35,326 bases of DNA, taken from positions 1 to 35,326 of the IMG/VR virus record IMGVR_UViG_3300014501_000045; one strand, 5' to 3'. The translations under genes and the position numbers were made by a program. The notes under the pieces were generated by a model that did no database searches, was not told the origin of the DNA, and worked only from the letters and a program-made list of their open reading frames with translations. The stretch is from a virus. Shown piece by piece: positions 1 through 35,326 of the stretch. Positions within the stretch are counted from its first letter, which is position 1. Each line of letters begins with the position of its first letter.

Positions 1-1116
1 GCTGTAGCCCTCACCCGATACGTTGGTCGCCGACTCGACGCCGTCCCAGCCGACCGCGAGACCAAAGCTGTTGCCCTGGACGTTGTTGCCTGCCGACCCA
101 CCGACCGACGCGATGAGTCCGGCGCCGAAGGTCAGGAAGTTCACGCGCGAGGCCGTCGACAGCTCGACGACCGACGTGGAGCTGACGTTGATGTTCCCGG
201 TCGCCGTGCCCATCAGCGGCAGCGAGCGCTGGTTGAACCAGGAGATGACGCCGATCCCCTGCGGCTGGAAGGCCGTCCCGGCGCTGATTCTCACTTTGCC
301 GATGTAGGAGCGTGTGCTGTCCGGCAGGCCACTGTTGTTGCGTACCTCGACGCCGACGTTGCCGGCGGTGGTATCGCGCAGGTGACCGCCCGAATTCCAG
401 AAGTCGTACGTCAGCGCGCCACTAAAGCTGAAAACAAACACGTCGTAGTTAGTGTTGGCGACGAGGTTCTGCCCGGCAACGCCGTTGAGATATACGCCGG
501 TAAGGCCCGAGTTAAGCCCGGAGGTCGGCACCTGCATGACGCCGCCGTTCAGCCGCAGGCTGGCGCCGCCGCCGAAGGTAGACAGCGTGATCATAGTGCC
601 GCTGACGTAGTTCAGTTGGCATTGGCCTGTGACCGCCGTGGCCGCCGAGGCAGTGACCCAGACCGCGCTGCCGGGGCCACCGGTAGCGATGCAGTACCAC
701 AGGATCAGGTTGACCGTGTCCCACGCTGCGGTCGGGCCGAGACCGCCGGTGGCGGCAACGCCGGCCAAAGAGCCGTTGGGGTTGCCAGCCGTGACCAGCA
801 CCTGCTGGTCGATCGCCACCGAGCCAGCGGTCACGTCATTGACGAAGAAGTCCCCGGCGAGCCAGTTCAGCGCCTCGGTGCCCTCCTGCCCACGGACCAT
901 CGTCACGATATCGCCGACCACGCCGGTGACGTGGACGTACTCGTACAGCAGCCCGGTCGCCGCGTCGTTCAGCGCGGCGACGAAGTACTGCCCGTTGAGC
1001 GGCGCGGGCGAGAACAGCGCGCCGGCGCCGGCGGTCAGCTGCGCCGTCGTTGCCACGTTGCTGATAGCCCCGGCGAGGTTGGTCGCGGCGTTGTTGTAGG
1101 CGAGGAGAAGCGGCAT
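1..1116 (-). CDS. Tail fibre or receptor-binding-like protein, 3' end cut by window edge
   Basis: The frame is open for 372 codons from an ATG directly after the stop of the preceding gene and runs off the left edge, so the C-terminus is missing. The N-terminal part (residues 1 to about 100) contains VRGQEGT followed by a Trp, GD and VTAG. This is a pattern I associate with N-terminal modules of phage fibre and receptor-binding proteins. The rest is rich in Gly, Ser, Thr, Asn and Val with few charges, as expected of a beta-structured fibre. Its place after the J-like and I-like baseplate genes matches the P2-like order J, I, fibre. No trimerisation or chaperone domain is visible because the end is absent. 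Host receptor binding is inference from position and composition. Confidence 0.72.
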   Translation of the reverse strand, partial: MPLLLAYNNAATNLAGAISNVATTAQLTAGAGALFSPAPLNGQYFVAALNDAATGLLYEYVHVTGVVGDIVTMVRGQEGTEALNWLAGDFFVNDVTAGSVAIDQQVLVTAGNPNGSLAGVAATGGLGPTAAWDTVNLILWYCIATGGPGSAVWVTASAATAVTGQCQLNYVSGTMITLSTFGGGASLRLNGGVMQVPTSGLNSGLTGVYLNGVAGQNLVANTNYDVFVFSFSGALTYDFWNSGGHLRDTTAGNVGVEVRNNSGLPDSTRSYIGKVRISAGTAFQPQGIGVISWFNQRSLPLMGTATGNINVSSTSVVELSTASRVNFLTFGAGLIASVGGSAGNNVQGNSFGLAVGWDGVESATNVSGEGYS

Positions 1117-1935
1117 CTACCCCACGATCGTAACGATGAAACGATATTGAAACGGCAGCTCCAGCGCGCCCGAGCTGATCGCGGCCTGGAGCACCGGCCC
1201 CAGGGTCAGCGGAGCGTAGCGCCGGAAGGTCGTCTGAAGCGACCCCAGCGCGCGCGCAGCGCCGTAGCGCAATCGGCCGTAAAACGAGCCGCCGGTCAAC
1301 AAGCGCTGGCCATTCAGGATGTTGATGTTGACCTGATTATTGGTTCCAAACTGGATCGACACCTGATAGGTCTCGTCGGTCAGCCCCGCGGTCCCATCGG
1401 TCCCGGTCAAGAACCGCATGATCCGGCGCTTCAACCAGCGTACATTGAAGTACTTCCCGTCGCCCTTGTAGAAGTGCCAGGTGAGGCAGCGCTTATAGAC
1501 GTCGTCCGACGTGGCGTAGTATGTCGTCGGCGCCACGCGCCGCAGGGCGCCGTAGGGCAAGGTCGTACCGTAGGGATACGTGCCGTAGGGACCGCGGTCG
1601 CGCGTGCGACCCGATGGCAGCACCGGCCGCGGATAGCCGTAAAGGCCGGTGGCGACCCAATCGAGCAGGTAGCCCGAGAGGCCGGTGTAGACCGGCAGGT
1701 CGACCGTGTTGAACCAGTCGAGGTACTGCTGCGACATCGCGTTGTACGCAGCGACGAACGCCTGGAGGTCGTCGTCGTCCGAGTACTGCCAGTAGAGGTA
1801 CGACCGGATCGTCTTGATGATGCCCGGCGTCGTCGGCGCGTAGATCGGACCGCCGATCGGCGAGAAGCCGATGACGAACCCGCCGATATCGCTCGGGTAC
1901 GGATACGGGTACGGTGGGACCGTGGCGACGGTCAT
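1117..1935 (-). CDS. Baseplate wedge/tail protein, P2 gpI-like (DUF2612-type)
   Basis: A 272-residue protein whose ATG overlaps the stop of the J-like gene (TGATG). The N-terminus is a Pro/Tyr-rich repeat (PYPYPYP). A segment follows with a Trp-Asp-Trp pattern (residues about 45-95: YLYWQYSDD, DWFNTVD, LLDWVATGLYG) typical of tail proteins that sit between gpJ and the fibre. Around residue 140 the motif DDVYKRCLTWHFYKGDGK precedes a basic stretch (RWLKRRIMRFL). The C-terminal third is beta-rich. Such proteins join the baseplate periphery to the fibres in P2-like systems. Family assignment rests on gene order and general resemblance rather than on a diagnostic motif. Confidence 0.7.
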   Translation of the reverse strand: MTVATVPPYPYPYPSDIGGFVIGFSPIGGPIYAPTTPGIIKTIRSYLYWQYSDDDDLQAFVAAYNAMSQQYLDWFNTVDLPVYTGLSGYLLDWVATGLYGYPRPVLPSGRTRDRGPYGTYPYGTTLPYGALRRVAPTTYYATSDDVYKRCLTWHFYKGDGKYFNVRWLKRRIMRFLTGTDGTAGLTDETYQVSIQFGTNNQVNINILNGQRLLTGGSFYGRLRYGAARALGSLQTTFRRYAPLTLGPVLQAAISSGALELPFQYRFIVTIVG

Positions 1936-3353
1936 CAGCCCTGCGTCACGATGACCGCGGTCGGGCCGGCATAGAAGTATGACTCGGGGTCGCCAGCGAT
2001 GATGCCGGTCCCGCTAATCGGCGCCGTGCCGACGCCGTTGATGCTGACTGCGAAGATCATCCGGGTCAGCAGCTGCGGCGGCAGCACCGAGGCGACCGCG
2101 GCCTGAAAGATCGACTCTAGCTCGTATAGGACCAGCGGCTGGCCCACGGCGACCGCGTTGACGTACGCGATCAGCGCCGGGGCGGCGAGCTGAGATACCG
2201 CGGCGGCCGATACCGGGTTGGTCGCGATGGTGTTCCACGTCACGTCGATGACCACCGCCTGCTGCGGCGGCAACACGATCGGAACCTGGTATACGTCGGG
2301 ATAGTCGGTGATCGTCACGACGACGTTGCGCGGGTTTGGCGTCACGACGCCACCCGAGATATACGCGCTATAGCCGGACGAGTTAACCCCGATCGAAAAG
2401 TCCTTTTCGTCGATGACCGTGACCGTAAACGCGGGACCGTTGATCTGCGTCATCCCGACCACGCCATTGATCTGCGCCACGGTGCCGGTCGCGAGGCCGT
2501 GGTTCAGCAGCGTCGTCACGACCGCCGGGTTGGCGTTCGTGATATTGGTGATCGACATGACGCTGCCGACCAGCGTCGAGACATCGAATACGCTCTCGTA
2601 GATGGCCTCGGCGACCGCGTACTGATCGCCGCCACCAACGATGATCTCCCACCCGCCGCCGGTCTGCGCGCGCGCCGATACCAGGCGCGGCTGTACGCCG
2701 GGAACGTTACCGAGCAGCGTCTTCAGGTACCGGCTCATGCCGGTCGAAGCGGCGAGGCCGGCCTGGAGCACCTGTGCGCGGTAGTCGCTCGGTGTCTGCG
2801 CGCCGAGGCCGGGAAGGCCGGGGAGCGGGTTATTGACCGTCAAGATAACGCCGTTCGGGATCGAGGTGACCAGATTGGTGACGGTGCCGAACGGCACCGC
2901 CCAGCTACCTTGTTGCGTGGCGATGGCCGTGACCGGGGTTGAGATCCCACCGGCGCCGATCGTCGTGCCCTCCTGACACGCGTACTGGAAGTTGCCGTCG
3001 CTGACCAGGAACCCGCGGCCGACGATGAACCCCGGTGATCCCGAAAACACCACCGAGACCTGCGTGTTGGAGCCAACGCCCATCGGGACGCCGTAGATGT
3101 TGCCGAGCTGGAGCAACAGGAAGACGTTGGCGCCGTACGGGGTCAGGCTATTGACCAGCGCGACGCGCGCCTGGTCCATCAGGGTTACCGCACCGACATC
3201 GGTAGACACGACGTCCTCGACCAGCGAGGCGGGAAGGTCCGCGGTGTAGCCGGGGTTCGTCGCCGCCACCGCGGCCACCAGCTGCGCGCGCAGCGCGGCC
3301 GGCGCCTGCGGCTGAAGGCCGGCCGCGGTAACTACGGTTGGGAGGTCAGACAC
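1935..3353 (-). CDS. Baseplate wedge protein, gpJ-like (Baseplate_J family)
   Basis: A 472-residue protein starting at GTG two bases after the gp25-like gene ends. The body resembles P2 gpJ-like proteins: residues about 75-165 contain the YGVP motif followed by a beta region with GRGFLVSDGN, and residues 187-220 contain TPSDYRAQV and the helical segment leading to LGNVPGVQ. A beta insert (residues about 266-339, GLATGTVAQINGVVG through FTVTVIDEKDFSIGV) interrupts the fold and looks like a distant relative of the YNG domain in other virion proteins here. J-like proteins form the outer ring of the wedge and attach fibres. The 3' end overlaps the gpI-like gene by one base. Confidence 0.85.
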   Translation of the reverse strand: MSDLPTVVTAAGLQPQAPAALRAQLVAAVAATNPGYTADLPASLVEDVVSTDVGAVTLMDQARVALVNSLTPYGANVFLLLQLGNIYGVPMGVGSNTQVSVVFSGSPGFIVGRGFLVSDGNFQYACQEGTTIGAGGISTPVTAIATQQGSWAVPFGTVTNLVTSIPNGVILTVNNPLPGLPGLGAQTPSDYRAQVLQAGLAASTGMSRYLKTLLGNVPGVQPRLVSARAQTGGGWEIIVGGGDQYAVAEAIYESVFDVSTLVGSVMSITNITNANPAVVTTLLNHGLATGTVAQINGVVGMTQINGPAFTVTVIDEKDFSIGVNSSGYSAYISGGVVTPNPRNVVVTITDYPDVYQVPIVLPPQQAVVIDVTWNTIATNPVSAAAVSQLAAPALIAYVNAVAVGQPLVLYELESIFQAAVASVLPPQLLTRMIFAVSINGVGTAPISGTGIIAGDPESYFYAGPTAVIVTQG

Positions 3354-3354
3354 G

Positions 3355-3741
3355 CTACGTCGGGATCAACGTCGGGATCATGATCGGCGGCAGCTTGGCG
3401 CCCTGATGCGTGACGACGTTGATCCGATACGTCGGCGGCGCCGCGCGTACCGAGCCAGGCGTCGCGATCACAGATACCTTGGTGACGATCAGGCTGGCGA
3501 AAAACTGCGCAAACTGCTGCTGCGTGCGCGCAACGTAGAAATCGGGCATGATCTGGGTCACGACGCTCTCGTGCGCGGGCAAGCCGTAGTCGGCGTAGAA
3601 CGGGCTCTCGCCGAGGTTGAGCTTCAGGCACTGCGCCAGGGTCGTTATATACACCGCGTCGTTGAACCCCACCGCGTCGGTATCCACCTCGACCCACGTC
3701 AATTGCCCCAGCTCGTTCGCGACGCGGCCGTAGGTCCGCAC
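3355..3741 (-). CDS. Baseplate wedge protein, gp25/gpW-like
   Basis: A 128-residue protein starting at GTG. The central motif LNLGESPFYADYGLPA (residues about 40-56) closely matches the gp25/gpW lysozyme-like wedge family, in which a short conserved turn precedes the helix that contacts the sheath initiator. Residues 58-75 (VVTQIMPDFYVARTQQQF) fit the following helix. T4 gp25 nucleates sheath polymerisation and gpW is its P2 counterpart. The gene lies between the spike and J-like genes, the usual order. A second long reading frame over 3332-3697 on the same strand is a shadow of this one. Confidence 0.85.
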   Translation of the reverse strand: MRTYGRVANELGQLTWVEVDTDAVGFNDAVYITTLAQCLKLNLGESPFYADYGLPAHESVVTQIMPDFYVARTQQQFAQFFASLIVTKVSVIATPGSVRAAPPTYRINVVTHQGAKLPPIMIPTLIPT

Positions 3742-3742
3742 G

Positions 3743-4321
3743 TCACGCGGCCTCGACGACCATGGAGTTGGAGCCGTCGGCGAGCTTCACCGCCTGGACC
3801 GCGCCGCCGCTCGATAGGATGATCTTGGCGCCCACCGGCACCGTAACCGTGACCTGCGTCGGCGTCACCTTGACGAGCGCCGCGCCGGACGAGTCCTGAA
3901 CGATCGCCCCGCCCGGTCCCTGGACGATGCGAAACGCATCGTTGCCGCCGGGCGGCAGCCACGTCGCATCGGCGACCGGCGTGAACGTCAGCGCCGAGAG
4001 GTTGGCCGGCTGCGAGAAGTTGGCGGTGCCGCCGCCCTGCCCGCTGACCCCGCCGAGGTAGACGCTTGAGGGCTGCGCCACGCCGCGATCGCCGACTTGG
4101 ATCGGACTCCAGTCGTACTGGCTCGTCGCGATCGGCATGGTCACGTTGGGAATCGTGAACGGTCCGGTGACGTCAAACGACACCGTGACCAGCTGGCCCT
4201 GGCGCGAGACCACCGTACACGGCAGCGCCTTACCCTGGAGCTGGATCGCGTCGTCGGCGCGCTGCTGCGCCAGCCGGTTCAGCGCCGGCGCGAGCGGCGT
4301 CTTGAAGTCATTACTGCTCAC
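3743..4321 (-). CDS. Baseplate spike protein, gpV/Gp138-like
   Basis: I start this 192-residue protein at the GTG (4321) that overlaps the stop of the hub gene by four bases (GTGA). The open frame extends upstream to 4369 but would overlap the hub by 52 bases. After a helical N-terminus (FKTPLAPALNRLAQQRADDA) comes an OB-fold-like beta region with the typical VGDRGVAQP phrase near residue 80. The C-terminal third (residues about 125-190) consists of alternating beta residues (QVTVTVPVGAKIILSS), as in the needle of gpV-type or Gp138-like spikes. The spike closes the end of the tail tube and pierces the outer membrane. A metal-binding HxH tip is not evident. Confidence 0.75.
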   Translation of the reverse strand: MSSNDFKTPLAPALNRLAQQRADDAIQLQGKALPCTVVSRQGQLVTVSFDVTGPFTIPNVTMPIATSQYDWSPIQVGDRGVAQPSSVYLGGVSGQGGGTANFSQPANLSALTFTPVADATWLPPGGNDAFRIVQGPGGAIVQDSSGAALVKVTPTQVTVTVPVGAKIILSSGGAVQAVKLADGSNSMVVEAA

Positions 4322-5349
4322 TGCACCACACCCGCCTGCTGCGATACGCATTCGAGGACCGAGATCCACGCGCGCGCGTCCGGGGCCTTGTAGTTACCGA
4401 CGTGCCGAATCGACTTCACCTGGAAGGTTCCCTGAAAAATCGACGACTGGCGAAGCAGCGAAGACTGCGTCATCGCGGCCTGCGTCGTGGTAACCCGCGT
4501 CGGCGGCAAGGTCACGAAGGCCCCGGCCTGGAGGTCCCCACGCATCACGCAGGTCACCTGGACGATGCCAGGGCTAACCCACGTCGGCTGGCCGATCAAG
4601 TCGGTGTACGAGATCGCGATCGGCGTGGTCTTCGTCGTTCCGTCGCTGACGTTAAACGTCTTGCCATTGAGCTGGATCTGGACGCCGGGGTACTGGTTGT
4701 CCACCACGTCACCCTCGGACGCCCACGGTCCGATCAGCGCACCGGGGCTTAAGATGGCCTGGCTGATCTGCTCGACCCAGGTTGCGAACTGCGGCAACGT
4801 TGCGAAAACGCCAACCTGGTCGCTCGGCAGCACCAGGTTAGGGCTGATGTTGGTCGTAACCGTATACCCTGGAAAGGCCGTAGTTAACGTATTTTGGATC
4901 GCCTGGGCCAGCGGCGTCCCAGCCTTCCAGTTAATAGTAATGTTTTGCGCTCCGCTCGCACCTCCGGTCGCCGACGAACCGGCAATGAGAAACAGGTCCA
5001 GCGTCATCTCAGTGCCGATCCAGTTGCCCAGCGCCTGCTGGCATACGCCCTGGATCAAAAGGCCAGCCTCGGCCGGGTTGGCTAGCGGCAGCCCCACGCC
5101 CATGCCGCCGTACACGGCCACGTCGGTCATGTTGAGGTCGCTGGCCTGCGCGATGTCTTGGATCGAGATGCCCCAGATCCGCACGTAGGACGCTATGTTC
5201 TGCCCGCCCTGCGGCACCGCGAAGTTGCCGGCGAACAGGTCCAACTCGACCTGGAGCGCGCCGGGGTCGGGCGGCGCGCTGGTGCCGTTCGGGTGCGAGG
5301 TATACTCACGCGTCGTCTTGCCCGTGATCTTGACGTCGTAGTATCTCAC
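4318..5349 (-). CDS. Baseplate hub protein, gp27/gpD-like
   Basis: A 343-residue protein whose GTG start overlaps the stop of the upstream gene by four bases. The N-terminus (YYDVKITGKTTREY, then LQVELDLF) and the phrase YVRIWGISIQDI around residue 55 are typical of hub proteins that replace a tape-measure-adjacent tube ring. Residues about 150-225 form a LysM- or gp27-like alpha/beta domain (AIQNTLTTAFPGY). The C-terminus has beta strands with GTFQVKSIRHVGNY, a pattern seen in hub proteins of P2-like and Mu-like tails. The hub forms a trimer between tube and spike. Its position just before the spike supports this. Confidence 0.72.
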   Translation of the reverse strand: MRYYDVKITGKTTREYTSHPNGTSAPPDPGALQVELDLFAGNFAVPQGGQNIASYVRIWGISIQDIAQASDLNMTDVAVYGGMGVGLPLANPAEAGLLIQGVCQQALGNWIGTEMTLDLFLIAGSSATGGASGAQNITINWKAGTPLAQAIQNTLTTAFPGYTVTTNISPNLVLPSDQVGVFATLPQFATWVEQISQAILSPGALIGPWASEGDVVDNQYPGVQIQLNGKTFNVSDGTTKTTPIAISYTDLIGQPTWVSPGIVQVTCVMRGDLQAGAFVTLPPTRVTTTQAAMTQSSLLRQSSIFQGTFQVKSIRHVGNYKAPDARAWISVLECVSQQAGVVQ

Positions 5350-5849
5350 GGGTTGACCTCAAACTGACTCGCCGGCTCGCGGTAGACCAAGGTCGAGGTC
5401 GTGAAGTACCCGGCAGCCAACGAAATATCGGTGCCGTAGTAGCCGGGCGTCATCAGCGCGCCGGGATCATCGGCGAGCGGATAGGTAAACGTATTGACAC
5501 CGGTCACTAAGCATGGAAACGTACCGTTGTAGCCGACCGGCGTCGTACCCGAGACCGTTAGATCGACGACCGAACCGGGCGTGAAGACCAACGTACCCTC
5601 GGCCTGCGCCGCAACCTGCCCACCGTTCGGGAACAGCGACCAGGACAGCGTGACCAGCTGCGCTGGCGCGTCCGAACCGATCAGCGGTAGCGCAACGACC
5701 AGCGGGCCGCTCAGCTGGTAAACGTTAACGTACCAGCCCTGGTCAAAAAGGTTCCAGGTGACGTTAACCCGATAGACCTGCCCGTCGAGCGTCGGGTTGA
5801 ACTGAAACGGCCCCGACGGCGTCGGCGTGAATGGAACGTAGGTGGTCAC
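5346..5849 (-). CDS. Baseplate plug-like tail protein with inserted YNG beta domain
   Basis: A 167-residue protein starting with GTG overlapping the previous stop by four bases. Its outer parts (residues 1-66 and 140-167) resemble small baseplate plug proteins: YRVNVTWNLFDQGWYVNVY, then LVVALPLIGS, and at the end LVYREPASQFEVNP. Between them, residues about 67-139 carry a complete copy of the beta domain found in four virion proteins in this window (VSGTTPVGYNGTF, then NTFTYPLADDPG). The insertion splits what looks like a continuous small fold, so this is a domain-in-domain arrangement. Plug identity is inferred from resemblance and from its place before the hub. Confidence 0.7.
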   Translation of the reverse strand: MTTYVPFTPTPSGPFQFNPTLDGQVYRVNVTWNLFDQGWYVNVYQLSGPLVVALPLIGSDAPAQLVTLSWSLFPNGGQVAAQAEGTLVFTPGSVVDLTVSGTTPVGYNGTFPCLVTGVNTFTYPLADDPGALMTPGYYGTDISLAAGYFTTSTLVYREPASQFEVNP

Positions 5850-6643
5850 AGCGGCGCCGGCGTCGGTTGCGGGATGCCGACGGTCGGACCGGGTGCGGCG
5901 AGCTGCTCAGGCGACATCGGTGACCCGATACCCGAGGGTTGCGCCGGTAGCGATTGCGCCGCCGGCACCACCGGCTGTGCGACGTTACTGGCCGGATTGC
6001 CGATCGTCGCCGCAGCACCGGACCCCGAGATCTCACCGTTGGCGTTCGGCGTAACCTGCGTCTGGTTGGTGAGCTGACTCATCAGGTTGTTCTGCGCCGC
6101 CGCCGCGGCGGCGAGCGAGACCAGCGGCTGCTCGAAATCCCACTGCCATCGCCACTGCCACTTGTGCGTCTCCTGCCCGGAGACATCGTGGAGCGCGGTC
6201 AGGATGCAATTGGTATAGAGATAGGATGGCGTGGCCACCGTAAAGGTGCCACCCGAGAGCGCGTGCTGCGCCAGCGTCGCCTGGAGCGCCGACATGATCG
6301 ATAATTTCGCCGCGTAATCGCCCGGCTGCCGCTCCGGGCAGATCATCATCAGCGAGATTTTCAGCGGCATCGTAATGATCGCGTTGGCCGCGGTCTGCTG
6401 GTTGGCGAACGGATATGTACCGATCGCGTTGGCCAGCAGCGACGACCCCGGCAGCGGCAGGAACTGCGCGAAGTAGCCGTCGAGGTCGAGGTTGTCGCCG
6501 GCGCCCAGCAGGTTCGGAAAGCTGCTCGACTGAAGCAGCGATATCACCGGCAGCGTGCCGCCTGCCAGGTTCGCCGCGACGCCGCCGGTCAGGTAGATCG
6601 GCGAGACCTGGTAGGCGAGCTGAAAGTCCTGCTGGCCGGGCAC
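5846..6643 (-). CDS. Tail/baseplate protein downstream of tape measure
   Basis: A 265-residue protein starting with GTG that shares one base with the tape-measure stop (TAGTG). Residues 1-190 look folded: hydrophobic beta segments alternate with the phrases IITMPLKISLMMICPE and GGTFTVATPSYLYTNCILTALHDVS, ending in a Trp-rich strand (KWQWRWQWDFEQPLV). From about residue 190 the sequence becomes low-complexity, Ala/Pro/Gln-rich and probably disordered, with several PxQP segments. In myoviruses, proteins of this type follow the tape measure and connect tube to hub. No catalytic motif is visible. Structural role is inferred from position. Confidence 0.65.
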   Translation of the reverse strand: MPGQQDFQLAYQVSPIYLTGGVAANLAGGTLPVISLLQSSSFPNLLGAGDNLDLDGYFAQFLPLPGSSLLANAIGTYPFANQQTAANAIITMPLKISLMMICPERQPGDYAAKLSIMSALQATLAQHALSGGTFTVATPSYLYTNCILTALHDVSGQETHKWQWRWQWDFEQPLVSLAAAAAAQNNLMSQLTNQTQVTPNANGEISGSGAAATIGNPASNVAQPVVPAAQSLPAQPSGIGSPMSPEQLAAPGPTVGIPQPTPAPL

Positions 6644-9018
6644 TACTGCCCCGCCTGGTTGCCCGCGATCGTGGCCTGCGCGCCGGTGGGGAGCCGAACG
6701 TCGACGAGGACGCGCTGCGCGGCGAGGTGCGACATCGCGCCGCCGGCCGTGGCCATAAACGCGCCGGGGGAACGAAGCGGCGCTGGCTGGAGCGACCGAG
6801 CTACAGCGTTCCAGTCCGTTGGATGCACCTGATCGCGTCCGACGTTCGCCAGTGGCGTGAATACGTCTTGAAACTTATCGGCCAGCGACCGCAGCTTATC
6901 GTTTACGCCGCCAAAGTCGCCACGCGTCCCAACGCCGAGAACGTCAACGTTAGCGCCGGCCTGCTGCAATATCCTCAGCTGCTCTGACACTGGACCGAGC
7001 ACGCTAGGGCTGTTACTAGCGCCGGTCGACAAAGCAACCATCTTACCGCGTAGCGCGTTTGGATCTGCGGCGAGAATCGCGTTGATCCGGTCTAGCACCT
7101 CGCTGGTTGACGCTCCCACGCGGGCGGTGCCAGTTGCACCGGGCTTGCCAAACGGCGCCTCGCGCCCGGCCAGGTGGCCGTAACGAATAAGCCCGGCGGC
7201 GATGCTGTCACCGATCGCGAGACTGGGGGCAGATCCACCAGAGGTAACCGTAGTGCTTCGCATCAACCGACTAGCAAGCGCGGCACCCTGCTCAGTGAAC
7301 GCTGGGTTACCTGCGCGCTCAAAAGCTTCCATCGCACGCGCCGCGTCCTCTGCCGTCTTAGCTCCCTTGATCCCAGAGAGAGATCCCGCCTCGGTCGTCT
7401 GAAGCTCTTGCCAGACCAAATCAAGTTGCTTCTGAAGATCGCCACCGGTGGCCATCGCGGCTGACTTACGTGACCCTAGCCACTGAGCTGCGCCGTACGC
7501 TCCACTGGTGGGATTGACCGCGCCTGGATCGATCCGTCTGCCTGAGCCGCTCTCCATTGCCAGTCGCGCCGCGATCCCCGTAGCAGCCTCTCGGCTTAAC
7601 CCCTTTCCCATGAAATAGTTGACAGCGGAGGTGATCGACGAATCGACCGAGCCAGAAGAGACCGATCCGGTGGACGGTCCCACGGCCGATCCGGCGCTTC
7701 CGGTAACCCAGTTCCACGCGCGATTGATCGCATTATGAGCCCAGCCGCCTGCGCCCGATTGCGGCAGCGCGCGCGTCTCACGTGCCATCTGGCTCTGAGT
7801 TCTCCCGAGCCAGTCAAAGATACCGCTGTCAGCGGCAGCGACCGACTTACCGTGCAGCCAGCTTAACCCACTATTGAGTTCTACGAGGTCCAGCACCAGC
7901 TCCTTGACCGCGCGAGCAAGAACTCCGACGTAATGCGCGAAGCTTTGGGCGTCGTCGGAGAACTTCTTGGTCCCGAGGTAGGAGGCGAAGTGGCCGAGCG
8001 CGGCCGAGAAGTCATCGATCCACTTACCGGTCTCGGGATTCTTCAGGAAGGCCGAGACGACCGAGGAAACGGCGTTCGACAGCTGGCTAAGACTACCTAT
8101 TAGCTTCGGTGATAGCGCATCGATAAAAGCGTTTCGGATCTTGTAGCTAGCGACATCGAGCGCCTGGTTGAAGTCCAGCCACGCGCGCAGCTGTTGGTCG
8201 TTAAGCTGAAGCTGCTTGACCTGCCGCGCGTACTTGGCCAGCTGGCCGTTCGGCCCGAACAGCTCATCCCACGACGTGTTGCGAAGCCTCTGGGCCTCCT
8301 CCAAACCGATGAAGTTCGACGCGCCCGACGCGTCCAGCCGCTGCTGAAGCTGCCCCGGCGCGGCGCTATCGACCAGGCGCTTCAGCTGCGGCAGCAGCGC
8401 TGCTGCGACCTCGGTCGTGTCGTGGCTCTGCGCCCAGCCGGGGTTGAGGCCCGAGCCGATCAGGCCCCACTGGAAATTGACGTCGTTCTTGGCGCGGTTG
8501 ACGCCGGCGAGGAACGACTGCGGGTCGACCACGCGCCCGAAGTTGAGACCGAAGGACTGAAGCTCGCCGGGACTGACACCGAGGCCGAGCGACGAGCGCC
8601 GCAGGCCAGAAGCGGTGACCATCAGCCGATCGATACCGTACAGTCCACCCGCGCCGAAAAGAGTGCCCAGAACGGTGGTAACGCCGGTCCATTTAAGCAG
8701 GCTCTTGGTCGCGCCGGAGATGTTTTTTTCCACATTGTGCGTCGACCGCTCCATCGACGCCATGTCTCGTTTAGACTGCTGTCCGGCACGGTTGAGCTGT
8801 TCGGCCTCCAGTCGCGCCTCGTGCAGTAGTTCTGTCTGTGCCATCAACGACGCGGCCAGCTCAACGAAGGTCGCCTTGCCCGCGGCCGTCGCCGCGTTTA
8901 CGGTGCTCCAGGCGCCGGGGAGCTTGCCGACGGCGTCCTTGTACTTGTCGAAGAGCGCCAGAAACGCCTTGAAGGCGTCGTCGTTGACATCGATATCGAG
9001 AACACTACGGACCGGCAT
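6643..9018 (-). CDS. Tape measure protein with tail-lysozyme-like and SGNH-hydrolase-like domains
   Basis: A 791-residue protein that sets tail length and carries two enzyme-like modules. Residues 1-110 are helical and coiled-coil-like; a hydrophobic Gly-rich segment (about 107-127) may insert into membrane. Residues about 462-570 resemble the phage tail lysozyme domain, with a candidate catalytic Glu489 in AMESGSG and the phrase YGAAQWLG. Residues about 598-745 show all SGNH hydrolase blocks in order: GDS (Ser605), a Gly near 635, GASN (Asn669) and DQVH (Asp729, His732). The enzymes presumably open peptidoglycan during DNA entry, the second perhaps as a de-acetylase or esterase; its substrate is unknown. 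It follows the frameshifted chaperone, the standard order. Confidence 0.88.
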   Translation of the reverse strand: MPVRSVLDIDVNDDAFKAFLALFDKYKDAVGKLPGAWSTVNAATAAGKATFVELAASLMAQTELLHEARLEAEQLNRAGQQSKRDMASMERSTHNVEKNISGATKSLLKWTGVTTVLGTLFGAGGLYGIDRLMVTASGLRRSSLGLGVSPGELQSFGLNFGRVVDPQSFLAGVNRAKNDVNFQWGLIGSGLNPGWAQSHDTTEVAAALLPQLKRLVDSAAPGQLQQRLDASGASNFIGLEEAQRLRNTSWDELFGPNGQLAKYARQVKQLQLNDQQLRAWLDFNQALDVASYKIRNAFIDALSPKLIGSLSQLSNAVSSVVSAFLKNPETGKWIDDFSAALGHFASYLGTKKFSDDAQSFAHYVGVLARAVKELVLDLVELNSGLSWLHGKSVAAADSGIFDWLGRTQSQMARETRALPQSGAGGWAHNAINRAWNWVTGSAGSAVGPSTGSVSSGSVDSSITSAVNYFMGKGLSREAATGIAARLAMESGSGRRIDPGAVNPTSGAYGAAQWLGSRKSAAMATGGDLQKQLDLVWQELQTTEAGSLSGIKGAKTAEDAARAMEAFERAGNPAFTEQGAALASRLMRSTTVTSGGSAPSLAIGDSIAAGLIRYGHLAGREAPFGKPGATGTARVGASTSEVLDRINAILAADPNALRGKMVALSTGASNSPSVLGPVSEQLRILQQAGANVDVLGVGTRGDFGGVNDKLRSLADKFQDVFTPLANVGRDQVHPTDWNAVARSLQPAPLRSPGAFMATAGGAMSHLAAQRVLVDVRLPTGAQATIAGNQAGQ

Positions 9019-9019
9019 A

Positions 9020-9705
9020 TCAGATCAGCATCCGCGCGCGCAGCGCCTCTAGCATATAGCGCTGCCGGTACTCGTGCGCCGAGCGCTCGCCGCGCGTAAA
9101 CCGCGCGAAGCCCTCGCCCGCCGCCCAGCTCAGAACGGCACCGACAAGGTGATCTCCTCCGTCGCGCCAGAACTGGCGGTCACGGTCGACGTCGTCAAGG
9201 AAGCCGCGTACTCCGTACAGGTCAACGAGGTAGTCTGCGCACCCCAGAGCGAGGTCATCCCAGCCAAGATCGCGGTCAACTGGCTTCTCAGGTGCATGGC
9301 CGAGGCGCAGGTAAAAAAACACAGCATGCCCTCAACCTCCGCCACATCCTGCTCGTCAAGCTGGCCATGCTCGACCGCGATGTGGTACGGTATCGGGCGC
9401 CAGCCGCGGTCGGTCGATACAACAACGTTGGTCAGCCGTCGGATCTCGGCTATCAGGCCGTTGTGAACACCGTCCGCACCGTCCCACTCGCCGCGGTCCT
9501 CGGCGATCTTCTTCAACATAAGGTAGGCCACGCGCGGTCCGGCGATCAGCTGGAGGCCCTCGCCGTAGATCGCCGCGAATGCCTTGGAGACGACCAGGAA
9601 GTACCGCTCGAAGACCTCTCGCGAGATCGGCGTGCTGTGGACGTAGATCGTGCCGGCGTCGGTCTCGACCGGAAAGACCAGGTTGAGCTTCTTGTCGAGG
9701 CGCAT
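9020..9705 (-). CDS. Tail assembly chaperone, -1 frameshifted long form, gpGT-like
   Basis: Predicted join of 9705-9313 (131 codons) with 9313-9020 read in the -1 frame, giving about 228 residues. The -1 frame starts YLRLGHAPEKPVD and continues WDDLALGCADYLVDLYG, FWRDGGDHLVGAVLSWAAGEGF to the stop just before the tape-measure ATG. It has no convincing start codon or ribosome binding site of its own (a GTG falls within the slippery region), so expression by frameshift is the simplest reading. In lambda, GT binds tape measure and recruits the tube protein through its T domain; the same role is inferred here. The frameshift itself is a prediction from the heptamer and frame arrangement. Confidence 0.75.
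9130..9705 (-). CDS. Tail assembly chaperone, short (unshifted) form, gpG-like
   Basis: The zero-frame product is 191 residues. Residues 1-131 are compact (YVHSTPISREVFERYFLVV, then ALQ-type helices) and resemble tail assembly chaperones that coat the tape measure before tube growth. At codons 130-131 (TTT TTT) the message has a T-TTT-TTT heptamer where a -1 slip joins it to the 9020-9313 frame. After the slip site the zero frame continues for 60 residues of Thr/Ser-rich sequence that looks less protein-like than the other frame. It is therefore uncertain whether that tail is functional. The gene lies between tube and tape measure, the canonical place for G/GT. Confidence 0.75.
   Translation of the reverse strand: MRLDKKLNLVFPVETDAGTIYVHSTPISREVFERYFLVVSKAFAAIYGEGLQLIAGPRVAYLMLKKIAEDRGEWDGADGVHNGLIAEIRRLTNVVVSTDRGWRPIPYHIAVEHGQLDEQDVAEVEGMLCFFTCASAMHLRSQLTAILAGMTSLWGAQTTSLTCTEYAASLTTSTVTASSGATEEITLSVPF
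9313..9319 (-). promoter_or_regulatory. Slippery heptamer T-TTT-TTT for -1 ribosomal frameshift
   Basis: Seven consecutive T residues on the coding strand, phased as T TTT TTT in the frame of the 9705 start (codons TGT TTT TTT ACC). Slipping one base back lets both tRNAs re-pair and leads into TAC CTG CGC, the frame that runs to 9020. This matches the X-XXY-YYZ rule. No obvious strong stem-loop directly downstream was identified by eye. Confidence 0.75.
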
Positions 9706-9706
9706 C

Positions 9707-10153
9707 CTAGCTGCCGTTCCACAGCGAGTTGTTGATCAGATAGAACCCGCGCACGGTCACCACCCAGCTGACGTCGACCCCCGAGAAGTTCAGCTCGCGA
9801 ACCGAGAAGATCGCGCAGTTGCGCAGCTCGTACGGCAACAGAGTGATCGCGTCAGGATAGACCTCGCAAAAGCCCAGCAGTGTGGATATCCGGATCTTCG
9901 CCTGAAACGCCGCGACGAGCGGCTGCGACTTCAATAGGTGCATCGTGCAGGTAGTCAACTGGTACGGCTCCGGAGACGTTACGGCACCGGTCATCGTCGG
10001 GAGGTACGTGGTAACGTCGCCTTCCAGCGCGAGACTAACGCCCTCCTTGGCGAGGTTGGATGGCGTGACGTTTAGCTCGGGAAAGTCATCGAAGGCAACA
10101 GTCGACAGGAGCCGGTTCAGCGAACCCTGGTCGACCAGCGGGTTTCCGGCCAT
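9707..10153 (-). CDS. Tail tube protein
   Basis: A 148-residue protein with a strong ribosome binding site (GGAGGAG) 6 bases before its ATG. It lies directly after the sheath gene and before the chaperone, which is the tube position in myoviruses. The N-terminus (GNPLVDQGSLNRLLSTVAF) and the central phrases GVSLALEGDVTTYLPTMTGAVTSPEPYQL and the C-terminal strands ending VRGFYLINNSLWNGS resemble small tube proteins of the P2/Mu-like superfamily associated with DUF3383-type sheaths. Hexameric rings of such proteins form the DNA conduit. Assignment rests mainly on order and size. Confidence 0.78.
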   Translation of the reverse strand: MAGNPLVDQGSLNRLLSTVAFDDFPELNVTPSNLAKEGVSLALEGDVTTYLPTMTGAVTSPEPYQLTTCTMHLLKSQPLVAAFQAKIRISTLLGFCEVYPDAITLLPYELRNCAIFSVRELNFSGVDVSWVVTVRGFYLINNSLWNGS

Positions 10154-10166
10154 CTAAAAACTCCTC

Positions 10167-11831
10167 CTAGCCGACCACGAAGTCCGTGACGTTCAGGTTG
10201 ACGACGATCTGGATGAACCCGCGCGTCGGGATGTAGATCACGCTCAGCCCGGCGTACCGGCCGATCTTGTAGTCGCCGGGGTTGATCGTCAAATACGGCA
10301 CGAATGGCACCGCGTTGACGAGGATCATCCCAGCGTAGGTCCCGGCGTCGAGCGCCGCGGCGAGGTCCGGCCCGGAGAGCGACGTGCGCGTCACCTGACC
10401 GTTCGCCAGCCCCACGCCGACCGCGCTGTTGGCGGTGGCGACCAGTACGCTCAGCAAGCGGTTGATACCGTCAGGGTCGTAGTACAGCGGGTTGATCGGG
10501 TTGTTGCTGCCGTTAATGACCGCGTTCGATAGGTTGATGTTCGCGTTGATCGTCATCCAGTCGACGGAGTACCAGTAGGTAAAGTCCCGAGTGTCCATCG
10601 TCGTGCCCCAGAACAGGCACGTGTTACTGATCCCGCCCTCGGACCCCAGCGCCGCGTAATTGATCCCGGCGGCCTTCAAAGACGCGATCAGCGATGAGTT
10701 ACCCTGCGTCGGGAACGGCGTCACACCGAACAGGAACGCGAACGCAAACGGTGTGACCTTGTTGGTCTGGCTGGGCTGGTAGTTCAGTGCCACGCGCATC
10801 GCCGCCGCCAAGGTAAACTCGGTCGTCGGGATCGCATCGGTGTTGATCAACGACGCGATTAGCGTTCCCAGCGTCGTATAGCCGCCGGGGTTCGTCGCCA
10901 GCGGGTAGACCAGCGTGTTGTTGACTGTGCCGGGCAGCGCGAGCGAATAGCCGTTATAGCCGATCGGCACGACGCCCTGGAGCTGGAACCAGTCGCCGGG
11001 TGATACGCCGTGCGGGTTCTGCGTCGTCGCCGTAACGACGCCGTTCGACCACGAGATGGCGGTCAGCGGGTTCGACGCGTAGGGCGAGGTCTGCGGCGTC
11101 TCGACCAGCGCGAATATGCACTTCATCAGCGCCGTGTAGGACTGGTAGGTCGCCAGCGTGGTCGTGACGAAGAAGTACGTCGCCGCGTCCAGCGCCTCGT
11201 ACTGCGCGATCAGCGCAAGGAATGCCGCGTTGCCGTCCCAGGTGCGCGGCACCAGGTAGATATAGAAGTACCCGGCGGCGCCGTCGACATATCCGGAGTT
11301 GGGATATTGGGTCAGGTAGTTGCCCAGCGAGGCGACGCCGTCGTTCACATTCCCCGGCCCCAGCTCCAGCGCGTAGACGCCGGTTTGCGCCCCCTGGGCG
11401 AAGAACGTCGTAGCCATCGCCAGCAGCTCGGCTACATCCTCGGGCGTATACGCCCCAAAAATCGACGCGACGCCGGGGTTTGACGCCAGTACGTAGGTAA
11501 AGGTGCGCGCGCCGGTGACGTTGCAAAGGAACGTGCCGTTGTACGCGGCCGGCGTCACGCCCGAGACCGTCAATTCCAGCGTGTCGCCGACCGTGAAGTT
11601 CAGCGATCCGGAAGCGGTCGCGGTGACCGTGCCACCGGCCCAGATAAGGCCGGACAGCGATTGCGCGCCCTTCAGGATCGGCGTCAGGTCCGAGAGCTGC
11701 GTCAGAAAATACGACGTGCCGGGTGCCAGGTCCGTTGCGCCCTGGCTGACGAGCGCGCCGGTCTGCTGAAGCGACGGCGGAGTCGGCGCGACCGTCTGAG
11801 TGACGTTGACGCTAACGATGGCGTTGGTCAT
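10167..11831 (-). CDS. Tail sheath protein (DUF3383-type) with two inserted YNG beta domains
   Basis: A 554-residue contractile sheath subunit. The conserved core is in the C-terminal half (about residues 340-554: AAAMRVALNYQPSQTNKV, then AGINYAALG, FWGTTMDTRDFTYWYSVDWM, YDPDGINRLLSVLVATAN and the C-terminal beta end NLNVTDFVVG). Two copies of the beta domain shared among virion proteins are inserted: residues 64-128 (SGVTPAAYNGTF, RTFTYVLASNPG) and 258-326 (NPHGVSPGDWFQLQGVVPIGYNG, LVYPLATNPGG). Without these, length would match compact sheaths. Inserts in sheath proteins usually project outward as surface decorations. The next gene in transcription is the tube protein. Confidence 0.88.
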   Translation of the reverse strand: MTNAIVSVNVTQTVAPTPPSLQQTGALVSQGATDLAPGTSYFLTQLSDLTPILKGAQSLSGLIWAGGTVTATASGSLNFTVGDTLELTVSGVTPAAYNGTFLCNVTGARTFTYVLASNPGVASIFGAYTPEDVAELLAMATTFFAQGAQTGVYALELGPGNVNDGVASLGNYLTQYPNSGYVDGAAGYFYIYLVPRTWDGNAAFLALIAQYEALDAATYFFVTTTLATYQSYTALMKCIFALVETPQTSPYASNPLTAISWSNGVVTATTQNPHGVSPGDWFQLQGVVPIGYNGYSLALPGTVNNTLVYPLATNPGGYTTLGTLIASLINTDAIPTTEFTLAAAMRVALNYQPSQTNKVTPFAFAFLFGVTPFPTQGNSSLIASLKAAGINYAALGSEGGISNTCLFWGTTMDTRDFTYWYSVDWMTINANINLSNAVINGSNNPINPLYYDPDGINRLLSVLVATANSAVGVGLANGQVTRTSLSGPDLAAALDAGTYAGMILVNAVPFVPYLTINPGDYKIGRYAGLSVIYIPTRGFIQIVVNLNVTDFVVG

Positions 11832-11840
11832 AGCGCGAGG

Positions 11841-12170
11841 CTAGCTGTAGGCAATCGCGAGCTGGCCGCCGGTCGGTACGGCCGAGAGCGTGATCCCGAC
11901 CTTGAACGGAAACACGAAGTTAATAACCGAGCCGACCGGATACAGTGCCGAGTTATACGCGAATGATAGCACCTGGTTAGCGGTCGTGGCCGCCGCGAGC
12001 GTGGCGCAATCGTTGAAGGCGATGACGCCCGCGGAGCCAATCGCGAGGACGCTGACCGCGACGACCGTACCGGCCGTAGCCTTAATCACCGCTGGCGCGA
12101 TGACATTGAGCGCGGTCTGCTGCGCGAGGCTAGCCGGCGTCTGTGAAACGGCGAGCGCGCCCTGGGGCAT
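11841..12170 (-). CDS. Small beta-rich virion protein
   Basis: I start this 109-residue protein at the ATG (12170) preceded by AGAGGAA, about 8 bases upstream. An open extension to 12317 overlaps the previous gene in a different frame and is not needed. After an N-terminal Ala/Gln stretch (TPASLAQQTALNV) comes an alternating beta pattern (VIKATAGTVVAVSVLAIGSAG, then LYPVGSVINFVFPFKVGITLS, ending GGQLAIAYS). This is reminiscent of small phage structural proteins that encode a single beta barrel. It lies between neck genes and the sheath. No specific function can be assigned. Confidence 0.65.
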   Translation of the reverse strand: MPQGALAVSQTPASLAQQTALNVIAPAVIKATAGTVVAVSVLAIGSAGVIAFNDCATLAAATTANQVLSFAYNSALYPVGSVINFVFPFKVGITLSAVPTGGQLAIAYS

Positions 12171-12186
12171 AATAGAGTTCCTCTTC

Positions 12187-12627
12187 TCAAGCGCCCGCGA
12201 GGGCGACGACCTGAAAGTTGACCTGATGGCGCCCGACAAGGCCGGCACCGTACGTCCAGTCGATGACCAGCGAGCGCTGAATCGACGGCGTGTTGACCTC
12301 GCTGAGCGAGGTATCACCGGGCAGAAGCGCGATCGTCAGGAAGCCCTGATCGTCTACGGCGCCACGGCCGGTGTTAAGAATGTTGACCGCCTGCGCGCCG
12401 TTGATCACCGCGCCGGACAGCGTGTCGACGATGCTGAGCGTCAGCGACGTGAGCGCCGCGGCGGGGATGCCGTTGCCGTTGCCGTCGACGATCTGTGCGG
12501 TACCCTGGCCGCCGTACACCGGCGTCGAGCCGGCCGCGTACGGGCCGTTGGGTGCCGTTGCGACGAGCCCGGTTCGGCCGAGATCGGCGACTTGCGAGGC
12601 CCACATGTAGTCGTTGGAAACGCTCAC
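12187..12627 (-). CDS. Beta-rich putative tail/neck structural protein
   Basis: A 146-residue protein whose start immediately follows the stop of the upstream gene. The N-terminus (SVSNDYMWASQVADLGRTG) precedes a beta-sandwich-like pattern (TAQIVDGNGNGIPAAALTSLTLSIVDTLSG, then FLTIALLPGDTSL, ending HQVNFQVVALAGA). The DGNGNG turn and the ordering of strands recall Ig-like modules found in tail proteins, but the YNG signature is absent. It is placed among neck genes before the sheath. No family recognised with confidence. Confidence 0.65.
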   Translation of the reverse strand: MSVSNDYMWASQVADLGRTGLVATAPNGPYAAGSTPVYGGQGTAQIVDGNGNGIPAAALTSLTLSIVDTLSGAVINGAQAVNILNTGRGAVDDQGFLTIALLPGDTSLSEVNTPSIQRSLVIDWTYGAGLVGRHQVNFQVVALAGA

Positions 12628-13689
12628 CTAAGCCCAGGGGAGCGGCGGAACAATAACCGGGCTCGGAAGCGGGACGAACGGAGGTTGATCGCTCGGGGTC
12701 ACGAGCGGCGGCGCCACGCTCTCGATCAACTGTCGCGCCAGGTTGCGCACGCGGCCTTGGTAGTACGAGACCTCGATCCCGATCTCTTTCTTCATCGCCA
12801 ACGCGGTCAATTCCAGCTGCGTGCGCTTCGCGTCGCGGATGATCGGCGCGCTCATCAACCCGAACAGATCTGTGATGCGGCAGTAGTCGAAAATGTAATC
12901 GCGCAGGTCCCAAACGTCCTCGTTGCGCAGACCATAGAGTGTTAGCAGCACCCGATCGGCAGCGAGTTGCGAGGACGAGCCGGTGAGCGAACGCGACGGC
13001 ACCGCCTGAAGCGCGCGCGTACCGTTGGTCTGGATGTCAATCACACCGTAGGCCGGTACCAAATTGTCCGGCACCAGGAAGGCCGGGTAGAGGTCCAGCG
13101 AGAACGTGATCAGCGATGGATACGGCGGACTGGCCATCATCGCCAACCAGATCGGCAGCGAGTTGGAGACGACCTGGCGCTGGTCGAAGTCGGCCGGCGA
13201 ATCGATCAGCTGCGCCTCGAAGGCCGGATATACCGCGTCGCCGACGTAGTGGTGCAGGTCGGCCTGCCGGTAGTACGAGGCACGCGAGCTGAATGAGAAT
13301 CGAAACGAGCCCCACGGCGTGGCCCAGGTGCCGAGATACAGCACGTTGGGCGCGACCTCGGCGAAGGCGTCGATCGCGCTCTCGGCGGTCAGATCGACGC
13401 GCCGGATTACGATATTTTCATCGTAATCCATCGACCCCTGGCTCGCGTAGTGCAGCGACCCTCGCACCGAGATCGGCGAGGGCGACTGAAGACCAGCGTT
13501 AGCTAACTGGTGCGGGGTCGCCAACGCGGCGTTGAGCCAGAAGACATAGCCATCGACCGGCAGCACCACGCGCACGTACGGCGTAAAGCAGATCTCTTGA
13601 TCGCCCGAAAGAACGTCAACGCCCGCCGCCAGCGCGTCATGGATCGGCGACGCGGCATCGGCAGCAAAGGCGTCTGCGACCGAGGTCAA
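12628..13689 (-). CDS. Conserved-type virion protein of unknown function
   Basis: A 353-residue protein overlapping the previous gene by four bases. The central region (about residues 75-165) has a distinctive phrase set: LHYASQGSMDYDENIVIRR, VAPNVLYLGTWATPWGSF and YYRQADLHHYVGDAVYPAF. A second part includes VVSNSLPIWLAMMASPPYP and a helical segment DVWDLRDYIFDYCRITDLFG. The C-terminus is a Pro-rich tail (PPFVPLPSPVIVPPLPWA). I recognise its position in DUF3383-sheath phages between neck and sheath genes, but not its role. It is likely structural, possibly part of the neck or tail terminator complex. Confidence 0.65.
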   Translation of the reverse strand: MTSVADAFAADAASPIHDALAAGVDVLSGDQEICFTPYVRVVLPVDGYVFWLNAALATPHQLANAGLQSPSPISVRGSLHYASQGSMDYDENIVIRRVDLTAESAIDAFAEVAPNVLYLGTWATPWGSFRFSFSSRASYYRQADLHHYVGDAVYPAFEAQLIDSPADFDQRQVVSNSLPIWLAMMASPPYPSLITFSLDLYPAFLVPDNLVPAYGVIDIQTNGTRALQAVPSRSLTGSSSQLAADRVLLTLYGLRNEDVWDLRDYIFDYCRITDLFGLMSAPIIRDAKRTQLELTALAMKKEIGIEVSYYQGRVRNLARQLIESVAPPLVTPSDQPPFVPLPSPVIVPPLPWA

Positions 13690-13895
13690 AGGTGCTTCTC
13701 GCTGACGATGGCCTGAACGGCGACGCGCGCCTCGCCAACGTAGTCAAGGGCCACGTCGCGAAACGTAATCATTGCCTCCGGCATGCCCGAAGCGCCATGC
13801 GACCACTCAATCTTGTAGACGTTCGAGCTGACGTCGTTGCCATGCTCGTCGAATACCGTCGTGGTCTCGCCGTCGCTGTGGATGCGTAGTTTCAT
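13686..13895 (-). CDS. Small unknown protein in neck cluster
   Basis: A 69-residue protein whose ATG overlaps the preceding stop (TAATG). It is predicted to be a small beta protein: MKLRIHSDGETTTVFDEHG, then VYKIEWSHGASGMPEAMITFRDVALDYVGEARVAV. The composition is balanced and codon use matches the neighbours. The tight coupling on both sides (a 1-base and a 4-base overlap) supports that it is translated. The layout recalls short phage proteins resembling DUF-type beta barrels, but no family is recognised. Confidence 0.68.
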   Translation of the reverse strand: MKLRIHSDGETTTVFDEHGNDVSSNVYKIEWSHGASGMPEAMITFRDVALDYVGEARVAVQAIVSEKHL

Positions 13896-14386
13896 TACTC
13901 GTCACTCACCCACGCGCGCATCGAGGCCTGATATAGCCCCGTGTCGATGAAGCTCGGCCGTGCCTCGCGGCGCGCGTACGGGTGCGCCAAGCGGTGGTTG
14001 ACGCCGCGCTGCGCGGCGGCGGTCGGTACGCCGGCGCGCCCGTCCATCTCGCGGCCGTCGAGGAACTGCCGAAACTCCTGCTCGACCGGCGACAGATCGC
14101 CCTCCTCGAAGATCCGGTCGGATAGCGGCGCACCCATCATCAGGCTCTCCAGCTTCCCGCCGATTACATCCTCCAGCGTCCGCGCGACGGCGTCGCCGTG
14201 CAGCTCGTAGAAGGTCGCCATGACCCCGTACCGCGCCTCTAGGATCTTCGCGACATCACCTGTAGTCGTGGTGCCGCCGAGGCGCTGCCACGGCTTCTTG
14301 CCGTAGCGCCAGCGTAGCGCGCGCTTGGTCACCGCCGGAATCGCCTGCGAGTAAGGAACGTCGACGACGCCGAGGTGGAGCCTCAT
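13895..14386 (-). CDS. Putative neck/tail-completion protein
   Basis: I choose the ATG at 14386, which overlaps the stop of the Lar-like gene as ATGA, giving 163 residues; a GTG at 14404 in the same frame is possible. The sequence reads MRLHLGVVDVPYS, a basic Trp/Arg patch (KRALRWRYGKKPWQRLGG), TTGDVAKILEARYGVMATFYELHG, and near the end EMDGRAGVPTAAAQRGVNHR followed by RPSFIDTGLYQASMRAWV. The C-terminal phrase about a TGLY..S.RAW resembles head-tail joining or minor structural proteins of related myoviruses. Exact role unknown. Confidence 0.65.
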   Translation of the reverse strand: MRLHLGVVDVPYSQAIPAVTKRALRWRYGKKPWQRLGGTTTTGDVAKILEARYGVMATFYELHGDAVARTLEDVIGGKLESLMMGAPLSDRIFEEGDLSPVEQEFRQFLDGREMDGRAGVPTAAAQRGVNHRLAHPYARREARPSFIDTGLYQASMRAWVSDE

Positions 14387-14577
14387 GGCATACGTCGGTT
14401 CCACAACGCGACGGACTCAATTTCGCTATCCGTGTGAGGCCCCTCGCACTCGCAGGCGAAGCACATCATGGACCAGCTACCTGGACCGTGATCGTCGGAA
14501 ACCCAATTGTGAACGTCTTGCGACCCGCAAAACGGACAACGCAGTGCGCCCGGAGCGTCCTTCGTGACGCTAAGCAT
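14383..14577 (-). CDS. Lar-like zinc-ribbon protein
   Basis: A 64-residue protein started at ATG 14577, nine bases after the preceding stop. It contains CPFCGS (Cys14, Cys17) and CFAC (Cys39, Cys42), and ends with a helix leading to ALWNRR. This combination (CPFCGS, a second CxxC and a terminal WNrR) is typical of the Lar restriction-alleviation-like family, many phage members of which are of unknown function. It is unusual to find one inside a neck gene cluster. Whether it modulates restriction or only binds zinc in a structural setting cannot be told from sequence. Confidence 0.72.
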   Translation of the reverse strand: MLSVTKDAPGALRCPFCGSQDVHNWVSDDHGPGSWSMMCFACECEGPHTDSEIESVALWNRRMP

Positions 14578-14585
14578 CGCCACCG

Positions 14586-15299
14586 CTAAGACAACCCCCA
14601 GATCGTCGGCCCATATTTCTGCGCGATCGAGAGATAGGCGCGCCCCCATGGCGTCTTGAGCAGCTGAAGGTTCTCCAGCGTGAGACCCTTCATGAAGTCC
14701 GGGTTGTCCAGCGACACGCTGGTCGACAGGTCTGAGGTCGACGCGATGACCCCCGGCACGGTCGACGCCAGCTTGAACTGCCGTCGGATCGTGGCGAAGT
14801 ACGTCTCGGTCGCCGCGGCGCCGGGCAGCACGTTGACCAGACCGGGCGGCTGCGGCAACAACGGGTAGCTGAACTGCGTCGCGCTGGGTACCGCGCTGAC
14901 CCGCACCGGCCCGAAGCCGTAGGCCGTCAGCGGCCCGTTATACGCGGCCGGGCTGATCCCGTTGAGCACGAGGCTATCGCCCGGCTGAACCGCGTTTGGG
15001 CCAGCCGTAGTGACGCTCGCGGCGCCGCCGGCCCAACTGACCGACGCGATCGGATACGACTGATCGGGCGCGTACTCGGCCAGCAGCGCGCCGGCCAGAT
15101 TGTAACAGGCGAGGTCATACAGTGTATAGGCGCCGGGAACCGTTGGCAGACAGGCTAAGTCCAAATTCGCGACCGCCAGCGCTTGGTTCAGCGCATATCC
15201 GAGATAGGGCGATCCAGCTGGCAGATATGCCGCCGGCACGCGCATGACGTTGGTGACCCAGGTCGCAAAGTCCGCGACGTTAGGAGTGGCCGACGGCAC
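14586..15299 (-). CDS. Putative head-completion/connector protein with inserted YNG beta domain
   Basis: A 237-residue protein starting immediately after the 49-residue gene. The N-terminal helical part (residues 1-80: FATWVTNVMRVPAAYLP, GYALNQALAVANLDL, YDLACYNLAGALLAEYAP) and C-terminal part (165-237: YFATIRRQFKL, VPGVIASTSDLSTSVS, LTLENLQLLKTPWGRAYLSIAQKYG) appear to form one helical domain. Between them residues about 85-164 form a YNG-type beta domain (NGISPAAYNG, then FSYPLLPQPPG). Such proteins sit at the portal-neck junction in related phages. The function is inferred from position. Confidence 0.7.
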   Translation of the reverse strand: MPSATPNVADFATWVTNVMRVPAAYLPAGSPYLGYALNQALAVANLDLACLPTVPGAYTLYDLACYNLAGALLAEYAPDQSYPIASVSWAGGAASVTTAGPNAVQPGDSLVLNGISPAAYNGPLTAYGFGPVRVSAVPSATQFSYPLLPQPPGLVNVLPGAAATETYFATIRRQFKLASTVPGVIASTSDLSTSVSLDNPDFMKGLTLENLQLLKTPWGRAYLSIAQKYGPTIWGLS

Positions 15300-15449
15300 C
15301 TACTGCATCGACGCCATGTAGGCGTTGATGACGGCTTCCAGGTTAGCCTCGGCCGCGGTCTCCTCCGGGCTGCCTGGGTCGGCGCGCCACCAGCGCTTCA
15401 GCGCCTTCACGACGGTCATCATCTGCGGGACGTTGTCGAACATGGGCAT
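15300..15449 (-). CDS. Short unknown protein (49 residues)
   Basis: Started at ATG 15449, preceded by AAAGG about six bases upstream and two bases after an in-frame region that belongs to the glycosyltransferase stop. The peptide MPMFDNVPQMMTVVKALKRWW continues with ADPGSPEETAAEANLEAVINAYMASMQ, a predicted amphipathic helix. The next gene begins immediately after its stop. Upstream extension of the open frame to 15644 would overlap the glycosyltransferase and is not supported. Function unknown. Confidence 0.6.
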   Translation of the reverse strand: MPMFDNVPQMMTVVKALKRWWRADPGSPEETAAEANLEAVINAYMASMQ

Positions 15450-15462
15450 CTTAAAGCCTTTC

Positions 15463-16368
15463 TTACGCCGCTCTCCGCTTCTCCAGCTCCGTGGCCCGCA
15501 GCGCGTGACCGACGCAGCGCTCGGGACTGAGCATCTCGCGAAACCGCCGCAGCTGGCCGGCGTGATGGGCCTGCCACAGCCGAGCCATGCCGATTGCCTC
15601 GTCGTAGAAGCTCTCCGCGGTCTTCGAGAACCGTACGATCTCATCCCACGGCTTCGACAACTCGTGCGGCTCGGCGATCACCGGCCGGCCGAGGTGGAGC
15701 GCCGTGTTGCAGCGCGAAGACGACACCAGGCCCATCTTGTCGTCGGCGCGCAGCTGAAGGATCACCTTGGCGCGCGACATCTCACGGTCGCGATACGCCT
15801 GCTCCTGGAACCCGGCGAGGACCTTGACCGCCGTCGCGCTGCCGCTGCGCCGCGCGAGGCGCTTGACGATTCGCTCGCGCCGCCGGGTATAGCTGCCGTA
15901 AAACCCGAACTCGTGGTCGATCGCGACCGGCACGGTGCGCTCCAGCGTGGACGCGTGGCCCAGCTCGACGTGAACCGCCGGCGGCCCATGCGAGCCGTAC
16001 CAGCTCTCGGTACCGGGCACCAACGCCCAGATCGCATCGGCGAGGCGCGCGGCCTCGGGGAATAGCCGCTGGCGTTCAACCATCAAATTATTGAGACCGT
16101 GATTGAAGCCTTTGGGCGTCGGCTCCTCGGTGGTGACGATCAGGAAGCGATTGCCGCGCGCGCGAGCAGCGGTCATCAGCTCGACCGCGTACGGCGTGAA
16201 CCCCTCGACTACGACGTTGATCACATTCGGATCGGCCGAGACCTGATCGTTGTTCCACGCGACGCGGTGGCCCAGCGCGCGAAGCTGCGCCATCAGGATC
16301 ATGATCACGTCTTCGAGCGAGCGCCGGCCCAGCTCGTTATGGTTGAAGAGGTTGAAGAGGAAGAACAC
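15463..16368 (-). CDS. CgeB-like glycosyltransferase inside the neck gene cluster
   Basis: A 301-residue protein starting GTG two bases after the previous stop, without a clear ribosome binding site. It has a Rossmann-like opening (LGHRVAWNNDQVSADPNVINVVVEGF), a middle VERQRLFPEAARLADAIWALVPGTESWY, and a C-terminal donor-binding-like half with VILQLRADDKMGLVSSSRCNTALHLGRPVIAEPHE. That last pattern, with a Ser/Asn/His-rich loop and GRPVIAE, resembles CgeB/family-4-type GT-B enzymes. Its substrate is not predictable. Being between the capsid-proximal genes and a connector gene, it may act on virion proteins or host surface sugar; that is inference. Confidence 0.72.
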   Translation of the reverse strand: MFFLFNLFNHNELGRRSLEDVIMILMAQLRALGHRVAWNNDQVSADPNVINVVVEGFTPYAVELMTAARARGNRFLIVTTEEPTPKGFNHGLNNLMVERQRLFPEAARLADAIWALVPGTESWYGSHGPPAVHVELGHASTLERTVPVAIDHEFGFYGSYTRRRERIVKRLARRSGSATAVKVLAGFQEQAYRDREMSRAKVILQLRADDKMGLVSSSRCNTALHLGRPVIAEPHELSKPWDEIVRFSKTAESFYDEAIGMARLWQAHHAGQLRRFREMLSPERCVGHALRATELEKRRAA

Positions 16369-16370
16369 GC

Positions 16371-16931
16371 TTACTGGATCGTTGCCCTTCGCGACGCACG
16401 CTCGCGACGCGGCTTGCCAGCCACCGTGACGCCGCGCGGCAGGTCGTTGGCGACGCGCACACCCTCGTTGATCTCGGGCGATGGATCGCGCGCATCGCGG
16501 TGGATCTCCTCGACGGTGGTCTCCAACGCGCGCAGCGGGTCCGGTAGATGCTGCTCCAGCGCCTGCTGCTGCATGTTCTCGTGGATGGCGATGGCCGAAT
16601 CGGTCCGCAACTTCTTGCCGCGCTCCACCAGGACGCTCGTGTTGTGATTATACAGCGTCAGGATGCGCTCCGGCGTGGTCTGCCGGTCGAGCGAGTAGCA
16701 CAATCCGGCGTACGGCCGCGAGCCGAGTCGAGCGATCTCCCCGGCCTCGATCATTCCGTAGAGGCGATGCTGCTCGATGATCGCTTCGACGTCCTTGAGA
16801 CGTAGGTCGCCGGGCAATTGTACCTGACCACCAGCGCGAATTGGCACGCGAATCGCCGCGGCATGCTCGGGCAGGCGATAGACAAAGTCGTGCGGCTGGT
16901 TGGTGGCGTTCGCCACAAACATCTTAGGCAC
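16371..16931 (-). CDS. Unknown protein downstream of major capsid gene
   Basis: A 186-residue protein. I start at GTG 16931 (GTG CCT AAG ATG) because GAGGAG lies five bases upstream; the ATG three codons in is too far from it. The opening MPKMFVANATNQPHDFVYRLP with IRAGGQVQLPGDL resembles a beta module. A helical segment (RILTLYNHNTSVLVERGKKLRTD, then HENMQQQALEQHL) follows, and the C-terminus is basic (KPRRERASRRATIQ). The gene sits between capsid and connector genes, separated from the capsid gene by 74 bp. It may be a head protein; function unknown. Confidence 0.65.
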   Translation of the reverse strand: MPKMFVANATNQPHDFVYRLPEHAAAIRVPIRAGGQVQLPGDLRLKDVEAIIEQHRLYGMIEAGEIARLGSRPYAGLCYSLDRQTTPERILTLYNHNTSVLVERGKKLRTDSAIAIHENMQQQALEQHLPDPLRALETTVEEIHRDARDPSPEINEGVRVANDLPRGVTVAGKPRRERASRRATIQ

Positions 16932-17005
16932 AGAAGCTCCTCATATATACGGCATGGACAGCACTACAACCTGCTCCGGTCTTAACCCGCACGGGAGCGC
17001 CACCA

Positions 17006-18028
17006 TTACTGATACGGCATCGAGATAACGGTAACGCCCTCGGGACGAACTGCCCACCCCGAGCTGATGCGCCACTCCGAAAGCACGTCGATCGCGCCGC
17101 CGGCCAGCGGCGTCGGGATCTCGCGCGGCGCCGCCATGTCGGCGTACTGGAGCGTCACCGCGTCCATGCCGGGCGAGAGCTTCGCGAACTCGTTGGTGTT
17201 GTACGGCGAGCCGTTCGGCTTGGCGACCTCGGGCATCACCAGCAGCACGGCATCGGTGCCGCCGGCGCCCTTGCCGATCAGCGTATCGTCGTAGGTCCAG
17301 ATCATAGTGTCGCCATTCTCCATCAGGACTTCCTGGACCGTCCCCTTGGTCGAGGCCGAGCCGGCGCCGACGCGCTGGAACTGCACCAGCTGGACGATCC
17401 CGGCATACTCCATCTGCGAGAGCGTCCTCTGCGGCCCGATGAAGACGAACTTACGGCCGATGCCCATCTGGTTGGTCCGGCTCTTCATCGCCTGGACCTG
17501 GCCCAGCAGGAAGAACGCCATCTGACCGTTATCGTAGGTCACGACCGTAATGTTGCCGTTCGAGTCCGGCGGCAGCGAGATCGTCGTCGATCCCTGGCCG
17601 TTCAGCAGCCCCTCACCGTTGACCGGGTTGAGCCCGTACAGCAGCGCCGAGCGCGCGAGCTGAAAGTGCGCTTGGCGCATGCCCAACCGGTAGGCGTCGA
17701 CGATCGAGAAGCCCCAGTTGGCCGCCGCCGCGGTATCGTGATGATCATATTCGGCGCGGACACGCTGGAGGTACGTTGCCGTGCTGACCATCGACGCCGC
17801 GATGTTGATGCTGGGCAGCTCGTTATACGCGGCCTGCCCGGCGGCGATCCGGGTCCGCAGGTCCAGGCGCTTAACGTAAACGTAGAGGTCTCCCTCGCCC
17901 AGTTTGACGCGCGGGCCGCCGCCAGCGAGCGTATCGAACGCGCCCGAGGCTTGGTTGTACTGCATGATGATCTCCGGCTCCAGAAGCGACGGATGCGTCT
18001 GGACCCAGGAGGGCGCGATGATTGCCAT
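17006..18028 (-). CDS. Major capsid protein (DUF2184-like, HK97 fold)
   Basis: A 340-residue protein with an excellent ribosome binding site (GGAGGAG) 7 bases before ATG. The phrases MAIIAPSWVQTHPSLLEPEI, YDHHDTAAAANWGFSIVDAYRLGMRQAHFQLARSALLYG, GRKFVFIGPQRTLSQMEYAG and the C-terminal beta segment ending VRPEGVTVISMPYQ match what I know of the DUF2184 capsid family. Position between the second structural protein and the neck module, the lack of a separate delta domain (a scaffold is probably supplied by the protease fusion) and strong translation signals support it. HK97-fold capsids of this type make the icosahedral shell. Confidence 0.85.
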   Translation of the reverse strand: MAIIAPSWVQTHPSLLEPEIIMQYNQASGAFDTLAGGGPRVKLGEGDLYVYVKRLDLRTRIAAGQAAYNELPSINIAASMVSTATYLQRVRAEYDHHDTAAAANWGFSIVDAYRLGMRQAHFQLARSALLYGLNPVNGEGLLNGQGSTTISLPPDSNGNITVVTYDNGQMAFFLLGQVQAMKSRTNQMGIGRKFVFIGPQRTLSQMEYAGIVQLVQFQRVGAGSASTKGTVQEVLMENGDTMIWTYDDTLIGKGAGGTDAVLLVMPEVAKPNGSPYNTNEFAKLSPGMDAVTLQYADMAAPREIPTPLAGGAIDVLSEWRISSGWAVRPEGVTVISMPYQ

Positions 18029-18055
18029 GTGTTAACTCCTCCGCGGCTCGGCGGG

Positions 18056-18928
18056 TTAAATCTGAATGACGGCCGTGGCGCCGGAGTAATTCCACGAGGC
18101 CGCGCCGGTCAGCGCGTTGTAGACGACGATCATCGAGTTGCCCGTCGAGATGCGGTTGATCCGGCACGGCAGCGCTCCGCCGCCGGCGACCAAGGTGCCG
18201 AGAACGGTTTCCGCGCCGGGATTGACCGGCAGCGACCAGACCAGCGTACTGCCGGTCGTGCCGGCGAGCGCGGTGAACGCACCGTTGTAGCCGGTCGGCG
18301 TGACACCGGAGATCGTAAAGTCGGCACCGGGCGCGAGGCCGTGCGGCGAGGTGGTCGAGCCGGTGGCCTGGCCGCCGTTGACCGTGCCCCAGGACAGCGC
18401 CGTCAGCGCGTTGGCCGGGTATGCCGCGACGTACGGGACCAGCCGCTGAAGGTTGAAGTCCCACGAGACCTGCTGGCCGACGAGGCCGCCTTCCAGCGAG
18501 ACCAGCGACGGGTCGATCGCCACGGCGATACGCGCGCCCGACCCGAAACGATGGTAGTGAACGCTCATCCCCGATCCCGCAAGCGGCACCGGCGACTGCG
18601 GCGAGCTAATCATCGCGTGCGCCTGGTTGAACGTCGAGATGGCCGAGGCGACGAACGAGCCGCCGACCAGCGACGTGGCGCGGCCCACCGCCGAGCCGAG
18701 CGCAGCGTTCGGGCCGGCGTTGAAGCTCGGGTTCGGAATGTCCTCGTAGATCAGGACGCCGCCCCACATCGGCAGCATCTCGGTGGCGGCGAGGTAGCCG
18801 CCCTTCAACGAGAACCGGACGGCGGGGTCATCCTGGGTCATGCCCTGGATGTCGCCCTCCGACTGGATCGTAAAGGTCCCGCCCGCGTTCGTCGTCGCGA
18901 TGGGGTTGAAGGGGACGGGTGCGGTCAT
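18056..18928 (-). CDS. Virion structural protein with YNG beta domain (head decoration candidate)
   Basis: Started at ATG 18928, 11 bases after AAGGAG; the open frame extends to 19024 but would overlap the protease gene. The 290-residue protein has FTIQSEGDIQGMTQDDPAVRFSLKGGYLA, a beta opening, then a middle with MWGGVLIYEDIPNPSF and a Ser-rich SAISTFNQAHAMISSPQSPV. Residues about 177-249 are a YNG domain (PHGLAPGADFTISGVTPTGYNG, LVWSLPVNPG). The rest closes with beta strands. It lies just upstream of the major capsid gene, a usual location of decoration or minor capsid proteins. Confidence 0.72.
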   Translation of the reverse strand: MTAPVPFNPIATTNAGGTFTIQSEGDIQGMTQDDPAVRFSLKGGYLAATEMLPMWGGVLIYEDIPNPSFNAGPNAALGSAVGRATSLVGGSFVASAISTFNQAHAMISSPQSPVPLAGSGMSVHYHRFGSGARIAVAIDPSLVSLEGGLVGQQVSWDFNLQRLVPYVAAYPANALTALSWGTVNGGQATGSTTSPHGLAPGADFTISGVTPTGYNGAFTALAGTTGSTLVWSLPVNPGAETVLGTLVAGGGALPCRINRISTGNSMIVVYNALTGAASWNYSGATAVIQI

Positions 18929-18935
18929 CTGCGCT

Positions 18936-20687
18936 TTACTCCTTGGGCTTACCGAGGCGGGTGACGCCGGCCGCGGGCGGCATGAACTGGGACATCCACA
19001 CCAGCGGCTCACCGACGAACTCATGCATCACGCGGCCGGTGGTGCGGTCGGTTCGCGTGACCTGGCGCAGCGTGCCGCCGGGAACGGCGCTGGGGCGCCG
19101 GGCCGCCTCCATCGCGTCGGCGTAGATCAGCCTTTCGGCGTTGGGAAAGGCCGATTTAGCGTCGGCGCGCGCGATGGCGGGAAGGTCGGTGTCCTTCCAG
19201 ACCTCGCTGTGCGGCTGAAGCGCCTTGGCGAGACGCAGGCGATAATTCATCAGGCGCTCGCCGGTCAACGGGCGGGGCGCACGCTCGCCGAGCGCGGCAT
19301 ACACGTCGTCGGCGCGAGCCTGCGCATCGGCGAAGGCCACCTCTTCGTCGTCCGAGCGGTCCTCGACCTTGCGCTCCAGGTCCGCCAACTTGCGGCGGTC
19401 CTTCTCGGCGTCGGCCCTGATCTGCGCGATCTCGGCGTCCTTGCGGGCCGTCGCATCCATGCGTTCTTTATCCTCTTTGGCCTTCTTCTCGGCCTCGGTT
19501 TCATCCGAACGCTCTGGCTCGATCGGCTTGCCCTCCGCGTCCTTGCGGCCGAGGTACTTCTTCGCCATCGAGTCGCAGCGCGCGCTATGCTCGGCCGCGG
19601 CCTCGCCGTCCTTGCGGCACCAGCCGGCGGCGTCGTGTCGCGCAGCGAAGGCATGCACGCGGTTGGAGTGCTCGGTGACGCTCTCGCCGTCGTGCCGCGC
19701 CAGCCAGCACGCCGGCGCCGCGTCGCCGCGCGCCTCGGCCTCGCTGGCCTCCTCGTGCTCCTCCTCGGCGAGCTTCTCCAGCTCTTGCGCCTGCCGCTCT
19801 TCCTCCTCGGCGTCCTCGGTATCCTTCCGGGCGCTGTCCGCGCGCGCCGCATCCTCGCGGTGGCGATCTTCGATCGCATCCATCCGCGTATCGATGGCGT
19901 CGAGTTTCGCGAGCATCTTGTCGAGCTTCTCGTTCGAGCGTGCTTCATCTTCGCCGCGCTCCACCACCTTCTCCACAAACTCCTTCGCGGGGTCGCTGGG
20001 ATCTACCTTTACCGCTTCGTCTGCCATCGCCTTCTCTCCTGTGGCGGCGGCCTCGCCGCCTTTTACGTCAATCTCGGTGAGCCCCGCCTCCACGCCCGAG
20101 GGCGGCCCCGACTTGTCCCAAACGCCGTGCTCGCAGATCGCGAGGTGGTCCAGCAGCGCCGGCTTGCCCTCGATTAGCAGGTGCTTGCCGTCGCTGAGGT
20201 CGATCGTCGTGTTCGCGCCCAGCGCGAACACGACTGCCGGCGAGGTCGACAGCTGGTGCTCGCGCATGAACCGCGCAGCGTCCTGATCGAGCACCCGCGC
20301 GATGCCCCAGACCTCGTTACCGTCCTGGTCGATGACCCCCTCGCGGCCGACGAACGGCAGCACTATCGCGCCAATGACCCGCGACGCGAACTCCTTCGAG
20401 TCCAGCATCGCCTTGGCCGGGTGCAAGATGACGACCGGCAGCCCGTTGCACCGCGCCAGAAATTCGGGCGACAGATAGTTGTCGGGGCGGCGGTAGACGT
20501 ACTCGTCGAGCGCGCGGCGGTAGGCGGTGCCGGTGCCCGAGATGCGAAGCGCGAAGTACCAGCTGTTGGCGAACTCCTGCGGGCTGGTCAGCTCGCCGAC
20601 GGCGATGGCCTGCGCGATCTGCGTCTCATCCATCGAGAATCGTGCGAGCGAGACCAATATTCCTGGATGAAGCGGAGACGGTAACAC
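18936..20687 (-). CDS. Prohead protease-scaffold fusion (DUF2213-like) with internal repeat
   Basis: A 583-residue protein. The N-terminal part (to about 210) resembles DUF2213 proteases: HP at 89-90 after VVIL, and SPAVVFAL with Ser149 are the probable catalytic pair, followed by DHLAICEHGVW. Residues about 245-325 form a long Glu/Ala/Arg coiled coil, and 395-455 another, a scaffold-like design. Between them lies a tandem repeat: residues 327-352 (CWLARHDGESVTEHSNRV) and 357-378 (CRKDGEAAAEHSARCD). The start is uncertain: GTG at 20687, or an ATG at residue 19. Cleavage of its own scaffold portion is plausible but not shown. Confidence 0.8.
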   Translation of the reverse strand: MLPSPLHPGILVSLARFSMDETQIAQAIAVGELTSPQEFANSWYFALRISGTGTAYRRALDEYVYRRPDNYLSPEFLARCNGLPVVILHPAKAMLDSKEFASRVIGAIVLPFVGREGVIDQDGNEVWGIARVLDQDAARFMREHQLSTSPAVVFALGANTTIDLSDGKHLLIEGKPALLDHLAICEHGVWDKSGPPSGVEAGLTEIDVKGGEAAATGEKAMADEAVKVDPSDPAKEFVEKVVERGEDEARSNEKLDKMLAKLDAIDTRMDAIEDRHREDAARADSARKDTEDAEEEERQAQELEKLAEEEHEEASEAEARGDAAPACWLARHDGESVTEHSNRVHAFAARHDAAGWCRKDGEAAAEHSARCDSMAKKYLGRKDAEGKPIEPERSDETEAEKKAKEDKERMDATARKDAEIAQIRADAEKDRRKLADLERKVEDRSDDEEVAFADAQARADDVYAALGERAPRPLTGERLMNYRLRLAKALQPHSEVWKDTDLPAIARADAKSAFPNAERLIYADAMEAARRPSAVPGGTLRQVTRTDRTTGRVMHEFVGEPLVWMSQFMPPAAGVTRLGKPKE

Positions 20688-20691
20688 GGTC

Positions 20692-21048
20692 TTAGCAGTC
20701 TTCCGTTAGCTCACCCGGCTTGCCCAACAGTTCCTCGACGTTGGCCCACTCGAACGCGTCATGTTCCTCGTTCAGCGTCGGCGAAAACCGCTCGGGCACG
20801 CGCTGGATGAACGTCGTATAGTCCACGCTATCGCGAATGCGATGCGTCCACTCGGATAGCTCACCCTCGGGGCACGACCCCAGTTCCTCGACGCACTCGC
20901 GACGCGCGGCCTCCGCGGTGGTCTCGCCCTCTTCCAGCTTGCCGCCGGGGAAGGCCCAGGCGCCCTCGGCGTCGCCGGCCTCGGTGCGTCGCAGCAGCAG
21001 GACCGCGCCGGTGGGATCGACGAACATGATCCCGGCGGCGGTAATCAC
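20692..21048 (-). CDS. Nudix hydrolase
   Basis: A 118-residue protein with a complete Nudix box: GKLEEGETTAEAARRECVEELG (Gly36 to Gly57), with catalytic metal-binding Glu at 54 and 55 of the REUxEExG core. The preceding LLLRRTEAGDAEGAWAFPGG is the typical upstream strand. Nudix enzymes hydrolyse nucleoside diphosphates linked to other moieties; the substrate here is not predictable. It overlaps the HTH gene by four bases and precedes the protease gene. This Nudix-DUF2213 pairing occurs in some phages of this kind, and its job there is unknown. Confidence 0.85.
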   Translation of the reverse strand: MITAAGIMFVDPTGAVLLLRRTEAGDAEGAWAFPGGKLEEGETTAEAARRECVEELGSCPEGELSEWTHRIRDSVDYTTFIQRVPERFSPTLNEEHDAFEWANVEELLGKPGELTEDC

Positions 21049-21335
21049 CGCCCGGCCATCAGCCGCTCGCGCGTGGCCCAGGGGAGCGCGGCCGGCGCGG
21101 CGATGGCGCGGCGAGAAGTCGACGCGTCGTGCTGGCGCGGGCCGTTGTGCCGCGGCTCGCCGAATGCTGCGGTCACGCCGAGATACATCAGGCGATGCGC
21201 CACCGAACCGAGGTTGCGGTTCAATTGCTTGGCGAGCGTGGCGTAGCTCACCGGCGGCGTCGCGCGCCGACCGGCGATCAGCGCGCGGTCCTCCTCGGTC
21301 GTGAAGTGATGGCGCTCCGTCACCGCGGCAGCCAT
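21045..21335 (-). CDS. Helix-turn-helix (Myb/SANT-like) small protein
   Basis: A 96-residue protein starting at ATG 21335, overlapping the previous gene by 16 bases. Residues 10-55 (FTTEEDRALIAGRRATPPVSYATLAKQLNRNLGSVAHRL) show a three-helix DNA-binding pattern: TxEED, then LAKQLNRN and SVAHR, like Myb/SANT or phage HTH proteins. The C-terminal 35 residues are basic and disordered-looking. It may regulate transcription or bind DNA at packaging; the latter is speculation. The gene is flanked by short structural genes in the head cluster. Confidence 0.65.
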   Translation of the reverse strand: MAAAVTERHHFTTEEDRALIAGRRATPPVSYATLAKQLNRNLGSVAHRLMYLGVTAAFGEPRHNGPRQHDASTSRRAIAAPAALPWATRERLMAGR

Positions 21336-21505
21336 TCCAGGCTACGCCGATCGTTAAGGATCTTTTTGACCACGTCGGTGGTGCGCGCGGTCTCGGTGGT
21401 GCCCTCGCCGCGGTGGCTCGTCGCCTTGCCGTCGCGCGAGATCACCACATCGACGTGATCGGTGCCGGTGGTCGTAGTGACGTCGGGGCGGGGAAGGTCG
21501 GGCAT
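21320..21505 (-). CDS. Small unknown protein
   Basis: A 61-residue protein (MPDLPRPDVTTTTGTDHVDVVISRDGKATSHRGE, then TDVVKKILNDRRSLEWLPR) starting at ATG 21505 after a weak GGGT sequence. It is beta-like at the N-terminus with a helical C-terminus. It overlaps the HTH gene by 16 bases. It shows no recognisable motif. Codon use and lack of competing frames suggest it is translated, but this is not certain. Confidence 0.5.
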   Translation of the reverse strand: MPDLPRPDVTTTTGTDHVDVVISRDGKATSHRGEGTTETARTTDVVKKILNDRRSLEWLPR

Positions 21506-21510
21506 CGACC

Positions 21511-21828
21511 CTAGACTGCGGTTCCCGCCACGATCTCGACGCTCGTCAGCACCTGCGGCGCGGCCTCGACGGTGACCGAGAGCGATGCCGAGAACGAGAC
21601 GCCGTTGACCGAGAGCGATACGGTGATCGTATCGGTGCCGGCGGTGAGCGCATCCTGCATCGCCGACAAGCCGCCGGACGCGGCGGTGACCGTCTCGACC
21701 GACGGCGAACTGTTGGACCAGGTAGGCGCCGCGTCGGGCGTCGGCGCGGTAACCATCGGCGTTCCGTGCTGGTCCAAGAACGTCAGGCTCAGCGTATCGG
21801 TCTGCCCTACATTGATCGTTTCGGCCAT
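21511..21828 (-). CDS. Ig-like (Big-type) domain protein
   Basis: Started at ATG 21828, which has AGGAGAAG seven bases upstream. The 105-residue protein MAETINVGQTDTLSLTFLDQHG continues with APTWSNSSPSVETVTAASGG, GTDTITVSLSVNG and VTVEAAPQVLTSVEIV, a classic bacterial Ig-like (Big_2) strand pattern with a W near residue 35. Such domains decorate capsids or tails and bind host surface sugars. The frame is open upstream to a TTG at 21930 (34 extra codons), which is an alternative without a ribosome binding site. It lies within the head gene set. Confidence 0.7.
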   Translation of the reverse strand: MAETINVGQTDTLSLTFLDQHGTPMVTAPTPDAAPTWSNSSPSVETVTAASGGLSAMQDALTAGTDTITVSLSVNGVSFSASLSVTVEAAPQVLTSVEIVAGTAV

Positions 21829-21933
21829 ATGCAACTTCTCCTCAGGTTCAAGCTCGATCGCCAGACCGCGCAGATGCAGGACCGGCCGGACGTGACGCCA
21901 CGGGTGCCACGGCGGGAACCCGTGAAACAAGAT

Positions 21934-22113
21934 CTATCCCAGCTCGCTCAGGCCCAGCGCGCGCAGCAGCTGGCGCGATATAATCGCAACGTCGCTTTTG
22001 GGGTCAATGTTAGGAGCACGCAGGATGACACGCGCCGCAAGGATCGCGCGCTGACGATCCGATACTTCCAACGGTACGCCAGGGGCGGTCAAGGGATCAC
22101 GAGTCTCACTCAT
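21934..22113 (-). CDS. Small unknown protein (59 residues)
   Basis: Too short for usual ORF calling, but with a near-perfect AAGGAG six bases before ATG 22113 and an ATGA overlap with the stop of the minor head protein gene. The peptide reads MSETRDPLTAPGVPLEVSDRQRAILAARVIL and ends ISRQLLRALGLSELG, a helical C-terminal part. The translation signals support it more strongly than the sequence does. Function unknown; it may be a small head protein. Confidence 0.68.
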   Translation of the reverse strand: MSETRDPLTAPGVPLEVSDRQRAILAARVILRAPNIDPKSDVAIISRQLLRALGLSELG

Positions 22114-22928
22114 GCGGCTCTCCTTACTCGCGCTAACTCGTCACGTCCTCGCTGCGTCAGCATCTCGGCCGGCAAGTTGCGGAGCGCGTGCAGCCAGGTA
22201 TACGAGCACCGGCACAGGATCTCCTCGCCGGGCTTTGTAATCTCATCGGCGTACCCGGCCGGTCCGGCGCGCATCAGCCCGCGCTCCATCGCCCAGGAGC
22301 CGCGCACGGCGTAGACCTTACCCTCGCGCGCGGTGTGCTCGGGCCGCGGGTTTCGCGTGTAGTGCTGGTGCCAGACGCCGGCGACCGCGCCACCGTCGGT
22401 CGCCAAGATCTCAGATAGGTTGGCGAGAAACTTGTGCCCCTGGTCGATCGCCACGCGACGCTCGCGGAACGGCAGCGACACCAGCGACCGGCGGATCTCG
22501 CTCTTGACCGGGTTTCGTTCGATTACATCGGTCCCCCCAGGAGGGACCGATGTAGCCCAGCCGGCGAAACGGCGAAGCGTCGTCTCGATCGCCTCGACAC
22601 GGTTGAGCTTGATCAACTGCGCCGAGGCCATCGTTCGCCGGGATAGCTCGGCGTGGAGCCTGGGCTTAACGCGCGCGATCGTAAACTGGTCGGTGCCGAG
22701 GTGCCGTTTCAGCAGGCCACCGCGCTCGACCATGCGCTCGTAGATCGAGCGCAGCGCGTCGCGGACCCGCGCCTCCAGCTCTCGTTCGGGGATTAAATCT
22801 CGTTCGGCCGCGGCGCGCAGGCGGCGGAGCCAGCCGTCGAGCTGCTCCTGCGACTCGAAGCCGCGCTCGGTAAACTCGGCGACGGCGGCGGTGACGGTCT
22901 CAAAGAAAGTGGCCGTGGGAAGCGGCAA
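22110..22928 (-). CDS. Minor head protein, Mu F/SPP1 gp7-like
   Basis: A 272-residue protein that starts at TTG 22928; a ribosome binding site is not obvious. N-terminal half: helical with many Arg and Glu. C-terminal half contains conserved features of Phage_Mu_F/gp7 minor head proteins: FRERRVAIDQGHKFLANL, GAVAGVWHQHYTRNPRPEHTAREGKVYAVRGSWAM, then GYADEITKPGEEILCRCSYTW (residues about 225-260). These proteins bind the portal, and some are injected with DNA. It would normally follow the portal directly, but here eight genes separate the two. A 12-bp inverted repeat lies inside the codons for residues about 125-135. Confidence 0.85.
   Translation of the reverse strand: MPLPTATFFETVTAAVAEFTERGFESQEQLDGWLRRLRAAAERDLIPERELEARVRDALRSIYERMVERGGLLKRHLGTDQFTIARVKPRLHAELSRRTMASAQLIKLNRVEAIETTLRRFAGWATSVPPGGTDVIERNPVKSEIRRSLVSLPFRERRVAIDQGHKFLANLSEILATDGGAVAGVWHQHYTRNPRPEHTAREGKVYAVRGSWAMERGLMRAGPAGYADEITKPGEEILCRCSYTWLHALRNLPAEMLTQRGRDELARVRRAA
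22524..22554. repeat. Perfect 12-bp inverted repeat within the minor head gene
   Basis: Arms TACATCGGTCCC (22524-22535) and GGGACCGATGTA (22543-22554) are exact reverse complements, separated by 7 bases. The hairpin would fold in the mRNA inside the coding sequence (ATSVPPGGTDV). No T-run follows it on either strand. It could be a chance effect of GGTCCC/GGGACC codons, a recoding or mRNA-processing element, or a binding site. Confidence 0.7.
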
Positions 22929-23003
22929 GATCTACTAGCGTGTAGTATTAGGCGCAGTTAAGTAAGAAACGAACGGCGGATATCCTAGCGGAGGCACCAT
23001 CGT

Positions 23004-23210
23004 TCATTTCTCTACCTCCGGTCCGATCCAGTCGTTAACGTATGGACAGCTATCGCCGCAACGCGACGAACTTCGCAGGCAGTCGTACAGCTTGCGCGTC
23101 GGCGATCCCGGACAGCGCGGCGTCGCTTCCTCGTTAATCCGCGCGAGATTGCGCCGAATCTCGTTGAAGTCCTCGCCGGCGTAGACGCGGCTCAATTCGC
23201 GCGTCCCCAA
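23004..23210 (-). CDS. Small Cys-containing protein
   Basis: A 68-residue product started at TTG 23210, overlapping the zinc-ribbon gene by 19 bases; no good ribosome binding site is visible. Sequence: RVYAGEDFNEIRRNLARINEE, then Cys33, Cys44, Cys51 and Cys55 in a short C-terminal half (DCLRSSSRCGDSCPYVN). Four cysteines in about 23 residues suggest metal binding or disulfides. A 75-bp spacer follows before the minor head gene. Function not recognised; conf limited by start uncertainty. Confidence 0.5.
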   Translation of the reverse strand: MGTRELSRVYAGEDFNEIRRNLARINEEATPRCPGSPTRKLYDCLRSSSRCGDSCPYVNDWIGPEVEK

Positions 23211-23383
23211 ACGCTGGCGCGGACCGAGGCGGCGTGTGATGGCGGAACGATGACCGTGCTGCCGTCCGCGAGCATCAGCGCGTGGCTACCGCAGGTCGGG
23301 CAAACCATCGCCTGGCAATCATCGCAAACCGGCAGCAAACCGCTGAGCGCGAACCGAGCGTAGCACGTCAGGCACGCGCACAT
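23192..23383 (-). CDS. Small zinc-ribbon protein
   Basis: A 63-residue protein whose ATG overlaps the stop of the CgeB-like gene (TAATG). Knuckles: CLTC (Cys4, Cys7), CDDC (20, 23) and CPTC (28, 31). The first two are 12 residues apart, as in zinc ribbons. The second half is hydrophobic with GSTVIVPPSH. It could be a DNA-, RNA- or protein-binding ribbon in the sugar cassette. The much longer reading frame upstream to 24016 runs inside the CgeB gene and is a shadow. Confidence 0.65.
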   Translation of the reverse strand: MCACLTCYARFALSGLLPVCDDCQAMVCPTCGSHALMLADGSTVIVPPSHAASVRASVWGRAN

Positions 23384-24597
23384 TACCGGCGTCCCACCAA
23401 CGAGCGGTGCGCCGAGGGCGCGTCCGCGAACCGCTTGATCATCGGATAACGCGACAGGTCGATCCGGTCCAGATCGACCGGGCCGAGGCCCTGCGGCACG
23501 GTGAAGACGTGACCGTTCATCGCGACGATGTTGACCCGGTGGTAGGTTTGTAGGAGCCGAGGCGGCGGTGCGCCCGGCCCAGGCGTCGGTAAGCGCGACA
23601 CGGCCACCGGAGGCAGCGGGGCGGCACCAAACGGTGGCGGGGTGTAGTTGGGCGCCCAGTGGCGGTGCGGCGCTTCGGGCGCGCGACGAAGCGCCGGGCC
23701 GAGGCCCAAGCGCTCCGTAACCTGCGACCAGAACGCGGTCGGCGAGTGACGCTCGATGACCTTGGCGCGCATCCGCTGGGCCATCGCGCGTGCCACGTCG
23801 GCGTGCTCGCGCGCCCAGATGATCTGCCGCTCGGCGCCCTCGACGCCGTCGTACTCCAGGTAGTCCTCGCCAGCGTCGAACCAGTCCGCCAGCGGTGAAC
23901 CCTTGGTTTCGAGGACCAAGCACCCGGCCGCGGGCAGCTCGCCACCGGCGCGGTGCTTGACGTGCGGGCCGCCGATACCGCCGCCGGTCGACGCCACGTT
24001 CAGGCCAACCCGGCACTGCTCGATAAAGTTGCGGTACGACGCGTACGAACCCGAGGGATCACGCGCGCGATAGGTCAACAGGTCGCGGTCGCGCAGCGGG
24101 TAGACGATGTCGGGTCGGCCCGCGTGAGCGCCGCCCGAAAAGCCGCACCACAGCGCGCGCTCCTCCCACGGCAGATCGCGAAACTTGGCAGCGTCCACCG
24201 GGCAGAGCGTAGTGAATCCGCGGTCGCCGATCGGCCCGTTGCGCACGCCGTCGACGTTGACCTGGAGCGCGAACCGGCCGTGGTCGTAATACTCCTGGAG
24301 CTGGCGCCACCAGTACGGCTCGGCGCCGTCGCAACAGAAATGAACCAGCAGGCGCTTGGCGCCGATCCGGGCCAGGATCTCGACCCTCGGCACCGGCCGG
24401 CCGTGATGCTCAACGATGGCACCGACGTATAGCACCCAGTCCGGGTTAATAGCTTCGACGAGGCTCGGTAATTGCTCGTGCTCGTCATGCGTCATCTCGT
24501 CGTAGACGAACCGCGTAACGTCGTAACCGAGGCCAACCAGCGAATCGAGGATCGGCGCGAGGTTGTTCGTGTTGGTGGTTAAAACGGCGATCTTCAT
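23383..24597 (-). CDS. CgeB-like glycosyltransferase with Pro-rich tail
   Basis: A 404-residue protein with AAGGAA 13 bases before the ATG. MKIAVLTTNTNNLAPILDSLVGLGYDV is a GT-B N-terminal Rossmann opening. Residues about 195-250 (VGLNVASTGGGIGGPHVKHR, then GGELPAAGCLVLETKG, DWFDAGEDYLEYDG) match the C-terminal Glyco_trans_1_2/CgeB region. After residue about 290 comes a Pro-rich linker and a 90-residue extension (NIVAMNGHVFTVPQGLGPVDLDRIDLSRYP) that is not part of the enzyme core. It may tether the enzyme or bind a partner. Donor sugar and acceptor are unknown. Confidence 0.8.
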   Translation of the reverse strand: MKIAVLTTNTNNLAPILDSLVGLGYDVTRFVYDEMTHDEHEQLPSLVEAINPDWVLYVGAIVEHHGRPVPRVEILARIGAKRLLVHFCCDGAEPYWWRQLQEYYDHGRFALQVNVDGVRNGPIGDRGFTTLCPVDAAKFRDLPWEERALWCGFSGGAHAGRPDIVYPLRDRDLLTYRARDPSGSYASYRNFIEQCRVGLNVASTGGGIGGPHVKHRAGGELPAAGCLVLETKGSPLADWFDAGEDYLEYDGVEGAERQIIWAREHADVARAMAQRMRAKVIERHSPTAFWSQVTERLGLGPALRRAPEAPHRHWAPNYTPPPFGAAPLPPVAVSRLPTPGPGAPPPRLLQTYHRVNIVAMNGHVFTVPQGLGPVDLDRIDLSRYPMIKRFADAPSAHRSLVGRR

Positions 24598-24624
24598 TTT
24601 ATCGAAGTTTCCTTGAATCTAATG

Positions 24625-25407
24625 TCACGACCGCCACCCACCCGCCAGCGCCAGGTCGCGAAACCCCGGTTCGTTGCGATAGATCGAGTTATCCTCGACT
24701 AGGTTCGGAAACTCATTCGGCTCGACGTCGAGGTTGAACCCGCGCAGGTTCGCGACGTCCCACCCGGCGCCGTAGCGCGCCGCCCAGCGCGCGACGAACA
24801 ACGTCAGGTCCGCCGGGTCGAACATGACCCCGGCCTTGCGATCGTCGTCGTGGTGCACCACGATCAGGCCGCGGTCGGCCCATTCGCACCGGCCGCCGGT
24901 CGACCAGACGCGCAATGCCAGGTCGCCGTCGGCGAAACCCTGCTTGAAGGCCGGGTCGAACCAGCCCACGCGCTTCAAATACGCGCGACGGATCAGCGGG
25001 AAATATGGATAGAAGATGCCGAACAGCGAGCCGACGTGATGCGGCCAGAGGTGCCGCAGGCCCAGCGAGAACGGCTTCTTCGCCTTGACCTGGGCGTGGA
25101 ACCTCGCCTCGCGATCCTCATAGGCGGCGAGCGCCAGCACGTCCCAGCCGTCGACGTAGAGGTGATCGTCGACCCACGGCGTCACGAACTCGCCGGTCAT
25201 ATGCTCCAGCGCGGCGGCGTGGCCGGCGTTGCAGCCGGTGCCGGTGCCCGCCCTCTCCTCGACCCAGGTCACGCGGGCGTAACCGGTCGGCTCGGTCGGC
25301 GAGACCACGATTACCTCGTAGTCACACCGCGTCGCGTCGCGGATATTCCGTAGCGCCCGGTCGAGGCAGTCCGGGTATAGCGACGGGAGCGAGATGGAGA
25401 GCTTCAT
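24625..25407 (-). CDS. Family-2-type glycosyltransferase (paralogue A)
   Basis: A 260-residue GT-A-like enzyme (MKLSISLPSLYPDCLDRALRNI) with a DDH motif at residues 80-82 (TPWVDDHLYVDGWD). This is the probable metal and nucleotide-sugar DxD-like site. A later region (GRCEWADRGLIVVHHDDDRK) resembles the donor-binding loop and C-terminal helix DLTLFVARWAARYGAGWDVAN. It shares its pattern with the gene at 26103-26852 (SLPSLYPD opening, DDH, FPLI.R, NEPGF end), so the two are paralogues. It starts two bases after the preceding stop. Confidence 0.83.
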   Translation of the reverse strand: MKLSISLPSLYPDCLDRALRNIRDATRCDYEVIVVSPTEPTGYARVTWVEERAGTGTGCNAGHAAALEHMTGEFVTPWVDDHLYVDGWDVLALAAYEDREARFHAQVKAKKPFSLGLRHLWPHHVGSLFGIFYPYFPLIRRAYLKRVGWFDPAFKQGFADGDLALRVWSTGGRCEWADRGLIVVHHDDDRKAGVMFDPADLTLFVARWAARYGAGWDVANLRGFNLDVEPNEFPNLVEDNSIYRNEPGFRDLALAGGWRS

Positions 25408-25410
25408 CGC

Positions 25411-25740
25411 TTACGCGACCAGCCCCGCCAGCGAGCTGCGCAGATCGGCGCTCTCGATATACGCCGAGCGAGGCCTGATTATCTCGGTCGTCTTGCCGGC
25501 AGCGTTCTCCACGATAGCTTGGTCGTAGGTTCGATGTACGTCGGCGTAGCTCGTCGTATCCGTGATCGTACCAACGTAGTATACCTCATCGTCCATCGGA
25601 TCACGCCGATGAAGAGTGACACCCTTGAGGTATCGACTCTCGTCAATAACCGTAAGGTACTCGGCGGTAGCGATACGCGAACGGGATACTAGACCCGTTT
25701 TTTCATCGCTTGCGTCTCGATAGAGCTTGACTGTAAACAT
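25411..25740 (-). CDS. Unknown beta-rich protein, less GC-rich
   Basis: A 109-residue protein with AGGAGAAG nine bases before the ATG. Sequence: MFTVKLYRDASDEKTGLVSRSRIATAEYLTVIDESR, then a YYVGTITDTTSYADVHRTYDQ segment. It looks beta-rich with a helical C-terminus. Its codon usage is visibly less G+C-rich than its neighbours, and it sits among the sugar genes, so it may have been acquired separately. No family recognised. Confidence 0.68.
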   Translation of the reverse strand: MFTVKLYRDASDEKTGLVSRSRIATAEYLTVIDESRYLKGVTLHRRDPMDDEVYYVGTITDTTSYADVHRTYDQAIVENAAGKTTEIIRPRSAYIESADLRSSLAGLVA

Positions 25741-25768
25741 AGGATACTTCTCCTGCTGCTTCTTCTAC

Positions 25769-25927
25769 TTACTCAGACTCGCTTGTAATCGCGTCTATCG
25801 CGTCAACGACCTCGGTCGCCGCACGGCGCCGCTCATTCGCACACATCCGCGGTACCTCCCAAAACCGCTTGAACGTGATCAGCAGTCGGTGAAGCGCATT
25901 ACGCTCCTCAGAGGTTAACGCCGCCAT
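25769..25927 (-). CDS. Small helical unknown protein
   Basis: A 52-residue protein started at ATG 25927, which overlaps the membrane-protein stop as TGATG. Sequence: MAALTSEERNALHRLLITFKR, then FWEVPRMCANERRRAATEVVDAIDAITSESE. It is predicted mostly helical. The open frame extends upstream to 26002, but that would overlap the membrane protein in another frame. Tight coupling suggests it is translated together with the membrane protein; function unknown. Confidence 0.6.
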   Translation of the reverse strand: MAALTSEERNALHRLLITFKRFWEVPRMCANERRRAATEVVDAIDAITSESE

Positions 25928-26109
25928 CAGGGGAGATGAACCCCGAAGAACCACAGCGCAAGGCAGCCGGCGGCGAGGACCAGCCCGGCGCCGGCCGGCC
26001 ACGGCGAGATGCCGTCCATCGACGGGGCATCCGACATCGCGTCGGCACCGACCACGAGGACGCCGTATGCGATCGAGACCAGCGAGATAAGAATCGATGC
26101 GGTTAGCAC
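25927..26109 (-). CDS. Small two-helix membrane protein
   Basis: A 60-residue protein starting at GTG 26109, with AGGAG five bases upstream, overlapping the glycosyltransferase stop by seven bases. Two hydrophobic segments are clear: MLTASILISLVSIAYGVLVVG at the N-terminus and GAGLVLAAGCLALWFFGVHL at the C-terminus, separated by an acidic loop. It may anchor a glycosyltransferase or act on the host envelope. It could also be holin-like, but no lysis partner is nearby in the window. Confidence 0.7.
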   Translation of the reverse strand: MLTASILISLVSIAYGVLVVGADAMSDAPSMDGISPWPAGAGLVLAAGCLALWFFGVHLP

Positions 26110-26852
26110 GTCATTCTCCTAACGCGCGTCAGGAAGCTCGGCTCGTTGTGAAAGATCGTGCTGCCGACGCACAGCTCGGGGTTCTCTTCCGGCCGCAGGT
26201 CCACGTTAAACTGATCGATCGACCAGCGCGCATCGGTCCGCGACCAGCCATAACGCGCCGACCAGCGGTCGCAGAACAGCGCCAAGTCCTCGGGTGCGTA
26301 CAGCGCGTCCTTGCGCTTGTCTGCCGCGGTTGGCCGCAGCATCCCGGCCGAGGACCACTCGCACCGGCCACCGGCCGCCCAGATTCGCATCGCCAGGTCG
26401 CTGTCGCCGAACCCGGCGCGATAATCGGGGCCGATCCAACCAACCCGGCGCACGTCTTCGCGCAGCATTAACGGAAAATACGGATAATAAATGCCCCAGT
26501 TGGTGCCAACGTGCGCCGAGTGCGCGCCGCGAAGGCCCAGCGCGAATGGCGAGTATCGCCCTACTCTTTGGTGATACTCGCCAAGCGCGATCTCGTCCCA
26601 GCCATCGACCAGTTCGTGGTCATCGGCAAACGGAAAGAGGTGGTCTCCGGTCGCGTAGGCCGCGGCGACGTGGTGCGCCATCGCGCAGCCGCGACGCTGG
26701 CCGCCCTCCTCGACCCAGGTGACGTTCGGCCCGTCCGGCTTGAACGACGAAACCACGATCGCCTCATACGGGCCGCGCGTGACGGCGGCGAGGTTGGCCA
26801 GCGTTTGCGCGCACGCGTCGGGGTATAGCGACGGCAGCGTAATCGAGATCAC
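26103..26852 (-). CDS. Family-2-type glycosyltransferase (paralogue B)
   Basis: Started at GTG 26852, which overlaps the portal stop by four bases (GTGA), giving 249 residues; an open frame to 26903 would overlap the portal by 55 bases. It starts VISITLPSLYPDACAQTLANL, has the DDH motif at residues 77-79 (FPFADDHELVDGWD) and ends with FHNEPSFLTRV. GT-A fold, family-2-like. The paralogue at 24625 is recognisable throughout. Both are probably soluble; the sugar and acceptor are unknown. Coupling to the portal gene suggests it is made in the late phase. Confidence 0.83.
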   Translation of the reverse strand: MISITLPSLYPDACAQTLANLAAVTRGPYEAIVVSSFKPDGPNVTWVEEGGQRRGCAMAHHVAAAYATGDHLFPFADDHELVDGWDEIALGEYHQRVGRYSPFALGLRGAHSAHVGTNWGIYYPYFPLMLREDVRRVGWIGPDYRAGFGDSDLAMRIWAAGGRCEWSSAGMLRPTAADKRKDALYAPEDLALFCDRWSARYGWSRTDARWSIDQFNVDLRPEENPELCVGSTIFHNEPSFLTRVRRMTC

Positions 26853-28384
26853 CGCGCGAGCACCAGCCGGTGCTTTGGCATTTCGGCCCGGCTGCCTAGC
26901 CATGCCGCCACGTCCGCCGAGTCATGCCCGGAGAATGGCTTGTTCGGCGAGGCGTTCTCGGCCTGTTCCAGGCCGGCCTGCTCCTGTTGCGTCTTCTGGT
27001 CTTTCAGAAAGTCGAGCAGCTCATCGAGGTCCAGGGTCAGCTTAGCGCCGGCGAAGATCAGCTCGTGCGCGTTCAGGTTGTCGCAAGCCCAGCTTAGCAG
27101 CTCGACCTTGTTGACCGGATCGATCAGCGGCGCGAACACCTGCACCACGGCGATCATGGCCTTCAGCTTTACGTCATCGACCTGGACCTGCTCCGACGGC
27201 GGCTCCTTCAGGAGCGACGGCCACTCGGCCTTGTACGAGTTCTTCCAGCGATAGAACGCCGTCTTATAGTCGACGTCGCCGTACTCGTCGGGAAACCGCG
27301 CCTGGATCGTCTCGTAGAACTTCGGGTTCCACGCGCGGTGCATGGTGAGGTTGTCGAACCAGCTGTAGACCGGTGCCAGCTCGATTCGCTCGCGGTCGAC
27401 ATCCTGCGCGATTCGTTTGGCGTCCTCGGTACCCTCGCCGAACCCCTCGACAAACGCCTCCTCGTCCAGCAACTTGGCCGACATTCCGGCACCCGAGGCG
27501 ATGTTCTTCACGATATCGTCGCGGGCCAATTTCATCGGCCCGTCGAGGTTCTGCATGTTAAGCGTCTCGATGCTCTCCTTGAGCCCGATCGACAGCACGT
27601 TGTTGGTCGACGCCTGCTTCAAGAACTGGCGCTTCAGCGCGTAGATCCCGCGCATGACCTGGTCGATGATCGTGCCGGGCGCCTCCATCTTCGCGACCAG
27701 CACGCCGGCCTTGCGCACGATCATGTCGTCGGTGCGCATCGTCTCCAGGAACGACTTCAGCGGATACAGCGTGCGCTGGTAGACCGAGCGGCCGGCGTAG
27801 GAAAAGGCCGAGGTCGTCCAGGCGATATAGATCGGCTCCTCGTTCAGGATCGTTAGCGTCCGGCTGCGGTGGTAGCGCTGTCCGGCCACGGTCAGGTCGC
27901 CGTGCTTCTGAAACGTCGGCGAGTTGGGATTCTGGTCGACGATCAACCCGCTGGTGTTTAGCGGGTCGAGGACGTTGAAGTAGACCTCCTCCTCCCACAA
28001 TTTGCCGAGGTCGACCGGCTGATCGGCGTTCGTCTTCCGGGTGCCCAGCGCGACCGAAGCCAACCCGTAGACGCGAGACTGGACCCGAACGTTGAAAATA
28101 ATCCGCGTTGCTTCCAGGTTCTTCCACTCGGTGAGGAACGCGTCGACCACGTCCTCCTCGGGCGAATCCGGGACGCTAATCTCGCGTTCCTGGCTCTGCG
28201 CCAGACGGATCGGCGCCTCGGCAAGCTTGGCGCCGAGCGGGTGGAGCGTGTAGAGCGCCTTGCAGAGCTGGTAGGACGGCTCGTCACCGGGCCGAATGTC
28301 ACCGGCCTCCATGATATCGGACAGCCCGTTTCCGAATCCGGTCGAGGTGATACCGATGAAGGAAGACGGCGGCTGGTCCATCAT
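26849..28384 (-). CDS. Portal protein (DUF1073-type)
   Basis: A 511-residue protein with the ATG overlapping the previous stop (ATGA). It contains the portal-type sequence GDIRPGDEPSYQLCKALYTLHPLGAK, a wing region with YFNVLDPLNTSGLIVDQNP, RTLTILNEEPIYIAWTTSAFSYAG, KSFLETMRTDDMIVRKAGVLVAKM, KRQFLKQASTNNVLSIGLKESIETLNMQ and a C-terminal helical crown. It forms the dodecameric DNA channel that terminase docks on and the neck attaches to. The following genes in the same message are glycosyltransferases instead of the usual minor head protein. Confidence 0.88.
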   Translation of the reverse strand: MMDQPPSSFIGITSTGFGNGLSDIMEAGDIRPGDEPSYQLCKALYTLHPLGAKLAEAPIRLAQSQEREISVPDSPEEDVVDAFLTEWKNLEATRIIFNVRVQSRVYGLASVALGTRKTNADQPVDLGKLWEEEVYFNVLDPLNTSGLIVDQNPNSPTFQKHGDLTVAGQRYHRSRTLTILNEEPIYIAWTTSAFSYAGRSVYQRTLYPLKSFLETMRTDDMIVRKAGVLVAKMEAPGTIIDQVMRGIYALKRQFLKQASTNNVLSIGLKESIETLNMQNLDGPMKLARDDIVKNIASGAGMSAKLLDEEAFVEGFGEGTEDAKRIAQDVDRERIELAPVYSWFDNLTMHRAWNPKFYETIQARFPDEYGDVDYKTAFYRWKNSYKAEWPSLLKEPPSEQVQVDDVKLKAMIAVVQVFAPLIDPVNKVELLSWACDNLNAHELIFAGAKLTLDLDELLDFLKDQKTQQEQAGLEQAENASPNKPFSGHDSADVAAWLGSRAEMPKHRLVLAR

Positions 28385-28941
28385 GCCACTATTTTAACGC
28401 GATCCGGCTCGGGCGGCGAGGCCGCGCGCTCGTCGAGCGCGAGCGAGATGCCGTAAAGCCAGGCCGGGATCGTCGGGTCGCCGTCCTCGTCACGCGGCGC
28501 GTGCGATAGCACCGGCAGCGCGCCGAACTTGGCAACCCGCATCCGCGCGCTAGCCATCGTCGTCAACCGGACCGAGCCGGCATTGAGGTGGTGCGTGGCG
28601 ACGAGGATGAGGCTGCTCCAGTAATCGGGCTTGGTCAGGTGCTCCAGGATCGGCCGCGCCTCGCACTGCTGCGCCAGCGCCGCACCCTCGGCCCAGATCC
28701 CGGCGACGCCGTAGCGCGGGCGACACCGAGTACCTAGAAGGTCGAGCCGTATCCGAATCACTGGCCACGGCGGCGGGGTCAGCTTCGGCGTCAACCAATC
28801 GAGCAGCACCAGCGGCGTACCGAACCCGTCCGAGCGCGCCCAGTACAGTACCGCCAGCGCGCCGCGCTGATCAGCGACCACCGTCGCAAAAACCGCGTCG
28901 CAGACGGTCGGAAATCCCTCGCTATCGGTTGACGAGGCCAT
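28381..28941 (-). CDS. Unknown protein between terminase and portal
   Basis: I start at ATG 28941, which overlaps the terminase stop region by 20 bases; the open frame extends to 28989. The 186-residue product includes CDAVFATVVADQRGALAVLYWARS, GYRLRRYGVAGIWAEGAALA-like helix, PILEHLTKPDYWSSLILVATHHLNAG and a C-terminal acidic-Pro region with PTIPAWLYGISLALD. It may be a packaging-related or capsid protein. No family recognised. Similar-sized unknowns often stand between terL and portal in related phages. Confidence 0.65.
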   Translation of the reverse strand: MASSTDSEGFPTVCDAVFATVVADQRGALAVLYWARSDGFGTPLVLLDWLTPKLTPPPWPVIRIRLDLLGTRCRPRYGVAGIWAEGAALAQQCEARPILEHLTKPDYWSSLILVATHHLNAGSVRLTTMASARMRVAKFGALPVLSHAPRDEDGDPTIPAWLYGISLALDERAASPPEPDRVKIVA

Positions 28942-30496
28942 CCATGCCCCAGCGCGAGCCGGCCGGCTGACGGTCACCGGCGACGTCAACCAGAACGCCG
29001 GCCGCGGCGTTGACCAGGTCGTCGTGCCCGAGCGGCGGGTGATCGATCGAGTCGCGCCCGCCGCGGATCGTCCGCCGCTCCAGCGAGCAGAGCTGGTTAA
29101 TCATCCGCGGGTGATCGAGCAGGTCCACGATCCCGGTATTAAGCAGCGGCAAAAAGTCGCGGTAGATATCGCTCTTCGATTGCTCGGCCGCCTCGTATGT
29201 GACGCCGAGCTTGGCAAACTGCTCGGGCGGCCACGCGCCGGCGTATCGGTCGCCACGCACGATCGAGATACCGTATTGTCGCAACGACGCGGCGAACTCG
29301 GCCGTAACTTCGCCGGGGCTGAACGGCGCGCGGCGCTCCAGCAGACAATCAAGGATGCCGCGCCCGTTATCGGCGTGGCCGATCGCTAACGTCATCGAGT
29401 CAATCGAGCCGCCCGAGGGGTCGCAGAACGCGGCGTACTCGATCCCGGACATCGGTTCCAGCACGCGCCGATCACGAACCACGGCCGCCTCGGCGGTCTC
29501 GCGGTTGACATAGTCGGCAAGGTCGCGGCGCCACTCCGCACCGTACTCGGCGGCGGCGCGCTCTGGGTCCTCCTCCATCGCCCGCGCAATGATCGACTGG
29601 TCAAAATCAGGCCGAAACGTCGTCGTCGGCGCCTTGATCACCAGGATGTCGTCGTTCGGCTTGCCGTAATGGTCCTTCCACTTGTCGTAGAGAAGTCCGG
29701 ACTGGCGGTAGGGCGTACTGATACCGATGATCATCGTCGTCGGCCCGCTGCCGCGCAGGACCGCGATGTAAACTTCCTTATCCGGGTTCGCCGAGTTGTC
29801 GTCGCGCCAAAAAGCGCACTCGTCGAAGATCGCACAGGCGATGGGCCAACCGCGCGGTGCGCGCAGGCTGCTCGTCATCACCCGAATCTCGGTATTGTTC
29901 CGCAGCACAATCGGCCGCGGCGTCGTGCCGGCGAGCGAGCTTATCACACGCCGCCGCAGCGACGGAACCTGTTCAAAATACGCGCGCGTGTAGTTGTAGA
30001 TAATGCTGGCCTGATCACGATCGGTGGCAAAACATGCCACCAGCGCGCGCTCGCCGGGCCGCAGGATCACGCCCTCGTCGGCGTAGGCCGCGTGTTGCGC
30101 GGCGATCATGCTGGCGACCGAGTCCTTGCCGCCGCGCGCGCCGATGATCAGCCAAAGTTCTTTCACGCGCCGCGTCGGTGGATCGCGTTCGGCGATCGTG
30201 CGGAAGACCGCCAGCTCCTCGGGGGCCAGCGGCACGCCATACGCGGCCTTCAAGACTACGCGCCAGGTCCGCCAGGTGTCCTCGCGGCACTGCCGCAAAC
30301 CGCGAACGATGAACCCGAGCGGGTCGCCGCGATAATTATCGACGATATCGCCGGCGCCGCTACGGCGCTGCTCCCTCTCGCGCAGGAGCAGGGAGTAGTA
30401 CGTCGTCAGCCTCTCGGTCCTGCTCGATCCGCTGCTCGTAACTGGCGATGGCGCGATCAAGCTGGTCGTCCGTAAACTTCTCGGGATCGATGTCAT
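28922..30496 (-). CDS. terL: Terminase large subunit
   Basis: A 524-codon packaging ATPase-nuclease. Walker A is IIGARGGKDS (about 117-126), a deviant form; Walker B is CAIFDECAFW (221-230). The nuclease part has FCDPSGG (358-363), VRGDRYAG (413-420) and HDDLVNAA (491-498), giving acidic metal ligands. A likely coupling motif is MIIGISTPYRQSG (255-267). The frame is open from ATG 30496, but the first 45 residues overlap the small subunit by 137 bases and look low-complexity. The true start may be later (TTG 30460 or another). It drives DNA into the head through the portal. Confidence 0.88.
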   Translation of the reverse strand: MTSIPRSLRTTSLIAPSPVTSSGSSRTERLTTYYSLLLREREQRRSGAGDIVDNYRGDPLGFIVRGLRQCREDTWRTWRVVLKAAYGVPLAPEELAVFRTIAERDPPTRRVKELWLIIGARGGKDSVASMIAAQHAAYADEGVILRPGERALVACFATDRDQASIIYNYTRAYFEQVPSLRRRVISSLAGTTPRPIVLRNNTEIRVMTSSLRAPRGWPIACAIFDECAFWRDDNSANPDKEVYIAVLRGSGPTTMIIGISTPYRQSGLLYDKWKDHYGKPNDDILVIKAPTTTFRPDFDQSIIARAMEEDPERAAAEYGAEWRRDLADYVNRETAEAAVVRDRRVLEPMSGIEYAAFCDPSGGSIDSMTLAIGHADNGRGILDCLLERRAPFSPGEVTAEFAASLRQYGISIVRGDRYAGAWPPEQFAKLGVTYEAAEQSKSDIYRDFLPLLNTGIVDLLDHPRMINQLCSLERRTIRGGRDSIDHPPLGHDDLVNAAAGVLVDVAGDRQPAGSRWGMDGLVNR

Positions 30497-31238
30497 CGGG
30501 TGGCGGCCGGCGGTCGTTCAGCAGGCCCAGGTGGCGCGTCAACATCTGCTGCGCATAGATCTGGTCGTGCGTCAGGATCTCAAACGCGCCGTGCGCGCCG
30601 ACCTTGATGCCCTTGTACAACGCGCGACCGGCCGGGCTAAGGTGACGCGTATCATGAAACTTGACGTGCGAGATGCCATGTCCGTGGCAGCTCGGGCAGT
30701 CGTGGTCCGAGTTGACCAGGTCCTCGCGCTGGGTAACGTGCGCCCAAGCTAGGCCACGGCACGGCGCACGGTTAATCGTATAGCCGTCGCCGCCAAGGTC
30801 GTCAAACGGCACGCGATCCTTCTCGGCGTGCTGCATCTGCTTGGCCAGGTGATGCTGCTCGGCCTCGCGCAGCTCGACCGATGTGAATTGAAAGCGATGG
30901 TCGTGACCCCAGCAGTAGCGGCACGGCACGCGCCAGTGCTCGGCCAGCTCGCGCGGGTCGGCGTAGGCCAGTAGGTCCCAGCGCCGCAGCACCTCGTCCG
31001 CATAGATCTGCGTCGTGGTCGAGCGCCGGGAGCGCTCGCGGGCGATGGCCAACTGCACACGCTCGGTACCCAACAGGCCGCGCGCCTGCGCCGGCGATAG
31101 ACCAGCTCGCGCGCCGGCAGCTGCCGAATCGAGATCGACGAGGTATTCTTGTGCGAGCCGCTGCTCCTCCAGCGTAACCGCCCTGGAGGCACGCGCGATC
31201 GGCGTCAGCTGGCGTCGGTTGTTATGAAGGCGTGGCAT
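30360..31238 (-). CDS. terS: Terminase small subunit with Zn-knuckle insert
   Basis: A 292-residue protein starting at ATG 31238 but without a visible ribosome binding site. The N-terminal domain (LAQEYLVDLDSAAAGARAGLSPAQARGLLG, residues 29-57) is the Terminase_2-type HTH DNA-binding module. Residues about 104-200 contain CRYC (106, 109), Cys160 and CPSCHGHG (181, 184), likely one zinc site. I recall similar CxxC...CxxC segments in other phage small terminases. A helical C-terminus (LGLLNDRRPPPDDIDPEKFTDD) follows. It recognises packaging initiation DNA and activates the large subunit. Confidence 0.82.
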   Translation of the reverse strand: MPRLHNNRRQLTPIARASRAVTLEEQRLAQEYLVDLDSAAAGARAGLSPAQARGLLGTERVQLAIARERSRRSTTTQIYADEVLRRWDLLAYADPRELAEHWRVPCRYCWGHDHRFQFTSVELREAEQHHLAKQMQHAEKDRVPFDDLGGDGYTINRAPCRGLAWAHVTQREDLVNSDHDCPSCHGHGISHVKFHDTRHLSPAGRALYKGIKVGAHGAFEILTHDQIYAQQMLTRHLGLLNDRRPPPDDIDPEKFTDDQLDRAIASYEQRIEQDREADDVLLPAPAREGAAP

Positions 31239-31240
31239 GC

Positions 31241-31257
31241 AAAAACGCGTCGCGCGT
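31241..31257 (-). terminator. Short GC-rich hairpin plus T run before terS
   Basis: On the coding strand ACGCG-CGA-CGCGT is followed by TTTTT (5-bp stem, 3-nt loop), ending 2 bases before the terS ATG. It looks like a weak intrinsic terminator or a translation-controlling stem in a leader, just after a NusG-like gene. Stem length is marginal, so this is tentative. Confidence 0.25.
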
Positions 31258-31262
31258 CTGCG

Positions 31263-31293
31263 ATTCTACCGACTTACCCCAGGAATGCGTCAA
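31263..31293 (-). promoter_or_regulatory. Candidate sigma70-like promoter upstream of terS
   Basis: On the coding strand TTGACG (31293-31288) and TAGAAT (31268-31263) are separated by 19 bases, each one mismatch from consensus but at wide spacing. The site lies in the longest gap of the packaging region, between the NusG-like gene and terS. If real, it would start a late transcript with a very short leader. Confidence 0.35.
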
Positions 31294-31339
31294 AGGGCGT
31301 CCACCCTCAGCGACCCGAGCGCGTGCGCGTATACGTATA

Positions 31340-31981
31340 TTACGTTCCGGTGCCGAGGTAAACTGGTTTTTTGCTCGTGCGCTGCGACGGCTGCAAAAGC
31401 CCGGCGTCCTCGGCCTGATCGCGCGTAGCCTTGCGCAGAAATGCGTGCGGTACGAACATCTCGGTCTGGCGCCCCAGCAGCGTTGCCAGCACGCGCGCAC
31501 CGCGGCCGTCGACCCACGAGCACTCGGCGAGGTGCCCGGAGAACGGGCCGCCGACCATGATCACGCAGTCGCCGCGACGGTACACGACCCGGTCAACCTC
31601 GGGCGTCGGCACCACGCCGTCGGCGTCAGCTGCGTTGAACCAAACGCTGAGCGAGGTCTCGCTGATCTGCACCGGGTCCGGGCCGCCGACGATGCCATAC
31701 ACGCCGGCCGCATCGCGCACGAGGTGCCACTGCGTCGCGTCACGGCCATTGAAGCGCACGAAGACGTAGCCCGAGACCAACGGGCGCAGGACGTCGGAGC
31801 GGCGGCCAAAGCGCTCCTCGACGCAGCGCACGCGCGGACAGAACGTCGGCAGCGCAGCCTTCTTCAGATGCTCCTCGACCTGGGCCTCGCGACCGGCGAG
31901 CGTCAGCGCGACGTGCCAGTGGGTGAAGAGCGGTAGCGCGGCGGTGGGGAGCGAACGCTCTTGGAGGAGGTCCAGAGTCAT
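31340..31981 (-). CDS. NusG-like antitermination factor
   Basis: A 213-residue protein. NGN domain: residues about 20-120 (HWHVALTLAGREAQVEEHLKK, then SGYVFVRFN, VYGIVGGPDPVQIS). KOW domain: about 134-178 (YRRGDCVIMVGGPFSGHLAECSWVDGR, then VLATLLGRQTEMFVP). A Ser/Lys-rich C-terminal tail follows. NusG/RfaH relatives bind RNA polymerase and suppress pausing or termination. Its placing directly upstream of the terminase genes suggests it promotes read-through of late genes. The start ATG overlaps the stop of the AT-rich gene by four bases. A role in antitermination is inferred. Confidence 0.85.
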   Translation of the reverse strand: MTLDLLQERSLPTAALPLFTHWHVALTLAGREAQVEEHLKKAALPTFCPRVRCVEERFGRRSDVLRPLVSGYVFVRFNGRDATQWHLVRDAAGVYGIVGGPDPVQISETSLSVWFNAADADGVVPTPEVDRVVYRRGDCVIMVGGPFSGHLAECSWVDGRGARVLATLLGRQTEMFVPHAFLRKATRDQAEDAGLLQPSQRTSKKPVYLGTGT

Positions 31982-32448
31982 ATAATCAAGTTGCTTTCGT
32001 CAAAGACACATACTGCGCTCATAAAAGATTGAGCCCAAGTGGTAGCCTGTTCTCTTATTAAAAACGATAGCGCGACGCGTGAACAAACGTAATTTCCAAC
32101 GTATATCGGAACTAAGACAAACGCGTTCCTATCCCAAAACTCGTCTCCAAGATTAGGAACGTCTTCTATATCTTTAGTATAGAACGGAATAATCGTTACA
32201 GACGTATGCGCCGAAGCATAAGAAATGATGCTTTCCAACGAACGATCAACAAGGATCGCGTACTCCGTAATAGGAATCGGAGAGGAAGCCAAAGTAACGC
32301 TCGTCATAGCCAATACAGCCACACAAAAAGGACTCCATACACTAGAGACCAAGTTAGAGTCGCAATTAAAAAGGTACGAAGACCAATCTTTCCTGAATGA
32401 TATATACCGCGTGGCGCAAAAGGCATCTTCACAACCCATTCGGTTCAT
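31978..32448 (-). CDS. AT-rich unknown protein between sugar kinase and NusG-like gene
   Basis: The open frame runs from ATG 32448 (156 residues) to a stop overlapping the NusG-like ATG (ATGA); alternative starts are ATG 32439 and ATG 32307, and no start has a good ribosome binding site. The sequence is hydrophobic (SSVWSPFCVAVLAMTSVTLASSP may be a signal or membrane segment), then PITEYAILVDRSLESIISYASAHTSV and FWDRNAFVLVPIYVGNYVC. The region is visibly AT-richer than its surroundings (about 40% G+C by eye-count). A 75-codon plus-strand frame also exists here and is less likely. Function unknown; probably acquired. Confidence 0.5.
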   Translation of the reverse strand: MNRMGCEDAFCATRYISFRKDWSSYLFNCDSNLVSSVWSPFCVAVLAMTSVTLASSPIPITEYAILVDRSLESIISYASAHTSVTIIPFYTKDIEDVPNLGDEFWDRNAFVLVPIYVGNYVCSRVALSFLIREQATTWAQSFMSAVCVFDESNLII

Positions 32449-33427
32449 ATAGCACTACGCGGCTGCCGTCACGATCGAGTCCAACGCCGACCTCGACCAG
32501 TCCCACCAGCGCGCGGCGCAGATCGGCGCGTCGCCTGGGCGGCACCACGAACAGAAAGAAACCGCCGCCGCCGGCGCCCAGGAGCTTGCCGCCGACCGCA
32601 CCGTGACGGCGAGCGAGATCGTAATACGCGTCCAGCGTCGGGTTTGATACCTCTGACGCCAGTTCGCGCTTCACGAGCCAGCTCGCGTGGAGCAACTCAC
32701 CCAACTCAATGAGCGGCCGGGTTGACGCGAGAAGGCCATCCGCCTCATCGACCATCGCGCGCAGCGCGGTCAGATGCGCGGCGTTGCGCTTGGTATTTGA
32801 GATCTTCTCCGCCTCAACGTCGACCGCGAACCGTTGAAATCCGGTGAAATAGAGGACCAGGTGTGCGAGCAGATCGTCGACTCGCGAGCGCGACAGTACC
32901 AACGGCGTCACGGTAAAATCGTCCGCGGCGAAGTCGATCCGGTTGAGGCCACCGTGTGCCGCCCACACCTGATCCTGGCTACCGACCGCCTCGCCCAGGG
33001 TGCTCTGCTCGATGAGAATCGCCTCGGTCGCGAGGCAGCGCTTACTGACGCGTTGCCCGCGGAGCGCGCGAACAGCGTTCAGCATGCCGACGGTGAAGGC
33101 CGAGGAGCTGCCGAGGCCGCTCTTCGCCGGCAGGTCGCCGTCGTGGTGGATCTCCAGACCGCCGTTCTCACCCTCGGGCCACGCCGCGCCCAGCACGGCG
33201 CGCGCCGCCGGGTGCTCGATGTCGATCGCGTGGCGCACGGTCTCGACGCGCGTGTATACGAGCCGATGGCGGTGCTCAAAAAACGGCGGCAGGCGGCGCA
33301 CGGTGATCCAGCAGTAGCGGTTGAGCGCGAAGCCGAGGACCGCACCGTCGTGCTCGCGGTACCAGGCCGGGTGATCGGTGCCGCCGCCGAACAGGCTGAC
33401 GCGGAAGGGCGTGCGTGTGATGATCAC
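32429..33427 (-). CDS. GHMP sugar kinase, D-glycero-D-manno-heptose-7-phosphate kinase type
   Basis: I start at GTG 33427 (VIITRTPFRVSLFGGGTD), preceded by AAGGAG 11 bases upstream and overlapping the HTH stop by four bases. The frame is open to 33511. Motif 1 is RTPFRVSLFGGGTD; motif 2 is PAKSGLGSSSA (about 100-110), the ATP phosphate-binding loop; motif 3 is KLLGAGGGGFFLFVV (about 281-295). The 332-residue length fits GHMP kinases, and the opening is like HddA and related heptose or hexose kinases. It probably makes a sugar-1-phosphate for nucleotide-sugar synthesis, to feed the glycosyltransferases nearby. The exact sugar is not resolved. Confidence 0.82.
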   Translation of the reverse strand: MIITRTPFRVSLFGGGTDHPAWYREHDGAVLGFALNRYCWITVRRLPPFFEHRHRLVYTRVETVRHAIDIEHPAARAVLGAAWPEGENGGLEIHHDGDLPAKSGLGSSSAFTVGMLNAVRALRGQRVSKRCLATEAILIEQSTLGEAVGSQDQVWAAHGGLNRIDFAADDFTVTPLVLSRSRVDDLLAHLVLYFTGFQRFAVDVEAEKISNTKRNAAHLTALRAMVDEADGLLASTRPLIELGELLHASWLVKRELASEVSNPTLDAYYDLARRHGAVGGKLLGAGGGGFFLFVVPPRRRADLRRALVGLVEVGVGLDRDGSRVVLYEPNGL

Positions 33428-33600
33428 GCCGGGGCGCGCTCCTTGTAAATCTTCTCGTGGATGATGTTGTGGATCGTCACCGCTGAAACGCCATAGCGCT
33501 GGCCGAGCCATTTCAACGTCGGGCGATGTATATCCGCGTACGCCGCACGAATAGCACGTGCGTCGTTCTGGGTCAGCCGACGGTTAGTGCGGTCAGCCAC
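33424..33600 (-). CDS. Small helix-turn-helix protein (58 residues)
   Basis: Too short for many callers. It starts GTG 33600 inside the stop of the radical SAM gene (8-base overlap) and its stop overlaps the kinase start (GTGA). The product VADRTNRRLTQNDARAIRAAY continues as ADIHRPTLKWLGQRYGVS, then AVTIHNIIHEKIYKERAP. Residues 28-53 form a clear HTH: helix TLKWLGQRYG, turn V-S, recognition helix AVTIHNIIHEK. Small proteins of this design occur next to phage genes and homing endonucleases. It may regulate or bind DNA; role unknown. Confidence 0.72.
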   Translation of the reverse strand: MADRTNRRLTQNDARAIRAAYADIHRPTLKWLGQRYGVSAVTIHNIIHEKIYKERAPA

Positions 33601-35326
33601 CTAACAGCTCCCGCGGCAAGTGGTACGTCGTCATCGCGCGCACGTGCTCCACCGCCTCGGCGCCGAACTTGCGCTCAACCAGCGCGAGGTAGCGCGGGTC
33701 AGTGAAGTACGCCGTGAACGCAGCGTCGCGGAAGCGCAGCACCGTCGCGGCGTCGACGTGCAGCGTGTCGAGCGGCCGGCATAGCGCGTTGTGCTGCGAG
33801 TACCCGGCCCAGGAAGTAGGGAGCGCCCAGCCCTCGGCGAGCGCCTGCTCGTACAGCGGACTGCCGGGATATGCCATCGTACTGTAGAAATTGGCGAACT
33901 CCGGCAAGCACTCCAGCGCCAGATCGAGCGTCTGGTGCATCGTCGCCTCGGTATCGTCGCGCAGGCCGAACATGAAGTTACCGATGACGTTGATCCCGGC
34001 CGCCTGCACCTGACGCACGACGCCGACGATGTCATCTTGCCGCAGCGCCTTCTCGGCGCCGTCGCGCACGAGCGCGCTGCCCGACTCGATGCCGAGCGCG
34101 AGCCAGCGGAAGCCGGCGGCGTACATCTTCGGCAGGAGGCCGGCCTTGACCGTGTCGACGCGTGCGTAGGCCCAAAGGTTGAAATCTTCTGGGAAATGAC
34201 CATCGATCAACAGGTCGCAAATCGCCTCGACGTGGCGGTGGTTGAGGACGAACATCTCATCGGTGATCTTGAACGTGCGGACGCCGTACATCTCGTATAG
34301 GGTTGCGATCTCCTTGACCACGTCAATAGGGTCGCGCATGCGGTAACGACGCGCGTCGAAGGGGGAGTTGATGCAGCAGAAAGAACAGTTCTTGACCAGG
34401 ACATTGTTCGCGTAAAACCAGCCAGTCTCGGGGACTTCCAGGCAGTACACGTCGTGAAGACCTGGCAGGGGTTCGACCGATACTACCTGGGAGAACGCTC
34501 CAGTAATTCGCCATCTACCTTCTCGCCAGCCGTAGCCACCTTCTATAGGCTCACCAGCCGATTGTAAATCATTACACCACGCGCGAACGTGGCTCCCGAT
34601 CTTCAGATCACTAGCAGAGCGGGCGCGCGTTACGCCATCTTGATGCTCAGATTCCTGAAATTCATGGTCTGGAGTGCAATCAATGTATGTGCCGTCACCG
34701 AAGCGCACGCGAACCAGACGCTCGTTTTCACCATATCGTTGGATATTTCTCGCGTTTGCCAGTTGTCTATACCCAGTTTCTAGGTCAAAACTGCAAACCT
34801 TTATCTCTTTAACGCCCTGGTCTACAAGGTCGCCGATCAACCTTGGCCCATAGGCCGTATGGATGGTGGTGTCAGCGGCCAAACACCGATATGGGCACCC
34901 TAACGACGTCATCACCGACGCGTACGGCTGGCGCTGGTCGAGGCTGCCAAACCGCTGCCAGTTGTGGCTACGATAGCGGTCCATCGGCAACAGGTCCCAG
35001 ACTGCGCCGTGGAGCATCGGCATGTCGATCAATGGAGCGGGCGGGTTGACCTTGACCGAGTCTCTATCGCGCCAGACTAGCCCAGGAATGACCCTTAAGC
35101 TCTCCGGATCGTCAATAAGATTACGGTCTAGACCGAGCAATTGAACGATCGTCTCCGGCCCCTCACCCTTACACGCGAAATCTACAAACTCTTCATCCAT
35201 CGTTCGCTGTGGCAACGCTGATACGTGACCACCGACGATGATAGTCGTAAACTCGCTTGGTAGCGCCATCGCGATCGCCCGCGCGCCAGCCATCTGCTGC
35301 GTCGACGCCGACGGCTGGTGGCCAAA
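33593..35326 (-). CDS. Cobalamin-binding radical SAM enzyme with in-frame mini-intein (5' cut by window edge)
   Basis: The frame is open to the right edge, adding FGHQPSASTQQ before the first ATG at 35293, so the true start lies outside. The visible start (GGHVSALPQRTMDEEFVDFACKGEGPE) is the end of a B12-binding domain. The radical SAM motif is split: CPYR (Cys133) is followed by a 166-residue intein and then CSFC (Cys303, Cys306; numbering from the ATG at 35293). Spliced, it gives CPYRCSFC, the CxxxCxxC [4Fe-4S] ligand set. Later motifs include FKITDEMFVLNHRH, AGFRWLALGIESGS and GNFMFGLRDDTEATM. Radical SAM-B12 enzymes often methylate or rearrange unreactive carbons. The following GHMP kinase suggests a sugar-related role, which is inference. 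Confidence 0.85.
   Translation of the reverse strand, partial: FGHQPSASTQQMAGARAIAMALPSEFTTIIVGGHVSALPQRTMDEEFVDFACKGEGPETIVQLLGLDRNLIDDPESLRVIPGLVWRDRDSVKVNPPAPLIDMPMLHGAVWDLLPMDRYRSHNWQRFGSLDQRQPYASVMTSLGCPYRCLAADTTIHTAYGPRLIGDLVDQGVKEIKVCSFDLETGYRQLANARNIQRYGENERLVRVRFGDGTYIDCTPDHEFQESEHQDGVTRARSASDLKIGSHVRAWCNDLQSAGEPIEGGYGWREGRWRITGAFSQVVSVEPLPGLHDVYCLEVPETGWFYANNVLVKNCSFCCINSPFDARRYRMRDPIDVVKEIATLYEMYGVRTFKITDEMFVLNHRHVEAICDLLIDGHFPEDFNLWAYARVDTVKAGLLPKMYAAGFRWLALGIESGSALVRDGAEKALRQDDIVGVVRQVQAAGINVIGNFMFGLRDDTEATMHQTLDLALECLPEFANFYSTMAYPGSPLYEQALAEGWALPTSWAGYSQHNALCRPLDTLHVDAATVLRFRDAAFTAYFTDPRYLALVERKFGAEAVEHVRAMTTYHLPRELLGG
34388..34885 (-). other. Mini-intein coding segment in radical SAM gene
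   Basis: 166 codons, Cys137 to Asn302 of the host frame counted from ATG 35293, followed by Cys303 as the +1 extein nucleophile. Block A: CLAADTTIHTAYGPRLIGDL. Block B: DCTPDHEF, with Thr207 and His210 as the TxxH pair. C-terminal blocks F and G: HDVYCLEVPETGWFYANNVL ending in VKN then Cys. The penultimate residue is Lys instead of the usual His, and the F-block position before FYANN is Trp. No endonuclease domain is present. G+C by eye-count is about 52%, lower than the flanks (63-73%), consistent with independent acquisition. Confidence 0.88.

Follow-up and report, generated by a model that had tools for sequence, protein, structure and literature searches.

A mini-intein at the second cluster cysteine of a phage radical SAM protein and its same-site relatives in viral contigs

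The interrupted radical SAM gene

The window analyzed here, which is the whole of a 35,326-base virus record, carries the terminase, portal, tail sheath, and baseplate protein genes of a tailed phage. At its right end, on the minus strand, a frame of 577 codons runs open to the edge of the record; homologs such as that on contig L005 (relatives are designated by contig) reach ~90 residues further upstream. The features of this gene are as follows.

33593..35326, minus strand: precursor open reading frame, a partial B12-binding/radical SAM protein with an intein (577 aa; incomplete at its 5′ end, where the contig stops)
34886..35326, minus strand: N-extein, 147 aa, ending in TSLGCPYR, with the first cluster Cys at −4 (from the sequence)
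34388..34885, minus strand: mini-intein, 166 aa (C1 to N166), with no endonuclease domain (from profiles, predicted fold, and sequence)
34883..34885, minus strand: Cys1, the N-terminal nucleophile, block A (from the sequence; invariant in the family alignment)
34664..34675, minus strand: block B TPDH, T71 to H74 (from the sequence; invariant in the family alignment, with TSDH in L096 and L105)
34469..34576, minus strand: linker, intein residues ~104 to 139, the place of the HNH endonuclease in relatives (residues 106 to 118 have pLDDT <50)
34442..34444, minus strand: Cys148 at block F position 4, usually Asp in class 1 inteins (invariant in 23/23 family members)
34421..34423, minus strand: Gly155, occupying the block F His position (L029, L096, and L101 have His)
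34391..34393, minus strand: Lys165, the penultimate residue, canonically His (from the family alignment)
34388..34390, minus strand: Asn166, the C-terminal Asn for cyclization (from the sequence; invariant in the family alignment)
34385..34387, minus strand: +1 Cys, the second [4Fe-4S] ligand of CxxxCxxC (from the sequence and intein-free homologs)
33593..34387, minus strand: C-extein, 264 aa, the radical SAM core starting CSFC (PF04055, 41 bits, residues 313 to 470)

Adjoining this gene (32429 to 33511, minus strand) is a GHMP-type kinase, a sugar-related function in a phage, that lies nearest to the D-glycero-D-manno-heptose 7-phosphate kinase HddA (125.7 bits against a cut-off of 600). A NusG/RfaH/UpxY-like antiterminator is encoded at 31340 to 31981, minus strand (phrog_6386, 74.8 bits), and the product of 17006 to 18028, minus strand, gives a full-length match to phrog_6671, a group of unknown function (467 bits); its position suggests a major capsid protein.

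The intein occupies residues 148 to 313 of the open precursor frame: Cys1 comes directly after TSLGCPYR, and VLVKN at the intein end is followed by CSFCCINSPF. The joined exteins read CPYRCSFC, a CxxxCxxC motif, and match PF04055 (Radical_SAM) in a profile search at 41 bits against a cut-off of 29.5, which places the protein in the radical SAM superfamily. The profile matches of the exteins are to B12-dependent radical SAM types, and the enzyme is likely of the cobalamin type, but the contig stops within the B12-binding domain, which scores below its cut-off (PF02310, 20 bits against 32.1).

Three lines of evidence establish the segment as an intein. (i) Curated intein profiles recognize it above their cut-offs in the window protein: PF14890 (41.1 bits against 35.8), the splicing profile TIGR01445 (35.4 bits against 24.5), and TIGR01443 (17.4 bits in the whole protein against 15.6, and 15.1 for the intein alone). 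(ii) An AlphaFold2 prediction from the window intein and ten relatives (pLDDT 87, pTM 0.82) has only inteins and Hint relatives as its top PDB matches (Foldseek, VIA-align); it aligns with the Ssp and Npu DnaB inteins (1mi8 and 4o1r) at a Z of 20.3, with an rmsd of 1.5 over 135 residues for the Ssp DnaB intein. A model of the whole precursor (mean pLDDT 71, junctions <50) was left out of the argument. (iii) A viral-contig scan with the whole protein returned homologs 50 to 65% identical to it, and in all six of those compared (L005, L006, L007, L009, L010, and L012) the CxxxCxxC motif is uninterrupted at the insertion place. Intein-free phage homologs read CPYKCSFC unbroken, their exteins contiguous and the segment absent, so the segment is not part of the radical SAM fold.

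Positions 34388 to 34885 of the window are therefore confirmed as an intein in a radical SAM protein. The initial annotation, made from the letters alone, had seen a mini-intein at the second cluster Cys, with that Cys as the +1 nucleophile and Lys replacing the penultimate His, and each of these elements stands: the intein has 166 aa and no HNH domain, compared with full-length relatives of 270 to 328 aa that carry one in nearly all cases; the insertion splits CPYR from CSFC; the +1 Cys lies at 34385..34387; and the penultimate residue is Lys165. The motifs that it gave (CLAADTT in block A, TPDH, VKN, and CPYR|CSFC) were all exact, and its N302, a number obtained by counting from the ATG at 35293, corresponds to Asn313 in the open frame and Asn166 in the intein.

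A same-site intein family and its mobility

The initial annotation also held a mini-intein in a phage-encoded cobalamin-type radical SAM enzyme to be unusual, a view that finds no support. A homologous intein sits at the identical residue in at least 24 other IMG/VR viral contigs and in one MAG contig, and non-His penultimate residues, Lys included, have already been described in phage inteins (PMC5050341). The family, whose members other than the window copy are all on metagenomic contigs, was recovered in two kinds of scan, one based on an alignment of the first three inteins and the other on a DNA pattern representing the block F/G signature. Every viral member lies directly before the second Cys of CxxxCxxC, with three residues between the first cluster Cys and C1 (L102 preserves the C-terminal junction only), and the exteins around it vary: CPYK|CSFC, CPYT|CSFC, CPFN|CSFC, CPFQ|CTYC, CKFN|CSFC, CSFH|CKFC, and CPYK|CCFC. 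The DNA around the insertion site tracks the protein motif, with third positions free.

When 84,980 bacterial and archaeal species genomes were scanned with two short patterns, the one confirmed locus was a 7.6-kb MAG contig, L110, with the intein at the same site; as far as such a scan sees, the lineage is mainly viral. Among annotated phage records, the search returned only a distant radical SAM protein in Streptomyces phage SF3 and weak intein/HNH matches, and a search of plasmids returned none. Some contigs carry more than one intein: in L030 and L032, a single gene with a 1576-aa frame holds at least three, perhaps more, one after another, and L040, L045, and L086 also have a multi-intein appearance.

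Inteins are usually tied to one gene and one site. Members of this family that are 60 to 69% identical nevertheless lie in exteins that are only 17 to 25% identical, a discordance seen in nineteen pairs, among them L017 and L024 (inteins 69% identical, exteins 17%). The correlation between intein and extein identity is still positive (Mantel r 0.52): transfer across genes is frequent without being random. In a tree of the splicing domain, the grouping of all inteins from window-type exteins into one clade is rejected (p-AU 2e-9).

One individual case pairs L013 and L014, whose mini-inteins have 140 residues, with L022, which has a full HNH intein; the window copy, L013, and L014 are the members from which HNH is absent. 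Between these contigs the intein has a dS of 0.06 to 0.08 and a dN of 0 (first 74 codons), compared with an extein dS of 0.49 to 0.62, and for ~90 bases to the left of the site ~29 of every 30 bases are identical, after which identity drops. This is the trace expected of recent homing with co-conversion, with loss of the endonuclease after or alongside it. Together, similar inteins in dissimilar exteins and an intein dS below that of the exteins indicate, on sequence comparison, that the intein homes between different radical SAM genes.

The explanation that we consider very probable is that of one homing lineage fixed at a single site, of which the window mini-intein is a member and whose class 1 splicing would restore the second cluster ligand. 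The window copy would derive from a phage-borne homing intein by loss of its HNH endonuclease, within a lineage that would be fixed at the second Cys of the radical SAM CxxxCxxC and would have moved from phage to phage as well as across radical SAM genes that are not orthologous. We propose that such spread was possible because the motif DNA is the most conserved stretch common to these genes; the HNH domains would then cut the motif DNA itself. One lineage at the same residue of many radical SAM enzymes, in exteins as little as 17% identical, makes the conserved cluster motif seem a superfamily-wide landing site. That a phage lineage finds its homing address in the catalytic metal-ligand motif of an entire enzyme superfamily, and moves in this way among radical SAM genes that are not orthologs, is a proposal to which we give a low probability.

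Splicing and its relation to the iron-sulfur cluster

The window copy retains Cys1, TPDH, Asn166, and the +1 Cys, the core of a class 1 intein. Two usual but nonobligate class 1 features are absent, Cys148 replacing the block F Asp and Lys165 the penultimate His. In class 1 inteins, the block F Asp stabilizes the thiolate at position 1 and aids step 2 (PMC10663303). Block F position 4 is Cys in 23/23 nonredundant family members, the block F His is usually lost (Gly155 in the window; His only in L029, L096, and L101), and the penultimate residue varies (Lys in 11 of the 23, His in 8, Ser in 2, and Arg and Ala in 1 each), such that the window intein is without both of the histidines said to assist Asn cyclization. 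Exceptions to the usual helper residues of class 1 are known (PMC5050341 and PMC7664689), and divergent relatives share the Cys/Lys state, which speaks for function rather than decay. A comparison by eye of blocks F and G in the inteins of L030 to L091 (duplicates likewise judged by eye, counts ignoring phylogeny) pairs an F:4 Asp with a penultimate His in ~25/26 unrelated inteins, and an F:4 Cys or Asn often with a penultimate Lys (L035, L048, L063, and L076).

Most likely, the window intein splices by the ordinary class 1 route, its helper residues being variants. After translation of the precursor, the intein would fold, Cys1 would undergo the N-S acyl shift, the +1 Cys would attack, and Asn166 would cyclize, whereupon the freed +1 Cys would serve the ligated enzyme as its second cluster ligand. 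In the unspliced precursor, the first and second cluster Cys lie 170 residues from each other; cluster binding should fail, and the enzyme should be dead before splicing. Because the three ligands are separated by 166 intein residues, the dependence of activity on splicing that the initial annotation predicted still follows, and because the splicing nucleophile is itself a cluster ligand, splicing would have to precede cluster loading.

It is possible, although doubtful, that splicing is also regulated, as the initial annotation thought conceivable: the intein would be kept as a redox (or metal) gate, so that the oxygen-labile enzyme would be released only in reducing conditions. By analogy, the partner of Cys1 in a disulfide could plausibly be either the −4 extein Cys, which later becomes a cluster ligand, or the block F residue Cys148; the former is present in every family member, and the latter is invariant. 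Precedent comes from the same superfamily, in that a disulfide linking the extein Cys−3 to Cys1 keeps the Pyrococcus abyssi MoaA intein from splicing (Callahan et al. 2011, as recounted in PMC3922620 and PMC10663303), and a disulfide of a catalytic Cys acts as a switch in Mycobacterium smegmatis DnaBi1 (PMC6195587). However, the −4 Cys is needed by the enzyme itself, so its conservation is silent on regulation; the spacing is −4 here and −3 in the tested precedent; and selfish homing alone explains both the pattern of spread and the HNH domains.

The invariant Cys148 also raises a class 3-like or mixed mechanism, in which it would be the first nucleophile or share the acyl group with Cys1, since F:4 Cys is the position of the class 3 nucleophile (PMC7664689, PMC10663303). 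We regard this as distinctly unlikely: Cys1 is equally invariant, the WCT triplet has neither its W (B:12) nor its T (G:5), and grafting WCT onto a class 1 intein gave no splicing (PMC7664689). Class 3 membership proper is rejected by definition, the window intein having Cys1 together with F at B:12, Cys at F:4, and Val at G:5.

Still less probable is decay, by which the window copy would no longer splice and its gene would be a pseudogene. The intein does sit on a long branch of the intein tree (1.58), its endonuclease is gone, three helper residues are noncanonical, and the gene is cut by the contig end; yet the 577 codons are open, every essential residue is retained, as is each of the three cluster Cys, and the penultimate Lys and F:4 Cys are shared with intact relatives and hence are not signs of decay. 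Virtually no weight attaches to the segment being an ordinary insertion in the radical SAM fold, which the intein-free homologs refute, or another kind of Hint domain (BIL or hedgehog-like), since such domains share the fold and appear lower in the list of fold matches but the exact absence in homologs, the intein-specific profiles above cut-off, the C-terminal Asn followed by Cys, and the HNH endonuclease of relatives speak against them.

Comparison with known inteins

MoaA belongs to the radical SAM enzymes, and it and the Rv2578c family of NCBIfam (NF038136) already provide examples of inteins in radical SAM motifs. In the open literature, from which subscription journals are mostly missing, we found no paper on inteins of phage radical SAM proteins; a second-Cys phage lineage, its non-orthologous spread, and an invariant block F Cys were likewise not found there, which at that coverage is weak evidence.

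The P. abyssi MoaA intein resembles that of the window in having a radical SAM host, in adjoining a cluster-motif Cys, and in having an extein Cys close to Cys1, but it is archaeal, with the extein Cys at −3, whereas the window intein occupies the second cluster Cys and its nearest extein Cys is that at −4. The spacing of CxxxCxxC places the MoaA intein probably at the third cluster Cys. The NF038136 profile, which describes an intein-containing family, matches the window protein and its relatives over a stretch that opens shortly ahead of the intein and closes at the +1 Cys; the window scores 15 and 16.1 bits, far below the cut-off of 700, which the control genomes also fell short of, and is outside the family. 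Cys1 is at position 76 of this profile, which aligns without gaps to L004 and with one inserted residue to the window, and its coordinates put the intein probably at the third Cys as well.

Contig L004 (1615 to 2568) supplies a third-Cys intein in a close homolog of the window gene. This gene, 87 to 90% identical in DNA to the intein-free L009, is interrupted exactly before the third cluster Cys (CSF|C) by an HNH intein unrelated to the second-Cys family. Its extein Cys at −3, a position at which the window has none, gives it the geometry of the MoaA redox trap, and a search for this intein found only one other contig, matching its HNH part. This intein and the second-Cys family are thus two independent lineages that occupy neighboring ligands of a single motif within one family of genes. 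The second-Cys lineage and the unrelated third-Cys inteins (L004 and probably MoaA and Rv2578c) make radical SAM proteins a test bed for selfish versus regulatory inteins.

Beyond radical SAM hosts, the best profile match to the full-length family inteins is NF052663, an intein-containing RtcB-related protein (second intein type), with up to 92.6 bits in L031 and 26.2 bits for the window against a cut-off of 1050; its host protein differs from the window's radical SAM protein. Mycobacteriophage class 1 inteins with a penultimate Gly, Lys, or Ser are on record, and one natural penultimate-Gly intein splices well and is slowed by mutation to His (PMC5050341). These inteins reside in other host proteins, and a block F Cys is not described for them in the passages of that paper covered here. 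The present family provides natural inteins that lack the block F Asp, the block F His, and the penultimate His. Class 3 inteins (DnaB-b, mycobacteriophage TerL, and MchDnaB1) share with it the F:4 Cys and links to phages, but they are without Cys1 and carry the W and T of WCT, whereas the window intein has Cys1 and neither W nor T.
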